Source: Roseinatronobacter monicus
GTDB lineage: Bacteria > Pseudomonadota > Alphaproteobacteria > Rhodobacterales > Rhodobacteraceae
DNA: 64,000 nucleotides
Assembly: GCF_006716865.1 (NCBI RefSeq)
Contig: NZ_VFPT01000001.1
Coordinates: 2,847,001-2,911,000 of the forward strand
Reading direction: 5' to 3'
Numbering within the stretch: the first letter of the stretch is position 1; every line of letters starts with the position of its first letter. Position numbers and translations under genes: made by a program. Below the pieces are notes generated by a model that worked only from the letters and a program-made list of their open reading frames with translations, had not been told where the DNA came from and ran no database searches. Positions 1 through 64,000 of this stretch are shown here, in pieces.

Positions 1-2349
1 CACATGATCGTCCCACTTTTCGTGGGCCGGGAAAAATCAGTGCGCGCGCTTGAGGCTGTCATGGCCGAAGACCGGCAAATCCTGCTTGTCGCACAGAAAG
101 ATCACACCCAAGAAAACCCCGAAGCGGCAGACATTTTTACCGTCGGCGTGCTGGCGAATGTCTTGCAATTGCTGAAACTTCCCGACGGAACAGTCAAAGT
201 TCTGGTCGAGGGGCGCACACGCGTGCAGATCGAGGATTTTGTCGAGAATGAAGATTATTTTGAGGCGGTCGCCCGCGACTTCCCTGATGAAGTTGGCGAT
301 TCCGCGTCGATCAAGGCGCTGATGCGCGCCGTTCAGACAGAATTCGAGCGCTATGCGAAAATGCGCAAGAACGTGCCTGACGAAGCCCTTGCCGCGATTG
401 CTGAAGCAGATGATGCCGCCGTTCTGGCCGATCTTGCCGCCGGGCATCTGGGCACCAGCGTTGCCGAAAAGCAGAAACTTCTGGAAGCGGAAAACACCTC
501 CGAGCGGCTGGAAAAGCTTTATGGCATGATGCAGGGCGAGTTGTCCGTCCTACAGGTCGAGCGCAAGATCAAGACCCGCGTGAAAAGCCAGATGGAGCGG
601 ACACAGCGCGAATATTACCTGAATGAACAGATGAAGGCCATTCAGAAGGAATTGGGCGATGGCGAAGACGGTCAGAACGAACTGGCCGAATTGGAAAACC
701 GCATCAAGGCCACCAAATTCAGCAAGGAAGCGCGCGACAAGGCCGAGGCCGAGTTGAAGAAGCTGAAAAACATGTCCCCCATGTCAGCCGAAGCGACCGT
801 GGTGCGCAACTATCTGGACTGGATGCTGTCGATCCCGTGGGGTGTGAAAAGCCGCGTCAAGAAAGACCTTGGCCGCGCGCAGGATGTTCTGGACGCAGAC
901 CACTACAGCCTTGAAAAGGTCAAGGAACGCATCGTCGAATATCTGGCCGTGCAGGCACGCAGTCAAAATCTCAAAGGCCCGATCATGTGCCTTGTCGGCC
1001 CGCCCGGTGTGGGCAAAACCAGCCTTGGCCGGTCTGTGGCGCGTGCCACAGGGCGCGAATTTATCCGCATTTCGCTGGGCGGTGTGCGCGACGAATCCGA
1101 GATCCGGGGCCACCGTCGTACCTATATCGGCTCTATGCCCGGCAAGATTATTCAGGCGTTGAAGAAAGCCAAGACAACGAACCCGCTCATCTTGCTCGAT
1201 GAGATTGACAAAATGGGGCAGGATTTCCGCGGCGACCCGGCCTCCGCCATGCTCGAGGTGCTGGACCCGGAACAGAACGCAACCTTTGTCGACCATTATC
1301 TGGAAGTGGAGTATGACCTCTCGAATGTCATGTTCCTGACCACGGCGAACACCTACAACATGCCGGGGCCGTTACTGGACCGGATGGAGATTATTCCACT
1401 GTCCGGCTATACAGAAGATGAGAAACTGGAAATTGCCCGTCGCCACCTGCTGGACAAATCGTTCAAAAATCATGGGCTGCGCAAGGGTGAGTTGACCATC
1501 TCTGACGCCGCAATCACCGAAATCCTGCGCCGCTACACGCGCGAAGCCGGTGTGCGCAATCTGGAGCGTGAACTAAACAAAATTGCCCGCAAAGCGGTTA
1601 CCAAGATCGTCAGAAAAGAAACTGACAAGGTCATCGTCGCGCGCGACAACCTTGCCGATTTTCTGGGCGTGCCGCGTCACCGGTTCGGACTGGCCGAAAA
1701 GGAAGATCAGATCGGTGTTGTCACGGGTCTGGCATGGACACAGGTGGGCGGCGATCTGTTGCAGATCGAAGCACTGCGCCTGCCCGGCAAGGGCCGGATG
1801 AAAACGACCGGCACGCTGGGCGACGTGATGAAGGAGTCGATTGATGCGGCCAATTCTTATGTCCGCTCAATCGCGCCAGAGATCGGGGTAAAACCGCCGC
1901 GATTTGACCGGCTGGACATCCATGTCCACGTGCCGGAAGGTGCAACACCCAAGGACGGACCCAGTGCAGGGATTGCGATGGTGACATCCATCGTGTCTGT
2001 TCTGACGCAAATCCCTGTGCGCAAAGACATCGCCATGACAGGCGAAGTGACACTGCGCGGGAATGTTCTGGGTATTGGCGGTTTGAAAGAGAAGCTTTTG
2101 GCCGCGTTGCGCGGTGGCATCAAGACAGTGCTCATCCCAGAAGATAACGCAAAAGACCTCCCGGAAATCCCGGAGAATGTGAAAGCTGGTCTGACCATTA
2201 TTCCCGTCAGCGATGTGCGCGAAGTGTTGGGCCATGCACTTGTCAGACAGCCGACAGCGATTGAGTGGGACGAAGAAGCCGAAGATGCGGCGCGGCAAGC
2301 GCTTCTGACCAACCAAGGCAACGCCGACACATTGCGCGCCCCGCATTAA
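1..2349 (+). CDS. lon: ATP-dependent protease Lon (5' end outside window)
   Basis: Cytosolic homo-hexameric AAA+ protease that degrades misfolded and regulatory proteins. The frame is open from base 1 (His, then Met-Ile-Val-Pro-Leu), and Lon proteins normally have about 20-25 residues before this HMIVPLFVGRE segment, so the true start lies outside the window. The order is the LonN substrate-binding domain, a coiled-coil region, an AAA module with Walker A GPPGVGKTSLG near nt 1000 and Walker B LILLDEIDK near nt 1190, and a C-terminal protease domain. The catalytic serine is in PKDGPSAG (codon 1963-1965) and the catalytic lysine in GLKEKLLAA near nt 2086. The family is well conserved and the assignment is secure. 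A strong hairpin follows the stop codon. Confidence 0.97.
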   Translation, partial: HMIVPLFVGREKSVRALEAVMAEDRQILLVAQKDHTQENPEAADIFTVGVLANVLQLLKLPDGTVKVLVEGRTRVQIEDFVENEDYFEAVARDFPDEVGDSASIKALMRAVQTEFERYAKMRKNVPDEALAAIAEADDAAVLADLAAGHLGTSVAEKQKLLEAENTSERLEKLYGMMQGELSVLQVERKIKTRVKSQMERTQREYYLNEQMKAIQKELGDGEDGQNELAELENRIKATKFSKEARDKAEAELKKLKNMSPMSAEATVVRNYLDWMLSIPWGVKSRVKKDLGRAQDVLDADHYSLEKVKERIVEYLAVQARSQNLKGPIMCLVGPPGVGKTSLGRSVARATGREFIRISLGGVRDESEIRGHRRTYIGSMPGKIIQALKKAKTTNPLILLDEIDKMGQDFRGDPASAMLEVLDPEQNATFVDHYLEVEYDLSNVMFLTTANTYNMPGPLLDRMEIIPLSGYTEDEKLEIARRHLLDKSFKNHGLRKGELTISDAAITEILRRYTREAGVRNLERELNKIARKAVTKIVRKETDKVIVARDNLADFLGVPRHRFGLAEKEDQIGVVTGLAWTQVGGDLLQIEALRLPGKGRMKTTGTLGDVMKESIDAANSYVRSIAPEIGVKPPRFDRLDIHVHVPEGATPKDGPSAGIAMVTSIVSVLTQIPVRKDIAMTGEVTLRGNVLGIGGLKEKLLAALRGGIKTVLIPEDNAKDLPEIPENVKAGLTIIPVSDVREVLGHALVRQPTAIEWDEEAEDAARQALLTNQGNADTLRAPH

Positions 2350-2366
2350 AGTCCGCCCAATACAAA

Positions 2367-2400
2367 GGCCTTGCCGCCGTTTCACACCGGCGGCAAGGCC
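2367..2400 (+). terminator. Rho-independent-type hairpin after lon
   Basis: A perfect 13-bp GC-rich stem (2367-2379 pairing with 2388-2400) encloses an 8-nt loop, 17 bases after the lon stop codon. The following sequence is only moderately T-rich, but the position and stem strength fit transcription termination for lon. Confidence 0.8.
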
Positions 2401-2465
2401 CGACTTTATTGCTCTCGACAGGGGTTGCGCCTTGGTATGCGTCGCATTATAGCGCTGGCCAACGG

Positions 2466-2540
2466 GGGCGATTAGCTCAGTGGTAGAGCGCTTCGTTCAC
2501 ATCGAAGATGTCGGGAGTTCAAATCTCTCATCGCCCACCA
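2466..2540 (+). tRNA. tRNA-Val (anticodon CAC)
   Basis: The sequence folds as a cloverleaf. The 7-bp acceptor stem GGGCGAT pairs with ATCGCCC (2466-2472 with 2530-2536), followed by discriminator A and an encoded CCA. The D-arm is GCTCAGTGGTAGAGC, the anticodon stem is CTTCG/CGAAG with loop TTCACAT, and the T-arm is GGGAG-TTCAAAT-CTCTC. The anticodon at 2498-2500 is CAC, reading the valine codon GUG. A broken integrase starts ten bases downstream, so the 3' end of this tRNA is a likely attachment site. Confidence 0.95.
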
Positions 2541-2549
2541 TGATATCAA

Positions 2550-3424
2550 TCAGTTACGCGCTATCCGCAAAGTGCGCATTGGGTCATTGAACCTACCATA
2601 CTTCAGAACCTCAGCGGCGTCGGTCAGATGCTCGGGTAGGAACCGTGCATATACCTTGTATGTAACAGCTGGGTTCGAGTGCCCCATGTACTGAGAGACC
2701 TTCTCTACCGGCTGGCCCGCAGACAAAAGGCGCACTGCTGCTGTTTGCCTCAGCTGGTGGATCTTCCCGCTTTGAATACTCGCGCGTCTGAGTGCCGCCT
2801 TAAAACCGTTCTGTATGCTTTTCACTTAATGACCAGCGTATTCGACCACGTAGTCAGATAGGCGCGCACGGTAGGCTTCCTCCAACGCTGCCCGCAACAT
2901 ACGGTTCATGGGAACCACCGCGCGTCCTTTGCGCGTGACATCATCGGGCAGGCGCAGGTTGATCACGCCACTTTCGAAATCGACTCGATCCCAAGTCAGG
3001 TCGAGGATTTCCCCACGCGCGCAGCAGTGGTGCGGATCAACACGACCGCAAGCGTGACATGGGGGCTGGCGCAGTTAACTAGCAATGCATGAATTGCGTC
3101 ATCCGACAACGGCCGCACATCACTGTCCGGTTTAGGCGGTTTCTTGACATACGGTGCGCGCTCGATGATCCCCATTTTCTCAGCCCACGACGGCGCCGAT
3201 CTTAAATGGCCCAACTCGATTTGGACACTGCCGGGTTTTCGACCAACAGCAGTCCGATTTGCGAAGTACGTTCGAGCGTCGTCCACTCTGATCTGATCGG
3301 GACGAAGGCACCCGAAATGGGCAAGCACAGCTTTGCCGGTACACTTCATGGTATATGCTGTTGGCTTGTTGCCAAGGAAATCGATATACGCTTCCCAGAT
3401 ATCTGCGACAGTCAGCCTGCGCAC
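2550..3424 (-). pseudogene. Tyrosine recombinase/integrase, degraded
   Basis: This is a phage-type integrase reading towards the tRNA-Val gene. The N-terminal part (3424 down to about 3020) has the SAM-like DNA-binding domain and reaches the first catalytic arginine region (TTAAR). The next segment, ILDLTWDRVDFESGVINL, continues in another frame; one base appears to be missing from a G run at about 3010-3013. The C-terminal part (2825-2550) has the HQLR motif and MGHSNPAVTYKVYARF with the nucleophilic tyrosine. An in-frame TAA at about 2826-2828 separates it from the middle part. Two independent lesions argue for an inactive gene rather than a sequencing error. The tRNA-adjacent position is classic for an integrated island. 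Confidence 0.85.
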
Positions 3425-3437
3425 TGCCCAGATTGGG

Positions 3438-3833
3438 CTAGGTAGACGTCTCGCGCTTCGGCCTCTGCTTCGTCTCGGGTGAGTGCCTTAAGCTGATGAC
3501 GGCTCCGCTTTCCTTAGGTCTCCCAAGAAACGCAGTATCCCCGGCGCAGGCGTCCGATTTTGAGTTCTGGCATTTTTCATACTCCAGTATGCTGTCAGAC
3601 AGAATGCGGTACAGAGAACCGACACGGAAACCGTCAAGTTTCCCTTGTTTTACGAGCTTCCTGACCATTTCGGCGGAACATGACCACCTGTCTGCCAGTT
3701 GCTCGGGATTGAGTGGGCGATCCGTTTCTAGAAGATCACCAAAAACTCGGTTTGAAGCCGCTTGTTGCTTCGTTTTCAGATTTGGGGTCAGATGACATGG
3801 GGTTTCCCTTTCATCACAGACTGGCATGAACAC
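3438..3833 (-). CDS. Excisionase-like helix-turn-helix protein
   Basis: A 131-residue protein whose central part (about residues 40-85) reads as a winged-helix or MerR-type DNA-binding domain: LNPEQLADRWSCSAEMVRKL, then a basic GFRVGSLYRI wing. This is the pattern of excisionase-family proteins that bind attachment-site DNA and set the direction of integrase. It lies immediately upstream of the broken integrase on the same strand, 13 bases from its start, so both were probably one integration module. The C-terminal 40 residues are basic and not recognised. Whether it is still expressed is unknown. A plain helix-turn-helix regulator of the element is the alternative. Confidence 0.6.
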   Translation of the reverse strand: MFMPVCDERETPCHLTPNLKTKQQAASNRVFGDLLETDRPLNPEQLADRWSCSAEMVRKLVKQGKLDGFRVGSLYRILSDSILEYEKCQNSKSDACAGDTAFLGRPKESGAVISLRHSPETKQRPKRETST

Positions 3834-4130
3834 CTCTCGTTAGCGTGAGATAGTTCGTGTCGCGCATATTTCGCTGCTTTTTTGAATCTGGGCATGTCGA
3901 TTTTTGACATGTCTGGCGCAGTGGCGGATCGAAAACATCACTCAACGCAAGATCTGTAGTGTTCCACAACACGACGATACCATTGTCCGTGCTTTCACTT
4001 GGCAAGAAATTTACATCTGCCGAAGGGCCTCTGTTACGAGAGGTCTCCTCTCGCTTTGCCTTGATATTTGCATTGTTCCAAACAGATCTATCCCCAACGC
4101 TCGCCACATGGTGGGCCATGGCACTTGCCT
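3834..4130. other. Spacer between excisionase-like gene and IS630, no gene recognised
   Basis: About 300 bases with short open frames on both strands but no recognisable domain, ribosome-binding site or RNA fold. It presumably carried the promoter of the integration module before the IS630 element landed at its outer edge. Confidence 0.5.
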
Positions 4131-4233
4131 TATACCAAGTCTCGCGAAATCTGACTCTTCTGAGGGTTTTGGGATTCCCAAATCTATGAAGATCTGACTC
4201 AATGGCGTCAGATTTTCTGGGGAGGGCCTCTCT

Positions 4234-4746
4234 ATGGGCGCAGCGCTCGCGTTACGGACAGACTACGACGGCATGAAGTTGAGAGAACTTGCGCGAAAGA
4301 CAAAGGATGCCAACCAAGCCCGCAGGCTTTTGGCGCTGGCGGAGATCTATGATGGCGGTCGGCGCAGCGATGCTGCTCGGATTGGTGGTGTTGGCCTACA
4401 AATTGTCCGTGACTGGGTGGAGCGGTTTAATGCCCGCGGGCCTGACGGCTTGATCAACGGCAAAGCTCCTGGTCAGCAGTCTAAGCTTAACGATGAGCAG
4501 CGCAGGGCGCTTGCTGCAATTGTTGAGAGCGGTCCGACCTTATCGGTCCATGGGGTCGTCCGCTGGCGCCTGAGTGATCTGAGGAAATGGATTGCAGACA
4601 CATTTGGGATTTCACTTCACGAGACGTCGATAAGCCGGGAACTCAGGGCGCTTGGTTATGTCAAACTCACAGCACGCCCGCGCCATCACGCGCAAGATAC
4701 AGCCGCACTGGAGGACTTTAAAAAAAAGGGTTTGCAGCCGCAGTAG
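4234..4746 (+). CDS. IS630-family transposase, ORF A (helix-turn-helix half)
   Basis: A 170-residue product carrying the N-terminal helix-turn-helix region (RRLLALAEIYDGGRRSDAA, then a second helix with IVRDWVERFN) and the linker typical of IS630/Tc1 transposases. It ends with FKKKGLQPQ at a stop just after a run of eight A residues. Resumption of the rest of the transposase in the -1 frame indicates that full-length transposase is made by ribosomal frameshifting, as is common in this family. ATG 4234 follows GGGGAGGGCC, a plausible ribosome-binding site. Confidence 0.85.
   Translation: MGAALALRTDYDGMKLRELARKTKDANQARRLLALAEIYDGGRRSDAARIGGVGLQIVRDWVERFNARGPDGLINGKAPGQQSKLNDEQRRALAAIVESGPTLSVHGVVRWRLSDLRKWIADTFGISLHETSISRELRALGYVKLTARPRHHAQDTAALEDFKKKGLQPQ
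4717..4728 (+). other. Putative -1 programmed frameshift site (TTT then A8)
   Basis: The sequence TTTAAAAAAAAG lies near the 3' end of ORF A. Slipping back one base on the A run moves the ribosome from the ORF A frame into the frame reading GFAAAVAKLRARLLQGTVIE and then the DDE half of the transposase. A frame-0 TAA at 4719 lies within or before the slip point, so ORF B cannot be entered any other way except by internal initiation. Confidence 0.7.
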
Positions 4747-5297
4747 CAAAGCTCCGCGCACGGCTCCTGCAAGGCACTGTGATCGAAGTCTGGTTCCAAG
4801 ATGAAGCGCGTGTCGGCCAGAAAAACAAGATCACGCGCCGATGGGCGAAGCGCGGTACGCGACCTTCCGCCCCACATGATCAGCGCACGAGTTCAAGCTA
4901 CATCTTTGGAGCGATTTGCCCAGCCCTCGGGAAAGCTGCAGGTCTTGTGCTGCCAGCGTGCAATACCGAAGCGATGGCCCTGCATCTTGCTGAAATCTCC
5001 CAAACTGTCGCACCCAAAGCACATGGGGCTGTGCTCGTGGATCAAGCCGCATGGCACATGACTGACAAGCTGGTCATTCCGGACAACATCACCATCATCC
5101 CGATCCCCGCAAAATGCCCAGAACTCAATCCAGTCGAAAACATCTGGCAATTCATGCGAGACAACTGGCTATCAAACCTCATCTTCGAAACCTATGAAGA
5201 CATCGTAGATCATTGCTGCAAGGCTTGGAACAAATTGGTCAGCATGCCCGACACAATCACCTCCATTGGAACCCGCGACTGGGCTCAAGAGTTCTGA
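4722..5297 (+). CDS. IS630-family transposase, ORF B (DDE catalytic half)
   Basis: This frame contains the DDE/DDD transposase core. WFQDEARVGQ carries the first catalytic Asp, AVLVDQAAWH the second Asp region, and CPELNPVENIWQFMRDN the final catalytic residue and signature of the IS630 family. Translation would normally enter from ORF A through the A8 slippery site; an internal ATG at 4779 is the first start codon within the frame. No disabling mutation is visible, so the element may be active. Confidence 0.85.
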   Translation, partial: KKGFAAAVAKLRARLLQGTVIEVWFQDEARVGQKNKITRRWAKRGTRPSAPHDQRTSSSYIFGAICPALGKAAGLVLPACNTEAMALHLAEISQTVAPKAHGAVLVDQAAWHMTDKLVIPDNITIIPIPAKCPELNPVENIWQFMRDNWLSNLIFETYEDIVDHCCKAWNKLVSMPDTITSIGTRDWAQEF

Positions 5298-5339
5298 TCA
5301 ATGCTGATTGGTATTACACTTTGCCGAAAGGACGTTTTG

Positions 5340-6692
5340 ATGAAAGACCGCACTGAAACCCTGCTCTCTGGTTTTATGGATCAGATCACCGCGCGCCATG
5401 CAGGCGAAGACGAATTTCTGCAAGCCGTCGAAGAAGTCGCGCGCGATGTGCTGAACGTAGAGAAGGCCAACAGCGTATTCACGCAAGCGCGCGTGCTCGA
5501 ACGGCTAGCGGAGCCTGATCGTGTTATTTCGTTTCGCGTGACATGGCGGGACGATGCCGGTTGCGTGCAGATCAACCGTGGCTGGCGGGTGCAACAGACG
5601 AACCTGCTTGGCCCCTATAAAGGAGGTATTCGGTGGGATCCGACTGTCACCGCGTCGGTTCTGAAGTTTCTGGCTTTCGAGCAGTCGTTGAAGAACGCAC
5701 TCACCGGCCTGCCGCTTGGCGCGGCCAAGGGCGGAGCGGATTTCGAGCCTGCAGGCCGTTCACAGGGCGAAATCGAGCGCTTTGCCGCAGCTTTCATGGC
5801 AGAGCTTGGGCAACATATCGGCCCCGAATACGATGTGCCCGCGGGTGATATAGGCGTGGGCGCGCCCGCGGTCGGGCTCATGACGCGGGCTTGGACACGA
5901 CAGACCCGCCGATGGGGCGGCGCGTTGACAGGCAAGCCGCTTGCCTTGGGTGGCAGTGCTATGCGTGCAGAAGCCACTGGCTACGGGCTTATCTATTTCC
6001 TGCAAGCCATGCTGGCCGAGGATAACAAAACGCTCAAAGACAAGCGCATCGCATTGTCAGGTCGTGGCAATGTCTCCAGCCATGCGGCGCGCAAGGCATT
6101 GGCTCTGGGCGCAAAGATCATCACCTTATCGGGCCGCGCAGGAACCTGGTATGCGCCGGACGGCGTTTCTTCCGAAGCTCTGGACTGGGTTCTGGATGCC
6201 AGTGGCGATGCAGCGCAAGATCCACCAAAGGATCTTGGCATCTGCTTTCATGCACAAAAAACACCGTGGCACTTCGAACCCGACATTGCCCTTCCATGCG
6301 CCACGCAGAACGAAGTCCAGATTGAGGATGCACGCGCATTGGGAGACAGCGGATGCGGTTATCTGGCGGAAGGGGCGAACATGCCCGTCACGGCAGAGGC
6401 TCAAGCACATCTGGCCAAATCAGGCATCGTGCAGGCTCCCGGTAAAGCCGCAAATGCAGGCGGGGTTGCTGTCTCAGGCTTGGAGATGCAGCAGAATGCC
6501 GCCTTCACTTTCTGGGAGGCTGAGAAAGTCGATCGCAAGCTTCGCAACGTAATGTGCGGCATTCACAGCCTCTTGAAGCGCGAACGCGCCAGTTGCTGCA
6601 CTGCGTCTGGCGGGATCGACTATCGTCGTGCGGCGAATGTGGCAGGGTATCGGCGGCTCGCCGAAGCAATGATCGTAGGCGGAGTGCTTTAA
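5340..6692 (+). CDS. gdhA: NADP-type glutamate dehydrogenase
   Basis: Catalyses reversible reductive amination of 2-oxoglutarate with ammonium to L-glutamate in the cytosol. The 450-residue length matches the hexameric bacterial GdhA family. The substrate-binding motif PYKGGIRW and the catalytic lysine region LPLGAAKGGADFEP are present, as are the Rossmann-fold GRGNVSSHAARKAL and the C-terminal GKAANAGGVAVSGLEMQQN. ATG 5340 is preferred over the upstream 5301 frame start because AAAGGA sits about 8 bases before it and the family starts near here. The IS630 right end is only about 25 bases upstream, so the native promoter was probably displaced and expression may depend on an IS-borne or hybrid promoter. 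Confidence 0.92.
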   Translation: MKDRTETLLSGFMDQITARHAGEDEFLQAVEEVARDVLNVEKANSVFTQARVLERLAEPDRVISFRVTWRDDAGCVQINRGWRVQQTNLLGPYKGGIRWDPTVTASVLKFLAFEQSLKNALTGLPLGAAKGGADFEPAGRSQGEIERFAAAFMAELGQHIGPEYDVPAGDIGVGAPAVGLMTRAWTRQTRRWGGALTGKPLALGGSAMRAEATGYGLIYFLQAMLAEDNKTLKDKRIALSGRGNVSSHAARKALALGAKIITLSGRAGTWYAPDGVSSEALDWVLDASGDAAQDPPKDLGICFHAQKTPWHFEPDIALPCATQNEVQIEDARALGDSGCGYLAEGANMPVTAEAQAHLAKSGIVQAPGKAANAGGVAVSGLEMQQNAAFTFWEAEKVDRKLRNVMCGIHSLLKRERASCCTASGGIDYRRAANVAGYRRLAEAMIVGGVL

Positions 6693-7089
6693 CAGACCGG
6701 AACCAGCACCTCAAGGGTCGCATGTTCCCAAAGTCGGCCACCTCGCTGTCGAAAGCCGGACCATGAAAGGCACTCCGATCTGCTATTACCAGCTCCGGCA
6801 TTCTCCATGCCATTCGGCGCGCCGACTAACCCGAGTATCACGCCAAGGCGGTCGAGCGCTCCCAGCTTTTTTGCCTTGATATTATGTGGTGAGTTTTCGT
6901 ATCGGAACGGGAAAATAGGAAAGGCCACCCGTCCTCCCTTCGACGGCTGATTGCCCGCGCCGCAACCCACGCCTGCATCGCAATCAAATTCTGCAACATG
7001 GGTGGCATTCATGCCCTTCGTTTGTATTATCAACGGCTAGGACAGCGCATCATGGCGAACGATCGGCAAAGAACCTGAGGAGAACGTGA
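6693..7089. other. Intergenic region after gdhA, nothing recognised
   Basis: Nearly 400 bases hold a 114-codon minus-strand open frame (6689-7033) with no recognisable domain and no clear ribosome-binding site. I see no tRNA, terminator stem or repeat here. GAGGAG at 7077-7082 serves the next gene. Confidence 0.5.
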
Positions 7090-7887
7090 GTGCCGAAGGA
7101 ACGAGCCTCGAACCGGGCGGAGACGCTGCGTGCGCGTGTGGATAAACTCTATCACGGACGCACAAAAGCGGGGTTGCGGTTCCGGCTTGTCCTACTGGCA
7201 TTCGATCTGGTCGTGATCGGGAGCTATGTTCTGACCAGCGCCTTGGGGGTGGAGCGCAGCTATGTTGCGCTTGACCTTCTACTTGCTGCGATCCTGATTG
7301 CGGACCTTTCTGCGCGCTGGCTCATATCGTCCAGCACACGCGCCTTTGTCTTGCGCAATCCGTTCCATTGGGCTGATATCATTGTGATTCTCAGCCTGAT
7401 TGCACCGCTGGTTTTTGGTGACTTTGCTTTCTTGCGGGTCTTGCGCGCACTGCGCGTCGCGCGCTCCTATCGCGTGCTACAGGAATTGCGCGCAGACAGC
7501 AGAGTTTTCAAACGAAATGAAGAGTTGGTCCAGCGCGCTGTCAACCTTCTGGTCTTCATCTTTGTCGTGTCGGGTTTTGTTCATGCCCTGCAAAAGGGCA
7601 TCAATCCCGGAATCACCACCTGGCTTGATGCGCTTTACTTCACAATGGCAGCCCTTACGACCACCGGTTTTGGCGATATCGTACTGGTGGGCACCTCTGG
7701 GAAATGGCTGTCAATCGCCATCCTGATCGTCGGTGTGGGGTTGTTCCTGCATCTGTTGCAATCGGTTTTTCAGCCCTCAAAGGTGCGGCAGAAGTGCGAA
7801 ACCTGCGGGTTGCTGCTGCATGATCATGATGCCATTCACTGTAAGCATTGCGGGGCAGAAGTGAAGATTGAAACTGAGGGGCAATAG
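7090..7887 (+). CDS. Voltage-gated-type potassium channel with C-terminal zinc ribbon
   Basis: A 265-residue inner-membrane protein resembling single-domain six-helix K+ channels. Hydrophobic segments start at about residue 30, and an S4-like helix FLRVLRALRVARSYRVL has arginines every third position. A pore helix leads to the selectivity filter TTTGFGDI, followed by a last membrane helix. GFGD instead of GYGD is a known variant that still fits potassium selectivity. After the pore comes a two-knuckle zinc ribbon, CETC near residue 236 and CKHC near 255, which is unusual for this class. The start is GTG 7090 with GAGGAG 7 bases upstream. No partner gene is adjacent. Confidence 0.8.
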   Translation: MPKERASNRAETLRARVDKLYHGRTKAGLRFRLVLLAFDLVVIGSYVLTSALGVERSYVALDLLLAAILIADLSARWLISSSTRAFVLRNPFHWADIIVILSLIAPLVFGDFAFLRVLRALRVARSYRVLQELRADSRVFKRNEELVQRAVNLLVFIFVVSGFVHALQKGINPGITTWLDALYFTMAALTTTGFGDIVLVGTSGKWLSIAILIVGVGLFLHLLQSVFQPSKVRQKCETCGLLLHDHDAIHCKHCGAEVKIETEGQ

Positions 7888-8290
7888 CACGCGGTCGATT
7901 AGCGGAGACAAGGTAGAACAACGAGAGGAGGCCAAGAATGGACAATGAACTGAACTGATGCGGTGGATGCCCCCACCCGCCGGCATCGTATACCATGACG
8001 TGTGTATTATTAGGTTTGCGTTGTGCGCCCCGCACTCGGCTGACGCGCAAAAGCCGATTTAGTGCGTCAACGATTGAACTGCGCCAGACCGGCAACCTCC
8101 CATGCAACCCGACCAATCTGGAGGCACACACTGAATAAACAAGGTGCTGCACACACTTTACTCTATCACGGAAAGGGCGAGGCTTCGTTCTTGACTACCC
8201 CGACTGAAGTTGAAGTTACGTCATTTAGTCATTTTCAAGGCCGTCACTCTGTTACAACATCTCCCATAACTAATTGTTTTTGCTCGAACT
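7888..8290. other. Intergenic region, no gene recognised
   Basis: About 400 bases with a plus-strand open frame (8062-8397) that has no recognisable domain and poor amino-acid composition. No promoter or terminator is convincing. Its right edge carries the tRNA 3' fragment described separately. Confidence 0.45.
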
Positions 8291-8321
8291 GCCAGCGGTT
8301 CAAATCCGTTATCGCTCACCA
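8291..8321 (+). other. 3' end of a tRNA-like sequence (T-arm, acceptor half, CCA)
   Basis: The segment contains a complete T-arm (AGCGG-TTCAAAT-CCGTT) followed by ATCGCTC, A and CCA, which is exactly the 3' third of a tRNA. No 5' acceptor, D-arm or anticodon arm can be found upstream, so it is a fragment. It matches the last 31 bases of the tRNA-Val at 2466-2540 at 23 of 31 positions, but its T-stem differs with pairing retained, so it probably came from another tRNA. Such 3' fragments are typical remains of integrase attachment sites. Confidence 0.6.
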
Positions 8322-8390
8322 TTCTTTCTTTTTGAAAGTGATGCAGCCACTTGACCGCCAAACCGCGCGTGCGGTTTGGTTGGGCCGCGT

Positions 8391-9080
8391 TCACTGAAAT
8401 TCAGCCGAGATATATGCCGCGAGATCGGCGATGTCAGTGTCAGACAACTCTGCCGCAACTGGCCGCATCAGGGCGGTGTTGGACCCTATCGTTTCGCCCG
8501 CCCTGTACCGCATGAGCATGTCAGAGATATAGTCTGCATCCTGGCCGGTAATTGACGGAAAACTTGCCATGCCGCGTCCTGTGCGCCCATGGCATTGCGC
8601 GCATTGCGCAGCATAGAGCGTCTGTCCCGCTTCGATATCCCCGTGATCGGCCTGCATATCCGCCGCGACAAGGGTCCACTCCCCGCCGAAGGCTTCAACT
8701 CGGCTGTCATGCGGCATCTCAGCGCCCTTATTGTGTACGGCGTAATAGAGCGGCCATCCTTCATAGGTCACAAATGTCTGCGCGTTGACTTGCGTCATGC
8801 CCAGCAGCGCGGGGTCAACGCCTTCTCCCGCTTGTGGATCGCCAGTGGTTGTCACCAAGGCCCATGCGTCGCGGCACGCGCTGGTGATGCACGAAATCTG
8901 CGCCTGCGCATCGTCTGATGCTGGTGTGTCAGTCGAGAAAACATATACCGGCCTGCCAAGATTATCTGTCAGGTAATGTCCGAACTCGTCGCTTTCGGCG
9001 ACATCAATCGTGGTGATATCGGTGGCGAATGCGGGCAGTGCCAGAATGATCGCGGCGGATGCACTGGTCAGAGTTTTCAT
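8391..9080 (-). CDS. Periplasmic COG4315-repeat / cytochrome c fusion protein
   Basis: A 229-residue exported protein. Residues 1-19 are a Sec signal peptide ending in ALPAFA. Residues about 30-135 match the COG4315 secreted-repeat family: YLTDNLGRPVYVF, a cysteine pair SCITSACRDAW, then FVTYEGWPLYY. Residues about 150-228 are a class I cytochrome c domain with the haem site CAQCH and a distal ALMRPV segment supplying the axial methionine. It is therefore a periplasmic electron carrier. The PQQ-type sugar dehydrogenase lies upstream on the same strand, 137 bases away, so the cytochrome may accept its electrons; this pairing is inferred from position. Confidence 0.85.
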   Translation of the reverse strand: MKTLTSASAAIILALPAFATDITTIDVAESDEFGHYLTDNLGRPVYVFSTDTPASDDAQAQISCITSACRDAWALVTTTGDPQAGEGVDPALLGMTQVNAQTFVTYEGWPLYYAVHNKGAEMPHDSRVEAFGGEWTLVAADMQADHGDIEAGQTLYAAQCAQCHGRTGRGMASFPSITGQDADYISDMLMRYRAGETIGSNTALMRPVAAELSDTDIADLAAYISAEFQ

Positions 9081-9217
9081 GACGCGGAATCCCTTGGTTT
9101 ACGGGTCAATAGTGTGGTTCCTGCAAGCAATGGATTGCTTGCAGGATATGCCCTCGCGCTTGGCTTATCGCTGCGCGAATGCAAGAGCACACGACAGCAA
9201 GCGCGGCTGTAGAAGGT

Positions 9218-10498
9218 TCACTCAGGAACGATGCGGTAAATCTCACCTTCATCGATAGCGGCGTAAAGGGCACCATCCGGCCCCTGCTCTAGCGCGCGGA
9301 AACGTCCCCGCTCCATCGGCAGGTCTATCTCGCTGACGTCATTGACCGACAAACCATCCTCGGCAATGTCGATCACGTCGATCCGCTGCCCGACCGGGGT
9401 ATCCCCGAACCCGATGCCCATGAAACCGACAACCATACGGCCTTCCCATTCGCCCCAATGCTCGCCTGTCAGGAACTCATTGGCGGTCATGCCCTGCGAC
9501 AGACCATAATTGTCCCAAGCGGGCGGCATGGCGTCTGGATATGTCTCGAAATCGGTCATCGGCATATAGGCCGCGCGCTCTTCGGGGTCCATTGCATCCA
9601 TCTGGCCGGGCTCGTAGCCGCAATAGCCGTCGGGGCAATCACCGCGCCCGGCCATATTGGGGCGCGGGTCCCACCCGCCATTGCCGCCGGGCACCAGTGC
9701 GGTGATTTCATCAGAGTGCCACGGTCCATGCTCCGCTGCGATGGGCTGCTCCGTTTCCGGGTGGAAAGCGATGCCCTGCACATTCCGATGGCCATAGGTA
9801 AAGATGCGCGGATCAAAACCCTCAGGGGGGGTGTTGCCCTCGGCTGCGTTGCCATCACGGTCAATCCGCAGCACTTTGCCACCCAGTAATGTCGGGCTTT
9901 GTGGCACTTCGGCCCCGTGAATGTCGCCCGTTGTCAGGTAAAGATACCCGTCAGGACCAAAGCGAAGGCGCCCCCCATTATGCGCGCCGGGACCGCCAAA
10001 GGGTTGGTCACTCTCCTCGGGCTTGTAGGGCACGTTGTCGATCAGGTCAGTGCGGTCCGCCACACCGGTCAAATCGTCGCTGACCGTGAAGCGCATCAGG
10101 CGGTTGGTGCCGGGTTCGGTCATGCTGGATGTGGAGTAGACATATAGCAAGCGGTTGTCGTCAAATTCCGGGTCGACAGCGACACCCATCATCCCGGCTT
10201 GCCCTTCGCAGAACAGGTCATCGGCCATGCTGTCATACCCTTCGGAATCGACCATACCCAGAAGGTGATTCACCTCACCATCTGGCAGCTTGACTGACAG
10301 GCCGTCGCATTTCTGGGTGAAAAACATGGTCCCATCAGGCAAAAAGGCCATATCCCACGGATCTGCCAGCCCAGACAGCACTGTGGTATAACTCAGTTCT
10401 GGTGCGTGGCTGTCCGAAAGTGCGGCTGTCGCGCTTACGGCAGCAACGGCAGACGCCAGCACCGCACCAGCTTGAAATCTTGTCACAAAACGTGTCAT
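9218..10498 (-). CDS. PQQ-dependent aldose/sorbosone-type sugar dehydrogenase, periplasmic
   Basis: A 426-residue exported beta-propeller of the soluble glucose/sorbosone dehydrogenase family. The signal peptide covers about residues 1-29 (ends TAALSDS). Family features are GLADPWDMAFLPDGTMF near the start, GGPGAHNGGRLRFGPDGYLY with the PQQ-contacting His, and YGHRNVQGIAFHP with the Arg-Asn pair that binds the cofactor. Acidic loops and a low pI suit a periplasmic calcium-binding enzyme. The likely reaction is oxidation of an aldose or aldehyde sugar; the substrate cannot be told from sequence. AGGGAGG lies upstream of ATG 10498. The cytochrome c gene downstream is a plausible electron acceptor. 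Confidence 0.85.
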   Translation of the reverse strand: MTRFVTRFQAGAVLASAVAAVSATAALSDSHAPELSYTTVLSGLADPWDMAFLPDGTMFFTQKCDGLSVKLPDGEVNHLLGMVDSEGYDSMADDLFCEGQAGMMGVAVDPEFDDNRLLYVYSTSSMTEPGTNRLMRFTVSDDLTGVADRTDLIDNVPYKPEESDQPFGGPGAHNGGRLRFGPDGYLYLTTGDIHGAEVPQSPTLLGGKVLRIDRDGNAAEGNTPPEGFDPRIFTYGHRNVQGIAFHPETEQPIAAEHGPWHSDEITALVPGGNGGWDPRPNMAGRGDCPDGYCGYEPGQMDAMDPEERAAYMPMTDFETYPDAMPPAWDNYGLSQGMTANEFLTGEHWGEWEGRMVVGFMGIGFGDTPVGQRIDVIDIAEDGLSVNDVSEIDLPMERGRFRALEQGPDGALYAAIDEGEIYRIVPE

Positions 10499-10979
10499 TC
10501 AAGAGTCCTCCCTAATTTGGGGCGATCACCCCCAAGTTGTCGCAGGTGGCAGGCACAATACTGGTAAACTCCCTCCTCCACCTTCTTGGTGAACGCAGGA
10601 AACGGGCATTTCGTTCCATATTTTTTTGTTCAACGGAATTTACTGCAAAAGGACTCACCGCGCATACCTGCCCCCGCCACCGGATATTGGACCAGTCAAA
10701 CCCGCGCATAGAGTTTTTGTGATCAGCCGGACCGCGCGCAATCAGGACAGGTTGCAACCGCACGCCGCCCCCGCCACAAAGGGCAGCGCAACACGGAATT
10801 TTCGCCTTAATATCCGAATATTATATGTTTTATTGCAGCCAGCACAGTACAGAGAGTAAGCTCTTGCGAGGCGCGCCAAGGGTGGTGCAGCGAAATTATG
10901 CGCTGTATGTCACAGATTATAGCGCCAGTGCCCTATTCCGGCTAGACATATACCATGTAACAATAGGGTAGTGTTTTTT
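10499..10979. other. Divergent intergenic region, AT-rich, no gene recognised
   Basis: About 480 bases between the divergently transcribed sugar dehydrogenase and the pseudo-receiver gene. AT-rich stretches at about 10610-10630 and 10805-10835 are suitable for promoters, but I could not identify a confident -35/-10 pair or a regulator box. No coding frame has a recognisable domain. Confidence 0.5.
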
Positions 10980-11366
10980 ATGCAGAAGTTCTTTCTGGTC
11001 TGTGTCAATGTTCCGCTGGTGGCGAAAGATATCTCGACCACGCTGGAGCAGCTTGGCCTTGGTGTGCCGCTGGTGGCCGGCTCTATAGACGAGGCGATGG
11101 TTATGCTAACGCAACTTCCGATAGATGCGCGTGTGGCCTATGCCTTGGTACAGGCCGCACCAGAAGAATTTGCCCCAAGTGCCTTGCGGACCGCATTGGA
11201 TGGTCTCAAAACAAAGACGGTTTTGTTGCACGACAACCTGTCACCAACCGATCCGGTGCTGGACTATCCTGTTCTGACGCTGCCGTTTTTCACTGAAGAT
11301 CTGGAAGGGGCTATCGCGTCGTTTCGCGCCCCTCACAAAAGCGGGCGGCGCTGCGGGGCCTCGTGA
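10980..11366 (+). CDS. Receiver-like (pseudo-REC) single-domain protein
   Basis: A 128-residue protein whose secondary-structure pattern looks like a response-regulator receiver: hydrophobic strand FFLVCVNVPLVA, helix, VAYALVQAAPEEF strand, KTVLLHDN strand and a C-terminal VLTLPFFTEDLEGAI helix that resembles the KP-loop region. The acidic pocket and the phospho-acceptor aspartate are not present at the expected strand ends, so phosphorylation is unlikely. ATG 10980 is chosen; GTG 10971 is an in-frame alternative. Its last 34 bases overlap the 3' end of the convergent Crp/Fnr gene. The function is unknown. Confidence 0.55.
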   Translation: MQKFFLVCVNVPLVAKDISTTLEQLGLGVPLVAGSIDEAMVMLTQLPIDARVAYALVQAAPEEFAPSALRTALDGLKTKTVLLHDNLSPTDPVLDYPVLTLPFFTEDLEGAIASFRAPHKSGRRCGAS

Positions 11367-12052
11367 TCGGTCAGCGCGATATCGGCAAGAACGTTCTTGT
11401 CAAAGACATGCAGCTCGCCATGGTCCCACGTGACATAGGGGCGCAATTTGGCCAGTGTTTTGTTCGTATGAACGAGTGACAGTCCCAAAGCATCAGCCAG
11501 ATCGCGTTGCTTGAACGGAAAAGCCGCCACCCCGTTTGGCGCCAAACCGACAGCCGACAAGCGCGTATGAATTTTCAACAAAGCCCATGCCATCCGCTGC
11601 GCGGCACTGCGCTGGCCCAGCGTTGCGATGGTTTCGCCAAGAAAATGTTGCTCGACCGCCGAGATCCATGTCAGCGCATAAGCCCGTTCAGGGTTGTCGC
11701 GGAACAAAGCCGCGAGTTTGTGTTTGTGGAACCGACAGAGCAGCATCGGGCTGGCAGCGATTGCTGTGGTCGCTGCGGCACCGGATAACAGCGCTTGCAG
11801 CCCGACCACATCACCGGGAAAGATGAAATTGACAAGCTGCCGGTCGCCATTGGCCAAATGCTTGAAATGTGCGCCCTGACCTTCTTTTGCGGTATAGAAA
11901 AAAGCGTTCTCGTCACCCTCATTGTGCAGTATTTCGCCTGCCTGTAGGGTTACATCGCCCGTCCGAAATTCCTTCATGAACTTCAGGTCGGATTCGCTGA
12001 AGGGGCTAAACAGCTCTTTTTTGCGCAACGCGCAGGTTTCACAAGGGTGCAT
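11333..12052 (-). CDS. Crp/Fnr-family transcriptional regulator
   Basis: A 239-residue regulator with an N-terminal cyclic-nucleotide-binding-type beta-roll (about residues 20-130), a dimerisation helix and a C-terminal Crp-type winged helix (FKQRDLADALGLSLVHTNKT). It begins MHPCETCALRKKELF, with two cysteines, and has another in LLCRFHKHK, recalling FNR-type Fe-S ligands. The fourth E. coli FNR ligand position is not matched, so oxygen sensing is only a possibility. ATG 12052 is preferred (AGGA 7 bases upstream); a TTG at 12094 in the same frame would add a further Cys. It resembles the CxxC-containing Crp/Fnr regulators frequent in Rhodobacterales. The target genes are not evident. Confidence 0.85.
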   Translation of the reverse strand: MHPCETCALRKKELFSPFSESDLKFMKEFRTGDVTLQAGEILHNEGDENAFFYTAKEGQGAHFKHLANGDRQLVNFIFPGDVVGLQALLSGAAATTAIAASPMLLCRFHKHKLAALFRDNPERAYALTWISAVEQHFLGETIATLGQRSAAQRMAWALLKIHTRLSAVGLAPNGVAAFPFKQRDLADALGLSLVHTNKTLAKLRPYVTWDHGELHVFDKNVLADIALTDHEAPQRRPLL

Positions 12053-12243
12053 GGGACATCCTGTTTTTTGTCGGAGCGCCGCCAAAGCCGACAATTCGGC
12101 GGCGGCCCATGTGGCTATTGGCTGGGCGCATCATGACCGAAAGAAAGGCCATGGCAAAGGCTACAATATGATTTTTCCCATTCAAGCACTTCAGGGCATG
12201 TGTCATGTCGTACAGCACAGTTTGCACCCTTTCAGAGCAAGGG

Positions 12244-13197
12244 TCAGTTGCTTTCCCGAACCGGCAGCGACAGGGCCAAGGCGACAAGTTCTGCCTGCCG
12301 ATGGGTGCCGGTCTTGGCAAACGCATTGCGCAGATGAAAGGCGATGGTTGTTGTCGCAACGCGCATCTTGCGTGCAATATCCTCGGGGCGCGCGCCAAGC
12401 GCCAGATGATGCACCACGCGCGCCTCGGTCGGGGTTAGTCCGAACATCGCATCCAGTGCAGCCGCCGACAGGGGCACCCGCGATGCGGGGTCAGTCAGAA
12501 ATACAATGACCATTGCAGGCGTGCCAGTCTGCGGGCAAGCAGGGCAGGAATGTATCTGGGCAAGACGCTCTGTCGTGTCTTCCAGCAGCAAGGACAGGCT
12601 TTCGTCGACCCCCGCGCGCGCCCGTGCGCCCAGCCGTCGGACAGGCTCGACCAGCGTGCGGCACAGGTCTTTGTCGGGATCGGACAACAGTTGATCCGCA
12701 GACGGGTTGGCCTTGATCAGCGTTCCATCGGGCTTGAAGGCCACCACACCCACGGACAGTGTATTGAACAGATGCTGGCCAATCCCGGTGACGCACAGCA
12801 TATTCGCGCGGGCCTGCGTGCTTTGGCGCAAGCGTGCCTCGATTGTGGACAGCAGCAAATCATAATTTATCGGCTTTGTCAGATAGTCGTCTGCGCCAGC
12901 GCGCTTGCCGCGAATAACCGCCTCGGTCATTGAGAGCGCCGAGAGAAACACCAGCGGAACATGTGCCAGATGGGGGTGATCACGGCGCAGCCGCGCCAGC
13001 ACCCCATAGCCATCGATCCCCGGCATCATAATGTCGCACAACAGCAGATCCGGCGTGCAACTTTCCAACTGCTCCAGCAATTCTACGCCATTGGATGCCC
13101 CCGCCACCCGGTATCCAGCCGCTTGCAACTCATCTGTAATGTCGCACAGAAGCTGCGGTTCGTCTTCGCAACACAGGATCAGGGGGGCATCCGTCAT
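12244..13197 (-). CDS. Response regulator: REC, PAS-like linker, LuxR-type HTH
   Basis: A 317-residue transcription factor. The receiver domain (about residues 5-120) has the acidic pair CEDEP, the phospho-acceptor DIMMPGIDGYG and the conserved KPI near the end. A PAS-like middle (about 135-230) follows, then a LuxR/NarL helix-turn-helix (LTPTEARVVHHLALGARPED to the end). ATG 13197 overlaps the TGA of the kinase gene (ATGA), so the two are translationally coupled, and the frame extension upstream of 13197 is not part of the protein. It is the cognate partner of the adjacent kinase. The target promoters are unknown. Confidence 0.88.
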   Translation of the reverse strand: MTDAPLILCCEDEPQLLCDITDELQAAGYRVAGASNGVELLEQLESCTPDLLLCDIMMPGIDGYGVLARLRRDHPHLAHVPLVFLSALSMTEAVIRGKRAGADDYLTKPINYDLLLSTIEARLRQSTQARANMLCVTGIGQHLFNTLSVGVVAFKPDGTLIKANPSADQLLSDPDKDLCRTLVEPVRRLGARARAGVDESLSLLLEDTTERLAQIHSCPACPQTGTPAMVIVFLTDPASRVPLSAAALDAMFGLTPTEARVVHHLALGARPEDIARKMRVATTTIAFHLRNAFAKTGTHRQAELVALALSLPVRESN

Positions 13198-14558
13198 GAT
13201 GCGACCTGCTCTGCCTGTCTGGCGACAGGCAGCCAGAGCGTAAAGACCGAGCCCTTGCCCGGCCATGTTTCAAAGCTGATGCGCCCGTCCTGAAACCGTG
13301 CCAATTCCTGCGCAAGCGCCAATCCCAACCCCGTGCCATCGCCCGCCTTTTGCGCATGTCCACGGTAATAGCGGTTGAACAGATGCGGCTGATCGCAGGG
13401 CGCGACCCCCTGCCCCAGATCGGTGACCGCACATGCCACTTCAAACCCTTGCGCAAAGACATGCAGCTCTACCGGTTTGTCAGCATCGCTGTATCTGATC
13501 GCATTCGACACCAGATTGTCGATGATATGCCCCGCAAGATGCAGATCACCCCGCGCCATCAGCGGGCCATCGGTGGAGGACAGGCGCAAAACGCGCTGCG
13601 GATGGCGGGCTTGCGCCTCGTCCACGATGCCCTGCGCAACCGCGTTCATCGCTATGGGTGAGAACCGCGCCTCTAGCTGGTCATTGTCCAGTTTGGCCAG
13701 CAGCAAGACAGTATCGACCAACCGGGTCAGCCGACCGATGGCATCACCGATGATCACCCGCCGTTCCGTGACATCCTTGGCGGTGACGTCATCCCCCTTG
13801 CGGGCCAGCCGGTGCATCGCGCTGTCGATCAGGCTGAGCGGGGTGCGCAACTGATGCGACACAAGGGCCGCAAAATCCCTGTACATCGAGGATATGTCGC
13901 GTTCCTGCTCCAGCAAACTGGACGCCCGCAAATGTCGCAGCTCGGTCAGGTGCAACTTGCGTTGGTTGCGCAGCATGATCCAAGAGATGGCCAAGGCCAC
14001 CAGAAAGGCAAAGGCCACAGCAAGAATGATCAACCGCTGCGTGGCACGATAAGCATCCAGACGCGCCGCCGCCTTGTCCCAATCGGTTGTCATGACGTCA
14101 TTGGCGATACGGTTCACTTCCGGATGCAAGCTTTCACTCAGGCTAAACAAATCAGCGTAAAGTTCGGGCCGGTTGCCATTTTCCTGCGGGTCCAGCGCCA
14201 GCAGCGCGGCGGTCATGCCCTGCACCGTTTCCAGATGGCCCAAATCTTCCAGATAGCGCGCTTGCGGTCCTTGTTGCAGCAGATTCAGGCGCGACAAGGT
14301 CAGATCAAAGCGCTGCGCGATCCTGCCCGCGTCACGGTCTGAGGGGGATGTGGCAAGGGTCAGGGCCATCAGTTCCATCTGGGTCTGGCTGACGACCCAA
14401 AGCATGTTTTGTGTCACCGCAATCCGCATATCCCGTTCAAGCGCAGAGGATTTTGCCAAAGCGAAAACCAGCGACCCCAGAAACACCAGCAGCACAGGAA
14501 CAAAGGGCGCATACAGCGCCCATGTGCTTTGTTGGGAGGGTGCGCTGTGCTGTGTCAT
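13194..14558 (-). CDS. Membrane sensor histidine kinase
   Basis: A 454-residue two-helix sensor kinase. A transmembrane segment near residues 18-40 and a second near 180-200 flank a periplasmic sensor region of about 130 residues. A HisKA dimerisation helix carries the phospho-acceptor in LVSHQLRTPLSLID, and the HATPase has an N-box LVSNAIRYSDADK and G-boxes DLGQGV and GTGLGLALAQ. ATG 14558 overlaps the stop of the upstream molybdopterin-fold gene (ATGA), and the 3' end overlaps the response regulator. The three genes therefore form one operon, suggesting the periplasmic protein feeds the sensor. The signal is not known. Confidence 0.88.
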   Translation of the reverse strand: MTQHSAPSQQSTWALYAPFVPVLLVFLGSLVFALAKSSALERDMRIAVTQNMLWVVSQTQMELMALTLATSPSDRDAGRIAQRFDLTLSRLNLLQQGPQARYLEDLGHLETVQGMTAALLALDPQENGNRPELYADLFSLSESLHPEVNRIANDVMTTDWDKAAARLDAYRATQRLIILAVAFAFLVALAISWIMLRNQRKLHLTELRHLRASSLLEQERDISSMYRDFAALVSHQLRTPLSLIDSAMHRLARKGDDVTAKDVTERRVIIGDAIGRLTRLVDTVLLLAKLDNDQLEARFSPIAMNAVAQGIVDEAQARHPQRVLRLSSTDGPLMARGDLHLAGHIIDNLVSNAIRYSDADKPVELHVFAQGFEVACAVTDLGQGVAPCDQPHLFNRYYRGHAQKAGDGTGLGLALAQELARFQDGRISFETWPGKGSVFTLWLPVARQAEQVAS

Positions 14559-15028
14559 TGCACATGCAGCGACACAAGTTGCCAGACCCACCGTGTATCA
14601 TACCGGATATCTTGCAACTCGCGGTGATCGTCGCGCGGGTAGACGATCCAGATCGGCCCCTTGTCGCGCGGGCTGAGGGGTGCGCCATCCATCGACAAGG
14701 CACCGATAACGTCAAATTCCTCGAAATCGGACAGCGGAATTTCCATCTGGTAGTCATTCAGCGCGCGCGCAACCACAACCTCTCCCTCGGCCTGATGGGC
14801 GGCCAGCAGGTCACGGATCAAAAACCCCTCGAAATGCGGTGTCCCGTCGGTAACCGTGGTCGAGGTCACAAGGTCATGCTGCGGCAATTCCAGCAGATCA
14901 TCGCGTGACAGGGTCAGTGGTGCATCTTGTACCGCCCCTGTCAGGGTCAGGATCGGCTGGTCGGCGGCAATGGCTATCGGGGCGGACAAGAGCGCCAGAC
15001 AGAAAACACCTGATCGTAGCGTGGGCAT
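14555..15028 (-). CDS. Periplasmic molybdopterin-oxidoreductase-fold protein (SUOX-like)
   Basis: A 157-residue protein with an N-terminal signal peptide (cleavage after ALLSAPIAIA) and a compact domain matching the oxidoreductase molybdopterin-binding fold: LTLTGAVQDAPLTLSRDDLL, FEGFLIRDLLAA and a C-terminal GPIWIVYPRDD segment. It is far shorter than sulfite oxidase and lacks the invariant cysteine ligand region, so it more likely binds a ligand or partner than carries out molybdenum catalysis. It is the first gene of a three-gene operon with the histidine kinase and response regulator, which suggests a periplasmic accessory or sensory role. Confidence 0.72.
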   Translation of the reverse strand: MPTLRSGVFCLALLSAPIAIAADQPILTLTGAVQDAPLTLSRDDLLELPQHDLVTSTTVTDGTPHFEGFLIRDLLAAHQAEGEVVVARALNDYQMEIPLSDFEEFDVIGALSMDGAPLSPRDKGPIWIVYPRDDHRELQDIRYDTRWVWQLVSLHVQ

Positions 15029-15106
15029 GCGCGGTCTCCAACTTTCAAGATTTTGGGTTGTCGCAGTTCGCCAAGGAAATCAGATTCGCGCCCAAAAGTA
15101 TAGTTT

Positions 15107-15135
15107 GCTTGCCCCTTCAGACAGAAAGGGCAAGC
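15107..15135. terminator. Inverted repeat between ompA-like gene and the kinase operon
   Basis: An 8-bp perfect stem (15107-15114 with 15128-15135) with a 13-nt loop lies just downstream of the OmpA-like gene on the minus strand. No long T run follows, so termination is plausible but not certain. Confidence 0.4.
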
Positions 15136-15159
15136 TGGGGCCAGCCACCTGACCGTATA

Positions 15160-16188
15160 TCAGTCGATCACTTCCACCAGTTCGACACGCCGGTTCTCGG
15201 CACGTCCTGCCTCTGTGCGGTTGGTTGTGACGGGGGACATTGGGCCAGCGCCAGCCGCGCGCAGGCGGCTTCCCTCGATGCTGTGGCGGTCCCGCAACCA
15301 TGCGACGACAGCTTGGGCACGGTCGACCGACAGCCGCAGGTTATAATCGAAACTGCCCACCCCATCGGTATGACCGACGACCAACAGCTTGAGATCCGCG
15401 CGGCCGCGCAGCAATTCGGCCACAGTGGCCAACGCTTCGGCAGATTCGGGCAGGATATCGGCGCGGTCAAATTCAAACAGGATCGCTTTGACGATCACAC
15501 GCCCATCCGCAACCAGCCCCGAGGCCAACTCTTCGATATCTTGCTGGATCAACGCGACATCAGGCTGTGTCTCGGCTTCGGGTTCCGGCTCTGGTTCTGG
15601 CTCTGGCGCAAACAGGTCCAGCGGGGCCATATCCTCTATCTCGATGGCATTTATCAGCATACGGCGTGCATTCTGGCGCGCGTAGAATGACAATGCGAGG
15701 ACGGTCTGCTCATCCGGGCTGCGTGCCAGAATATAAGCCACGGTGCCAGAGGCCGTGCTGGGCGTGCGCGACAAGAAGCCGCTTTCATAGGTGATGAAAC
15801 TATATCCATCGCGCCCGCTCAACTCTTCCCCAATGCCGGAGAAAATGACCTCGAACCCGCCGCTTTCAAAATGCTGCAAATACCCCCGGTACAAGCGGAT
15901 CAGCGACAGCTCCAGCCCCTCGACCGCGTATTCCATTTTGCGATAGGCACCCTCGACTTCCACCGTCTCGTCAAACCCGCTGCGCCTGTCACCGGGGCTG
16001 GCCGGAAATTCCATCACTGCAAAATCCGTAAACTCATCCAGCGTGATGTACCCATCAGCGGGCAGCGGCACCATCGGGTGCGGTGTGGCATCCTCGATTG
16101 CCGGTTGCGCCGAAGCGGGTTGCGATACCGCCCCGACCGAGAATATCAGCCAAAGGCCCATCATAAAATTGACCAGAGTCCTGGACAT
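15160..16188 (-). CDS. OmpA-family outer-membrane/peptidoglycan-binding protein
   Basis: A 342-residue exported protein with a signal peptide to about residue 27, an N-terminal domain of about 170 residues that I do not recognise, a proline-glutamate linker of repeated EP pairs (about 195-205), and a C-terminal OmpA-like domain. That domain starts FEFDRADILPESAEALATVA and continues with VVGHTDGVGSFDYNLRLS and ENRRVELV, which are the peptidoglycan-binding residues of the family. The EP linker probably spans the periplasm. ATG 16188 is preferred over 16197 because AGGGA sits 8 bases upstream. A structural envelope role is inferred. Confidence 0.85.
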   Translation of the reverse strand: MSRTLVNFMMGLWLIFSVGAVSQPASAQPAIEDATPHPMVPLPADGYITLDEFTDFAVMEFPASPGDRRSGFDETVEVEGAYRKMEYAVEGLELSLIRLYRGYLQHFESGGFEVIFSGIGEELSGRDGYSFITYESGFLSRTPSTASGTVAYILARSPDEQTVLALSFYARQNARRMLINAIEIEDMAPLDLFAPEPEPEPEPEAETQPDVALIQQDIEELASGLVADGRVIVKAILFEFDRADILPESAEALATVAELLRGRADLKLLVVGHTDGVGSFDYNLRLSVDRAQAVVAWLRDRHSIEGSRLRAAGAGPMSPVTTNRTEAGRAENRRVELVEVID

Positions 16189-16245
16189 ACGCACCATCCC
16201 TATAAAATTGCGGTGATGCGGAGCTTAGCCATCGCGCGCCTGCAC

Positions 16246-16269
16246 TTCCCCCTCTGAACAGAGGGGGAA
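16246..16269. terminator. Hairpin downstream of uvrB
   Basis: A perfect 9-bp stem TTCCCCCTC/GAGGGGGAA around a 6-nt loop lies 35 bases beyond the uvrB stop codon on the minus strand, before the OmpA-like start. It lacks a T tract on the minus strand, so confidence as a terminator is moderate. Confidence 0.45.
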
Positions 16270-16303
16270 AGCCAATCAGCGTGTCATATGTCGCGGCAGT
16301 CTG

Positions 16304-18481
<2,178 letters not shown>

Positions 18482-18564
18482 GGACTCACCAATTCAGGGC
18501 ACTGCGCATAGTTGGCCTTTCATGCGCGGTGTTCAAGGCTGAATGCGGCAAAGCGTGCTGAGGA

Positions 18565-19878
18565 TTAGCCATGTGAGCCAACGCGGCGCAGGATCAAGGG
18601 TCGATCCGGGGCAGATGCGCCGATCTGGCAGGCAGCCTGAAATGCCTGAGCAGCGCGCCGGGCTGCGGCGTCATCTGCGGCATGGACGCGCGCAATTGCG
18701 CTGCCCCGTGTGACGCGCGCGCCTTCGGGTGCAATATCCGAGAAGCCCACGCGCGGGTCAATCCTGTCGCTCGGCTGTCGCCTGCCGCCACCCAGCGCGA
18801 TGACCGCCATCCCGATGGCGCGCGTGTCATGGCCCGCGATCACACCGTCTTGGGGGGCGGTCACCTCAACCGTCACAGGGGCGGACGCAAGATAGCTGGC
18901 GGGACGCTCCAGCAGATCGCGCGGCCCGCCAAGCGCTGCCACCATCTGCCCGAAGCACTCCGCCGCACGGCCAGAGTGCAAGGCCCGCTCGACCATAGCG
19001 CGCGCGTGCGCGGCATCCGGTGCCAGACCCGCCAGCACCAGCCCTTCCGCGCCCAGCGCACATGTCATCTCCCACAGGCGGGCCGGCACTGCGCTCCCGG
19101 TCAGAAAGTCCAGCGCGAGCGCCACTTCCAGCGCGTTGCCCGCCGCAGGTGCCAGCGGGGTGTTCATATCGGTAATCAGCGCGGTTGTGCGGCACCCTGC
19201 CCCATTTGAAACCGCGACCAGTGCCTGCGCCAGCGCGTCCGCCTGCGCCAGATCGGCCATAAACGCGCCATTGCCGCATTTGACATCCAAAACCAACGCA
19301 TCCAGCCCCGCCGCCAGTTTCTTGGACAGGATCGAGGCGGTTATCAGATCGAGTGATTCCACCGTCGCCGTGACATCGCGCACGGCGTAGAACCGCTTGT
19401 CTGCGGGCGCAAGCTGGCCTGTTTGGCCGATAATGGCACAACCGACATCGCCCACAACCTTGCGCAGCAGGGCCAAGTCCGGCGCGGTGGTATAGCCCGG
19501 TATCGCCTCCAGCTTGTCCAGCGTGCCGCCTGTATGCCCAAGGCCCCGGCCCGAAATCATGGGCACCACGGCCCCGCACGCCGCTAGCACGGGGGCCAGC
19601 ATCAGCGATACTGTATCGCCGATACCGCCGGTGGAATGCTTGTCCAGAACCGGCCCTTTGTCCCAGTGCAGCACATCGCCGGAATCGCGCATGGCTTCGG
19701 TCAGGGCCACGCGTTCGGGCAACGCCATGCCATTCAGCACGACCGCCATTGCAAAAGCGCCCAGTTGCGCATCACTTAAACTGCCATCCGTCATGCCCTG
19801 CACCAGCGCGGCGATCTCGTCGCGCCTAAGGGGGGCGCCATCGCGTTTGCGCCGAATGAGTTCCTGATACAGCATCAT
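18565..19878 (-). CDS. deoA: Thymidine phosphorylase
   Basis: Cleaves thymidine with phosphate to thymine and deoxyribose-1-phosphate in nucleoside salvage. The 437-residue length fits the DeoA family. Conserved elements are LIRRKRDGAPLRRDEIAALV at the N-terminus, the signature region DKHSTGGIGDTVSLMLAPV that forms the phosphate and nucleoside site, MISGRGLGHTGGTLDKLEAI, and the C-terminal domain with DRIDPRVGFSDIAP. ATG 19878 is chosen (AGGTGA 8 bases upstream); the open frame extends to 19962 but overlaps the divergent thioesterase start and does not resemble the family. Confidence 0.95.
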   Translation of the reverse strand: MMLYQELIRRKRDGAPLRRDEIAALVQGMTDGSLSDAQLGAFAMAVVLNGMALPERVALTEAMRDSGDVLHWDKGPVLDKHSTGGIGDTVSLMLAPVLAACGAVVPMISGRGLGHTGGTLDKLEAIPGYTTAPDLALLRKVVGDVGCAIIGQTGQLAPADKRFYAVRDVTATVESLDLITASILSKKLAAGLDALVLDVKCGNGAFMADLAQADALAQALVAVSNGAGCRTTALITDMNTPLAPAAGNALEVALALDFLTGSAVPARLWEMTCALGAEGLVLAGLAPDAAHARAMVERALHSGRAAECFGQMVAALGGPRDLLERPASYLASAPVTVEVTAPQDGVIAGHDTRAIGMAVIALGGGRRQPSDRIDPRVGFSDIAPEGARVTRGSAIARVHAADDAAARRAAQAFQAACQIGASAPDRPLILRRVGSHG

Positions 19879-19961
19879 CTGTGTCACCTGTGGCAGGGGC
19901 TGACACTCAGCCTTGCCTTTCGCGCGCGCAAACGCAAGATTGTTTGCCAAAAGGGGGCCCA

Positions 19962-20366
19962 ATGATCGACCCGCGCATCGCCGACAGTTTTGCCCGCCAA
20001 AGCATGATGACCAGCCTGCAAGCCCGCCTGATAGAGGTGGGTGCGGGGCGGTGTGTCATTCATGCGCCCTTGTTAGCGGGGTTCCAGCAACAGCATGGTG
20101 CGGCCCATGCGGGCGTGGCCTTTACACTAGGGGATTCAGCGGCAGGCTACGCAGCCCTGAGCCTGATGCCCGAAGGACAGGAGGTGATGACCGTTGAAAT
20201 GAAGATCAACCTGCTCTCCCCTGCGATGGGCGACATGTTGCACGCGGTGGGCGAGGTGGTGCGCGCGGGCCGCCGCCTGACCATCGTGCGTGCCGAAGTG
20301 GTGGCGCTGACTGGTGAGACGCGCAAGAACGTCGCCTTGCTGCAAGGCACAATGATTGGCGTGTGA
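19962..20366 (+). CDS. PaaI-type hotdog-fold thioesterase
   Basis: A 134-residue protein of the PaaI/4HBT thioesterase family. The motif HGAAHAGVAFTLGDSAAGYA resembles the active-site helix HGG..-A..D region, followed by VEMKINLLSPAMGDMLHAVG strands. It likely hydrolyses an acyl-CoA (phenylacetyl- or other aryl-CoA) as a housekeeping or detoxifying step. ATG 19962 is preferred because the AAGGGGGCC box lies just before it. It is divergent from deoA. The substrate cannot be assigned. Confidence 0.85.
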   Translation: MIDPRIADSFARQSMMTSLQARLIEVGAGRCVIHAPLLAGFQQQHGAAHAGVAFTLGDSAAGYAALSLMPEGQEVMTVEMKINLLSPAMGDMLHAVGEVVRAGRRLTIVRAEVVALTGETRKNVALLQGTMIGV

Positions 20367-20455
20367 CAGCCCCCTCTGGACAAGTCCGACACGGCCAAAT
20401 AATACACACGTTCAATAAAATTTCCGTCCTGTGCCGACGGTCAAGGGGTGCTGGA

Positions 20456-21358
20456 ATGCCGACAAGCCCGACATTGGGAAACTGGATAGGACTGATTGCG
20501 CTCGGGTTGATCTGGGGCGCATCATTTCCCGGCGTTGCGATTGCGCTGGAAGGGGTCTCGCCTATCTGGGTCGCAGCGGGGCGCATTCTGATTGGGGCGG
20601 TGACATTATCTGCCATCGCCATTGCAATGGGCGTCCGGCTGCGCATGTCGCCCGCGATTCTGATCTATGCCGCGGGGATGGGCGTGTTTTCCAACGCATT
20701 GCCGTTCTTTCTGTTGGGCTGGTCGCAGCAACATGTCACCTCCGGCTTTGCAGGGATCACCATGGCGGCGATTCCGCTGTTCGTTATCGGACTTGCACAT
20801 TTCCTGATCTCTGGCGAAGGGCTGACACGGCAAAAGGCAATCGGTTTTGTCTTGGGGCTGATCGGTGTCGGGGTTCTGATCGGTCCGGGGGCTTTTGCGG
20901 CCTCTGGTTCAGAGTTCGAGGCATTCGCCCGTCTTGGCTGCCTTTCCGCCGCGCTCAGCTATGCGGTCGGCGCGATCCTGACGCGGCGCTGCCCCGATGT
21001 GCATCCGGTCGGGTTTGGCGTGCTCGCACTTTGGGTCGCAACCGCGATCATGCTGCCCACAGCGCTGGTCAGCGACGGCGTGCCGCCCCTGCCAGAAATC
21101 CGGCCAGCGCTGGCACTTTTGTATCTTGGGCTGTTGCCCACAGGCTTTGCCACGCTTTTGCTGGTGGGAATTATCCGCAGTGCCGGGCCGAGCTTTCTGT
21201 CACAGGTCAATTATCATGTGCCGGTCTGGTCAGTGCTGCTGGGGGTTGTGGTGCTGTCTGAGGAATTGCCGGGCCGGTTCATTCTGGCGCTTGCAATCAT
21301 CATTGCAGGGCTGATGGTGGCACGGCGCAAAGGGGTTCAAGCGCGCGCCGCTGCCTGA
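20456..21358 (+). CDS. EamA/DMT-family transporter
   Basis: A 300-residue inner-membrane protein with ten predicted hydrophobic helices in two EamA repeats: the first begins LIALGLIWGASFPGVAIALE, the second begins about residue 145 near FEAFARLGCLSAALSYAVGA. The family exports amino acids or other metabolites. The ATG at 20456 gives the standard N-terminus; the open frame extends further upstream but the added residues are not membrane-like. The SRAP gene follows 12 bases later. The substrate is unknown. Confidence 0.88.
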   Translation: MPTSPTLGNWIGLIALGLIWGASFPGVAIALEGVSPIWVAAGRILIGAVTLSAIAIAMGVRLRMSPAILIYAAGMGVFSNALPFFLLGWSQQHVTSGFAGITMAAIPLFVIGLAHFLISGEGLTRQKAIGFVLGLIGVGVLIGPGAFAASGSEFEAFARLGCLSAALSYAVGAILTRRCPDVHPVGFGVLALWVATAIMLPTALVSDGVPPLPEIRPALALLYLGLLPTGFATLLLVGIIRSAGPSFLSQVNYHVPVWSVLLGVVVLSEELPGRFILALAIIIAGLMVARRKGVQARAAA

Positions 21359-21370
21359 TATATTCCGCCT

Positions 21371-22042
21371 ATGTGCGGACGCTTTGCCATCACCTTGCCC
21401 AATGACGCGATGGCCCGTGCCTTTCACGCGCAGCCCGCGAATGATCTGCCGCCTGTGCCGCGTTTCAATATCTGTCCCACGCAACCAGTGGCAACGGTCA
21501 TCAGCCGCGAGGGTGCGCGCCATATGGGGCCAATGCGCTGGGGCTTCGTGCCGCACTGGTACAAGGCAGAGAATGATGGCCCCCTGCTGATCAATGCGCG
21601 CGCCGAAACGATTGCCAGCAAATCCGCCTTTGCCGATGCCGCGCGCAAGCGGCGCTGCCTGATACCGGCTTCGGGTTTTTATGAGTGGACCAAAGATGCG
21701 GAGGGCGCACGCCTGCCTTGGTATATCCGACCGCAACACAGCGACATGCTGGCCTTTGCAGGTGTCTGGCAGGTATGGGAAAAGGACGGCCACCGCCTTG
21801 TCACTTGCGCCATTGTGACATGTGCCGCCAATACCGAAATGGCGCAAATCCATCACCGTATGCCTGTGATCGTGCGCCAAGCTGACTGGCCGCTTTGGCT
21901 GGGCGAGGCAGGTCATGGCGCGGCACAACTGATGCAAGCCGCGCCCGCAGACGCGCTGGAGTTTTTTCGCGTCCACCCGCGCGTAAATTCCAACCGTGCC
22001 GAGGGGCCAGAGCTGATCGAGCCGTTCGATCCGGGCGGATAA
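21371..22042 (+). CDS. SRAP-family abasic-site DNA-protein crosslinking protein (YedK/HMCES type)
   Basis: A 223-residue SOS-response-associated peptidase. It starts MCGRFAIT, so Cys2 becomes N-terminal after Met removal and forms a thiazolidine crosslink with abasic sites in single-stranded DNA. Other catalytic landmarks are NARAETI, the Glu in GFYEW and the His in HHRMPVI. It shields abasic sites from error-prone repair. It sits just downstream of the EamA gene. No SOS box was identified with confidence. Confidence 0.93.
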   Translation: MCGRFAITLPNDAMARAFHAQPANDLPPVPRFNICPTQPVATVISREGARHMGPMRWGFVPHWYKAENDGPLLINARAETIASKSAFADAARKRRCLIPASGFYEWTKDAEGARLPWYIRPQHSDMLAFAGVWQVWEKDGHRLVTCAIVTCAANTEMAQIHHRMPVIVRQADWPLWLGEAGHGAAQLMQAAPADALEFFRVHPRVNSNRAEGPELIEPFDPGG

Positions 22043-22152
22043 GCGGCGGCGCAGGTGAAAAGCAGTAGCATTGCGCCCCTGTCTCACGCTACATCTGGGT
22101 TATGGCAGTGCTGCCCGCAAGGCATGCTGGCCGCGCCGGGACACCATAATCC

Positions 22153-23973
22153 ATGACACGCTACGCCGCAAAATTTCAACTGGGCCTGATCCTTGGCATA
22201 TTGCTGCTGGCATTCTGGTTGAGTGCGGATTTCCAGCAGATCGCAGCCGGGGTCGCGCTGTTCCTCCTTGGCATGATGATGCTGGAAGACGGGTTCAAGG
22301 CGCTGGGGGGCAGCGTGCTGGAGCGCCTTTTGGCACGCACCACAGGCACTTTGCCGCGTGCGATGGGCTTTGGCGTGCTGGCAACCTCGCTGACGCAATC
22401 CAGCTCGCTCGTGTCGGTCATCTCCATATCGTTTCTCAGCGCGGGGCTGATCACGCTTCAGGCGGGTATGGGCATTATCTTCGGGGCTAATCTGGGCACG
22501 ACAACGGGCGCATGGCTGATCGCGGGGGTGGGCGTGAAGGTCGATATCGCGCGCTATGCCATGCCCATGCTGGCGCTAGGCGCAGTGCTGATGTTTCAAC
22601 GCGGCGCAAGCTTGCGCGGGGCGGGACAGGTTATACTGGGCATCGGGCTGATCTTTCTGGGGATCGCGTTTATCAAGGATGGCTTCGACGCGTTCAGCGC
22701 CCGCTTCGATCTGGCGCAACTGGCACTGACCGGGTTGGTCGGGCTGGCGGTCTACACCTTGCTGGGGGCGGCGGCGACCGTGGTCATGCAATCCAGCCAT
22801 GCCACGATGCTGTTGGTCATCACGGCACTGGTGACAGGGCAGATCGGCTATGACAACGCGCTGGCCGTTGCGATTGGCGCCAATATCGGCACGACGGTCA
22901 CAGCACTGATCGGGGCCGCTTCGGCAAATTATCAGGGCAAGCGGCTGGCGCTGGGACATCTGATCTTCAACTTCGTCACTGCGATCACGGCGCTGGTGCT
23001 GATCGTGCCGTTGCGCCAGTCCGTCGATCTGATCAGTGACCTTTTGGGTATACGCGCAGATGATTTCGCGCTGCGGCTGGCAGTGTTCCACACTTTGTTC
23101 AACCTGCTGGGCATCGCCATCATGGTGCCGCTGATGGCGCGGCTGCTGCGTTTTCTGGAACGTCGCATTGCGTCGCCTGCACCCAATGTCAGCAAACCCC
23201 GCTACATTACAGCCGACCTCGGCACGTTTCCGGCACCGATCCTGACCGCGCTTGGCAATGAATTGCGCCACCTATACGAGAACGCCGCGCATCTGATCTG
23301 CGAAGGGCTGAACTTGCGGCTGGAGGATCTGACCCAGTCCAAGGATATCGCCGTGACGGTCACACGCTCCAACGATCCGATCATGCTGGATTTCGAGCGC
23401 CGCTATGACGACAAGGTCAAAAGCCTGCACGCGGCGATTGTGGAATTTGCGGCACAAAAGGCGACACTTGCGTTGCCCGAAGCAACAGTGACCCGATTGC
23501 AGGAACTGCGCGATGCAGCAGGCGCTGTCGTGCGCGCGGTCAAGGCAATCAAGCATATGCGCGACAATACCCAGCGCTTCACCACCGTCCCACATGGCGA
23601 GATCACGCAGCTTTACGACGGCTTGCGTCAGGAGATTGCGCAAATTCTGGTCGAAATCGCGCATATCGCACAGGCCACCCCCGACGCACGACCCGCGCTC
23701 TGGATGGAAGAGGAACGCGCAGCACTGGACATTGAGGGGCGCGCAGCGTCGCAGCGGGTCGAGGGCGCTTTGCAGACACGGCGTATTACCGCTGCGGATG
23801 CGACCTCGTTTCTCAACGATTCCGGCTATGCGTTCGAGGCCATGCGCGCCCTGCTGGATGCCGCGCAACTGATCTATCTGCCCACGGACGCCCCCAAACC
23901 CGAAAGCGTGGGGGTGACTGATGCGCTGGCGCATGACACACAGCCGACATCCCCTGCGACACCCGCTGATTGA
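22153..23973 (+). CDS. Na/Pi cotransporter family protein with PhoU-like domain
   Basis: A 606-residue inner-membrane transporter related to NptA/YjbB. The first 350 residues are hydrophobic and hold two inverted Na/Pi repeats, each with a QSS motif (TQSSSLVSVI and MQSSHATMLL) that forms the substrate site. The remaining 250 residues are helical and PhoU-like (repeated LEDLTQSKD and AGAVVRAVKAIKHM). It moves phosphate with sodium, direction uncertain: the E. coli homologue YjbB exports phosphate. No phosphate-regulon neighbours are adjacent. Confidence 0.88.
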   Translation: MTRYAAKFQLGLILGILLLAFWLSADFQQIAAGVALFLLGMMMLEDGFKALGGSVLERLLARTTGTLPRAMGFGVLATSLTQSSSLVSVISISFLSAGLITLQAGMGIIFGANLGTTTGAWLIAGVGVKVDIARYAMPMLALGAVLMFQRGASLRGAGQVILGIGLIFLGIAFIKDGFDAFSARFDLAQLALTGLVGLAVYTLLGAAATVVMQSSHATMLLVITALVTGQIGYDNALAVAIGANIGTTVTALIGAASANYQGKRLALGHLIFNFVTAITALVLIVPLRQSVDLISDLLGIRADDFALRLAVFHTLFNLLGIAIMVPLMARLLRFLERRIASPAPNVSKPRYITADLGTFPAPILTALGNELRHLYENAAHLICEGLNLRLEDLTQSKDIAVTVTRSNDPIMLDFERRYDDKVKSLHAAIVEFAAQKATLALPEATVTRLQELRDAAGAVVRAVKAIKHMRDNTQRFTTVPHGEITQLYDGLRQEIAQILVEIAHIAQATPDARPALWMEEERAALDIEGRAASQRVEGALQTRRITAADATSFLNDSGYAFEAMRALLDAAQLIYLPTDAPKPESVGVTDALAHDTQPTSPATPAD

Positions 23974-24026
23974 CGCGGCAACCCTATCCCGATAGCGCTT
24001 GAGTGTCAGAAATTACGAGGCTGTGC

Positions 24027-25217
24027 ATGACCAAAACGCTGGATGGTGACAGGCTGAAGCGCTGCAAGGCCCTGCTGGCTGAACTGATTGCTTTCCCCAC
24101 CATCTCGGCAGATGGCAATCGCGCCATCACCGAGTATTTGGCCGATTGCCTGCATGACAGCGGGGCGCGGTTCTGGACCGAAGCAGACGTGACCGGCGAG
24201 AAGCTGAACCTCTTTGCCACCATCGGACCAGAATGTGACGGCGGTGTCATCCTGTCTGGCCACACGGATGTGGTGCCTGTGGCCGACCAACCCTGGAGCA
24301 CAGACCCCTTCACCATGACCGAATGCGATGGCAAACTGTATGGGCGTGGCACCTGCGACATGAAGGGTTTTGTCGCCGCCTGCGTCACGATGGCGCCCGA
24401 ATTTGCACGGCGCAAGCTGGCGGTCCCTGTTCATTTCGCCTTTACCTATGACGAGGAAATTGGCTGTTTTGGCGCGCAAGCCCTGACCGCATCGCTGCAA
24501 GAACGCGGCATCCGTCCCGCCGCCGCGATTATTGGCGAGCCGTCATTGATGCAGGTGATTGACGGCCATAAAGGGTGCTTTGAATACACCACATGGTTCA
24601 CGGGCTTGGAAGGGCACGGCTCTGCCCCTGATCTGGGCGTCAATGCCATCGAATATGCTGCGCGTTTCATGATGAAGCTGGTGGAGCTGCGCGCGGAGTT
24701 GAAGGCGCGCGCGCCTGCCAATTGCCCCTTTGATCCCCCCCACACAACGATCAACATGGGTTTGCTGACAGGCGGCATGGCCCATAACGTCATTCCGGGC
24801 AAGGCGCGGCTGGAGTGGGAAATGCGCCCGGTGCAGCAATCGGACGCGGATTTCGTGAAAGCGGCGTTGGAGCAATTGGTGCGGGACGAATTACTGCCCG
24901 CGATGCGCGCCACCCATGCGCAGGCCGATATTCACACCGACGTCGTGGCCGAAGTCGTTGGCCTGTTGCCCGAACACGTCAACCCGTCCCGCGATCTGGT
25001 CATGGCGCTGACGGGCGCGAATAGCGCAGGCTTGGTCCCCTTCGGCACCGAGGCGGGGCTGTTCCAGACCATCGGCATTCCTTCGGTGATCTGCGGCCCC
25101 GGCGCCATCGCACAGGCGCATAAACCGGATGAATATCTGGAACAGGACCAGCTTGCACTGTGCCTGCAAATGCTGGACCGGCTGGCCCAACGCCTTGAGC
25201 GCGGACCTGTCGCCTGA
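24027..25217 (+). CDS. argE: Acetylornithine deacetylase (ArgE, M20 family)
   Basis: Zinc enzyme removing acetyl from N2-acetylornithine in arginine biosynthesis. The 396-residue protein has SGHTDVVPV with the first metal His/Asp, GRGTCDMKGF with the bridging Asp, YDEEIGCFGA with the catalytic Glu pair, EPSLMQVIDGHKG and a C-terminal His in QAHKPDEYL. ATG 24027 is preferred (GAGG 8 bases upstream); GTG 24003 is in frame. M20 enzymes with other acyl substrates look similar, but the fit to ArgE is good. Arginine is the NOS substrate, but the genes are 6 kb apart and no operon link exists. Confidence 0.88.
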   Translation: MTKTLDGDRLKRCKALLAELIAFPTISADGNRAITEYLADCLHDSGARFWTEADVTGEKLNLFATIGPECDGGVILSGHTDVVPVADQPWSTDPFTMTECDGKLYGRGTCDMKGFVAACVTMAPEFARRKLAVPVHFAFTYDEEIGCFGAQALTASLQERGIRPAAAIIGEPSLMQVIDGHKGCFEYTTWFTGLEGHGSAPDLGVNAIEYAARFMMKLVELRAELKARAPANCPFDPPHTTINMGLLTGGMAHNVIPGKARLEWEMRPVQQSDADFVKAALEQLVRDELLPAMRATHAQADIHTDVVAEVVGLLPEHVNPSRDLVMALTGANSAGLVPFGTEAGLFQTIGIPSVICGPGAIAQAHKPDEYLEQDQLALCLQMLDRLAQRLERGPVA

Positions 25218-25243
25218 GCATAGTCCAGCCAGTGCAGCAGGTG

Positions 25244-26092
25244 CTACAGGTCTTCGCCCGTCAGACGCCGCCCCAAGGCCTGCCCGACAGACACCGAAAT
25301 ATCTGTGAACAAGGCGTCAAACGCGCGGAACATCGCACGGTTGAACCCTTGTGCCAGCGGCGAGGATGCGTAGTCGATGTAGATCTGCAATTCATCATCG
25401 CTGAGCGGTTGATACGCCATCATGAAGTAGGATTCGATCCAGTCCTCGATATCAAGGCGGATTTCAGGCTCTTGCGCCCAGACCAGATATAGCAGTTGTT
25501 CGGAATCCAGTCCGTTCACAGCGCTTTCGGACATCATGCCCTGATAATAGGCATAACTGGTGTTCAGCCCCAACGAGACGTTCAGTTCGGTCAGATCATT
25601 CGCATCCACACGCGCGCGAACCATCCCCAGACGTGCCGCTTCCTGCGTATCGTCATCTGCCTCGCGCGCCTCTTGCAGGGCAATCCGCGCGACTTGATCC
25701 ACTTCGTCCTCCAACATGGCCTCTCGGGCAGAGATTTCCAGCCTCAGAACCCGTTTGCCAAGGTCAGTTTGCGCAAAATCAAGGGCATCTTCAAGGACTT
25801 CCGGCACAGGCTCCAACTCTGACAGCAGCGTTGACACGAAAGCATCGTGCATGGTGACGGGGTCGTAAATCCGTGCGACATCGCGTTCAAAATCAGCAAG
25901 CGCACGCCCCTGCAAGGGCACTGCCCCCTCTGCCAGAACGGAACTGCGCCCCTCACTGGCCATGATGTCGAACAACTCTGGCAACAGATAGGCGCGCGAC
26001 ACATCCTCCGCGCCCGCAATGCGCAGAGATGACAGAATAACAAAAAAGCTGGTCAAAAAAATGACAGCGGTTCGCAGCAGGACAGGGTGCAT
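25244..26092 (-). CDS. DUF2059 family exported protein
   Basis: A 282-residue secreted or periplasmic protein. The signal peptide covers about 28 residues (ends RIAGA). The body is helical and acidic, with LPELFDIMASEGR and repeated FDALFTD-like segments typical of DUF2059, a family of unknown function that often occurs in cell-envelope contexts. It is convergent with argE and ends 27 bases from its stop. No catalytic motif is visible. Confidence 0.8.
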   Translation of the reverse strand: MHPVLLRTAVIFLTSFFVILSSLRIAGAEDVSRAYLLPELFDIMASEGRSSVLAEGAVPLQGRALADFERDVARIYDPVTMHDAFVSTLLSELEPVPEVLEDALDFAQTDLGKRVLRLEISAREAMLEDEVDQVARIALQEAREADDDTQEAARLGMVRARVDANDLTELNVSLGLNTSYAYYQGMMSESAVNGLDSEQLLYLVWAQEPEIRLDIEDWIESYFMMAYQPLSDDELQIYIDYASSPLAQGFNRAMFRAFDALFTDISVSVGQALGRRLTGEDL

Positions 26093-26308
26093 GATCAGAT
26101 CCGGTTCTATTCGATTCAGGCGACCATATTAAACCAGCGATGCGGAAGCCAAACACTTTCGCGCGCGTATCACCGTCATGTAGCGCCTCTGCAAAAAAGC
26201 TTGGCGCTGCTACACGACCTGACCATGAAAATGCGATAGGAAGATGCGCAGAACCCATGATGATTTCGCTTGCACCCCCAAACGCAAGATATTATCGACC
26301 TGTCCTGA

Positions 26309-26398
26309 GGAGAGGTGCCGGAGTGGTCGAACGGGGCGGTCTCGAAAACCGTTGAGGGTGAAAGCCTTCCCAGGGTTCGAATCCCTGTCTCTCCGCCA
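26309..26398 (+). tRNA. tRNA-Ser (anticodon CGA)
   Basis: A 90-nt class II tRNA. The acceptor stem is GGAGAGG/TCTCTCC with discriminator G and encoded CCA. The D-arm has GCCGGAGTGGTCGAAC, and the anticodon stem GCGGT/ACCGT has loop CTCGAAA with CGA at 26343-26345. A long variable arm (GAGGGTGAAAGCCTTC) and T-arm CAGGG-TTCGAAT-CCCTG complete it. It reads UCG. The region beyond its 3' end holds gene fragments. Confidence 0.96.
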
Positions 26399-26616
26399 CT
26401 GGCCATTGATATCGTTAGATAAAATAGGCTATCTTGAAACTTACCCCACATTAAGCCCCACATAGAAAAAACGCTTAAACCGCGTGAAGTCCAATACGCC
26501 CCTCTCGTTTCATCCTGTGGCTGGCAGGGCCGCGCGGTCGCGCATTACCTTTGGCACAGACGCGCCAGAAGAACCTATGCGCGTTTCCCCGAAACCATTT
26601 TTGTTGCGGTTTATGA

Positions 26617-26826
26617 TTTGGGCTGGCTATCTTGCGCACCATCGCCGCGGCACATGGCGGCACGGCCTACGTCGCGCCAGCAACGAAAGGATGCCCAATC
26701 GTCCTGGCCTTGCCGTTTGCCTCGGGCGACCCACAGAAAGCTGATGGGGCGCGTCCTGCCTTGCTGGATCGCCTCGCGCCTATCCCAAGTGTGTATCCGA
26801 CTGTGACCAACCGTGCGCACGATTGA
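26617..26826 (+). pseudogene. Histidine kinase 3' fragment
   Basis: In one frame the sequence reads GLAILRTIAAAHGGTAYV then GCPIVLALPFA, which is the last part of a HATPase domain (G2 box to C-terminus) of a histidine kinase. A TGA at 26614 and loss of similarity upstream show that the rest of the kinase is missing. It lies about 220 bases beyond the tRNA-Ser gene and is separated from any full kinase, so it is a remnant left by a recombination or integration event at the tRNA. Confidence 0.6.
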
Positions 26827-26912
26827 CGCCCGTCGGGCATGCGGATCGCATCTTGCCGCGCGCGCGGGCAACGGCGGCGGCGGTTCCGCGCGCCCTACCC
26901 TTATCCGGCGGG

Positions 26913-28433
26913 TTATTCGCCGCGCGGGAAGCGTTTGCTGTCTTCGAGGATGTTGAGGTCCATGTGATTGCGCATGTAGCGCTCTGACGCTTTTTGCAGC
27001 GGTTGGAAGTCCCACGGGTAGTAGCCGCCTTGCCGCAGCGCCTCATAGACGACCCAGCGGCGGGCCTGACTTTCGCGCACTTCGGCATCGAAGCGGGCCA
27101 GATCCCAGCGTGCCTCGGACTTGGCACGCAGGCTGGCCAAGGCGGCTTGATGCACCGGGTCATCGGCAAGGTTGCGCTGCTCTTGCGGATCTGCCTGCAA
27201 ATCGAACAGCAATTCCGGATCGAGCATGCAGCGGGTGTATTTCCAGCGCCCGTCGCGCAGGCAAACCAAAGGTGCCTCTGACCCTTCAGCAGCATATTCC
27301 ATGGCCACTGGGCTGGTGCGCGCCACGCCTTGCCCCAGCGGCACAAGGCTTTCGCCGGTGGTCCACGGCATGACTTCTGCCATGCTGACACCCGCGAGGG
27401 CGCATAATGTCGGGCAGACATCAATCGTGCTGACAGGCGCATCAATCCGGCCTGTCGCCATGTCAGGCGCCGCGATCATCAGGGGCACGCGGGCTGAGCC
27501 TTCAAAGAAGCTCATTTTATACCACAAGCCACGCTCCCCCAGCATATCGCCGTGATCGCTGACGAAAACCACCACGGCTTGCTGGCGTGTTGCCTCCAGC
27601 GTGCTCAGAACCTCGCCAATCTTGTCATCCAGATAAGAGATATTGGCGAAATAAGCGCGCCGCGCGCGGGCCACCATGTCCGGTGTCAGATCATAGGACC
27701 GCCAGTCATTGGCGTCAAAGATCCGCTTTGAATGGGGGTCTTGCTGCGCGTAAGGGATTGGCGCGACCTCAGGCACCAGATGGGCGCAATCGGCGTAGAG
27801 ATCCCAGTATTTCTTGCGCGCCACATACGGGTCATGCGGATGGGTGAAGCTGACTGTCAGACACCATGGCCGCGCATCGGCCCCGCGTGCCAGATCATAA
27901 ATCTTCGATACCGCATGATGCGCAACATCGTCATCATATTCCATCTGGTTGCTGATTTCGGCAACGCCTGCGCCCGTAACCGACCCCATATTGTGATACC
28001 ACCAGTCAATCCGCTCGCCGGGTTTACGGTAATCCGGCGTCCAGCCAAAATCGGCAGGGTAGATATCGGTGGTCAGACGTTCTTCAAACCCGTGCAACTG
28101 ATCGGGGCCCACGAAATGCATCTTGCCCGACAGGCAGGTATAATAGCCCGCGCGCCGCAAATGGTGGGCATAGGTCGGGATGCTGGAGGCAAATTCTGCC
28201 GCATTGTCATAGACCCGCGTGGCACTGGGCAACTGCCCTGACATGAAACTCGCCCGCCCCGGCGCGCAGAGCGGTGAGGCCGTGTAGGCATTGGCAAAGC
28301 GCGCAGACCGGGCCGCCAGCGCCTTGAGGTTGGGCGCATGCAGCCATTCGGCGGGTCCGTCAGGAAACAGCGTGCCGTTCAACTGATCCACCATCACGAT
28401 CAGGATGTTTGGCCTTGCGCGATCATGGGTCAT
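26913..28433 (-). CDS. betC: Choline sulfatase
   Basis: A 506-residue formylglycine sulfatase that hydrolyses choline-O-sulfate to choline and sulfate. The signature SPLCAPGR carries Cys56, modified to formylglycine. Metal-site elements are VMVDQ near residue 15 and SDHGDMLGERG. The C-terminus ends WDFQPLQKASERYMRNHMDL, the choline-sulfatase C-terminal domain that distinguishes it from other sulfatases. No choline transporter, betA or betB is adjacent, so glycine-betaine formation would rely on genes elsewhere. Cytosolic: no signal peptide. Confidence 0.92.
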   Translation of the reverse strand: MTHDRARPNILIVMVDQLNGTLFPDGPAEWLHAPNLKALAARSARFANAYTASPLCAPGRASFMSGQLPSATRVYDNAAEFASSIPTYAHHLRRAGYYTCLSGKMHFVGPDQLHGFEERLTTDIYPADFGWTPDYRKPGERIDWWYHNMGSVTGAGVAEISNQMEYDDDVAHHAVSKIYDLARGADARPWCLTVSFTHPHDPYVARKKYWDLYADCAHLVPEVAPIPYAQQDPHSKRIFDANDWRSYDLTPDMVARARRAYFANISYLDDKIGEVLSTLEATRQQAVVVFVSDHGDMLGERGLWYKMSFFEGSARVPLMIAAPDMATGRIDAPVSTIDVCPTLCALAGVSMAEVMPWTTGESLVPLGQGVARTSPVAMEYAAEGSEAPLVCLRDGRWKYTRCMLDPELLFDLQADPQEQRNLADDPVHQAALASLRAKSEARWDLARFDAEVRESQARRWVVYEALRQGGYYPWDFQPLQKASERYMRNHMDLNILEDSKRFPRGE

Positions 28434-28616
28434 GACAGTTTCCTTCTGAGTTCAATTTTCAGTCTGCCAATCGCCAAGGCACTGAATTTTCCGCCTCGGG
28501 CTGCACCAGCGCCGAACATAGCAGGCTTTTACACCGAAGCTGTCGGATTTGCCATGACACTTGCAACATGCGCGCGGTGCTGCAGCACCAGTTGTGCGCG
28601 GCATGTGCTTTGGTCT

Positions 28617-30275
28617 TTACCCTTGTTTCTTTGGGTGTGTGCGCGCGCAGATGATCTGTATCTTTTCCTCGATTTCCTTTGGCCCCACCGGCTTGGTCAG
28701 ATAGTCATCCATGCCGACGCTCAACGCAGTCTCGCGTTTCTCGATCATGGCATCGGCAGACAGGGCGATAATCGGGGTGTAGCGGCGTACGGCGGCGTTC
28801 TCCCGACGTCTGAGTTCGCGCGTCGCTTCCAGCCCATCCAGCACGGGCATTTCGATATCCATGACAACCACATCGTATTCTTGCGCTTCCCATGCGGCCA
28901 GCGCTTGCTGCCCATCTGCGGCAACGTCAAAGCTGTGACCAAGACGGCGCAGGTAATGCGACAGGATCATTCTGTTGGTTGAATTGTCATCGACAATCAA
29001 CACATGACGCGGACCAGAGGCTTTCTCTTCCGGGTGGGCAACTGCCTTTTGCTGGGGTTTCGCATCGGGCTGGGCCAACGCTATGGGTATGCGGGTGGTA
29101 AAGGTTGAACCACGGCCAAGACGACTTTCAACTGTGATTTCACCGCCCATCTGTTCGCTCAGAAGTTTGGAAATCGACAATCCAAGCCCTGTGCCCCCGT
29201 AGCGTCGGGTGGTCGAGCTGTCAGCTTGTGAGAAGACATTGAACAGCCGCGAGATGGCTTCGGCAGAAATCCCGATCCCCGTATCGTGCACCGACATCTC
29301 CAACAGTCGGATATCCCCTTCGGTCCGGTCCCCGACATTTACCGTGATTTGCCCCGCCTCGGTGAATTTTGTCGCGTTACCCAAGAGGTTTGAAAGTATC
29401 TGACGAATACGCACGGGGTCGCCAATATAGAATGTCCCCTCCAGATTGATCGCCAATTCGGTCGTGACACCTTTGGCCGCGGCGGTCGGCGCATAGAGCG
29501 CTTGCACCGACTTGACCAATGCGCGCAGATCAAACTCTTCCGGGTTAATCTCCATCGAGCCGGACTCGATTTTTGACAGATCAAGAATGTTGTTCAACAG
29601 CTCCATCAACGAGCGCCCTGAATCCATCATGACATCCAGCCATTCCCGTTGTTCTGGCGTGATGTCAGTATCGGCAAGGATACCCGCAACGCCCAGCACA
29701 GCATTCATGGGCGTCCTGATTTCGTGACTCATTGTGGTCAGGAATGCACTTTTTGCACGGTTGGCTGCGTCTGCCTGTTTGCGCTGTTCATCCAGCGCGG
29801 CGGCAAGCGCGCGCGTTTCGGCAAGCAAACCAGAGCGCATTTCGGCCGCGAGCATCATATCCAGCGTTCCGTCAGTCGGCGAGAAATCTGCGATACGCAA
29901 CTGCTGCGTGCTCTCGCGCTCTCCAAGGTCGGGGATATGGCCAAGCAACAGCCAGATATGTTCCCCACGATCAAGCACCAGACCACGCAATCGCAGGGCC
30001 GCGCGCCCCCTCAGTCGCAAGATGACGGCGCGGCGGTGCTGGCGCAATTGCGTTATGCAACGGACAGTGGATGGCAGCTCGATTGTCACGCAGTCAAAAA
30101 AGTCGCGCTCCAGAAGCTCTGTTCCGATGTGGCGCAGCAGGGAAGGGCCAGCCTCGGCTATGCGGCCTTGGGCGTCGAGCTTGAGATAGGCAGGGAAAAG
30201 CCTTGCCATATCTTCATCCGACAGCGACAGGCCAACGGGCATCAGTCCCTGTTGCTGGGGCATGTTCTCATTCAT
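28617..30275 (-). CDS. HNOBA-domain hybrid histidine kinase (NO-responsive, H-NOX partner)
   Basis: A 552-residue cytoplasmic hybrid kinase. Residues about 18-150 match the HNOBA domain of guanylate cyclases: FPAYLKLDAQGRIAEAGPSL, then LRLRGLVLDRGEHIWLLLG, then LRIADFSPTDGTLDMMLAAE. A coiled coil (about 145-175) leads to the HisKA helix FLTTMSHEIRTPMNAV with phospho-acceptor His184. The HATPase has an N-box NLLGNATKFTEA and G-boxes DTGIGI and YGGTGLGLSISKLL. A C-terminal receiver has VDDNSTNRMILS, DIEMPVLDGLEA and a KP motif. ATG 30275 overlaps the H-NOX stop (ATGA-type), so the two are co-translated. The receiver implies a further phosphotransfer step to a partner not seen here. Confidence 0.93.
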   Translation of the reverse strand: MNENMPQQQGLMPVGLSLSDEDMARLFPAYLKLDAQGRIAEAGPSLLRHIGTELLERDFFDCVTIELPSTVRCITQLRQHRRAVILRLRGRAALRLRGLVLDRGEHIWLLLGHIPDLGERESTQQLRIADFSPTDGTLDMMLAAEMRSGLLAETRALAAALDEQRKQADAANRAKSAFLTTMSHEIRTPMNAVLGVAGILADTDITPEQREWLDVMMDSGRSLMELLNNILDLSKIESGSMEINPEEFDLRALVKSVQALYAPTAAAKGVTTELAINLEGTFYIGDPVRIRQILSNLLGNATKFTEAGQITVNVGDRTEGDIRLLEMSVHDTGIGISAEAISRLFNVFSQADSSTTRRYGGTGLGLSISKLLSEQMGGEITVESRLGRGSTFTTRIPIALAQPDAKPQQKAVAHPEEKASGPRHVLIVDDNSTNRMILSHYLRRLGHSFDVAADGQQALAAWEAQEYDVVVMDIEMPVLDGLEATRELRRRENAAVRRYTPIIALSADAMIEKRETALSVGMDDYLTKPVGPKEIEEKIQIICARTHPKKQG

Positions 30276-30813
30276 GGTGCAGTGTTCGCTTGATGATGAA
30301 AAGCGCGCCCCCGTCTTCCAGATGAAATGAAATTATGACGTTTTCCTTAAATCGGATTGCGACGGCTTGCAAAATGCCCTGCACGAAGGGGGCAAGCCCG
30401 TTTCGGGTTGACCGGTAGCGTAGCTGCATCTGCTCGGTATCGACCGAGATCAACTCAAACGATGGCATTTCGGCCTTTGGCATATTGGATCGGATACTGG
30501 CATGCATCCTATCAAGGCTTTCCAGAAATGTAACGAAATCATCCCCCGCCATCTGCAAAATACGGCCATATTCAGACGCCCCGGCAAAATCGATCCAGAC
30601 CCCGCCGAATTCATGCAATGCAGCGTCAAGCGGCATATTCAAACGCTCTGCAATCAGGCAGATCAGCGTCATGGTCGTTTCATCGGAATAATAGTCCATG
30701 CCGATAAACAGCGGTTGCTTCAGGCCCGCATCTTGCAGCAGTGCAGCCCAGCCAGCATCTCCCATATGCTGAATTGCCATATCCCGCAGTGCTTGATGAA
30801 TCATCCCGTACAT
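30268..30813 (-). CDS. H-NOX haem nitric-oxide sensor protein
   Basis: A 181-residue stand-alone H-NOX protein that binds haem and senses NO (some relatives bind O2). It starts MYGMIHQALRDM, the family start. The proximal haem ligand is His104 in LDRMHASI; Pro117 in MPSFE and the porphyrin-carboxylate motif Y-x-S-x-R (YRSTR, residues 133-137) follow, then GLAPFVQGIL. ATG 30813 is chosen over an open-frame extension to 30894 because it gives the family start and follows GGAAGG. It is translationally coupled to the HNOBA kinase downstream and divergent from the NO synthase gene, so the kinase is its probable output. Confidence 0.95.
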   Translation of the reverse strand: MYGMIHQALRDMAIQHMGDAGWAALLQDAGLKQPLFIGMDYYSDETTMTLICLIAERLNMPLDAALHEFGGVWIDFAGASEYGRILQMAGDDFVTFLESLDRMHASIRSNMPKAEMPSFELISVDTEQMQLRYRSTRNGLAPFVQGILQAVAIRFKENVIISFHLEDGGALFIIKRTLHHE

Positions 30814-31141
30814 GTCAGCCTTCCCGCATTTGCACTCTGCGCAGTGAAATCTGCAAAGTGACGCTTGCAATGACGCCCAAGCACGCGGGCACACACCTAG
30901 ACATATGTAACGCGCTTGGCGCGCTGCAAGTGGGCCGCATCACCCGAAGGTATTACAGCACGGGCACACCACATACCAATTTGGCGCACCGCTTTTGGCG
31001 TGACGGTCAAGCCACAGGGGAAAAGGAGTACCACTGGCATCCGCTCAATTCCATCTGTCCGAGTTTTTCGACTCAGCTACCACATCTCCCATTAGATATG
31101 GCAGATTCCGGTTAATTACACGTTATCATCTCGATTTGTGT

Positions 31142-31159
31142 TGTACCTTTCTCGGTACA
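31142..31159. promoter_or_regulatory. Perfect inverted repeat TGTACC-N6-GGTACA
   Basis: Two 6-bp arms separated by six bases form an 18-bp palindromic site 204 bases before the NO synthase start. It sits in an AT-rich zone and has the size of a dimeric regulator operator. The regulator is unknown. Confidence 0.5.
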
Positions 31160-31213
31160 TTATTCGATGAACACAGAATGACCTAAAAATTTCACGTGAC
31201 ACACGCAAGAGTA

Positions 31214-31228
31214 ATTTCTAAAAGAAAT
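31214..31228. promoter_or_regulatory. Perfect inverted repeat ATTTCT-N3-AGAAAT
   Basis: Two 6-bp arms around AAA, 134 bases upstream of the NO synthase start codon. Too short for a terminator and AT-rich, it is more likely a protein-binding site. Confidence 0.4.
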
Positions 31229-31349
31229 CACTCAACGTCAGTATGTTCTAGGGCCAGTGAAGAAAAATGCGTTTCACCAATATCGTGAAGGGGTGTCTGA
31301 CGCGGTGGATTGGATAAGCCGCGCGCTCGGTCAAGGCCGAAAGACACAC

Positions 31350-31355
31350 AGGAGG
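31350..31355 (+). promoter_or_regulatory. Shine-Dalgarno AGGAGG that selects the TTG start of NO synthase
   Basis: A consensus AGGAGG with 7-base spacing to TTG 31363. No ATG lies in a comparable position, so the gene starts with TTG. Confidence 0.8.
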
Positions 31356-31362
31356 ATAAGAA

Positions 31363-34300
31363 TTGAACAAAGTTTCCTTGTCGGAATCGTCCGCGCGCGG
31401 CGCGCGTGCGGTAGAGCCGCGGGCGGCCAATAACACAGCGCTTTCTTCCGTTGAAAAGGTACTGATCCGCGACTGTTGGAACAAATTTATTGCGCAAGAT
31501 GCAGTGCTTATCGGCCTTTTTTTCGAGCGCCTTGTGTCTCATGTTCCGGCATTGGAAGACGCCCTCGGGCTGACTGCGGTGCAAGCCCCGACAGAATTCC
31601 TCATGCTGTTTGATCTTGCTATACGCGACCTCGACCCCGCCCATGAGGACGCGTTGCGAGAGGCGTTTCATATCGCGCCCGGCGCACGCGAAGCGCGGTC
31701 GCGCACGATCCCCGAATGCGGAACATTCTTTGCAACCTATGGCATGACGCAAGAGACATGGGAAATCGCGCGCGACGCTTTCCTTTGGGCCTTTTCCAAG
31801 GCCGCCTATCTGGAAGACTATGAACGCACCGACCTTGAACGCGGCGACGACTCGGCGCTTGGGCGGTTTTTCATGCTGCATATCGAAGCGCCCATGAATA
31901 CGCTGCGCGAAACGCAGGACAGCGCACTTGCCCCAGAAGCCGTTGCCAAGATGCGCGCGGGCGCCGAAGCGATGCTCGCGCATCCCCAAGAGGCAGGTGT
32001 CTTTTTCTACAAGACACTTTTCGACGCACGTCCTGATCTGGTCAGCTTGTTTCGGACAGCGAATATGGACGCGCTTTCGCGCCACCTGATCGACACCGTG
32101 GTGTTCCTGAGCCGGGCCGCTGACGACCTCACTGGGTTGCGCGACGATCTGCGCAATCTGGCGCGGGTGCATCAGGTCAACCAGATTCCGCCCTCCGAAT
32201 ATGCGCACCTCGCCGCCCCTCTGCTCGAAACCTTGTCGCGCTTTGGTCACCCATTGGATGCCCAAATGATCCGCGGTTGGGAAGTGCTGTTTGACCGCGT
32301 GTCACGGATCATTGCCGAGCCGATGATCCAGCAAGAGCATATTCTTGCAGAAGCGCAGAAATTCATTGACCAAGTGTCAATCGAGTTGGATTGGTCCGGG
32401 TCGAAAACCCAAAAGCGCCTGAATGCAATTGCGCGCGAAATTCGCGCGACCGGAACCTATACACATACCAACGAAGAACTTGACTACGGCGCCAAGCTGG
32501 CGTGGCGCAATGCGCCCAAATGTATTGGCCGGATTTCGTGGAAGAACCTGATCGTGCGGGACTTTCGCCATGTCACGGATGCCAATTCAATATATGATGA
32601 ATGCATCCAGCACCTGCGGACCGCGACCAATGGCGGCAACATCGAAATCGTGCTGACCGTATTCCGGGCGCTCGCACCCGGCGAACGCTGGGGACCGCGC
32701 CTGTGGAACAGTCAGTTGGTGCGTTACGCGGGCTATGAAATGCCTGACGGCACGAAACGCGGGGATCGCGCCAATATCGAAGCGACGCGCGCCATAACCA
32801 ACCTTGGTTGGACCCCGCCAGAGCCGCGCGGCGACTATGACATTCTGCCACTTGTCATCGAATTGCCGGGCGACACGCCAAAAATCTACCCGATTGACCC
32901 CAAAGAAGTTTTGGAGGTCCAGATATCCCACCCGACAGAGCCGAAGATCGCAGAGCTTGGCATGAAATGGTGCGCGGTTCCGGCCATCTCGAACTTTCAG
33001 TTAGAGATCGGGGGCGTTGTCTATGGGTGTGCGCCCTTCAACGGGTGGTTCATGGGCACGGAGATCGCGCGCGACCTGTGGGAAGAAGGGCGCTATGACC
33101 GCGCAGCAGAGATTGCCGATGCGCTTGGCCTTGATACATCAAGCGAGCGGACACTCTGGCGCGACCGCGCCTTTCTCGAACTGAACATCGCAATCCTGCA
33201 TTCTTTTCAGGAAGCGCGCGTGACACTGGTCGATCATCAGACCGCATCGCGGCAATTCATGATCCATGATCTGCGCGAGAAGCGCTCTGGCCGTGAATGT
33301 CCGGCGCAGGGCTCTTGGGTTGTGCCTGCGGCAGGCGGCTCGACCACCCCCGTCTGGCACCACGAGATGCGGGATTTCCACCTCAAGCCGTCGTATAAAT
33401 ACGCCCCGGACCGGTGGCTTGCACATGCCGATGACGCACCATCAGGCGATGCGACGGCAGAGCAGCCTGAACGCACCCGGACTGCGCGCCCCTTGATTGT
33501 GTATGCGTCGGAGACGGGCACAGCAGAAAGCTATGCGCATCAGGCCGCGCGCCGCCTTGCGGGACTTGCGCCAAGCGTGAAAGCGATTGAGGATATCAGC
33601 CTGAGCGATCTTGCAAATGCGTCGCGGGTGCTGGCAATCGTGGCCACGTGCCGCGACGGCGATGTCCCCGAAAGTGGCGAGGCTTTATTGGCGCAGCTTA
33701 ATGACGCTACAGCCAACGCGCTTGCAGGGACATCCTTTGCCGTTTTGGGCATCGGCAATCGCATCTATCCGCATTTTTGCCGCGCGGCGGTTACCGTAGA
33801 TGCCGCGCTGGTCAAAGCCGGTGCAAACCGCATGGCGAGCCTGGAGACAGCAGACGAGATTGCCGGTCAGGCCGACACGGTAAAACGCTGGATCGAGATG
33901 TTCCAGAAACGCTGGGGCACGGACCAACCGGTTCAGGTCACGCGCCGCCCGCTTATCGAATTGATCCCGCCACAGCGCACCCCAGAGATTGAACCGCTCG
34001 AGACTGGCGTCATCAATTTCAACACCGAGATGCTGAACAGCGACCAAGCGATAAATGGCGTGCGCGACAGATCGACCCGCTATATCGGCATCGATTTGCC
34101 AAAGGCGCTGATCGCAAAATCCGCGCCCGGAAAGGGGTGTTATGATGTCGGCGACCATGTGGCGATCTATCCGCATAACCCCGCCGATCTGGTCGCGCGC
34201 CTTTGCGCGCACCACGGCTTGCAACAAGATGCATGGTTTCGCGCACAAGGCGCATCAAACGAAGCGCTGGACCGGTTCCGCGACGGGTACTCGGTTCATA

Positions 34301-35352
34301 AACTGTTGACAGAAGAACTGGACCTTGCGCTGCCACAAGCGCCGGATGAACTGCTGTCAGCAATGGTGCAGGTTGGCGGTGATGGAAGTGACCGCCTTGC
34401 CAATTGGCTGCGCATCCTGAATGGCGAGGATGACGGCGCCGAGCGACAGGGCTTGCTTGGCCGTATGCGGCAAGATTATCCAACGGTGGTTGATCTGCTG
34501 GATTCCTTTCCAGACAGTGTTCCCGCTTTCGAGCTTTTGATACAATTGCTGCCCAGACTGAAGCCGCGGCTGTACTCGATCGCGTCCAGCCCGCACGCGC
34601 ATCCCGAACAGATACGGATCATGGTCAGTGTGCTGAGCATCGCGCAACCGGGCGGGCGTTTGGCGCAAGGGGTTTCATCGCACTATCTGGCGCAGCAAGC
34701 ACCGGGCGCAAAGGTGCGCATCGCCTTGAAGAGCGCGCCACGGCGGCTGCCCGATGCGCCGGATGGTCCCACTGTCATGATCGCGGCAGGCACCGGCATC
34801 GCGCCCCTTTATGCAGCATTGGAAGACCGTGTTGCACAAGGCGCGCGCCCACATGCAGACAAGACTGTCGCGCTGTATTTTGGCTGCCGCAATGCAGACG
34901 AATTTTTGCAGCGCGAACGCATCAGAAGTTGGCGCAAAGACGGGTTTCTAAGCCGTGTGAATGTTGCCTTCTCGCGCGCGGGTCCGGCGAAAGCATATGT
35001 TCAGGATGCGCTTGATGCAGATGGCATATCCGTTGCCAAAGACCTGCTGCATCCTGCGGGTCATGTGATAATCTGTGGCGACGCCAAGATGGCGCATGAT
35101 GTCGAAAATCGCCTTGTCGTCATCTTGCAGCGTGATGGTGGGCTAAGCTATTCCGGGGCGCATGAATTGCTCGACCGTATGCGCGAAGAAGGGCGCTATA
35201 TCGGCGACATTTGGGGCATTCAGATGAATTTCGATGTTGCGGTGCCCGCGATGATACATGCCCAGTATAATCGGGGTGCGAGCTGGCTGGCGCGGTTGCG
35301 GCACTCTTTGAAAGGACGCCCTGCGCAGATCGACAGCATTCAGAAATTCTGA
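31363..35352 (+). CDS. nos: Self-sufficient nitric oxide synthase with tandem N-terminal globin domains
   Basis: 1329 residues; makes NO and citrulline from arginine, O2 and NADPH. Globin-like domain 1 (about 26-180) has Phe123 where the proximal His should be, judged from spacing to Trp133. Globin domain 2 (about 185-325) keeps the proximal His270 in LARVHQVNQIPPSEY, as in flavohaemoglobins. The NOS oxygenase (about 330-690) has the haem-ligand Cys387 in WRNAPKCIGR, Glu567 in GWFMGTEIA for arginine, and Trp652 in the pterin region before TPVWHHEM. After a 25-residue linker without a calmodulin-type basic helix come the FMN domain (YASETGTAESYA, 710-850) and FAD/NADPH modules (RLYSIASS at 1069; AAGTGIAPLY at 1141; C-terminal GRYIGDIWG). 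The layout resembles the globin-NOS of Synechococcus PCC 7335. It is divergent from H-NOX and its kinase. Confidence 0.95.
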   Translation: MNKVSLSESSARGARAVEPRAANNTALSSVEKVLIRDCWNKFIAQDAVLIGLFFERLVSHVPALEDALGLTAVQAPTEFLMLFDLAIRDLDPAHEDALREAFHIAPGAREARSRTIPECGTFFATYGMTQETWEIARDAFLWAFSKAAYLEDYERTDLERGDDSALGRFFMLHIEAPMNTLRETQDSALAPEAVAKMRAGAEAMLAHPQEAGVFFYKTLFDARPDLVSLFRTANMDALSRHLIDTVVFLSRAADDLTGLRDDLRNLARVHQVNQIPPSEYAHLAAPLLETLSRFGHPLDAQMIRGWEVLFDRVSRIIAEPMIQQEHILAEAQKFIDQVSIELDWSGSKTQKRLNAIAREIRATGTYTHTNEELDYGAKLAWRNAPKCIGRISWKNLIVRDFRHVTDANSIYDECIQHLRTATNGGNIEIVLTVFRALAPGERWGPRLWNSQLVRYAGYEMPDGTKRGDRANIEATRAITNLGWTPPEPRGDYDILPLVIELPGDTPKIYPIDPKEVLEVQISHPTEPKIAELGMKWCAVPAISNFQLEIGGVVYGCAPFNGWFMGTEIARDLWEEGRYDRAAEIADALGLDTSSERTLWRDRAFLELNIAILHSFQEARVTLVDHQTASRQFMIHDLREKRSGRECPAQGSWVVPAAGGSTTPVWHHEMRDFHLKPSYKYAPDRWLAHADDAPSGDATAEQPERTRTARPLIVYASETGTAESYAHQAARRLAGLAPSVKAIEDISLSDLANASRVLAIVATCRDGDVPESGEALLAQLNDATANALAGTSFAVLGIGNRIYPHFCRAAVTVDAALVKAGANRMASLETADEIAGQADTVKRWIEMFQKRWGTDQPVQVTRRPLIELIPPQRTPEIEPLETGVINFNTEMLNSDQAINGVRDRSTRYIGIDLPKALIAKSAPGKGCYDVGDHVAIYPHNPADLVARLCAHHGLQQDAWFRAQGASNEALDRFRDGYSVHKLLTEELDLALPQAPDELLSAMVQVGGDGSDRLANWLRILNGEDDGAERQGLLGRMRQDYPTVVDLLDSFPDSVPAFELLIQLLPRLKPRLYSIASSPHAHPEQIRIMVSVLSIAQPGGRLAQGVSSHYLAQQAPGAKVRIALKSAPRRLPDAPDGPTVMIAAGTGIAPLYAALEDRVAQGARPHADKTVALYFGCRNADEFLQRERIRSWRKDGFLSRVNVAFSRAGPAKAYVQDALDADGISVAKDLLHPAGHVIICGDAKMAHDVENRLVVILQRDGGLSYSGAHELLDRMREEGRYIGDIWGIQMNFDVAVPAMIHAQYNRGASWLARLRHSLKGRPAQIDSIQKF

Positions 35353-35520
35353 TCGGGGCTGCACGTTATATCCCGACGGACGGGCACAGCCAGTCGCACG
35401 GGACCGTTGCGTCATCCGATATGGAGCATTATTGGCGGATACAGCAGCCCCCTGAACAGGGCGCAGGGGCCTGCTCTGTATCCGCCCTGTTGCCCAAGCC
35501 CGCGCGAAAAGGCCATGCCC

Positions 35521-35967
35521 ATGACGATTTATGTAGATGCGGATGCCTGCCCCGTGAAAGCCGAGATCGAACGTGTCGGCACGCGCCACAAATTACCTAT
35601 CATCATCGTTTCTAATGGCGGGATCAGGCCTTCGCCCAACCCGCTGATCGAAACAATCATCGTGGACGCAGGCGCGGATGAAGCAGATAAATGGATCGCA
35701 GAGCGCGCGGGGCCGGGCGATGTGGTGGTCACAGGCGACATTCCACTGGCTGCAAAATGTGTCGAGGCAGGCGCACAGGTGCTGAAACACAATGGCGAGG
35801 AGTTGAGCGCCCAGAACATTGGAAATGTTCTGGCAACACGCGACCTGATGGCCGACCTGCGCGCCGCAGACCCCTTTCGACAGGGCGGCGGGCGCAGCTT
35901 TTCCAAGGCAGACCGCTCGCGCTTTCTGGATGCGCTGGAACGCGCAGTGCGCAAAGCTGCCCGCTGA
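35521..35967 (+). CDS. UPF0178 (YaiI/YqxD) family protein
   Basis: A 148-residue cytosolic protein of the UPF0178 family, which has a PIN-like fold. Typical motifs are YVDADACPVK at the start, IVSNGGIRPSPNP, VDAGADEADKWI and VVTGDIPLAAKC. The function is not established; a nuclease has been proposed for the fold. ATG 35521 is preferred over 35515 because AAAAGG is 8 bases before it. It lies 168 bases after the NO synthase on the same strand but has a widespread conservation that makes a functional link unlikely. Confidence 0.88.
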   Translation: MTIYVDADACPVKAEIERVGTRHKLPIIIVSNGGIRPSPNPLIETIIVDAGADEADKWIAERAGPGDVVVTGDIPLAAKCVEAGAQVLKHNGEELSAQNIGNVLATRDLMADLRAADPFRQGGGRSFSKADRSRFLDALERAVRKAAR

Positions 35968-35973
35968 GCGCGG

Positions 35974-37224
35974 CTATAAATGCGCCAGCCTGCGCGCAAT
36001 CAGCCAGCTTGCCGCCGCCATCACCCCCGCAGTGGCAAGGCAGAGCGGCAGACCGCCGAACTGATAGCTGATCCCGGAAAGCAATGTGCCAAGCAACCGC
36101 CCAGCCGCATTTGCCATGTAATAGAAACCGACATCGCGTGTGATCCGATCTGCCGCGCCGAAGGCAAGGATCAGATAGGAATGCACCGCAGAATTCAGCG
36201 CAAAGACAAAGCCAAAGATCAGCAAGCCCACAACCAGCAGCCCTGTCAGCCACGGCGCCGGAGCATCAGCAAATGCCGCCGCAAGCGCGAGCACAGCAGG
36301 GATCGGCACCAGCACCCCCGCCCAGAGGATGGCTTTTCGGGCTATGGCCTGTTCGGACTGGCCCTTACGCCCCAACAAAGCGGGTGCAAAAGCCTGCACC
36401 GCGCCATACCCGATGATCCACAGCGCCATGAACCCGCCCACCAGAAAGAAGGCCTCGCGCCGCCCCTCTGCTGTGCCGTCGGACAAGACGGCCTGAAAAT
36501 AGATGGGAATGCCCACCACAAACCACACATCGCGCGCACCAAACAGGAACAGACGCGCAACGCTCAGGCGGTTGACGCGCGGGTCATGCGACCGCCAGCC
36601 AGACCATGTATCGGCCCCTTTCATCCGCCCCGGCAACCCTTCGGGCAAAAACAAAAGGACAGCGGCCAGAATGACCACCAACACCCCCGCCATGCCCCAG
36701 ACTGCCGCCTGAAACCCAGCTGTCGCAAGCAGGGCCGCGCCCAGAAAGAACCCGGCGCCCTTGACCGCGTTCTTTGATCCGGTCAGCAAGGCCACCCAGC
36801 GAAACAAGGCCCCCTCTTGCGCAGGTGCCAGCAGCTTCACGGCCGATTTGGAGGACATCTTGGACAGGTCTTTGGCCACACCAGAGACACCCTGCACAGC
36901 CATTACAAACACGACCGAGGCCGCGATGGTCCAGTCAGGGTCCAGTTGCGCCAGCGCGGCCAGAGCCGCGATTTGCAAGGCCAGCCCCGCATATAGCGTG
37001 GCCGCCAACCCGAACCGCGCCGCCAGCCAGCCCGCAGCAAGATTGGTGATGATCCCGGCCACTTCATATAACACAAACAGCCAGGCCAGTTGCACAGGGG
37101 TGAAGCCCAGCGCGTTGAAATGCAACAGCACCAACATCCGCAACGCGCCATCGGAAAGCATAAAGGCCCAATAAGCGGCAGTCACGGCCATGTAAGCGCG
37201 CAAGGGGTTTGCTGTTGTGGTCAC
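35974..37224 (-). CDS. arsJ: Organoarsenical efflux transporter ArsJ
   Basis: A 416-residue major-facilitator protein with about 12 hydrophobic helices. Its sequence (AYWAFMLSDGALRMLVLLHF, then KDLSKMSSKSAVKLLAP and LFLFGARDVWFVVGIPIYF) is the ArsJ pattern. ArsJ exports 1-arseno-3-phosphoglycerate formed by the partner GAPDH from arsenate and glyceraldehyde-3-phosphate, thereby removing arsenate. It is the last gene of a three-gene minus-strand operon after the ArsR-ArsC fusion and the GAPDH, with a 100-base intergenic repeat before it. Neighbours make the assignment secure. Confidence 0.92.
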   Translation of the reverse strand: MTTTANPLRAYMAVTAAYWAFMLSDGALRMLVLLHFNALGFTPVQLAWLFVLYEVAGIITNLAAGWLAARFGLAATLYAGLALQIAALAALAQLDPDWTIAASVVFVMAVQGVSGVAKDLSKMSSKSAVKLLAPAQEGALFRWVALLTGSKNAVKGAGFFLGAALLATAGFQAAVWGMAGVLVVILAAVLLFLPEGLPGRMKGADTWSGWRSHDPRVNRLSVARLFLFGARDVWFVVGIPIYFQAVLSDGTAEGRREAFFLVGGFMALWIIGYGAVQAFAPALLGRKGQSEQAIARKAILWAGVLVPIPAVLALAAAFADAPAPWLTGLLVVGLLIFGFVFALNSAVHSYLILAFGAADRITRDVGFYYMANAAGRLLGTLLSGISYQFGGLPLCLATAGVMAAASWLIARRLAHL

Positions 37225-37251
37225 GGCTGGGCCTTATTCTGAGGGGGGAAA

Positions 37252-37322
37252 GGGGGGCTGTCTGCCCCCCTCTTGCCCGTTCCGGGCAATTCACCCCCCG
37301 AGAGTATTTTGAGCAAGAAAAT
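37252..37322. repeat. REP-like intergenic element with two GC hairpins
   Basis: Two adjacent hairpins, GGGGGGC-N5-GCCCCCC (37252-37270) and TTGCCC-N5-GGGCAA (37273-37289), are followed by CACCCCCCGAGAGTATTTTG and an A-rich tail. This arrangement is, from memory, a very common intergenic repeat in Rhodobacterales genomes. Only one copy was noticed in this window. It separates gapdh from arsJ and could attenuate transcription between them. Confidence 0.6.
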
Positions 37323-37325
37323 GGA

Positions 37326-38351
37326 TCACAGGCTGTGCGTAATCATGCGGGTGATGTCGCCAAGACGGCAGGCATAGGCCCATTCATTGTCATACCATGC
37401 ATAGAGTTTGAGTTGCGTGCCGCCTGTCACCATTGTTGAAGGGCCGTCGATGATGGCAGAGCGCGGGTCATTGGTGTAATCGCAGGACACAAGGGGCCGG
37501 GATTCAAAGCCCAGAATACCCTTGAGCGGGCCTTGCGCAGCCGCTTGGAACAGGGCGTTGACCTCATCGACCGTGGTGGCGCGCTCCATCTCGAACACGC
37601 AATCGGTGAGCGAGGCGTTCAGCAAAGGCACGCGCACAGCATGGCCGTTTAGCCTACCTTTCAGTTCCGGATAGATCAGCGTGATCGCAGTGGCGCTGCC
37701 TGTCGTGGTGGGAATAAGATTTGTCAGGGCAGAGCGCGCGCGGCGCATATCTTTTGCGGGGCGGTCGACGATGGTCTGTGTGTTGGTGACGTCATGGATG
37801 GTGGTGATTGATCCGTGGCGGATGCCAAGCGCTTCGTGAACCACCTTGACTACAGGGGCAAGACAATTGGTGGTGCAGCTTGCTGCTGTGATGATCTGGT
37901 GTTGGCCCGGATCATAAAGGTGGTGGTTCACACCATAGACCAAGTTCAGCGCGCCATCGTCCTTGACAGGGGCGGATACGGCGACTTTCCGGACACCCGC
38001 GTTGAAATAGGGGGCGAGTTTTGCACCTGTCTTGAACACGCCTGTGCAATCAATGACCAGATCGACCCCCATCTCGGCCAGCGGCAGGTCTTCGATCCGG
38101 CGCGCGTGGGTCAGACGGATCGGCTGCCCGTTTAGCACAAGTGCGCCCGCGTCATAGGCGACAGGGGTCGGCCAGTGCCCGTGGACGGAGTCGAATTCCA
38201 TCAGCAGCGCGTGCTGCTCTGCATCGCCCACGGGATCGTTCAAGAGCACAATCTCGCCACCTGAACCGGTATCGATCAGATCGCGCAGCACCAGCTTGCC
38301 GATGCGCCCAAGCCCATTCAGGGCAATGCGGGGACGGTCGTCTTGGATCAT
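37326..38351 (-). CDS. ArsJ-associated glyceraldehyde-3-phosphate dehydrogenase
   Basis: A 341-residue GAPDH homologue with Rossmann motif [15 protein letters not shown] and catalytic cysteine in [11 protein letters not shown], followed by the His region [11 protein letters not shown]. In arsJ operons this enzyme forms 1-arseno-3-phosphoglycerate from arsenate and glyceraldehyde-3-phosphate for export by ArsJ, instead of serving glycolysis. It starts three bases beyond the arsR-arsC stop codon and is therefore co-transcribed. NAD versus NADP preference cannot be read with confidence. Confidence 0.93.
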
Positions 38352-38354
38352 GTG

Positions 38355-39173
38355 TCAGGCTCTTTCCTGGGTGAGGGCATTGGTATCAATCGTATCGATA
38401 CGGGTTTGCAGGGCCGTCCGGTCGACCGGCGGTTGTGGCAAGGCGACAAGCTCTGCCAGCCGTTTGCGCAACGCATGATAGGTTTGGGCGAAGGCCTGCG
38501 ACGCGGCGGGATCAGGCAGGCCCCAATGCCCCATGACCGGACAGCCCGCCCAAGGGGGGCAGTCCTGCGCGGCAGCCTTGTCGCAAACCGTAATCACAAT
38601 ATCCAGCGCTGGCGCATCGGCGCGCTGAAATTCCGAGAGGTGTTTGGAGCGCAGACCTGACACATCATGACCATTGTCGCGCAAGGTTTGCAGGGCTTCG
38701 GGATGCGGGGTTTGGGCGGGCTGAATACCGGCGGAATAGGCGCGGAACCGCCCCTTGCCCAGATCGTGCAACAGCGCCTCGGCCATGATCGAGCGGGCCG
38801 AGTTTCCCGAGCACAGGAACAGCACGCCTAGCGTCATATCCCCGCCGCAAGGGTGATGCCGGGGCACGATCGGGGCCAGCAAATCGGCACGCGCGCGCCC
38901 GACATCGAATGCAAGATAGCCAATCAGCGCGTCTGTCCGGTCCTGATTGACGCTGTAGAAAAGCGACCGGCCTTGCCGCGTGACCTCCAGCAAGCCGGTC
39001 GATGTCAGCTCGCCCAAGTGATGAGACAGGGTGTTCTTTTTCAACCCTAACATCTGCGCAATCTCGGTCGGGCGCTGCGCGCGGGGAGCAAAGCGCATCA
39101 GAAGGCGCAAAATCGCCAACCTGTCAGGGTGACAAAGCGCTGCGAACAGCGCGGCTGCAATCCGTGAATCCAT
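38355..39173 (-). CDS. ArsR regulator fused to ArsC-type arsenate reductase
   Basis: A 272-residue two-domain protein. Residues 1-100 are an ArsR winged-helix repressor (IAQMLGLKKNTLSHHLGELT is the recognition helix region). Residues about 114-245 are a low-molecular-weight-phosphatase-fold arsenate reductase with the P-loop LCSGNSARSIMAEALL starting at residue 120, nucleophile Cys121. The combination could both repress the operon and reduce arsenate to arsenite. It is the first gene of the operon with GAPDH and ArsJ. The arsenite-sensing cysteines of the ArsR part cannot be placed with confidence (Cys14 is a candidate). Fusions of this type occur in arsenic operons. Confidence 0.9.
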   Translation of the reverse strand: MDSRIAAALFAALCHPDRLAILRLLMRFAPRAQRPTEIAQMLGLKKNTLSHHLGELTSTGLLEVTRQGRSLFYSVNQDRTDALIGYLAFDVGRARADLLAPIVPRHHPCGGDMTLGVLFLCSGNSARSIMAEALLHDLGKGRFRAYSAGIQPAQTPHPEALQTLRDNGHDVSGLRSKHLSEFQRADAPALDIVITVCDKAAAQDCPPWAGCPVMGHWGLPDPAASQAFAQTYHALRKRLAELVALPQPPVDRTALQTRIDTIDTNALTQERA

Positions 39174-40082
39174 AATTCGAGAATAATGGAATTATCTACG
39201 GGCGACAAATGATTATTTTGTAACAGGGCCACATCGCACGCCCCCACCGCTATCATGCTGTTGGAAAGGTAGAGAGTTTGGTGTGAATTCGCAGACACCT
39301 TTGCCTTGCAAAGCCGGCCATGGCACGCGCAATCGGTGTGCTGCGCCACGCATTGTTGCCGCATTCGTCAGGCAAAGTTGACTTTGCGCTGGACGAGCGC
39401 GCATTTCTGACGCGTCAAGCAATAATGAGCTGGTACAAGCGTTCGAGCGAGGTCAGTCCCCTGCAAGCTCTGCGCTGGCGCCATCCGTGCAGGACCGCTT
39501 CGCGGGAAACTCTGACAAAAACACCAAACACGTTTATGTTGAAATCCTCATCCTTGAGGAATGGTTGCCGAGCAGCAGCACTTGCGGCGGCCGCTGCAAC
39601 TCCCCGAATGTCGGCGGTCGGCGAGCATGCACTGCTTCGCGAAGGGTATGAGCGGATCAGCGTAAAAGTGTCTGATCCGTTCGGAGAATTCTTCCATGAC
39701 ATTTTGCACAAGTCGTCCCTGTGCGTTATCGGTCGCCGTTTCGGCCAAGGTTGTTATACGGAGCCGCCAAGAGTTTCCGAATCCGGAAGTCGACCAAGAA
39801 GGCATGGAAATATCGAACTGCAGAAGCGGAGCGATACGAGAGGCCCGACATATCTTTGTTCGTCTATGAACATGCACACAACTCTATGAATAAGAATGCA
39901 GTTTTGCGAGTGTCAAACTGCTGCGCTTAAGTTGGCATCATCGCCAGACTGCGTTACTAACGTGCCATGCTGCCAGGTCGCGAGGCCTCTGCTACAGTCT
40001 ATCGCTGTGGCCGGATTGCCGCTCATCTTTACAACGGTATGAGCGCAGCCTTTGGAGCTTCGGATCACGAGATGACGCCCAA
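39174..40082. other. Long region without a recognisable gene
   Basis: About 900 bases between the arsenic operon and the anti-sigma gene. Open frames exist on both strands (up to 189 codons, 39320-39889) but none shows a known domain, good ribosome-binding site or coherent codon use. A minus-strand segment (GRLVQNVMEEFSERIR, within 39548-39877) faintly recalls a serine recombinase and may be decayed mobile DNA. The stretch 39174-39260 is AT-rich and probably holds the arsRC promoter. Confidence 0.45.
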
Positions 40083-40886
40083 TTAGTCCCGAACCGCTGC
40101 GGCAAGTGTTGTAATCCGGCCTACATCGACCTCGCCAATGATTGAATAGTCCAGCCCTGCATCCGTCCAGTAGGCCATGCTGTCTGTGTCCATTTGCACA
40201 ACGCGCAGCGCGTAGTCTGCCTTGTCTGGCGCATGTGGGGTTATGGAGACGGTCACCCTTTCTCCCTGGCCATCGCGGAAATGGAAAATCGCAAGCGGCC
40301 CGCTATCGGCCGATACCAGCCTTGCGCTTTCCACCTCATAACCCAGCCTTTCCAGCTTCGGGCTGTCGATCTTGCGCTGCATCCGTTCCGACATCCAGTC
40401 CAGCGCCATGTCCAATTCTTCCGGCTGAAACTCGGCCTGCTGCTTGGATGCGTATTGTAGCGCATAATGCCCGGTCAAAGTTGCAGAAACAAATTGCGGA
40501 TACTCCGCCCCCCTCAGTTGCGATGAGGAACTAAACAATCCATGTGCCCCCCAACCGGCTGTAAAAATCAGCACACTTGCGGCGATCCGGCCAAGGGCTG
40601 GCCCCATCAGAAACGCGCGGCGCTTTCGCGCCTGCAGCTTTGCGGCAAGTTCGCGTTCCAGCGCAGCAATACGCATATTCGTGGGCAAGTCATCTGCTGT
40701 CTGTGCCATTTCCCGGATCAGATTATCATGGTGGCGCCAGCTTGCAGTTGCCGCGCGGGCCTCCGGGTCACGGGCAAGCCGCGCTTCTACCTGCGCCATT
40801 TTTTCGGGTGAAAGCGTTCCGTCCACATAGGCCAACAGATCATCGTCCAGACCAAGATCCTGTTCAGTGTTGGTGTCTTGTGTCAT
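40083..40886 (-). CDS. Membrane anti-sigma factor
   Basis: A 267-residue protein. The N-terminal about 90 residues form an acidic cytosolic anti-sigma domain (LLAYVDGTLSPEKMAQVEAR) without the HCC zinc motif. A single membrane helix lies near residues 93-117 (GPALGRIAASVLIFTAGWGA) and a periplasmic domain of about 150 residues follows. It would hold the adjacent ECF sigma factor inactive and release it on an envelope signal. Its ATG overlaps the sigma gene stop by one base, so the pair is co-translated. The periplasmic domain is not recognised. Confidence 0.88.
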   Translation of the reverse strand: MTQDTNTEQDLGLDDDLLAYVDGTLSPEKMAQVEARLARDPEARAATASWRHHDNLIREMAQTADDLPTNMRIAALERELAAKLQARKRRAFLMGPALGRIAASVLIFTAGWGAHGLFSSSSQLRGAEYPQFVSATLTGHYALQYASKQQAEFQPEELDMALDWMSERMQRKIDSPKLERLGYEVESARLVSADSGPLAIFHFRDGQGERVTVSITPHAPDKADYALRVVQMDTDSMAYWTDAGLDYSIIGEVDVGRITTLAAAVRD

Positions 40887-41398
40887 CAGATGTTTCCTTT
40901 CCTGTTCAGAACAGCCAGCTTTCCCGCAGTGACGCCAGACACGATCTTGCGCAACGCTTCGCGCCCGCGCCCCAGCCGGGACATGAAAGTACCCAAAGGC
41001 ACATCGAGCGAGCGCGCCGCCTCGACATAGGACATTTCGCGCAAGGCAATCAGGATGATGGGTTTGCGCTGCGCTTCTGGTAGTTGGTCAAGCGCTTGCA
41101 GCACCTGTTTGAGTTCAAGCTGTGTATGCTGGTGATCCGGCACTACGGGTTCAGGCAAATCCGGCGCAGCGTCGCTGCGGGTTTTCGCGCGGCGCAAGTC
41201 GCTGATATGGGTGTTGTGCATGATACGAAACAACCACGGGCGCAGGTTCGTTCCAGGTTGCCATGTATCGGCCTTATCAATGGCTTTCACAAGCGTTTCT
41301 TGCACCAGATCATCCGCCGCTGTCGGATCACGGGTCAGAACCAGCGCATAGCGGCGCAGACTTGCCGTGTGCAACGTCACTTCAGCTTTCAGACTCAC
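40886..41398 (-). CDS. ECF-type RNA polymerase sigma factor
   Basis: A 170-residue sigma-70-family factor. Region 2 has YALVLTRDPTAADDLVQET and the -10-recognising TNLRPWLFRIMHNTHISDLR; region 4 has LPEAQRKPIILIALREMSYV then ARSLDVPLGTFMSRLGRGRE. GTG 41398 is chosen because GGAGG lies 7 bases before it; the open frame extends to 41899 but the added residues are not sigma-like. It would activate stress genes when released by the adjacent anti-sigma factor. Autoregulation is likely, but the promoter was not identified. Confidence 0.92.
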   Translation of the reverse strand: MSLKAEVTLHTASLRRYALVLTRDPTAADDLVQETLVKAIDKADTWQPGTNLRPWLFRIMHNTHISDLRRAKTRSDAAPDLPEPVVPDHQHTQLELKQVLQALDQLPEAQRKPIILIALREMSYVEAARSLDVPLGTFMSRLGRGREALRKIVSGVTAGKLAVLNRKGNI

Positions 41399-41581
41399 AA
41401 TATTGCCTCCGGTCAAGGTTTCTGCACATACGCGCCACAGGCCGTTTTCATCCAAAAAAATCGACAGCTTTTGCAAAAAACTCTTTCGCAAAGCGCGGAT
41501 TAAAACGCCCCGGCCCGCGTTATTTCGGATGAAGTGCAGCGGGCAGAATTTGTCCGACTGCCGCGTTACAGGAGGGCTGCC

Positions 41582-42580
41582 ATGGGCAATGATCTTATCA
41601 TCCGGCCACAGGTTCCGGCAAAAAGGCCGGAGGTTTCGCTTCCCGGACTTGTGTTCGGAACCAGACCACGGATTATCCTCAAGCGCAGCTTGTGGATGCT
41701 GATTGTAACTTTCACGCTCTATTTCGGGGTGATCGGCAACCTGATGCACCGGATTGATGCAGACCTTGAATTCACGCCCCCTGCCCCGATTGAAGGGGGG
41801 AGCCATGCGGTGAATATGGCTGAGGCGCTGATCACCCGTGAAGTGGTCACCCATCGCTGGACCGCGAATGACCCGGTCTTCTTTCCAACAGCGTTTCACG
41901 ACAACATGCCGAATTTCCAGCGTGGCATGATGCGCGCGATCAGCCGTTTCACACTGGAGCTGGAAAACCAGATCGGTCGGCTGCGCGGGTCATCGGCCAT
42001 TGACAACGATCTGGAGCGGGCCAGCGGCCTGCTGCAATTCCCTACTGATGTCTGGATTTTCGATTTGGACCAGTCGTTTCTGCCAGTTCAGCCCGCAGTG
42101 ACACAGTATGAAGCCGCCGCGCGTGCCTTGCGAGCTTATAACACGAGGGTCGCACAAGGAATTGCGATCTTTGAAACCCGCGCCGATGCGCTTGCCCTGA
42201 CGGTGGATCGAATGGCGAGTGAATTAGGCTCTCGCGCGGCCATCGTTGATGAGCATGTCAGCGCGGATGGCTTCATTATCGATATGGTATCTGACGACAT
42301 TTTCTATCTGAACAAGGGCATGGCCTATGCGTCATATCTTTTGCTGCGCGAATTGGGGCGCGATTTCGAGGCTGTCATATCAGCGCAGGGGTTGACGCGG
42401 GTCTGGCTTCAGGCGTTGGAAAGTCTGCGCGAGGCGTCACAGCAACAGCCGCTTGTTGTGCTTAACAGCTCTGGCGCGAACAGCTTTCTCGCCAATCACC
42501 TGCATTTGCAGGGCTTCTATCTGAAGCGCGCGATCCTGCAACTGGATGAGATATCGCGCGTCATCCGGGCAACACGGTGA
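41582..42580 (+). CDS. DUF2333 family membrane protein
   Basis: A 332-residue protein with one N-terminal membrane helix (LKRSLWMLIVTFTLYFGVIG, about residues 35-55) and a large periplasmic region matching DUF2333. The function of the family is unknown. ATG 41582 follows CAGGAGGGCTGCC, a strong ribosome-binding site. It is divergent from the ECF sigma gene and could be a target of it, but no sigma consensus was confirmed. A hairpin terminator follows. Confidence 0.82.
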   Translation: MGNDLIIRPQVPAKRPEVSLPGLVFGTRPRIILKRSLWMLIVTFTLYFGVIGNLMHRIDADLEFTPPAPIEGGSHAVNMAEALITREVVTHRWTANDPVFFPTAFHDNMPNFQRGMMRAISRFTLELENQIGRLRGSSAIDNDLERASGLLQFPTDVWIFDLDQSFLPVQPAVTQYEAAARALRAYNTRVAQGIAIFETRADALALTVDRMASELGSRAAIVDEHVSADGFIIDMVSDDIFYLNKGMAYASYLLLRELGRDFEAVISAQGLTRVWLQALESLREASQQQPLVVLNSSGANSFLANHLHLQGFYLKRAILQLDEISRVIRATR

Positions 42581-42612
42581 TCCCGACCGCCTGATACTGC
42601 TGCCAACTTTAC

Positions 42613-42649
42613 ACGGCGCTTGGATGACACTTCATCTGAGCGCCGTTTT
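42613..42649 (+). terminator. Rho-independent terminator after DUF2333 gene
   Basis: An 8-bp stem ACGGCGCT/AGCGCCGT with an 18-nt loop is followed by a short T run (TTTT), 32 bases after the stop codon. Confidence 0.65.
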
Positions 42650-43028
42650 GTCTTGGCGTAGGGAATGTGAGGGCGGTCAAAGGCGCTTGCATTCGGCACC
42701 AGACACCAGCGCATAAATAACAGCTTTGAGGGGCTTTGCGGACGGTGGATGTTAGCGCGAAGCCGCGCAGCGTCGGGCCGCGGTGCGGCGATCCAAGATT
42801 CAATCTGTAGCGCTTTATGCCGGCCAAATCCGCAAAAGATCAAAGCTATGCTCAGGTGGCAGCCAAATCGCCGTGCCGTGGGTGCGGCCCGGCGATGCGC
42901 GGCGGGCTGACGCCCTTGATTCCGCGCAGAACCAGCCAGCGACCGGCGGCTCCGTCCCGCAAAACTGACCCCTGTCACTCATGGCGTCACCTTTATATCG
43001 GGCACAATATATCAGGGTTTCAGATACG
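42650..43028. other. Intergenic region, no gene recognised
   Basis: Nearly 400 bases with short open frames on both strands lacking recognisable domains. No tRNA or repeat was found. It ends at the strong bidirectional terminator. Confidence 0.5.
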
Positions 43029-43058
43029 AAAAAGCCGGGCCACGCTGCCCGGCTTTTT
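43029..43058. terminator. Bidirectional Rho-independent terminator
   Basis: A perfect 12-bp stem (AAAAAGCCGGGC with GCCCGGCTTTTT) encloses a 6-nt loop. It has T runs on both strands, 21 bases beyond the stop of the minus-strand hypothetical gene. Confidence 0.9.
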
Positions 43059-43078
43059 CCACCTTGCGAAAAGCTTTT

Positions 43079-43405
43079 TCATTCTGCGGCAATAGCGTGA
43101 CTTTCGGGGTGTTCATCCTCCACCAGTTCAAGAACCTCTCTGGTAATTTCTGCGTCGCGCTGCGCGCGCAGTGCCAGGTCTTCAACATCAAGCGCCAGCG
43201 TCTTATGCGACAGGCCCAGCCGGTTCAATTGCCCCTCGGACAGACGCATCAGGGTTGCCGTGATGATGGTCATGTCACGCTCTTGCAGCCAAGCATCATA
43301 GGCGCCCGGCTGACGGTACCGCACACGCCCCCAAAGGCTTATCAGCCCATGCTTTCGAAGGCTTTGGCTTGCAGGCTGCGGCAGGTTGGTTGAGGTCATG
43401 GACAT
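43079..43405 (-). CDS. Hypothetical protein, DUF1127-like region
   Basis: A 108-residue protein. ATG 43405 has AGGAGG five bases upstream and so fixes the start. The middle part, LMRLSEGQLNRLGLSHKTLA, resembles the short arginine-rich DUF1127 motif of alphaproteobacteria, which has been linked to phosphate and RNA metabolism. The similarity is partial. It is acidic at the C-terminus. It is divergent from the antiporter operon, with 308 bases between them. Confidence 0.6.
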   Translation of the reverse strand: MSMTSTNLPQPASQSLRKHGLISLWGRVRYRQPGAYDAWLQERDMTIITATLMRLSEGQLNRLGLSHKTLALDVEDLALRAQRDAEITREVLELVEDEHPESHAIAAE

Positions 43406-43713
43406 GGTATCCTCCTGTTGCTGATACCGCACAAACGCGCGCGCGCGCGGTTTCATCCCCGGCTCGCTCTTTGGTGAGCTGTTTTTTTGCGATTTCCCTG
43501 CACCTCATGAACAACGGCCGAAAAACCCGCTGAAATTGTCGGTTTTTTGTCGGGTCGCGGGATGAAAGCCAAGGCTGGAGCGTTCTTTGACCAACAGCGC
43601 AGAAAGATCTTGCGCAACTCTGACATGGCTTACCGGACGGATCGGACAGGCAGCCCCCTCCCCGCCCATGTCAGGGACAAGACCAACATCAAGGCTGCCC
43701 CGGATATAAACTG
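43406..43713. other. Divergent region upstream of the antiporter operon
   Basis: About 310 bases between the hypothetical protein and mnhE. It should carry both promoters, but no clear -35/-10 pair or operator was recognised. It includes a run of alternating CG bases near 43437-43448. Confidence 0.45.
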
Positions 43714-44346
43714 ATGCGCGCAACCTCTCCCCTGCGCCTGAACGCGTCTGCGCGGGTGCAATCTCTCACGCTGGCTGACAGGCAAGACCTGCCCCCGACA
43801 CAAGCGGCGCAACCTGTTCCTGCCACTCGCTCCGCCGCCAAGCCGGGGCGCAGGCAGGTCTTGCGGCAAGTCATTCTGTCAATTCTGGTGCTGTCCGTCA
43901 TGTGGGGGGCATTGACCAGCTGGCGGGTCGAGGCCCTGATTTTCGGACTTCCCGCAATCGCACTAGGGGCGATGGTTTCATTCCTGTTGCCGCCAACATC
44001 GGGCTTTCGCTTGTCGCTGCGCGGCGCAATGAGCTTTGCGCTATGGTTCGCAGTGCAATCCGTGCGAGGTGCCGTGGATGTGGCGCTGCGGGCCTTTTCA
44101 CCGGATATGGGGCTGCGCCCCTGCTTTCGCATCTATCCATTCAGCCTGCCAATGGGTGCGCCGCGGATCACCTTTGTCAATATCATCACGCTCCTGCCCG
44201 GCACCTTGTCGGCCGAGATCAATGACGACGTGGTGATCGTCCACATGCTCGATGCGCGCATCGAGCTGGAACCTGCGCTGGTTGACCTTGAAACCCGCAT
44301 TCGCGCGTTGTTCGCCCTGCCCCAGACCCCGGAGCATCTGACATGA
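43714..44346 (+). CDS. mnhE: Mrp-type antiporter subunit E
   Basis: A 210-residue membrane protein of the MnhE/MrpE family: two or three helices starting near residue 50 (VILSILVLSVMWGALTSWRV) and the conserved FVNIITLLPGTLSAEI followed by VVIVHML. Its first about 50 residues form a polar extension not usual in the family. ATG 43714 has no strong ribosome-binding site, so a later start is possible. It is the first gene of the operon; its stop overlaps the mnhF start (ATGA). Confidence 0.88.
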   Translation: MRATSPLRLNASARVQSLTLADRQDLPPTQAAQPVPATRSAAKPGRRQVLRQVILSILVLSVMWGALTSWRVEALIFGLPAIALGAMVSFLLPPTSGFRLSLRGAMSFALWFAVQSVRGAVDVALRAFSPDMGLRPCFRIYPFSLPMGAPRITFVNIITLLPGTLSAEINDDVVIVHMLDARIELEPALVDLETRIRALFALPQTPEHLT

Positions 44347-44603
44347 CCACATTTCTGTCCCTGATCCTGATTGCCTTGCTACTCTCGATCCTTGCAGGGC
44401 TTGTCCGTATATTCCGCGGCCCCGAACCGGCCGAGCGCATGTTGGCCGCGCAGCTTTTCGGCACGGCGGCCGTGGCAATCCTGCTTGTCCTGTCGCAGTT
44501 GATGGCGATGCCTGCCTTGCTGGATGTCGCAATGGTGTTTGCATTGCTGGCAGCCATCACGCTGGTGGCCTTTGTGGTGCTTGCGTCACGGGGGGTGCGC
44601 TGA
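44343..44603 (+). CDS. mnhF: Mrp-type antiporter subunit F
   Basis: An 86-residue three-helix membrane protein matching MnhF/MrpF: LVRIFRGPEPAERMLAAQLF and a DVAMVFALLA segment in the third helix. It overlaps mnhE by four bases and shares the TGATG junction with mnhG, so it is translated together with them. It is required in Mrp complexes for ion exchange. Confidence 0.9.
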   Translation: MTTFLSLILIALLLSILAGLVRIFRGPEPAERMLAAQLFGTAAVAILLVLSQLMAMPALLDVAMVFALLAAITLVAFVVLASRGVR

Positions 44604-44899
44604 TGGTGGACTTGGCGGCTGCTGTCCTGATTACAACGGGCACTGCGTTTTTCATCGCAGGCACTGTCGGGTTGCTGCGTTTTCCCGATATCTTCTGCCG
44701 CCTGCACGCCCTGACCAAAGCCGATGGGCTGGGGCTGGCGCTGATCGCGCTTGGTGTGGCCCTTATGGCCGCCACGCCCGGCGCGGTGTTCCGTATCGTG
44801 CTGATCTGGTTCTTTGTTGCGACCGCCAGCGCAACCTGCGGCCATCTGGTCGCCCGCTATGCCCGCCAAAGCGGCGCAGGGGTGGTGCGCCATGACTGA
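44603..44899 (+). CDS. mnhG: Mrp-type antiporter subunit G
   Basis: A 98-residue three-helix protein. The conserved GTVGLLRFPDIFCRLHALTK is the MnhG/MrpG signature. It starts inside the mnhF stop and overlaps the next gene by eight bases, indicating tight translational coupling in the antiporter operon. Confidence 0.9.
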   Translation: MVDLAAAVLITTGTAFFIAGTVGLLRFPDIFCRLHALTKADGLGLALIALGVALMAATPGAVFRIVLIWFFVATASATCGHLVARYARQSGAGVVRHD

Positions 44900-45869
44900 T
44901 CCGCTGGTGATCTTTGATATGCTTCTGGCGCTGGCAATCGTCGCGCTTGCCGCAGCATCGCTGAGCGTGCGCGATCTGTTTTCCATGATCGTTCTGTTCA
45001 TCATCTTCGGCCTGCTTTCGGCACTGGCCTGGGTGCGGTTATCCGCACCAGATGTCGCATTGGCAGAGGCGGCGATTGGCACGGGCGTAACCGGCGCGCT
45101 GCTGCTCAAGACGCTGCACCATCTGCGCTATGTCTCGGGGACATTGAACCAGCAAACGGCACTGGGCGTGACGCCAGTGGCCCCAGTGCCAATGGGCATC
45201 ATTCTGGCAAATGCGGGGTTCTGCGGGCTGATCACTCTGGGGCTCGTCGTGGCGTTTCTGGGCGCACCGGCGACGGGCCCGGGCTTTGACGCACTGGTGG
45301 TCGAAGCCATGCCCCAAAGCGGCGTGGAACAACCCGTCACAGGCGTTTTGCTGAATTTCCGTGCCTATGACACGCTGATGGAAGTTGTTGTGCTGCTGGC
45401 CGCCGTGGTCGCAGTCTGGCAGATCGAGCGCGGGTTGTCAGAGGCCCCTGCCCCCGTAATGGGCGAGGTCTGGCAAGGCTTTGCACGGCTGGCCCTGCCC
45501 GCAATCGTTGTGGTCGGCACCTATCTATTATGGGTGGGGGCCGAGGCGTCGGGCGGCGCGTTTCAGGGTGGCGCAGTGCTGGCAGCAGTGGGGCTTTTGC
45601 TGCTGCTGACGCGCGCCTATGTCCCGCAGCCCGCCCATCGCGGGATTGCGCGCGGGGCCTTTGTGCTGGGCACGGCGGCTTTTGCGTTGGTCGCCCTTCT
45701 GGTCGCCAGCGGTGGGCGCGTCGCCTTCGAATATCCGCTGGAACACGCCAAAACCCTGATCCTGCTGATAGAGGGGGTGGTGACCCTCTCCATCGCTGTA
45801 ACTCTGGCCGCGCTGTTTCACGGGCGCGAGCCGGTCGCGCTTATCGAAGGGGGCCCCAATGACACCTGA
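44892..45869 (+). CDS. DUF4040 / MnhB fusion subunit of the antiporter
   Basis: A 325-residue membrane protein. The N-terminal part (about 1-75) is a DUF4040/MbhD-like module (VRDLFSMIVLFIIFGLLSAL, then SAPDVALAEAAIGTG), corresponding to the C-terminal domain of MrpA in larger antiporters. A linker follows, then an MnhB/MrpB domain from about residue 190 (GTYLLWVGAEASGGAFQGGA). The MrpA C-terminal module is thus separated from its usual partner and fused to B. ATG 44892 lies inside the end of mnhG. Confidence 0.85.
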   Translation: MTDPLVIFDMLLALAIVALAAASLSVRDLFSMIVLFIIFGLLSALAWVRLSAPDVALAEAAIGTGVTGALLLKTLHHLRYVSGTLNQQTALGVTPVAPVPMGIILANAGFCGLITLGLVVAFLGAPATGPGFDALVVEAMPQSGVEQPVTGVLLNFRAYDTLMEVVVLLAAVVAVWQIERGLSEAPAPVMGEVWQGFARLALPAIVVVGTYLLWVGAEASGGAFQGGAVLAAVGLLLLLTRAYVPQPAHRGIARGAFVLGTAAFALVALLVASGGRVAFEYPLEHAKTLILLIEGVVTLSIAVTLAALFHGREPVALIEGGPNDT

Positions 45870-46149
45870 TCTGATTTATGGCCTGACCGGGATTGCGGTT
45901 TTCGGCATCGGGCTTGTCGGCGCGCTCTGCGCTCAAGACCGGCTGCGCCGGGTGTTGGCGCTGAAACTGTGTTCCGTCGGCGCGGGCTTTCTGCTGGTCG
46001 TGGGGGCGTGGCGCGAACCGCCCGCCACAACTGACCCCGTGCCACATGCACTGGTGATTACCGGCATCGTTGTGATGGTCAGCGCAACGGCTGTCGCCCT
46101 TGCCCTGATCCGCCGCCTGCAAACTCTGGAAACGACCGATGAGCATTGA
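45859..46149 (+). CDS. mnhC: Mrp-type antiporter subunit C (NuoK-like)
   Basis: A 96-residue three-helix protein of the NuoK/MrpC family (GLTGIAVFGIGLVGALCAQD, then LCSVGAGFLLVVG). It overlaps the upstream gene by 11 bases and the next by 11 bases. It would couple the ND-type subunits within the complex. Confidence 0.85.
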   Translation: MTPDLIYGLTGIAVFGIGLVGALCAQDRLRRVLALKLCSVGAGFLLVVGAWREPPATTDPVPHALVITGIVVMVSATAVALALIRRLQTLETTDEH

Positions 46150-47596
46150 AATCTCTCCCATGATCCTTGCGGTGTTCGTGCCGCTATTCGGTGCGATTGC
46201 AGCCTTTGTGCTAACGCGTGTGGCTGCCCTGATCGGCCTTGCAACGCTGGTCCTGACCACTGGCGCAGTGATCTGGCTGGCACGCGATGTGCTGGCAGCG
46301 GGGGCAATTGTGCTGCCCCTTGGTGGATGGGGCGCACCCTTGGGCATTGACCTGCGCGCTGACGGGCTGAGCGTGGCCATGCTGGCCCTGACCAGTGCGG
46401 TCGGGTTTCTGGTCAGTATCGCCGCGCTCGACAGCCTGAAAGGGGCCGATCAGGTGCGCCAGCGGCAGTATTTCTGGCCGCTCTGGCTGCTGTTGCTGAC
46501 GGGCATGAACGGGGTCTATCTTAGCACCGATATCTTCAACCTATATGTGATGATCGAAGTCATCGCGCTGGCCGCCGTGGGCCTGACGGTCCAGAGCGGC
46601 AGCCGTGCAGCCCTGCAGGCGGGGCTTGAGTATATGTATGCCTCGATCCTTGGCGCGTTGTTGTTCCTGATGGGGGTGGGGTTTGTGTATCTGCAACTGG
46701 GCCGACTGGATTTTGCGGGGCTGAGCGGGGCCGCGCCGACTGGCGCGCTGGTTGCCGCGTTGGCGCTGATCTTTGTGGGGCTGGCGCTGAAAACCGCGCT
46801 TTTCCCGCTACATTTCTGGCTGCCTGCCGCCCATGCCAACGCAACGGCACCTGCCAGTGCGCTCCTGTCGGGGCTGGTGGTCAAGGCCGCGCTTTATATC
46901 GTGCTGCGACTGGCGCAATACATGCCCTTTCCGTCAGAGAACCTGCTGACGCTGGTGGGGCTGATGGGCGCGGGCGCTGTGATCTGGGGCGGGGTTCAGG
47001 CGTTGCGTGCTGAACGGCTGAAGCTGCTGGTCGCATGGTCGACAGTGGCGCAGATCGGGCTGATCTTTGTGGCCTTTGCCCGCGCGGGCGAGTTGGGGCT
47101 GACCGAAAGCTGGAAGGCGGCAGCACTCCTGATCCTTGCGCATGGGATTGCGAAAGCCGCGATGTTTCTGGCCGCAGGCCGTATCAAGGACGAGATCGGC
47201 CACGACGTGATCCGCGATCTGGACCGCACACCCATACGGCCCACACTGGCGCAATTCACCTTCGCGCTGGCCGCGATCAGCCTGATCGGGCTGCCTCCCT
47301 CGCTTGGCTTCATTGGAAAATGGGCGCTGATGGAAGGTGCGATGGCCGCGGGCTACTGGCACTGGGTCGCGGTTACGATGGTCGGTACGCTGATGTCAGT
47401 GGCCTATTTCAGCCGTGTTTTTGCGGGCTTCCTGCGGTTCGACCGGGTGCGCGCACCGTTGGGCGAGCATCAGGGCTGGGCGCTGGCCGATGCGGCCCCG
47501 CTGACACTGGCGCTGATGGCGATTGGCCTTGGCCTGCTGGCCGCGCCCCTGCTGAGCTTTCTTGAAATCGGTTATCCGTTCGGAGTGGCACCATGA
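46139..47596 (+). CDS. ND2/4/5-type proton-conducting antiporter subunit (MnhD-like, first copy)
   Basis: A 485-residue polytopic membrane protein of the Nqo13/14-type family. The conserved glutamate is in FNLYVMIEVIALAAV, the lysine and histidine helix in LALKTALFPLHFWLPAAH, and a second channel lysine region is in RLKLLVAWSTVAQIG. It is one of three such subunits in the operon and would translocate protons or sodium. Overlap with mnhC and the next gene (47593) supports a single transcript. Confidence 0.88.
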   Translation: MSIEISPMILAVFVPLFGAIAAFVLTRVAALIGLATLVLTTGAVIWLARDVLAAGAIVLPLGGWGAPLGIDLRADGLSVAMLALTSAVGFLVSIAALDSLKGADQVRQRQYFWPLWLLLLTGMNGVYLSTDIFNLYVMIEVIALAAVGLTVQSGSRAALQAGLEYMYASILGALLFLMGVGFVYLQLGRLDFAGLSGAAPTGALVAALALIFVGLALKTALFPLHFWLPAAHANATAPASALLSGLVVKAALYIVLRLAQYMPFPSENLLTLVGLMGAGAVIWGGVQALRAERLKLLVAWSTVAQIGLIFVAFARAGELGLTESWKAAALLILAHGIAKAAMFLAAGRIKDEIGHDVIRDLDRTPIRPTLAQFTFALAAISLIGLPPSLGFIGKWALMEGAMAAGYWHWVAVTMVGTLMSVAYFSRVFAGFLRFDRVRAPLGEHQGWALADAAPLTLALMAIGLGLLAAPLLSFLEIGYPFGVAP

Positions 47597-49083
47597 TGGA
47601 TGCGCCCCTGCTGCCCCTGTTCATTCTGCTGACCTCGCTTCTGGCCGCGCCGATCCTGTTCGCGCTGCCGGAACGCGCCGCAAAGCTGCGCACCGCGATC
47701 AATCTTGGCATGGCGGCGCTGAAAGTAGCGCTTGTCGGCTCGCTGAGCCTGAAGGTCAGTCAGGGCGTGATCTATGATCTGCGCTTCGAGGTGCTGCCGG
47801 GGCTGGAATTCAAGTTGCAAGCCGACCCGCTTGCAATCCTATTCATCGCGCTTTCGGCGGTGCTGTGGCTGATTACGACGGTCTATTCTGTGGGCTATCT
47901 GGAACATGGCCCGCATCGCGCGCGGTTTTTCGGCTTTTTCAGCCTGTGCGTGGCCGCGACTGTGGGGATTGCCTTGTCGGGCAACCTGTTCACTTTCCTT
48001 TTGTTTTACGAGTTGCTGACGCTGGCGACCTATCCGTTGGTCATTCATCGCGGCACGGCAGAGGCCCTGCGCGCCGGGCGCATCTACCTGATTTATACAC
48101 TGGCGGGGGGCTTGGTTCTGCTGCTGGGCACGCTGGGTCTATGGGTTCTGGCGGGTACGACCGATTTCGTCCCCGGCGGCATACTGGCCGATATGGCCGC
48201 TGAAAACCGGCTGGCGGCGCAACTGCTGTTTGTAGTGCTGATCGGTGCGCTGGGGGTCAAAGCCGCGCTGCTACCGTTTCACCGCTGGCTGCCGATTGCA
48301 ATGGTCGCACCTGCGCCAGTTTCAGCCTTGCTGCATGCAGTGGCGGTGGTCAAGGCCGGTGCCTTCGGGATCATGCGCGTGGTCTATGAGGTTTTCGGGA
48401 TCGAGACCGCGCAGGCGCTTGGGGTCACCGCACCGCTGGCGGCGCTGGCGGGCGTCACCATCATCTATGGGTCGCTGAAAGCGATCACGCAGGATGACAT
48501 CAAGAAGCGGTTGGCCTATTCGACCGTGTCTCAGGTCAGCTACATCACGCTGGGCGTGGCGCTGGCCAGCCCCATCGCCGCCGTGGGTGCGCTGGCGCAT
48601 CTGATCCATCAGGGGTTGATGAAGATCACCATGTTCATGGCCGCAGGCAATCTGGCCGAAGGACTGGGTGTCAAGCGCGTCAGCCAGATGGACGGGGTGG
48701 GGCGCGCCATGCCGGGCACGATGCTGGCCTTTACGCTGGCAGCACTTGGCATGATCGGGCTGCCGCCCTTAGCCGGTTTTGTCAGCAAATGGTATCTGGC
48801 GCAGGGCGGGCTGGAGGCCGGGCAGGCTTGGGTGATTGCGCTGCTGCTGGGGTCCAGCCTGCTGAACGCGATCTACTTCCTGCCCATGCTGCACCGCGCA
48901 TGGTTCCGTGATGCGGCACCAGAGGGGGCAGGCGCGCCGGGCCGCCCGCGCATTGGCTGGATGCTGGCCGCGCCCCCCGTCACCACGGCGGTTCTGGTGC
49001 TGGTTGCAGGGGGCTTTGCCAATGCGCCCTTCAGCCCGTTGGAATGGACGCGCTTCATTGTTGCAATCGAGTATCAGGAGTGA
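47593..49083 (+). CDS. ND2/4/5-type proton-conducting antiporter subunit (second copy)
   Basis: A 496-residue polytopic protein similar in layout to the previous one but distinct in sequence: FLLFYELLTLATYPLVIH has the conserved Glu and KAALLPFHRWLPIAMVAPAP the Lys/His helix, with DDIKKRLAYSTVSQVSYI following. The ATG overlaps the previous stop (ATGA). It may fill the MrpA or MrpD position. The next gene starts five bases downstream. Confidence 0.87.
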   Translation: MMDAPLLPLFILLTSLLAAPILFALPERAAKLRTAINLGMAALKVALVGSLSLKVSQGVIYDLRFEVLPGLEFKLQADPLAILFIALSAVLWLITTVYSVGYLEHGPHRARFFGFFSLCVAATVGIALSGNLFTFLLFYELLTLATYPLVIHRGTAEALRAGRIYLIYTLAGGLVLLLGTLGLWVLAGTTDFVPGGILADMAAENRLAAQLLFVVLIGALGVKAALLPFHRWLPIAMVAPAPVSALLHAVAVVKAGAFGIMRVVYEVFGIETAQALGVTAPLAALAGVTIIYGSLKAITQDDIKKRLAYSTVSQVSYITLGVALASPIAAVGALAHLIHQGLMKITMFMAAGNLAEGLGVKRVSQMDGVGRAMPGTMLAFTLAALGMIGLPPLAGFVSKWYLAQGGLEAGQAWVIALLLGSSLLNAIYFLPMLHRAWFRDAAPEGAGAPGRPRIGWMLAAPPVTTAVLVLVAGGFANAPFSPLEWTRFIVAIEYQE

Positions 49084-49087
49084 CGCC

Positions 49088-50845
49088 ATGAGCCTTTTGC
49101 CTTACATCGCCGCTCTCGGCCTGCCGCTTGTGCTGGCCGTGTTGCTGACATGGCCGACGATGCGCAGCCTTGTCTGGCGGATCATGCCCTTTGCGCCCTT
49201 GCCTGCGCTGGCGCTGGCGTTACTGGGTGACATGCCCATGACCGCACAGGCGGAATGGCTGATCCTTGGCCTGCATCTGGGCCTTGATGACACCTCGCGC
49301 CTGTTCGTGATCTTTACCGGTCTGCTTTGGTGCGCGGCAGGCGCAAGTGCGCGCCACTGGATGCGCGACGACCCGCGCGCCACAAGTTTCGGGGTCATGT
49401 TTCTGATGGCGCAGCTTGGCAATCTGGGCCTGCTGATGGCGCAGGACGCGCTGAGTTTCTATGCCTTCTTCGCGCTGATGAGTTTTGCCTCTTACGGGTT
49501 GGTGCTGCATAACCGCGATGCACAGGCGCAGGGGGCGGCGCGGCTATATATCGGCTTTGTCGTGCTTGGTGAATTGGCGCTGTTTGCTGGGCTGGCGCTG
49601 GCCGCGTCACAGGCGGGGTCATTCCTGCTGGCCGATTTGCGTTCGGGGGTGCCCTCGGACATGGCCGTGGCGCTGCTGATCCTGGGCTTCGGTGTCAAGC
49701 TGGGGATCATGCCGTTACATTTCTGGCTACCGCCCGCACATGGCGCGGCCCCTGTTCCCGCAAGCGCCGTGCTGTCAGGCGCCATGATCAAGGCGGGGCT
49801 GTTTGGCATGATGACCATTTTGCCGCTGGGGGGCGTTGCCTATTCCGACCCCGGCACAGTTGTGATGGCTGCGGGCATGGTCACGATCTTTGCGGCCCTT
49901 CTGCTGGGGGTGCAGCAGACCAACCCCAAAACGGTTCTTGGCTATTCCAGCGTCAGCCAGATGGGTATTCTGGCCCTTGGTCTGGGCGCGGGTCTGATGG
50001 TGCCAGAAGCATGGGCCGCGATTCTGCCTGTGCTGATATTTCTGGCCGCCCATCATGCGCTGGCCAAGGGGGCGCTGTTTCTGGGCACGGGTGCCTTTGC
50101 AGCCCAAACCGGCCTTGCCAGCAAACTTGGTGTCACACTGGCGCTGCTATTTCCGGCATTCATACTGGCGGGAGTGCCTGCAAGTTCCGGGGGCTTGGGA
50201 AAAGAGGCGCTGAAAACCGCGCTAGAGGCAGGCTCTCCGGTCTGGTTGCCTTGGTTGAGCGTTGCATTGACCCTTTCTGGAGTTGCAACCGCCCTGCTGA
50301 TGGCGCGCTATATCGCGATGATCTGGCATAACCCGCCCAAAGCACCCGAAAAAATCACGTCAGAGGGGGTTCTATTGCCCTTTCTGGTGCTGGGTGGAGC
50401 GTCGCTGGCCTTGCCTATGGTCTGGGCCGGTCTTGCCCAAACATTGGCCTCACCAATCCTTCAGGCGCCGTCGGGGGCGATTTGGCCAGTAGTGTCTGGC
50501 GTGGTGCTTGCTTCTGGTGTGGCGATCTTTGCCCATGCGCAACGCATTGGCGCGGGGGTGTTCCTGTCGCAGCTTGCAGCGCCATTTCAGGCCTTTGGCG
50601 CGCGTGCAGATGCCATAGTCGCAGCCAAACGCCGCGCCGCGCGCAGGTTGGGCCATGCCGCGCCAAAAGCCCTTGGCGACACCGCCGCCCGCTGGCGGTT
50701 GGGCCAGACCGCCATTGCGGGACTGGTCGTGCTGACCCTTGCGGTTGAACTGCGCACCGCCCTGCCCGCCGGGACAGCCATTTTCCCTGAACAGCAGCAA
50801 CACCCGATTCCGCTACAAGATCCGACCCTGACACCTGATTTCTGA
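49088..50845 (+). CDS. ND2/4/5-type proton-conducting antiporter subunit (third copy)
   Basis: A 585-residue polytopic protein. FYAFFALMSFASYGLVLH sits where the conserved Glu helix is in homologues, with the acidic residue weaker here; KLGIMPLHFWLPPAHGAAPV is the Lys/His helix, and VLGYSSVSQMGILALGLG follows. The longer C-terminus carries extra helices, as in MrpA/NuoL-like proteins. ATG 49088 is the real start; the open frame extends earlier inside the previous gene. The OLD-type gene follows 15 bases later. Confidence 0.85.
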   Translation: MSLLPYIAALGLPLVLAVLLTWPTMRSLVWRIMPFAPLPALALALLGDMPMTAQAEWLILGLHLGLDDTSRLFVIFTGLLWCAAGASARHWMRDDPRATSFGVMFLMAQLGNLGLLMAQDALSFYAFFALMSFASYGLVLHNRDAQAQGAARLYIGFVVLGELALFAGLALAASQAGSFLLADLRSGVPSDMAVALLILGFGVKLGIMPLHFWLPPAHGAAPVPASAVLSGAMIKAGLFGMMTILPLGGVAYSDPGTVVMAAGMVTIFAALLLGVQQTNPKTVLGYSSVSQMGILALGLGAGLMVPEAWAAILPVLIFLAAHHALAKGALFLGTGAFAAQTGLASKLGVTLALLFPAFILAGVPASSGGLGKEALKTALEAGSPVWLPWLSVALTLSGVATALLMARYIAMIWHNPPKAPEKITSEGVLLPFLVLGGASLALPMVWAGLAQTLASPILQAPSGAIWPVVSGVVLASGVAIFAHAQRIGAGVFLSQLAAPFQAFGARADAIVAAKRRAARRLGHAAPKALGDTAARWRLGQTAIAGLVVLTLAVELRTALPAGTAIFPEQQQHPIPLQDPTLTPDF

Positions 50846-50860
50846 CAAGGAGAGACTGCC

Positions 50861-51673
50861 ATGCGCCATGAGACTGACTTCCCGATTGCCGCCGCCAGCC
50901 CATCAGAGCCGACACAGGCGGGTTTCACCTTGCTGCGCTACCGCGTGAGCAATTACCGCTCGGTCGTAGATTCGGGCTGGTTGGACGCCGATAGTGTGAC
51001 TGCCCTGATCGGTGTCAACGAATCCGGCAAGACAAACCTGTTACTGCCCTTGTGGAAGCTGAACCCCGCAAGCGAGGGCGCGTTGCAGCCGACATCGGAC
51101 TATCCCAAGGCACTGTTTGCCACGATCCGCAACGCGCCTGAACAGTTCCAGTTCATCACGGCCGAATTTGACACAGGGCGAGAGGCCGCACGACTGGCAG
51201 AACTTGCGAAAATCCCGCAGGCACAAGCGCGGCGCGTATCTGTCGCGCGGCTCTATGATGGCAGCTACCATATCAACTTTCCCGACTACAGGCTGGATGA
51301 GGATAGCGCGATCGCAACTGCGTTAACGGCACTGCGCCTTGCGCGAACTGATCTGGGCGGTATGGCAACCGACCCGCTATACGACCCGGCCTGCAAACTG
51401 GTAGATGATCTGCTGGATGAGCTGGGGCACGCTGCGAATTTGACTGGAAATGACCTGCGTCTGGCACGAAATTGCGTGGCCGCAATGATCCCTGAAGATC
51501 CGCCAGCGACCAGCCAGATCATTCCGCTGCTGCGGGCGCTACAGAAAACGCTGGGCCAGCAGATGGCCGCCATGATCGCGCCGGACCCTGCCGCACGGGA
51601 AGAAATACGTCAGGCCGTGATAGGCTGTTTACCACGGTTTGTGTATTATTCGAATTACGGCAATCTGGACTCA
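50861..51673 (+). pseudogene. OLD-family ATP-dependent nuclease, 5' part (interrupted by IS)
   Basis: The N-terminal 271 codons of an AAA/SMC-type ATPase of the OLD family. Walker A is ALIGVNESGKTNLLLPLW near residue 50. A good ribosome-binding site (AAGGAGAGA) precedes ATG 50861, 15 bases after the antiporter operon, so it was probably co-transcribed with it. The frame is cut at TCA 51671-51673 by an IS5-family element. Deleting the IS and one TCA copy restores one frame (YGNLDS then EIYLPHVVDN), giving an ancestral protein of about 733 residues. Confidence 0.9.
51671..51673. repeat. 3-bp target duplication (TCA), left copy
   Basis: TCA lies directly before the left inverted repeat of the IS5-family element, and the same triplet follows the right repeat at 52605-52607. 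A 3-bp TNA duplication fits the IS1031-type subgroup. Confidence 0.7.
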
Positions 51674-52604
51674 GAGTCGGATTCAAAACTCTTCGTTGTA
51701 TTTCAGTTTCTTGCGAGATGCCGCGTTACGCGTCTAATGTGTGCGATGAGGATCCAAGCTTCTGCGCTTGCGATGGATTTCTCCCAGTCTTTCGACAGGC
51801 GCCGACATCGGTTCAGCCAAGCAAAGGTGCGCTCGACGACCCACCGTCGTGGCAGCACTTCAAAGCCCTCCGCGGTGTCGGAGCGCTTGACGATCTGGAC
51901 GGTCCATCGGCCGAGGGCTTTTAGCGCATCCCGTAGCTTGGGCCCTGCATACCCGCCGTCAGCGAATACGTGCCGCAATGACGGGTAGCGTGCGACGATA
52001 GCTTTCAACACATCCGGCGCACCATCCCGGTCCTGAATTCCGGCGCTATGGACCACCAGGCTCAGCAGTAATCCTACCGTGTCGGTTACGATGTGGCGCT
52101 TGCGGCCCTTGATCCTTTTGCCTGCATCATAGCCGCTAACCCCTCCACTTTCAGTGGTTTTTACGCTCTGGCTATCGATGACCCCGGCTGTTGGCTGGGC
52201 TTTACGGCCCTCGGCCAATCGCGCGGCTTCAACCAGCTGGCGGTTCATCTCCTCAAGCAAGCCGTTATCACGCCACGTGTAGAAATAACCCCGCACCGTC
52301 GACACCGGCGGAAAGTCGTGGGGCAACATGCGCCACTGGCATCCGGTCGTTGCGATGTAGAGGATCGCGTCGAAGATGTCGCGCAAATCTGTCGTGCGTG
52401 GTCTGCCGGTTGTCTTGGGTGGCGGCATCAAAGGCGCTATCAACGACCATTCTGCGTCAGTCATATCGCTTGCGTATCTGCCGCCTTTTCGGTCATGTTG
52501 GCGACGGGTGAGTTCGGTCCAGGCCATTGGGGTCTCCGTTCAGCTTCACAACCGAATAGAATCACAACCTGCTGAACTCACTCAACTACTTTTAAATCGG
52601 GCTC
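51674..52604 (-). mobile_element. IS5-family (IS1031-type) insertion sequence
   Basis: Length 931 bp with one transposase gene. The terminal repeats GAGTCGGATTCAAAA (left, 51674-51688) and GAGCCCGATTTAAAA (right, read inward from 52604) match at 12 of 15 positions. Flanking TCA duplications and perfect restoration of the host gene on removal fix the boundaries. Confidence 0.88.
51703..52527 (-). CDS. IS5-family transposase
   Basis: A 274-residue DDE transposase. An N-terminal DUF4096-like region (DAEWSLIAPLMPPPKTTGRP) is followed by the DDE core: VIDSQSVKTTESGG with the first Asp, HVFADGGYAGPK with the second, and WVVERTFAWLNRCRRLSKDW with the final Glu. The gene is intact in a single frame. 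It is antisense to the interrupted OLD gene. Confidence 0.93.
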   Translation of the reverse strand: MAWTELTRRQHDRKGGRYASDMTDAEWSLIAPLMPPPKTTGRPRTTDLRDIFDAILYIATTGCQWRMLPHDFPPVSTVRGYFYTWRDNGLLEEMNRQLVEAARLAEGRKAQPTAGVIDSQSVKTTESGGVSGYDAGKRIKGRKRHIVTDTVGLLLSLVVHSAGIQDRDGAPDVLKAIVARYPSLRHVFADGGYAGPKLRDALKALGRWTVQIVKRSDTAEGFEVLPRRWVVERTFAWLNRCRRLSKDWEKSIASAEAWILIAHIRRVTRHLARN

Positions 52605-52607
52605 TCA
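52605..52607. repeat. 3-bp target duplication (TCA), right copy
   Basis: The copy that follows the right inverted repeat of the IS5-family element; see the left copy at 51671-51673. Confidence 0.7.
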
Positions 52608-53996
52608 GAAATCTACCTGCCGCATGTGGTGGACAACATGGGCCGTGCAGACCTTGGCGCGAAGGAAAGCGCGAAAGCCCGCACCCTGCGCGTGCTGTTT
52701 GATTTTGTCGGCGTACAGGCGCAAGAAATCCTCGAATTGGGTCGTGATTTCCGCGACATTCGGGACGAGGCAGAGGCGCAGATGATCGCCGAAAAGGGCA
52801 AGGCGGGGCTGGTGCGCAGCCTGTGGCATCGCGCGCGGGGACATCAACACCAGCCCGAGCCCGAGCTTCTGGCCCGGATCGCCGAGGCCAAGCGCACACG
52901 GTCGATCCTACTGCAATCAGCAGGCACCAAACTGACAGCGAGGTTTGCCGATTGGTGGAAACAGGGCGATTATCGCTTCCGATTTGAGGCGGATGGCAAC
53001 CATTTCCGCATCTGGGTGGCCGATGCCCGCCGTCCGCAGGAAGTGGAGCTGGAGCATCGCTCGACGGGCCTACAATGGTTTCTGAGTTTCTTTCTGGTCT
53101 TTCTGCACGAAGCCGAAGACGCTCATGAGAATTGTATCCTGTTGCTGGATGAACCGGGCCATTCGCTGCATCCATTGGCACAGCGTGACCTGTCTGCGTT
53201 TTTTGAAGGTTTGGCGTTGAAGAACCAGATACTGTATACGACGCATTCGCCATTTCTCGTCGACGCAGACCGTCTGGCGCGCGCGCGCAAGGTGTTCGTT
53301 GGCAGCGATGGATCAACCCGCGTCAGTGGTGATCTGCTGGAGGCCGAGGGCCGCGACAGCCAGCGCGGCGCAGGTTTTGCAGTGCGCGCCGCGCTCAATC
53401 TTGCCGTGGCCGAGGTCAGCATGGGCGGCGCCCCGCCGATATTGGTGCAAAGCCGCGTCGAGCAGACCTATCTAAGCGTTATAAAGACGCTGAGCATTGC
53501 CTCTGGTCAGTTCGTCCCACAGCGCGACATTGTCTTCGCTCCCGCCTGTGGTCCCGAAGTGATGCAGGTGATGGCCCGACTGCTCAGCGAAACGCAGGCC
53601 CAGCCACCCAAACTGGTGCTCGATGGCTCTACTCGAGGGCGCGCGCTGGCAGCAAGACTGGTCGACAGCAAAACTATGCTTTCTATGAAGGACATTACGG
53701 GCTGTCAGGACAGTACAGTGGAAGACCTGTTTCCGGCCATTGAACTCGCAGTTCAGTTGGACCGCGTCGAACGCAGGCCAGAACGGTTATTCGCCGATGC
53801 GGTTATCGCGGGCCAGCCTTTTGTCGCGCAGGCGCTGGCATGGGCCCAAACCGAAGGCATAGCCTTACCAGATGACTGGCGGTTCCAGCTGGCAGAACGT
53901 GTGCGCCGCAAAATGCTAGATGCAGGGCCAACCCGGCTTGCGGTCGAGACAGGTGCGCAGTGGCTCAAACTACTCGAGAGGCTGGCCAGAGAGTAA
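52608..53996 (+). pseudogene. OLD-family ATP-dependent nuclease, 3' part
   Basis: The remaining 462 codons of the gene interrupted at 51673. It contains the ABC signature-like region EHRSTGLQWFLSFFLVFLHE, Walker B and switch ENCILLLDEPGHSLHP, and ILYTTHSPFLVDADRL. A C-terminal part (PPILVQSRVEQTYLSVIKTL, VLDGSTRGRALA) resembles a TOPRIM nuclease domain in which the usual EG and D-x-D acids are altered. The first ATG in this half is at 52644, so a truncated C-terminal protein could still be made but would lack Walker A. The original role may have been defence or DNA repair; it cannot be decided here. Confidence 0.88.
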
Positions 53997-54377
53997 TGAC
54001 GAAGCGGTATCATGGCATATGGGCGACCTGTTGATCACAGTTCCGGATCCCGTGGCATTTCGCGCGACGGGATCTGTCTTGACTGTTCGATGCGAGCTGC
54101 GCTGTAGAGCCATACCCTCTCAATTCTGATGCCGCACCACTGTATCGTAGCTAGGTATGGTGTGGGGTTCTCTTTCAATCTTAAGCTGACACTTCGGCCT
54201 GAATTTCAGGTAAACTCAAAGGCGGTTGGCCGCACCACAGTTGATCGGGCAACGGCCCTGCGCTACTTCACCTGTCATCGGCGGCGTTCAAGAACGCGTG
54301 TTGCGCACCGAGCGGCAGCAATGGGCCCGACACGTCGCTGTCGATCCCATCAGCGCAAGAGCGGGACTACCCCAAAT
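53997..54377. other. Region between OLD gene and IS21, no gene recognised
   Basis: About 380 bases with short open frames only. No convincing terminator stem was found after the OLD gene. It ends with the IS21 target duplication CCAAAT. Confidence 0.5.
54372..54377. repeat. 6-bp target duplication (CCAAAT), left copy of IS21
   Basis: CCAAAT occurs immediately outside both ends of the IS21 element (54372-54377 and 56966-56971), the size expected for this family. Confidence 0.85.
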
Positions 54378-54413
54378 TGTTGAGCGACAACCACCTTGGC
54401 CGGTAGCGACAAC

Positions 54414-54483
54414 CATCTTGGCCGGTGGCGCTGATCGGAGGGCGGGCTTGCCCGCCTGGAGGTCAGCGCCACCGGCCAAGATG
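54414..54483. repeat. 21-bp perfect inverted repeat with nested hairpin inside IS21 left end
   Basis: Arms 54414-54434 and 54463-54483 are perfectly complementary over 21 bp, and the spacer contains a second hairpin GGCGGGC-TT-GCCCGCC (54441-54456). The outer arms copy the IS end-repeat core CATCTTGGCCGGTGGC. It lies between the left end and istA, where it could block read-through transcription or present a third transposase-binding repeat in inverted orientation. Confidence 0.85.
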
Positions 54484-54554
54484 ATTTTGGGTTAGGTGCT
54501 GGTCGCTGCGGGTTGATAAGCCGGAAGCCTCTACGTTCCAACGGAGGACCCCGG

Positions 54555-56063
54555 TTGGCCTATCAATCCATCACCGACCAGCAATTGAGATTATACATGA
54601 CCGACCTCAAAAATCACAGCCAATGCACATCAGCCGCCCGTGCCGGGTTCAGCGAAAGAACCGCTCGGCGATTTGATGCAGATCCAACGCCCCCTTCACA
54701 GCGCAAGATTGTTCACGGGCGTACAGTATCCGATCCTCTTGAAGGGTATTGGGAGAATGACATCCTTCCTGTTCTGGAGAACGACAATGCCCTGCAGGCC
54801 GTGACGTTGTTGCGTCACCTCCAGGGTCTACATCCTTTGGCTTTTCCAGATGATCGCATCCGCCGAACCCTGGAGCGAAGGGTCCGGCAGTGGCGCGCGC
54901 TTAAAGGCCCGGAGCGCGACATCATTTTTCGCCAGACACCAGAGCCAGGCTATATGGCACAGTCCGACTTCACCCATGCAGCCGAGCTGGAAGTGACCAT
55001 TGCAGGCGCACCATTCCCGCACCTGCTTTATCATTTCGCAATGGTCTATAGCCGCTGGGAACATGTTGGTGTTGTCTTGGGCGGGGAGAGTTTTACGGCC
55101 TTGGCCGAGAACCTCCAGCAGGCGTTGTGGGCCTTGGGGGGTGTTCCACAAAACCATCGTACGGATAGTCTTTCAGCCGCATTTCGAAATCTGACGCGTG
55201 ACGAGTGTGAGGATATTACCAAGCGCTATGAAGCGTTCGTCGGTCATTATGGTATGGATGCCAGTCGCAACAACCGTGGTGAAGCCCATGAGAATGGCGC
55301 CGTGGAATCGCAGAACCGTCACTTGAAGAAGGCCATCGCACAGGCACTGATCCTGCGCGGCAGCCGTGATTTTGCATCTGTGGCCGAGTATCGTCGTTTC
55401 ATTGATATGCTGGTGGCGCGGCGCAATCGACAGCGTATGGAAGCGGTTGAGGTAGAACAGCTGCATCTTAAACCTTTGCCGCCGCGGCGCACCACAGACT
55501 ATACGGAAGTTATCGTGCCGGTCACAAGAATGGGCGGCTTCAGGGTCAAAAGCATCTTTTACAGCGCGCCGTCACAGCTCATCGGGCAGCGTTTGCGCAT
55601 CCATCTATATGATGACCGCCTCGACGCATTCTTGGGCAGCACCCTTGTCGCAACGCATCCCCGTGGCCGAGGCCGTAACGATGGCCATCGTGTCCATGTC
55701 ATCAATTACCACCACGTTATCCATGCCTTGAAGCGCAAACCACAGGCTCTTTGGAGCTCGATCTACCGCGATAGCCTCTTCCCCCGCACCGAATACGCGC
55801 AGGCCTGGGAAGTGCTACAGCACAGCCTGCCGCGACGCGACGCCTGCCGCCGCATGGTCGCTCTGCTCTTTATTGCCCACGATCAAGCCTGCGAAGCGGA
55901 ATTGGCACGTCTTCTTGCTGACGATCTCGGCTCTGGTTTGATACCGGACCCAAAGACGCTCGCGACACAGCTCACCCCTAAACACGCGGTGCTGCCAAAG
56001 GATGTTGTGGTTTCTCATCCGTCGCTGGACAGCTTCGATGCGCTGCTGGAGGTACGCGCATGA
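54555..56063 (+). CDS. istA: IS21 transposase IstA
   Basis: A 502-residue DDE integrase-like transposase. An N-terminal helix-turn-helix region (CTSAARAGFSERTARRFDAD) is followed by the rve core: AQSDFTHAAELEV with the first Asp, LGGVPQNHRTDSLSAAF with the second, and NRGEAHENGAVESQNRHLK with the catalytic Glu. TTG 54555 is chosen because GGAGG lies 7 bases upstream; the frame is open from 54513. The stop overlaps istB (ATGA). Confidence 0.92.
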   Translation: MAYQSITDQQLRLYMTDLKNHSQCTSAARAGFSERTARRFDADPTPPSQRKIVHGRTVSDPLEGYWENDILPVLENDNALQAVTLLRHLQGLHPLAFPDDRIRRTLERRVRQWRALKGPERDIIFRQTPEPGYMAQSDFTHAAELEVTIAGAPFPHLLYHFAMVYSRWEHVGVVLGGESFTALAENLQQALWALGGVPQNHRTDSLSAAFRNLTRDECEDITKRYEAFVGHYGMDASRNNRGEAHENGAVESQNRHLKKAIAQALILRGSRDFASVAEYRRFIDMLVARRNRQRMEAVEVEQLHLKPLPPRRTTDYTEVIVPVTRMGGFRVKSIFYSAPSQLIGQRLRIHLYDDRLDAFLGSTLVATHPRGRGRNDGHRVHVINYHHVIHALKRKPQALWSSIYRDSLFPRTEYAQAWEVLQHSLPRRDACRRMVALLFIAHDQACEAELARLLADDLGSGLIPDPKTLATQLTPKHAVLPKDVVVSHPSLDSFDALLEVRA

Positions 56064-56881
56064 CCTCCCGGGAGATCGACATCCACACGCTGCCCAGCAT
56101 GCTGAGCGCCCTGCGCTTACCCAGCTTCCACAAGCTATGGCAGGAAATCGCCACACGAGCCGATACCGAAGGCTGGCCGGCTGCGCGCTTCCTGGCCGTG
56201 CTGGCCGAATACGAACTCGCCGAGCGGGACATGCGCCGCATGCGCCGTCATCTGAATGAATCCCAGCTCCCAGCTGGAAAGACTTTGGCAACCTTCGATT
56301 TCAAAGCTCTGCCTACCTTACCACGCGCCCGGGTCGAAGCTCTGGCTGCGGGAGATTGGTTGGACGGCGGCGCAAACCTGATCGCCATTGGCAACTCCGG
56401 CACGGGCAAGACCCACATTCTCTGTGCCATTGGCCATGCCCTGATCGAAGCAGGCCATAGGGTCTTCTATACCCGGACCAGCGATCTTGTCCAAAGACTG
56501 CAAGCCGCACGTCGGGATCTGGTGCTCGAAGCAGCTTTGGCCAAGCTCGACAAATTTGACCTGATCATCCTTGATGACATTACCTATGCCCACAAGGATC
56601 AGGCCGAAACCGGGGTGCTCTTCGAACTGATTGCCCGGCGATACGAATATCGCAGCATCGCCATCGCGGCCAATCAGCCGTTCAGTGGATGGGATCAAAT
56701 CTTTCCCGACAAAGCCATGACCGTCGCGGCCATCGACCGACTTGTCCACCATGCCAGCATTCTTGAGATGAATGCGCAAAGCTTTCGCCAAAGAAGCGCT
56801 GCGGCCAACATGAAAATGCAAAACGAAGCCTCAGCGACAACCAAAAACGACAACCAAGAAGAAGGAAAAAACCTGACCTAA
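56060..56881 (+). CDS. istB: IS21 helper ATPase IstB
   Basis: A 273-residue DnaA-like AAA+ protein that assists IstA in target selection. Walker A is AIGNSGTGKTHILCAIGHAL and Walker B LIILDDITYAH, with the sensor segment SIAIAANQPFSGWDQIFPD. It is translationally coupled to istA by a four-base overlap. It ends with a polar, asparagine/lysine-rich tail. Confidence 0.93.
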   Translation: MTSREIDIHTLPSMLSALRLPSFHKLWQEIATRADTEGWPAARFLAVLAEYELAERDMRRMRRHLNESQLPAGKTLATFDFKALPTLPRARVEALAAGDWLDGGANLIAIGNSGTGKTHILCAIGHALIEAGHRVFYTRTSDLVQRLQAARRDLVLEAALAKLDKFDLIILDDITYAHKDQAETGVLFELIARRYEYRSIAIAANQPFSGWDQIFPDKAMTVAAIDRLVHHASILEMNAQSFRQRSAAANMKMQNEASATTKNDNQEEGKNLT

Positions 56882-56965
56882 AGACAGTAAAAAACACAAC
56901 CCCGGCGGCCGCTATAACCGGCCAAGGTGGTTGTCGGCACCGGACAAGGTGGTTGACGCGCTACA

Positions 56966-57351
56966 CCAAATCATCGTCCTATCCCGCCCACCCGAGAAAT
57001 AGAGGCAAAGTGGAGAGGCGGACAACTTCCCTGACACATGGGGGCAGCCGCATGACGACGGCGCGGAATTGCAGTTGCGATATTTTCCACAAGGCGCCAG
57101 TGGCACCGCAGGCGGTCGGCGGTGTCTTGCGCAAATGTGGCCAGCGCAGCTTCTTCTGCCTGAATCTGTGCGGTGAATCCGTATCAGGTGGCCCAAACCC
57201 GAAATGCCACTGAATATTGAATAGAGGTGGCGGACGCAGGCATGCGATGGCGCACAAATAGTGATAATAGTTCGGCACTGGTTCCTTGCCCGGCCAGATC
57301 GCCTGACTAACCCATTATAGAACGAGCTTATGTGTCAATTCTTTCAAATAG
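56966..57351. other. Region after IS21, no gene recognised
   Basis: About 390 bases, starting with the right copy of the IS21 duplication (CCAAAT, 56966-56971). A minus-strand open frame of 99 codons (56979-57278) has no domain I recognise, and no RNA fold or repeat was found. Confidence 0.5.
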
Positions 57352-58284
57352 TCATATGTCCGCATGCGCATTTGATGCAGGGGGTTCTGGGGATTGTGCC
57401 ATCGCACTTACGCGTTCCCAAACATCTCTCACGATTGGTGAAACCATATCGTTCAAGCGTACAGCGGTAAGGGTCATAGAGATCGACGGCAAGGTTGTGC
57501 TCAGATCAACCAATCGACCAACCCTAATATCGGTTCTTGCGAGCGGCTCTGGTATCCAGGCAATCGCGAAGCCTGTGCGTGCAAATTCCAACGCCGCAAG
57601 CGTGAGCGCAGTTTCAAGTCGCGGCCGGACACGACCAACACGCGTGAGCCGTGGAAAGAGCACACGACGCTGAACCTGGCCCAAAAATACATCTGCCGGA
57701 TAGGCGATCACTGGCAGCTCCCCACGCTCATAAGATTGATTAAGGGTTTCCAGATGGTCGCTTGCATAGACGGGGATCAGGGCTTCTGTCCCGATCTGTA
57801 ATATCTCAAGAAAGTCTGAACCGGGGATTTCCTGCGCGCCGGCCACATCATGAATGAAGGCGATATCGGCGCGCCGTGTCATGATCTGAGCCAAGCAATC
57901 GTCGCGATTGGCTGAGCGCAGGCGCGTATCAATGTCGAGATCGGCAAAGTGCCCGATAATCGCCGGGGTCGAGGTTGCAGCAATCGCGTGTTGCGAGGCA
58001 ATCACGATGCGTCGGCGGTGGGTTCGCTCTGTATCGCGCAAAGCACCGCTCAGGTCACGCAGCCCGGCAGACAGCTCGCGCATTCGTTCAAGCTGATCGT
58101 TGACATGTGCCGACAAGCGCGCAGGTCGTGCTGACCTGTCAAATAGCGTTACACCCAACGCCAGTTCTATCTGGCGGATTCTACGTGAGAAGGCGGGCTG
58201 CGATACATTTCGTTTCTCACAGGCTGCCTGAAACGAGCCATGCTCTGCCACAGCAAGGATATCGTCGATCCATTCAAGTCGCAT
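57352..58284 (-). CDS. LysR-family transcriptional regulator
   Basis: A 310-residue LysR regulator. The N-terminal helix-turn-helix is EHGSFQAACEKRNVSQPAFS then RRIRQIELALGVTLFDRS; the rest is a periplasmic-binding-protein-like effector domain. ATG 58284 is preferred because the family starts with this helix and AGGGG lies just upstream; the frame is open from 58332. It is divergent from the PLP-lyase and TRAP genes, with a palindrome between them, so it probably controls them. The effector is unknown. Confidence 0.9.
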   Translation of the reverse strand: MRLEWIDDILAVAEHGSFQAACEKRNVSQPAFSRRIRQIELALGVTLFDRSARPARLSAHVNDQLERMRELSAGLRDLSGALRDTERTHRRRIVIASQHAIAATSTPAIIGHFADLDIDTRLRSANRDDCLAQIMTRRADIAFIHDVAGAQEIPGSDFLEILQIGTEALIPVYASDHLETLNQSYERGELPVIAYPADVFLGQVQRRVLFPRLTRVGRVRPRLETALTLAALEFARTGFAIAWIPEPLARTDIRVGRLVDLSTTLPSISMTLTAVRLNDMVSPIVRDVWERVSAMAQSPEPPASNAHADI

Positions 58285-58306
58285 TCTACCCCTAACATGC
58301 AGTTGG

Positions 58307-58320
58307 TGCATATTAATGCA
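58307..58320. promoter_or_regulatory. LysR-type operator candidate TGCAT-N4-ATGCA
   Basis: A perfect 5-bp-arm palindrome lies in the 106-bp gap between the LysR regulator and the PLP-lyase gene, 23 bases before the regulator start codon. It contains the T-N11-A core expected for LysR proteins. A further partial GCAT copy follows at 58329-58332. Confidence 0.5.
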
Positions 58321-58390
58321 AGATATTGGCATTTGAACAAGCGTTAAATCAGTGATCTACATTTTGAATGAACGGAACAGGAATGACATT

Positions 58391-59401
58391 ATGCATCTCG
58401 CGCGGTTTCCAAGATACAGACTTGGGCATTTCCCCACCCCATTAGAGCGCCTCGACCGGCTGAGTGCAGAACTTGGCGGGCCGGAAATCTGGATCAAGCG
58501 GGATGACTGCACCGGCCTTGCATCCGGCGGCAACAAGACCCGCAAGCTCGAGTTCCTTGTAGCGGATGCGCTGGCCAAAGGCGCGGATACTCTGGTCACG
58601 CAAGGTGCTACGCAATCCAACCATGTGCGCCAAACTGCAGCCGCTGCATGCCGTGCCGGGATGGAATGCCATGCGCTGCTGGAGCGGCGCGTTACAAACC
58701 AGGGCGCCGACTATGAAGCTGCGGGAAACGTGCTGCTTGATGTGATGATGGAGTGCAGTTTCGATTTCCGCCCTGAAGGTCTGGACATGAACGCAGAAGC
58801 CGAAGCGCTTGCCTCAACACTGCGCGAAAAAGGGCGCAAGCCCTATGTAATCCCCGGTGGCGGGTCTAATCCAGTGGGTGCTTTGGGATATGCTGCTTGC
58901 GCAGAGGAACTGGTCGGACAGGCAGATGCCGCCGGTCTGCGGATTGACCATATCGTCCATGCAACCGGAAGCGCTGGAACGCAGGCAGGCCTTCTGGCGG
59001 GCCTTTTTGCGATGAACGCACCCATCCCCGTCACCGGATATTCTGTGCGTGCGCCACGCGAAAAGCAGATCGACAATGTCCATGCATTGGCCATGCGCAC
59101 GGCAGACCTGATAGGCGCGCGTGGTGCCCTGCCACGGGATATGGTGGTCGCGCATGATGAACAGGTTGGGGCCGGATATGGCCAGCCAACCGAAGAAATG
59201 GTCGATGCGATGCTTCTTTTGGCGCGTCTGGAAGGCATTCTTCTGGACCCGGTTTATTCAGGCAAAGGCTTTGCGGGGCTTGTCGCCATGATCCGCGCGG
59301 GCGCCTTCAAGAAAACCGATCGTGTGGTGTTCCTGCATACTGGCGGATCTATTGCACTGTTTGCCTATGGGCACCTTTTCAACAATCAGAAGGCTGCCTA
59401 A
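58391..59401 (+). CDS. D-cysteine desulfhydrase / L-cysteate sulfo-lyase-like PLP enzyme
   Basis: A 336-residue fold-type II PLP enzyme of the ACC-deaminase/D-cysteine desulfhydrase family. The PLP lysine is in [11 protein letters not shown], the phosphate and substrate region in [15 protein letters not shown], and the glycine-rich loop in [12 protein letters not shown]-cysteine desulfhydrase (H2S, ammonia, pyruvate) and CuyA, the L-cysteate sulfo-lyase known from Roseobacter relatives (sulfite, ammonia, pyruvate), are close homologues that I cannot separate without an alignment. ATG 58391 is preferred, with AGGA upstream. It leads a same-strand run with the TRAP transporter, which supports uptake of its substrate. 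Confidence 0.82.
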
Positions 59402-59439
59402 GCGGTCCGATAGCTGAAAGTTCAACAACGGAGACCAAC

Positions 59440-60423
59440 ATGTCATCACCAACCAAGCTGCTTGTATTCTCTCTGGCCGGCGCTCTTTTGGCCAGCACGG
59501 CCTTGGCCGAGACTATCCGCCTGTCAACCTATGTCAATGAAACCGACATCCGCTATCAAGGCTTTGTCAAGTTTGCAGAGCTTGTGGACGAGAAATCCGA
59601 AGGTCGTATCACGGTTGACATTTTTCCGTCCTCAACGCTGCATGGCTGGTCAGACGGGGTTGATGCCATTCAGGGCGGTGTGGCTGACATAAGCTGGATT
59701 TCAGCAGATACGCGCCTGCCCTGCTACCGCGTAACGTCGCTGTATCCGGCGGCGATTGATCTGGAAGATCAAATCGGACTTGACGCTGCCTATGCCGAAA
59801 TGATCGCGCCAGAGGCCGCAGAAGTCGGTTTGATCCCGATCATTAACTCGAATTACTCATATGATCAGGAATGGTGGTTTCAGGGCCCGGTCGACAGTCT
59901 GAGTAACCTTGATGGAATGCTCGTCCGCTCCATTGGACCGTTGGTCAGCATGATGATCGAAACATGGGGTGGCCAGCCCGTTTTTATCGCACCGGGGGAG
60001 GTATTCCAGTCTGCCGAGCGCGGTGTAGTCAACGGCATCAATATGGGTGTGGCAACCTATAGTTCATGGCAGTTGTGGAATGTTATGCCTTACATGGTGA
60101 ATGCCAGCCTGTTCTACGGCAACATCCAATACATGATGAACCTTGATCGCTTCAACAGCCTGTCTGAAGAAGATCAGACAGCGCTTCTGGAAGCTGGCGC
60201 CGAAACCGAAGCATGGCTTCAGCCGCTTTATGAGGACTGGATTGATGGACAGGTCGGCAACGCAGTCATGAAGGGCGGCGGCGCGGCTGTTTCGATTTCA
60301 GCGGATGAGCGCAATGCCATGATTTCCGATATCGCCGCGCAATGGACCGAAGAAGTTGATGCCGCCTGCGGACCAGATCTGGCCAACCAAATCCGGGCGC
60401 TGTTTGCACAGCACAAGCTCTGA
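59440..60423 (+). CDS. TRAP transporter substrate-binding protein (DctP family)
   Basis: A 327-residue periplasmic binding protein. The signal peptide ends near ASTALAE (residue 24). The body has the DctP pattern, including YQGFVKFAELVDEKSEGRIT, FPSSTLHGWSDGVDAIQGGV and SAERGVVNGINMG. It delivers a carboxylate- or sulfonate-type solute to the DctQM permease encoded next. The substrate is not predictable from sequence, but the PLP-lyase upstream suggests cysteine or cysteate. Confidence 0.9.
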   Translation: MSSPTKLLVFSLAGALLASTALAETIRLSTYVNETDIRYQGFVKFAELVDEKSEGRITVDIFPSSTLHGWSDGVDAIQGGVADISWISADTRLPCYRVTSLYPAAIDLEDQIGLDAAYAEMIAPEAAEVGLIPIINSNYSYDQEWWFQGPVDSLSNLDGMLVRSIGPLVSMMIETWGGQPVFIAPGEVFQSAERGVVNGINMGVATYSSWQLWNVMPYMVNASLFYGNIQYMMNLDRFNSLSEEDQTALLEAGAETEAWLQPLYEDWIDGQVGNAVMKGGGAAVSISADERNAMISDIAAQWTEEVDAACGPDLANQIRALFAQHKL

Positions 60424-60472
60424 GGCATAGTCCCCATTACGGTCGGCAACTCACACCAGCACAGAGGTTCTC

Positions 60473-61015
60473 ATGCTCAAACTGATTGATAGAGCGGCGA
60501 AAACTGTTGAATGGCTGGTTGTGGGGCTGGCAGCACTTGGCGCGCTCATCATCGTCGTCCAGATGCTGTGGATCAGCTATGGTGTCTTCATGCGCTATGC
60601 CATCGGCCGGCCCGACCGCATGGTGACAGAGGCAACAGCTTTGCTGCTGTTTCCGGTAGCACTGCTTGGGCTGGCCTATGCGATGCGCGAAGATTCCTAT
60701 CCGCGCGTGACGCTGCTGACAGATGCGCTGAAACCGGGGCTGCAAAAACTCATCCTGCTGTTTAACGGGCTGATCATGCTTCTGATCGGTATCTTCTTCT
60801 CGATCACCACGGTTAACGCGACGATCCGCGCCTTCAATTCAGGGTCTTCGTCCGAGATACTTAACTGGCCGCGATACCTTTTCTGGGGTGTCGCGGCAGC
60901 GTCGTTAACAGTTTTCACCCTCTATGCCTCGCTGCGGCTCGTGCAGATTGCCTTGCGCCCAGCCCCGGTCGCTGAACCTTCACCAGAAAAGGATTCGCCC
61001 GATGGAATGGTATGA
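60473..61015 (+). CDS. TRAP transporter small permease (DctQ)
   Basis: A 180-residue four-helix membrane protein of the DctQ family (LVVGLAALGALIIVVQMLWI; VTEATALLLFPVALLGLAY). It overlaps the DctM start (61002) by 14 bases. It forms the membrane complex with DctM. Confidence 0.88.
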   Translation: MLKLIDRAAKTVEWLVVGLAALGALIIVVQMLWISYGVFMRYAIGRPDRMVTEATALLLFPVALLGLAYAMREDSYPRVTLLTDALKPGLQKLILLFNGLIMLLIGIFFSITTVNATIRAFNSGSSSEILNWPRYLFWGVAAASLTVFTLYASLRLVQIALRPAPVAEPSPEKDSPDGMV

Positions 61016-62303
61016 GGTCGCACTTGGTCTGATGGGCCTTTTGATCCTGCTGATCGCACTCGGCTTGCCGATCCCGTTCGCACTGGCCGCCGCATCACTG
61101 CCCTTCCTGTGGCAAATTCAGACCTTCAACACCTCGCTGGTTTCCGCACAGCTCAAGCTCTGGGGGGTGTGGATCAACTACATACTTCTGGCCGTGCCGC
61201 TATTTGTGTTTCTGGGCGAATTGATCAGCCGCTCGAATATCGGCGCGAACCTTTATATGTTCTTGCATCGCGGCGTGCCCGTCCGCGGATCTGCGGCCTA
61301 TGGGTCTATCGGGGCCTGTGCGGGTTTTGGGGCGGTGTCCGGGTCATCCATGGTCGGCTCGCTGACAATCGGCGGCGTGGCACTGCCTGAAATGCTGCGG
61401 CTGGGCTATGATCGAAGGCTGGCCAGTGGTGTTCTGGCGGCAGGCGGTACGCTGTCTGTGCTATTGCCCCCCAGTCTGATCCTGCTGTTTTACGGCATCG
61501 TGACAGACCAGTCCATTGGGCAGCTTTTCATGGCCGGTGTCATACCGGGCTTGATGCTGGCGTCGCTTTTCGTGATCGTGGTTCTGATCTGGGCGCGCCT
61601 GCATCCGTCGCATGTGCCCGACCGCGACACAGGCCCGCGCTTGCGACTGCTCCAGATCGCTGTCTCGCTTGGACCGATCATCGTGATTGGTGGCGTGATC
61701 ACTGTGTCGATCTATGGCGGCATCGCCACCCCTACAGAGGCCGCTGCGATTGCCGCACTGGTGACAGTCGCACTGGCCGTTGGTGTGGGTGGCTTGCGTT
61801 GGCGGGGGTTCGTCGAGGCACTGATGGCAACCATGCGCACGATGGGATATCTTGGCCTGCTACTTTCGGCAGGCGTGCTTTTTGGATTTGTGTTGAACTA
61901 TTACCGTGTGCCGCAGCAATTCACCGCGCTGTTTCTGACATTCGAACTGTCACCCTATATGGTGCTGGCGCTGGTGATCCTGTTCTACATCGCGCTTGGC
62001 ATGTTTCTGGAACCCGTTTCGATGACCTTCATCACACTGCCCGTGATCATCCCCTTGATCCTTGCGGCTGGGTTTGACCTGATCTGGTTCGGGATCATTT
62101 ATACAATCACCATGGAGATTGCAGTTTTGACGCCCCCTGTCGGCTTAAACCTGTATGTGATTTCGGGCATCAGCCGGGGCAAGGTATCGGTGCCGGATGT
62201 AATAGTCGGCTCGCTTCCCTTTATAGGCGCGTTGGTCATTCTTGTTGGGGTGATGATCGTATTCCCGCAAGCCGCCCTGTGGCTGCCCCAGCAGGTGCGC
62301 TGA
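61002..62303 (+). CDS. TRAP transporter large permease (DctM)
   Basis: A 433-residue protein with about 12 hydrophobic helices. It has the DctM pattern FGAVSGSSMVGSLTIGGVAL, PPSLILLFYGIVTDQSIGQL, and TPTEAAAIAALVTVA. It drives sodium-coupled uptake with DctP and DctQ. ATG 61002 is the family start; the open frame from 60924 lies inside dctQ. Confidence 0.92.
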   Translation: MEWYEVALGLMGLLILLIALGLPIPFALAAASLPFLWQIQTFNTSLVSAQLKLWGVWINYILLAVPLFVFLGELISRSNIGANLYMFLHRGVPVRGSAAYGSIGACAGFGAVSGSSMVGSLTIGGVALPEMLRLGYDRRLASGVLAAGGTLSVLLPPSLILLFYGIVTDQSIGQLFMAGVIPGLMLASLFVIVVLIWARLHPSHVPDRDTGPRLRLLQIAVSLGPIIVIGGVITVSIYGGIATPTEAAAIAALVTVALAVGVGGLRWRGFVEALMATMRTMGYLGLLLSAGVLFGFVLNYYRVPQQFTALFLTFELSPYMVLALVILFYIALGMFLEPVSMTFITLPVIIPLILAAGFDLIWFGIIYTITMEIAVLTPPVGLNLYVISGISRGKVSVPDVIVGSLPFIGALVILVGVMIVFPQAALWLPQQVR

Positions 62304-62306
62304 GAC

Positions 62307-63062
62307 ATGGCCCTGCCTTATCTGCGCGCCGGGTCTGGAAAGCCACTTGTGCTGGTACATGGCTATCTCGGTGGAAGCGCCCAATGGCAGGGCCAGCTTG
62401 CCGCATTCGCCCAAACGCATGATGTGATTGCCCCGGACCTGCCGGGCTTTGGGCAGGCTACTGCCCTGCCGGGGCCCGCGCGTATTGAAGATTTTGCATC
62501 GGCAGTGATGCAGTGTATCGACGGGCTGGCGGTTGGCAGCTTCGCTTTGCTCGGACACAGCATGGGCGGCATGATCGCGCAGGAAATCGCCGCGCAGTCT
62601 CGGGATCGGATTGATGCTTTGGTGCTCTATGGCACGGGGCCACTGGGGCTAATGCCAGACCGATTCGAGCCGATCGAGACCTCGTTGGCGCGGCTGGAGG
62701 CGGAGGGCGTTCCGAAAACCGCTGACAGGATCAGCGCCACATGGTTTCGGGACGGAGCGGCGGCTACAGGTTATACTAAGACGCGCGACATTGCGCGGCT
62801 GGCCCATCCGCAGGCTGCACGACATGCGCTGTTGGCCATGCGTGACTGGGACGGGCGCGAGGCGCTCACGGGCTTTGATATGCCATGCCGAATTCTTTGG
62901 GGCGATCAGGACCGGTCGTACCGCTGGCCGCAGGTCCATGCCTTGTGGAACGGCGCCCCCGGTGCTGAACTGGCGGTCATTCCTGGCGCAAGCCATGCCG
63001 CGCACATGGAAAAACCCGACCTCTTCAACGCACTGGTGCAAGATTTCTTGCGCTCGGCGTGA
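62307..63062 (+). CDS. Alpha/beta-hydrolase
   Basis: A 251-residue cytosolic alpha/beta hydrolase. The oxyanion region is LVHGYLGGSAQWQ, the nucleophile serine is in LLGHSMGGMIAQ, an acid lies in LWGDQDRSYRW and the catalytic His in GASHAAHME. It begins four bases after the DctM stop and belongs to the TRAP gene run, so it probably acts on the transported compound or a related ester. The specific substrate cannot be told. Confidence 0.85.
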   Translation: MALPYLRAGSGKPLVLVHGYLGGSAQWQGQLAAFAQTHDVIAPDLPGFGQATALPGPARIEDFASAVMQCIDGLAVGSFALLGHSMGGMIAQEIAAQSRDRIDALVLYGTGPLGLMPDRFEPIETSLARLEAEGVPKTADRISATWFRDGAAATGYTKTRDIARLAHPQAARHALLAMRDWDGREALTGFDMPCRILWGDQDRSYRWPQVHALWNGAPGAELAVIPGASHAAHMEKPDLFNALVQDFLRSA

Positions 63063-63345
63063 ACCTGCTGTGCTGCAATCCGGCGTAACCACTTGCTCTT
63101 GCATAAATCGTTCACAGCTTTGCCCTTTGGAACTGTGGGGGTTATTCTTTTTGGGAAAGGTTTATGCCACGCAATCCGGCATGGGCGCAATTTCGGCAGC
63201 CAGATCGGAATGACAACCTATCAGAGAGCACTGTTTGTCGCGATGCGGTACGCGGGCGCGCTGGCTGCGCAGCCGTTCGCTGGACAAGCGCGTCGGCCAA
63301 GAATGTAATCATCTTACTCGATTAGCAGGTTGAAAGTGCCGATTG

Positions 63346-63801
63346 CTATTTTGACGCGTCACGGTCTTTGTCGAGGAAGCTTCGCAATATTTCCAGATCA
63401 GGAAGCAATCGCGCTACGTGCTCGGGGGGGACGGCGCCAGCAATCCGCTTCAAATCTGGCGCAACTGAGTCGATTGCATCCTGCCGGAATTTTCGTCCGG
63501 CATCTGTGATGTGAACCAGTTTCGACCGGCCATCCTTCGGGTTCTTGCGTATATCAATCAGACCCTCACGCTCCAGAACGGCAAGTGAATGGGTCATCGA
63601 TGTCTTGGGCACCTGAAACGCCTTGGCAATGGCAACGGGTGTGCGGCCATCTCCGACCCGGACCAGATGGTTTAACACAGAAAACTGCGCCAGCACGAAG
63701 CCCGGCGGCAACCGGGCTTCCATCATGTTGCGCGACAACTGCTCGATGATCCCAATCTCATTGAAGAGCCGGAAATAGTCGAGCATTGCGTTCTCAGACA
63801 T
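63346..63801 (-). CDS. MarR-family transcriptional regulator
   Basis: A 151-residue winged-helix regulator: FVLAQFSVLNHLVRVGDGRT, recognition helix VPKTSMTHSLAVLE and the wing DIRKNPKDGRSKLVHITDAG. Its ATG at 63801 lies inside the last codons of the upstream minus-strand nitroreductase-like gene (stop at 63794-63796), so the two are co-transcribed and the regulator may control that enzyme. Confidence 0.92.
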   Translation of the reverse strand: MSENAMLDYFRLFNEIGIIEQLSRNMMEARLPPGFVLAQFSVLNHLVRVGDGRTPVAIAKAFQVPKTSMTHSLAVLEREGLIDIRKNPKDGRSKLVHITDAGRKFRQDAIDSVAPDLKRIAGAVPPEHVARLLPDLEILRSFLDKDRDASK

Positions 63802-64000
63802 TCATGATCCTGCTTTCCAAGGGCCAACGCGGGCTTTTGCCAATTTCTGGACCATAGCCGATGCGCGCCAACATTTGAACCGTGCCCCCGTCAGGTGCAA
63901 GGCGTTCCTGCACTTGACGGAAGGGTCCGGCCATTTCGGAGAATTCCTGCAATGCCTGGCTCAGAGGGTGAAACCCAAGGCCATTCGCTGTTGCCGCAAT
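63794..64000 (-). CDS. Nitroreductase-family protein, C-terminal part (5' end outside window)
   Basis: The last 68 codons of a gene running off the right edge. The sequence ANGLGFHPLSQALQEFSEMA, then VQMLARIGYGPEIGKSPRWP, matches the C-terminus of the nitroreductase/Acg-like FMN family with twin-arginine relatives. Only the end is visible, so the cofactor-binding part and the start cannot be checked. It overlaps the MarR start codon. Confidence 0.65.
   Translation of the reverse strand: MAATANGLGFHPLSQALQEFSEMAGPFRQVQERLAPDGGTVQMLARIGYGPEIGKSPRWPLESRIMNV

Follow-up and report, generated by a model that had tools for sequence, protein, structure and literature searches.

A predicted globin-fused nitric oxide synthase lacking a C2 domain is encoded head to head with an H-NOX and a hybrid histidine kinase in Roseinatronobacter monicus

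The window, that is the whole stretch of 64,000 nt analysed here, comes from Roseinatronobacter monicus (GCF_006716865.1, NZ_VFPT01000001.1, positions 2,847,001-2,911,000 of the forward strand). It carries a predicted nitric oxide synthase/NO dioxygenase (NOS/NOD) gene at 31363..35352 (+ strand), called from its 1329-aa open reading frame, its Pfam matches and an AGGAGG motif (31350-31355) located 7 nt 5' of a TTG start, which aligned with the TTG of two relatives. At E ≤ 0.001 the protein matched 385 proteins, and the list was headed by 19 proteins of 1312-1357 aa with 68-98% identity. No RNA families were found near the gene, and a search for plasmid carriage gave 200 matching plasmid records, none of which covered more than 80% of the query.

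The chain is composed, all on the + strand, of a pseudoglobin (residues 27-186, 31441..31920), a haem globin (residues 187-321, 31921..32325) with Phe230 at CD1, His270 at F8 and Tyr216, a NOS oxygenase (residues 324-685, 32332..33417) with Cys387, Glu567, Ile542 and Trp562, an FMN flavodoxin domain (residues 712-840, 33496..33882) that includes Ala834, a FAD and NADPH reductase module (residues 927-1248, 34141..35106) and a C-terminal tail (residues 1284-1329, 35212..35349) delimited by alignment to SyNOS of Synechococcus sp. PCC 7335. Pfam recognised NO_synthase (PF02898, 324-685, E 4.5e-141), Flavodoxin_1 (PF00258, 712-840), FAD_binding_1 (PF00667, 927-1108) and NAD_binding_1 (PF00175, 1139-1248). 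The oxygenase-only class does not fit this protein, as a reductase is present and oxygenase-only NOS form a separate clade in the oxygenase tree.

The globin pair was less evident from profiles. Pfam Globin matched residues 214-314 barely above the cut-off (23.2 bits versus 22), and residues 26-188 had no Pfam globin match. Against solved structures at E ≤ 0.001, these latter residues found SyNOS chains only (E 1.2e-23, SyNOS 180-338, the haemless pseudoglobin); the haem globin domain matched SyNOS 337-472 (E 6.4e-15), and also single-domain globins and flavohaemoglobins. AlphaFold2 modelling of residues 1-330 (mean pLDDT 79.3) gave globin folds, for which Foldseek placed SyNOS best, with both globins covered (TM 0.78, rmsd 2.4), followed by other globins. 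Comparison of the pseudoglobin with the globin by hhalign (E 4e-5, probability just 69) plays a supporting role only. The first-pass annotation had proposed two globin-like domains at residues 26-325, one degenerate and one intact, followed by a full NOS oxygenase and a full FMN/FAD/NADPH reductase, and this anatomy was borne out throughout: Phe230 and His270 are retained in the second globin, while across 29 rows of the first no His column reached even 90% conservation. It had named the loss of haem- or arginine-binding residues as what would speak against it, and these residues are kept. Cys387 and Glu567 were invariant in a 16-row alignment; in a larger alignment of 117 tabulated rows (74 short and 43 long, 4 intermediate rows being left out), the Cys387 column held C in 115 rows and a gap in 2, and the Glu567 column held E in all 117. 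Trp652 and Arg570, which we take to be pterin-site residues, were also invariant in the 16 rows. As a separate observation, the R. monicus genome holds two PTPS-family genes (pterin route).

The closest described enzyme is SyNOS, known from cryo-EM (PDB 9Q05, 9Q06, 9Q0X, 9Q0Y, 9Q15), with which the window NOS shares 42% identity over 97% of the query (residues 27-1312 against SyNOS 177-1468) and the order pseudoglobin, globin, NOS oxygenase, flavodoxin, FNR and C-terminal tail. The tail of the window NOS is 17 residues longer. At the N-terminus, SyNOS has a C2 domain and a 44-residue linker, whereas the window NOS has 26 residues ahead of the pseudoglobin. A C2 profile gave no hit at E ≤ 10 when run against the six-frame translation of the window, and the alignment shows C2 to be missing throughout the clade of the window NOS. 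Since all the other SyNOS-type domains and key residues are present (pseudoglobin, CD1/F8 globin, Cys/Glu oxygenase, reductase and tail), the window NOS is a relative of the SyNOS type that lacks one part, rather than a full member. The NOS of Sorangium cellulosum is another bacterial enzyme with its own reductase within one chain, of a different domain order and reductase type; it is cited in PMC9500659.

Lys987 of SyNOS corresponds to Ala834 in the window NOS. Over 69 short rows, this column held Ala in 58, Ser in 10 and Leu in 1, a count that leaves out five rows of low identity (41-42%; P0079, P0086, P0102, P0115 and P0120). These five, also without C2, carry R, R, N, K and K. A coupling between the loss of C2 and the loss of the Lys987 contact was therefore rejected, and the change is a clade marker, not a consequence of C2 loss. 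At Glu568, a C2 contact in SyNOS, the change is partial (E in 46, Q in 23 and another residue or a gap in 5 of the 74 short rows).

Head to head with the NOS gene, on the other side of a 549-base divergent intergenic region (30814..31362), lies a gene for an H-NOX protein of 181 aa from its ATG (30268..30813, - strand). It matched the HNOB family (PF07700, E 8.5e-41) and has the proximal His104, Pro117 and the YxSxR motif (133-137), which were conserved in all 32 H-NOX sequences compared. Among solved structures Nostoc H-NOX Alr2278 was the best match (E 2.3e-34), and soluble guanylate cyclase (sGC) beta1 also matched; the His, Pro and YxSxR are common to bacterial H-NOX/kinase pairs, Alr2278 and animal sGC. 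The H-NOX stop overlaps by 8 bases a gene for a hybrid histidine kinase with Pfam HisKA, HATPase and REC domains (28617..30275, - strand). A kinase gene adjoining H-NOX is described as frequent in bacteria in the accessible text of PMC9500659. Whereas sGC makes cGMP, the partner of the window H-NOX is a kinase. The N-terminus of this kinase gave a weak HNOBA-like match (E 0.0031), below the Pfam cut-off; as the matches over four kinases were sub-threshold, in two of them (0.0031 and 0.023), we do not claim an HNOBA domain. No sigma-70-like or other promoter-like site was found in the 549-base region, which was strongly diverged in a binding-site comparison of three sequences only.

The NOS, H-NOX and kinase genes occur together in all three testable alphaproteobacterial loci, the window counted. 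The two others show identities to the window of 77% (NOS), 69% (H-NOX) and 77% (kinase) in L087, and of 71%, 68% and 72% in L007. Two of the three testable loci stem from genomes that are 79% and 71% complete. The eight other window neighbours tested were not found in either of these two relatives' loci at 1e-6. A further genome (G435) is consistent with the same layout, split by a contig break. With the own genome counted, PF02898 was present in 3/37 sampled genomes of the genus, 3/394 of the family and 1/385 of the class; in one of the three family genomes the oxygenase lies in two frames, with no H-NOX nearby. Of the 34 genomes of the genus that lack NOS, 2 carry the alpha-type H-NOX/kinase pair. 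For the more distant C2-less rows, such as P0020-P0049, of which some are named Amaricoccus, the search turned up no genomic locus.

Spirosoma globin-NOS, already noted for Spirosoma linguale (Correa-Aragunde 2018, in its accessible part), have the same domain order, form the sister group in the oxygenase tree (96/86) and likewise adjoin H-NOX and hybrid kinase genes. All 13 testable loci show the order H-NOX, kinase, LytTR regulator, NOS on one strand; one of them (G845) has its H-NOX split over two reading frames, perhaps as a broken gene. Of 14 Spirosoma loci, 10 encode C2, which the window NOS lacks; 3 do not, and 1 was left uncalled. The Spirosoma sets differ from the window by another H-NOX subfamily, a PAS/HPt kinase, the added LytTR regulator and the single strand instead of the head-to-head arrangement, and in the H-NOX tree the alpha and Spirosoma sequences form distinct clades (100/100). 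Given these different H-NOX clades, kinases and orientations, either the pairing arose on two occasions, or one sensor replaced another and the link to NOS persisted. H-NOX was found in 14/14 NOS-bearing versus 6/22 NOS-less Spirosoma genomes (Fisher p 1.3e-5, a count that ignores the kinship of genomes within each lineage). The three-gene set of H-NOX, kinase and LytTR was present in 6 of the 22 NOS-less genomes, and an aldehyde dehydrogenase gene follows it in 3/3 of those typed. One genome (G847) also has a second, broken H-NOX copy away from NOS; the 18 NOS-linked rows of the motif comparison include this copy, and the count of 32/32 holds irrespective of it. In the flanks examined, no H-NOX was found beside the NOS gene at 59 loci of the oxygenase-only kind or at 14 cyanobacterial loci other than that of SyNOS.

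From gene order and domain content, we consider it probable that the locus encodes a C2-less NOS/NO dioxygenase coupled to a sensor kinase under H-NOX control, as the bacterial equivalent of NOS plus guanylate cyclase. Arginine would be oxidised at the oxygenase haem with electrons from NADPH, in a single self-sufficient chain, and, by analogy with SyNOS, the globin haem may turn surplus NO into nitrate, with the same FAD module as its reductant. With no C2 and no basic residue at the position that contacts the C-terminal tail in SyNOS, we infer that the enzyme would not need Ca2+. The divergently encoded H-NOX could sense the NO made and would control the overlapping kinase, and the phosphorelay output would perhaps feed back on the shared 549-base control region. 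In the accessible literature, the NO that reaches bacterial H-NOX is traced to the host or to the cell itself, through its metabolism or denitrification, whereas here a NOS lies in the same locus; NirK and NirS had no match in the R. monicus genome. That this is a closed NO module, Ca2+-independent and assembled independently in Alphaproteobacteria and Spirosoma, we hold to be evenly balanced. The occurrence of the sensor genes without NOS (2/34 in the genus, 6/22 in Spirosoma) counts against the reading of a NOS coupled to an H-NOX kinase, as do the loss of NOS activity in SyNOS without C2, the possibly broken H-NOX of G845, the few usable alpha loci (3) and the rarity of NOS in the family (3/394).

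A nitrogen salvage pathway, in which arginine nitrogen is brought to nitrate and the H-NOX kinase is merely a safety sensor that tunes NOS/NOD upon NO leak, appears unlikely. With SyNOS, E. coli could live on arginine as its only source of nitrogen, according to the accessible text of PMC6104048, NOD activity is reported for the SyNOS globin (PMC12922734, accessible text), and the window globin is intact; but NO oxidised in situ leaves a dedicated sensor beside NOS in two lineages unexplained. Somewhat less probable still is an enzyme that makes no NO and acts as a flavohaemoglobin under NO-sensor control. The accessible text of PMC12922734 describes the C2 of SyNOS as Ca2+-responsive, and deletion of C2 abolished NOS activity while the globin was reduced about as fast as before, so that the C2-less window enzyme could be NOS-dead; also, no other PF00042 globin is present in the R. 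monicus genome, hence no Hmp was recognised. Yet a dead oxygenase would be expected to decay, whereas the haem Cys and arginine-site Glu are kept in the C2-less rows and the presumed pterin-site Trp652 and Arg570 do not vary; some Spirosoma enzymes lack C2 as well. As for an adjacency that is coincidental or due just to shared mobile transfer, without functional link, the sensor genes found without NOS and the kinship of genomes inside each lineage would agree with it, but the recurrence in two lineages with differing H-NOX subfamilies, kinases and orientations, the 0/73 control loci and the Spirosoma association make it very improbable.

The two-globin architecture is not new, because SyNOS has the same pseudoglobin and globin. 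The first-pass interpretation held for the anatomy, and its idea of NO oxidation to nitrate gains support by analogy with the SyNOS globin rather than from the window protein; a claim to novelty is not supported, and the loss of C2 and the adjacent H-NOX/kinase genes had been overlooked. Distinct from what is described for SyNOS are the clade-wide absence of C2 and the H-NOX/kinase adjacency. No pairing of NOS with H-NOX was found in print in the accessible parts of the open-access literature searched.

The natural C2-less clade offers a test of the need of C2 for NOS activity put forward in the SyNOS report, and raises the question of what replaces it. The source of the NO detected by quorum-sensing circuits is posed as a question in the accessible text of a review (PMC6769237), where NO is perhaps not self-synthesised. 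With NOS and an H-NOX kinase sharing a locus in two lineages that are far apart, signalling by NO of the cell's own making can be put to a direct test, with Spirosoma fluviale DSM 29961 as one possible host, and the pairing points to a self-made NO signal such as is best documented in animals.

The NOS gene (31363-35352, + strand) encodes 1329 amino acids from a TTG start, with AGGAGG 7 nt before it and TTG at the equivalent position in two relatives. Reading of the ORF and alignments of homologues showed that the coordinates and the residues Cys387 and Glu567 given by the first-pass annotation were correct. Trp652 and Arg570, which we take to be pterin-site residues, did not vary across 16 aligned rows. 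Pfam recognized NO_synthase, Flavodoxin_1, FAD_binding_1, NAD_binding_1 and a single Globin.

Among solved structures, residues 187-321 matched the globin of SyNOS, the globin-NOS of Synechococcus PCC 7335 (6.4e-15), and likewise single-domain globins and flavohaemoglobins; Phe CD1 (230) and His F8 (270) are retained. For residues 26-188, the sole match at E<=0.001 was SyNOS, over its pseudoglobin (1.2e-23), the one other line being a DNA ligase at 0.4. Structure prediction of residues 1-330, the check suggested with the annotation, gave a globin fold: the AlphaFold2 model (29 alignment rows) had a mean pLDDT of 79.3, with values below 50 at 1-23 and 100-109, and Foldseek placed SyNOS at the top (TM 0.78, rmsd 2.4, 301 columns), other globins coming next. 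No His of the first domain was invariant or 90% conserved in the same 29 rows. Taken together, these matches, residues and model confirm the proposed degenerate and intact globins as a pseudoglobin and a haem globin. In one homologue (P0098), the globin proximal His is replaced by Leu, and haem binding is perhaps unusual. In Symplocastrum (L011), another globin-like segment, at 24% identity and 6e-8, lies about 4.6 kb past NOS (18567-18959).

The architecture, put forward as a novelty, is not new. By phmmer, residues 27-1312 aligned to SyNOS 177-1468, and the cryo-EM paper on SyNOS divides that enzyme into six domains: C2 (1-134), a haemless pseudoglobin (179-339), a globin (340-473) with reported NO dioxygenase activity, oxygenase, flavodoxin, and FNR with a tail (PMC12922734). 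A globin-NOS of Spirosoma linguale has been on record since 2018, according to the available text of PMC6104048. Unlike SyNOS, the window protein has no C2 domain; it represents a known type of enzyme in a variant form lacking this part.

The protein search, in which scoring was limited to the 7988 candidates sharing most words, returned 385 homologues at E<=0.001, and the best 120 of the 385 were aligned with the window protein (121 rows). Ahead of the pseudoglobin, 74 rows have fewer than 60 residues (5 of them, with 0-3, are fragment-like and uninformative on C2), 4 have 67-101 and 43 at least 162. A C2 profile made from the long rows matched in 13 of 14 cyanobacterial loci, the exception being the truncated L016, as well as in Paraliomyxa (L018) and in 10 of 14 Spirosoma loci, being absent from L115, L119 and L121, with L111 in neither class. 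It found nothing in loci L087, L007, L092, L022 and L027, nor in the six-frame translation of the window. In the oxygenase tree, Spirosoma is sister to the window clade (96/86) with cyanobacteria outside, and the earliest branches are L022 and L027, both without C2. From this tree order and distribution, C2 would most simply have been gained after L022/L027, with one later loss at the root of the window clade and another inside Spirosoma; the loss in L115, L119 and L121 is a separate event by the tree.

Deletion of C2 left SyNOS inactive as a NOS in vitro, according to the available text of PMC12922734; therefore, natural C2-less enzymes either function without C2 or are not synthases. An alternative in the latter sense is an enzyme acting only as NO dioxygenase under NO control. 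However, C2-less rows of the homologue alignment keep the haem Cys and the arginine-site Glu, which, with the conservation of Trp652 and Arg570, favours synthases working without C2. At the place of SyNOS Lys987, the window protein has Ala834, and the 69 rows of its clade have 58 Ala, 10 Ser and 1 Leu. Since both C2 and a basic residue at this place are missing, the enzyme is probably Ca2+-independent.

The first-pass annotation, sound on the enzyme anatomy, missed the adjoining gene. Divergent from NOS and 549 bases away, it encodes an H-NOX, a predicted NO-sensor haem protein (30268-30813 from ATG, - strand; PF07700, 8.5e-41), whose best solved matches are Nostoc H-NOX Alr2278 (2.3e-34), then soluble guanylate cyclase beta1 (2.6e-15). 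Its stop is overlapped by a hybrid histidine kinase gene (28617-30275; HisKA, HATPase, REC). Such H-NOX proteins are known as NO-binding inhibitors of a partner kinase. A choline sulfatase gene (26913-28433, - strand) adjoins the kinase, and an arsenic cluster lies near NOS (35974-39173, - strand: ArsJ transporter, ArsJ-associated GAPDH, ArsR-arsenate reductase fusion). Two more H-NOX copies of equal score, on two contigs of the same genome (L105, C1:56129; L107, C4:219403), are not members of the clade that holds the window H-NOX.

The same divergent arrangement of H-NOX, kinase and NOS was found in L087 (genome G026) and in L007 (G035, a Natronohydrobacter sp. MAG), where none of 8 other window neighbours tested was detected at 1e-6. 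The pairing thus holds in 3/3 testable loci of the window clade, window included. Genome G435, with NOS at the end of one contig and H-NOX (63%) and kinase (73%) at the start of another, is consistent with it and was left out of the count. The same H-NOX and kinase occur without a NOS match in two genomes (G001, G013), and five further NOS-less genomes of the genus carry an H-NOX of the other type; alpha-type H-NOX is associated with NOS in the genus (Fisher p 0.0013, kinship ignored). In G350, of the same family, H-NOX lies about 2 Mb from a NOS oxygenase of non-globin type as far as seen; this oxygenase is split over two reading frames and apparently broken (L093, C1:2888731-2889796).

In Spirosoma, NOS is present in 14 of 36 genomes, and H-NOX in 14/14 of these versus 6/22 NOS-less ones (Fisher p 1.3e-5, kinship ignored). 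Thirteen of the 14 have the two genes on the same contig, each time (13/13) arranged as H-NOX, hybrid kinase, LytTR regulator and NOS along a single strand, as assigned by similarity to L008, a reference with typed domains. In one of the 13 (G845, L159 2170-2699), the H-NOX adjoining NOS is in two reading frames; in the 14th genome (G851), the locus is divided among contigs. All 6 NOS-less genomes with H-NOX have the three sensor genes, followed by an aldehyde dehydrogenase gene in 3/3 typed cases (L164, L168, L169); such a gene is near H-NOX in L170 too. Thus, the sensor can occur without NOS, and no sensor-less globin-type NOS was found in the testable loci of the two lineages.

With flanks of at most 10 kb, some much shorter, the H-NOX profile had no match in 59 oxygenase-only NOS loci (L028-L086), 14 cyanobacterial and 3 myxobacterial or delta loci. 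Whole-genome search of cyanobacteria with NOS revealed H-NOX in 1 of 13 (Microcoleus G816), on a contig other than that of NOS, which is cut immediately ahead of the NOS gene. In genomes G818 and G822, H-NOX is on contigs other than that of NOS, which is well within its own.

In the H-NOX tree (32 rows), the alpha type grouped with a Microcoleus sequence and was separated from the Spirosoma type (100/100), the only split relied on given the long branches of this tree. Kinase N-termini and gene orientation also differ between alpha and Spirosoma sensors. The NOS groups are sisters. Hence, either recruitment of the sensor happened on two occasions, or one sensor was exchanged for another with the link kept. 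Either route speaks for function.

Beside the observed gene order, domains, conserved residues and recurrence, a scheme can be proposed by analogy with SyNOS, in which arginine would yield NO at the oxygenase and NO would be converted to nitrate at the globin. NO would also act through H-NOX on the kinase, and the control region that the divergent genes share would perhaps allow feedback. NirK had no match in the window's genome, G026, G035 and G435 (G026 and G035 incomplete), nor had NirS in the window's genome, G026 (incomplete) and G435; the incomplete G035 gave one NirS match of 38.7 bits in all. The PF00042 search of the window's genome recognized NOS itself only and no ordinary flavohaemoglobin; the globin fused to NOS may serve the cell as its NO dioxygenase. 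In the open-access literature, we found no report of NOS paired with an H-NOX sensor kinase; the interest of the locus lies in this pairing, which two lineages show.
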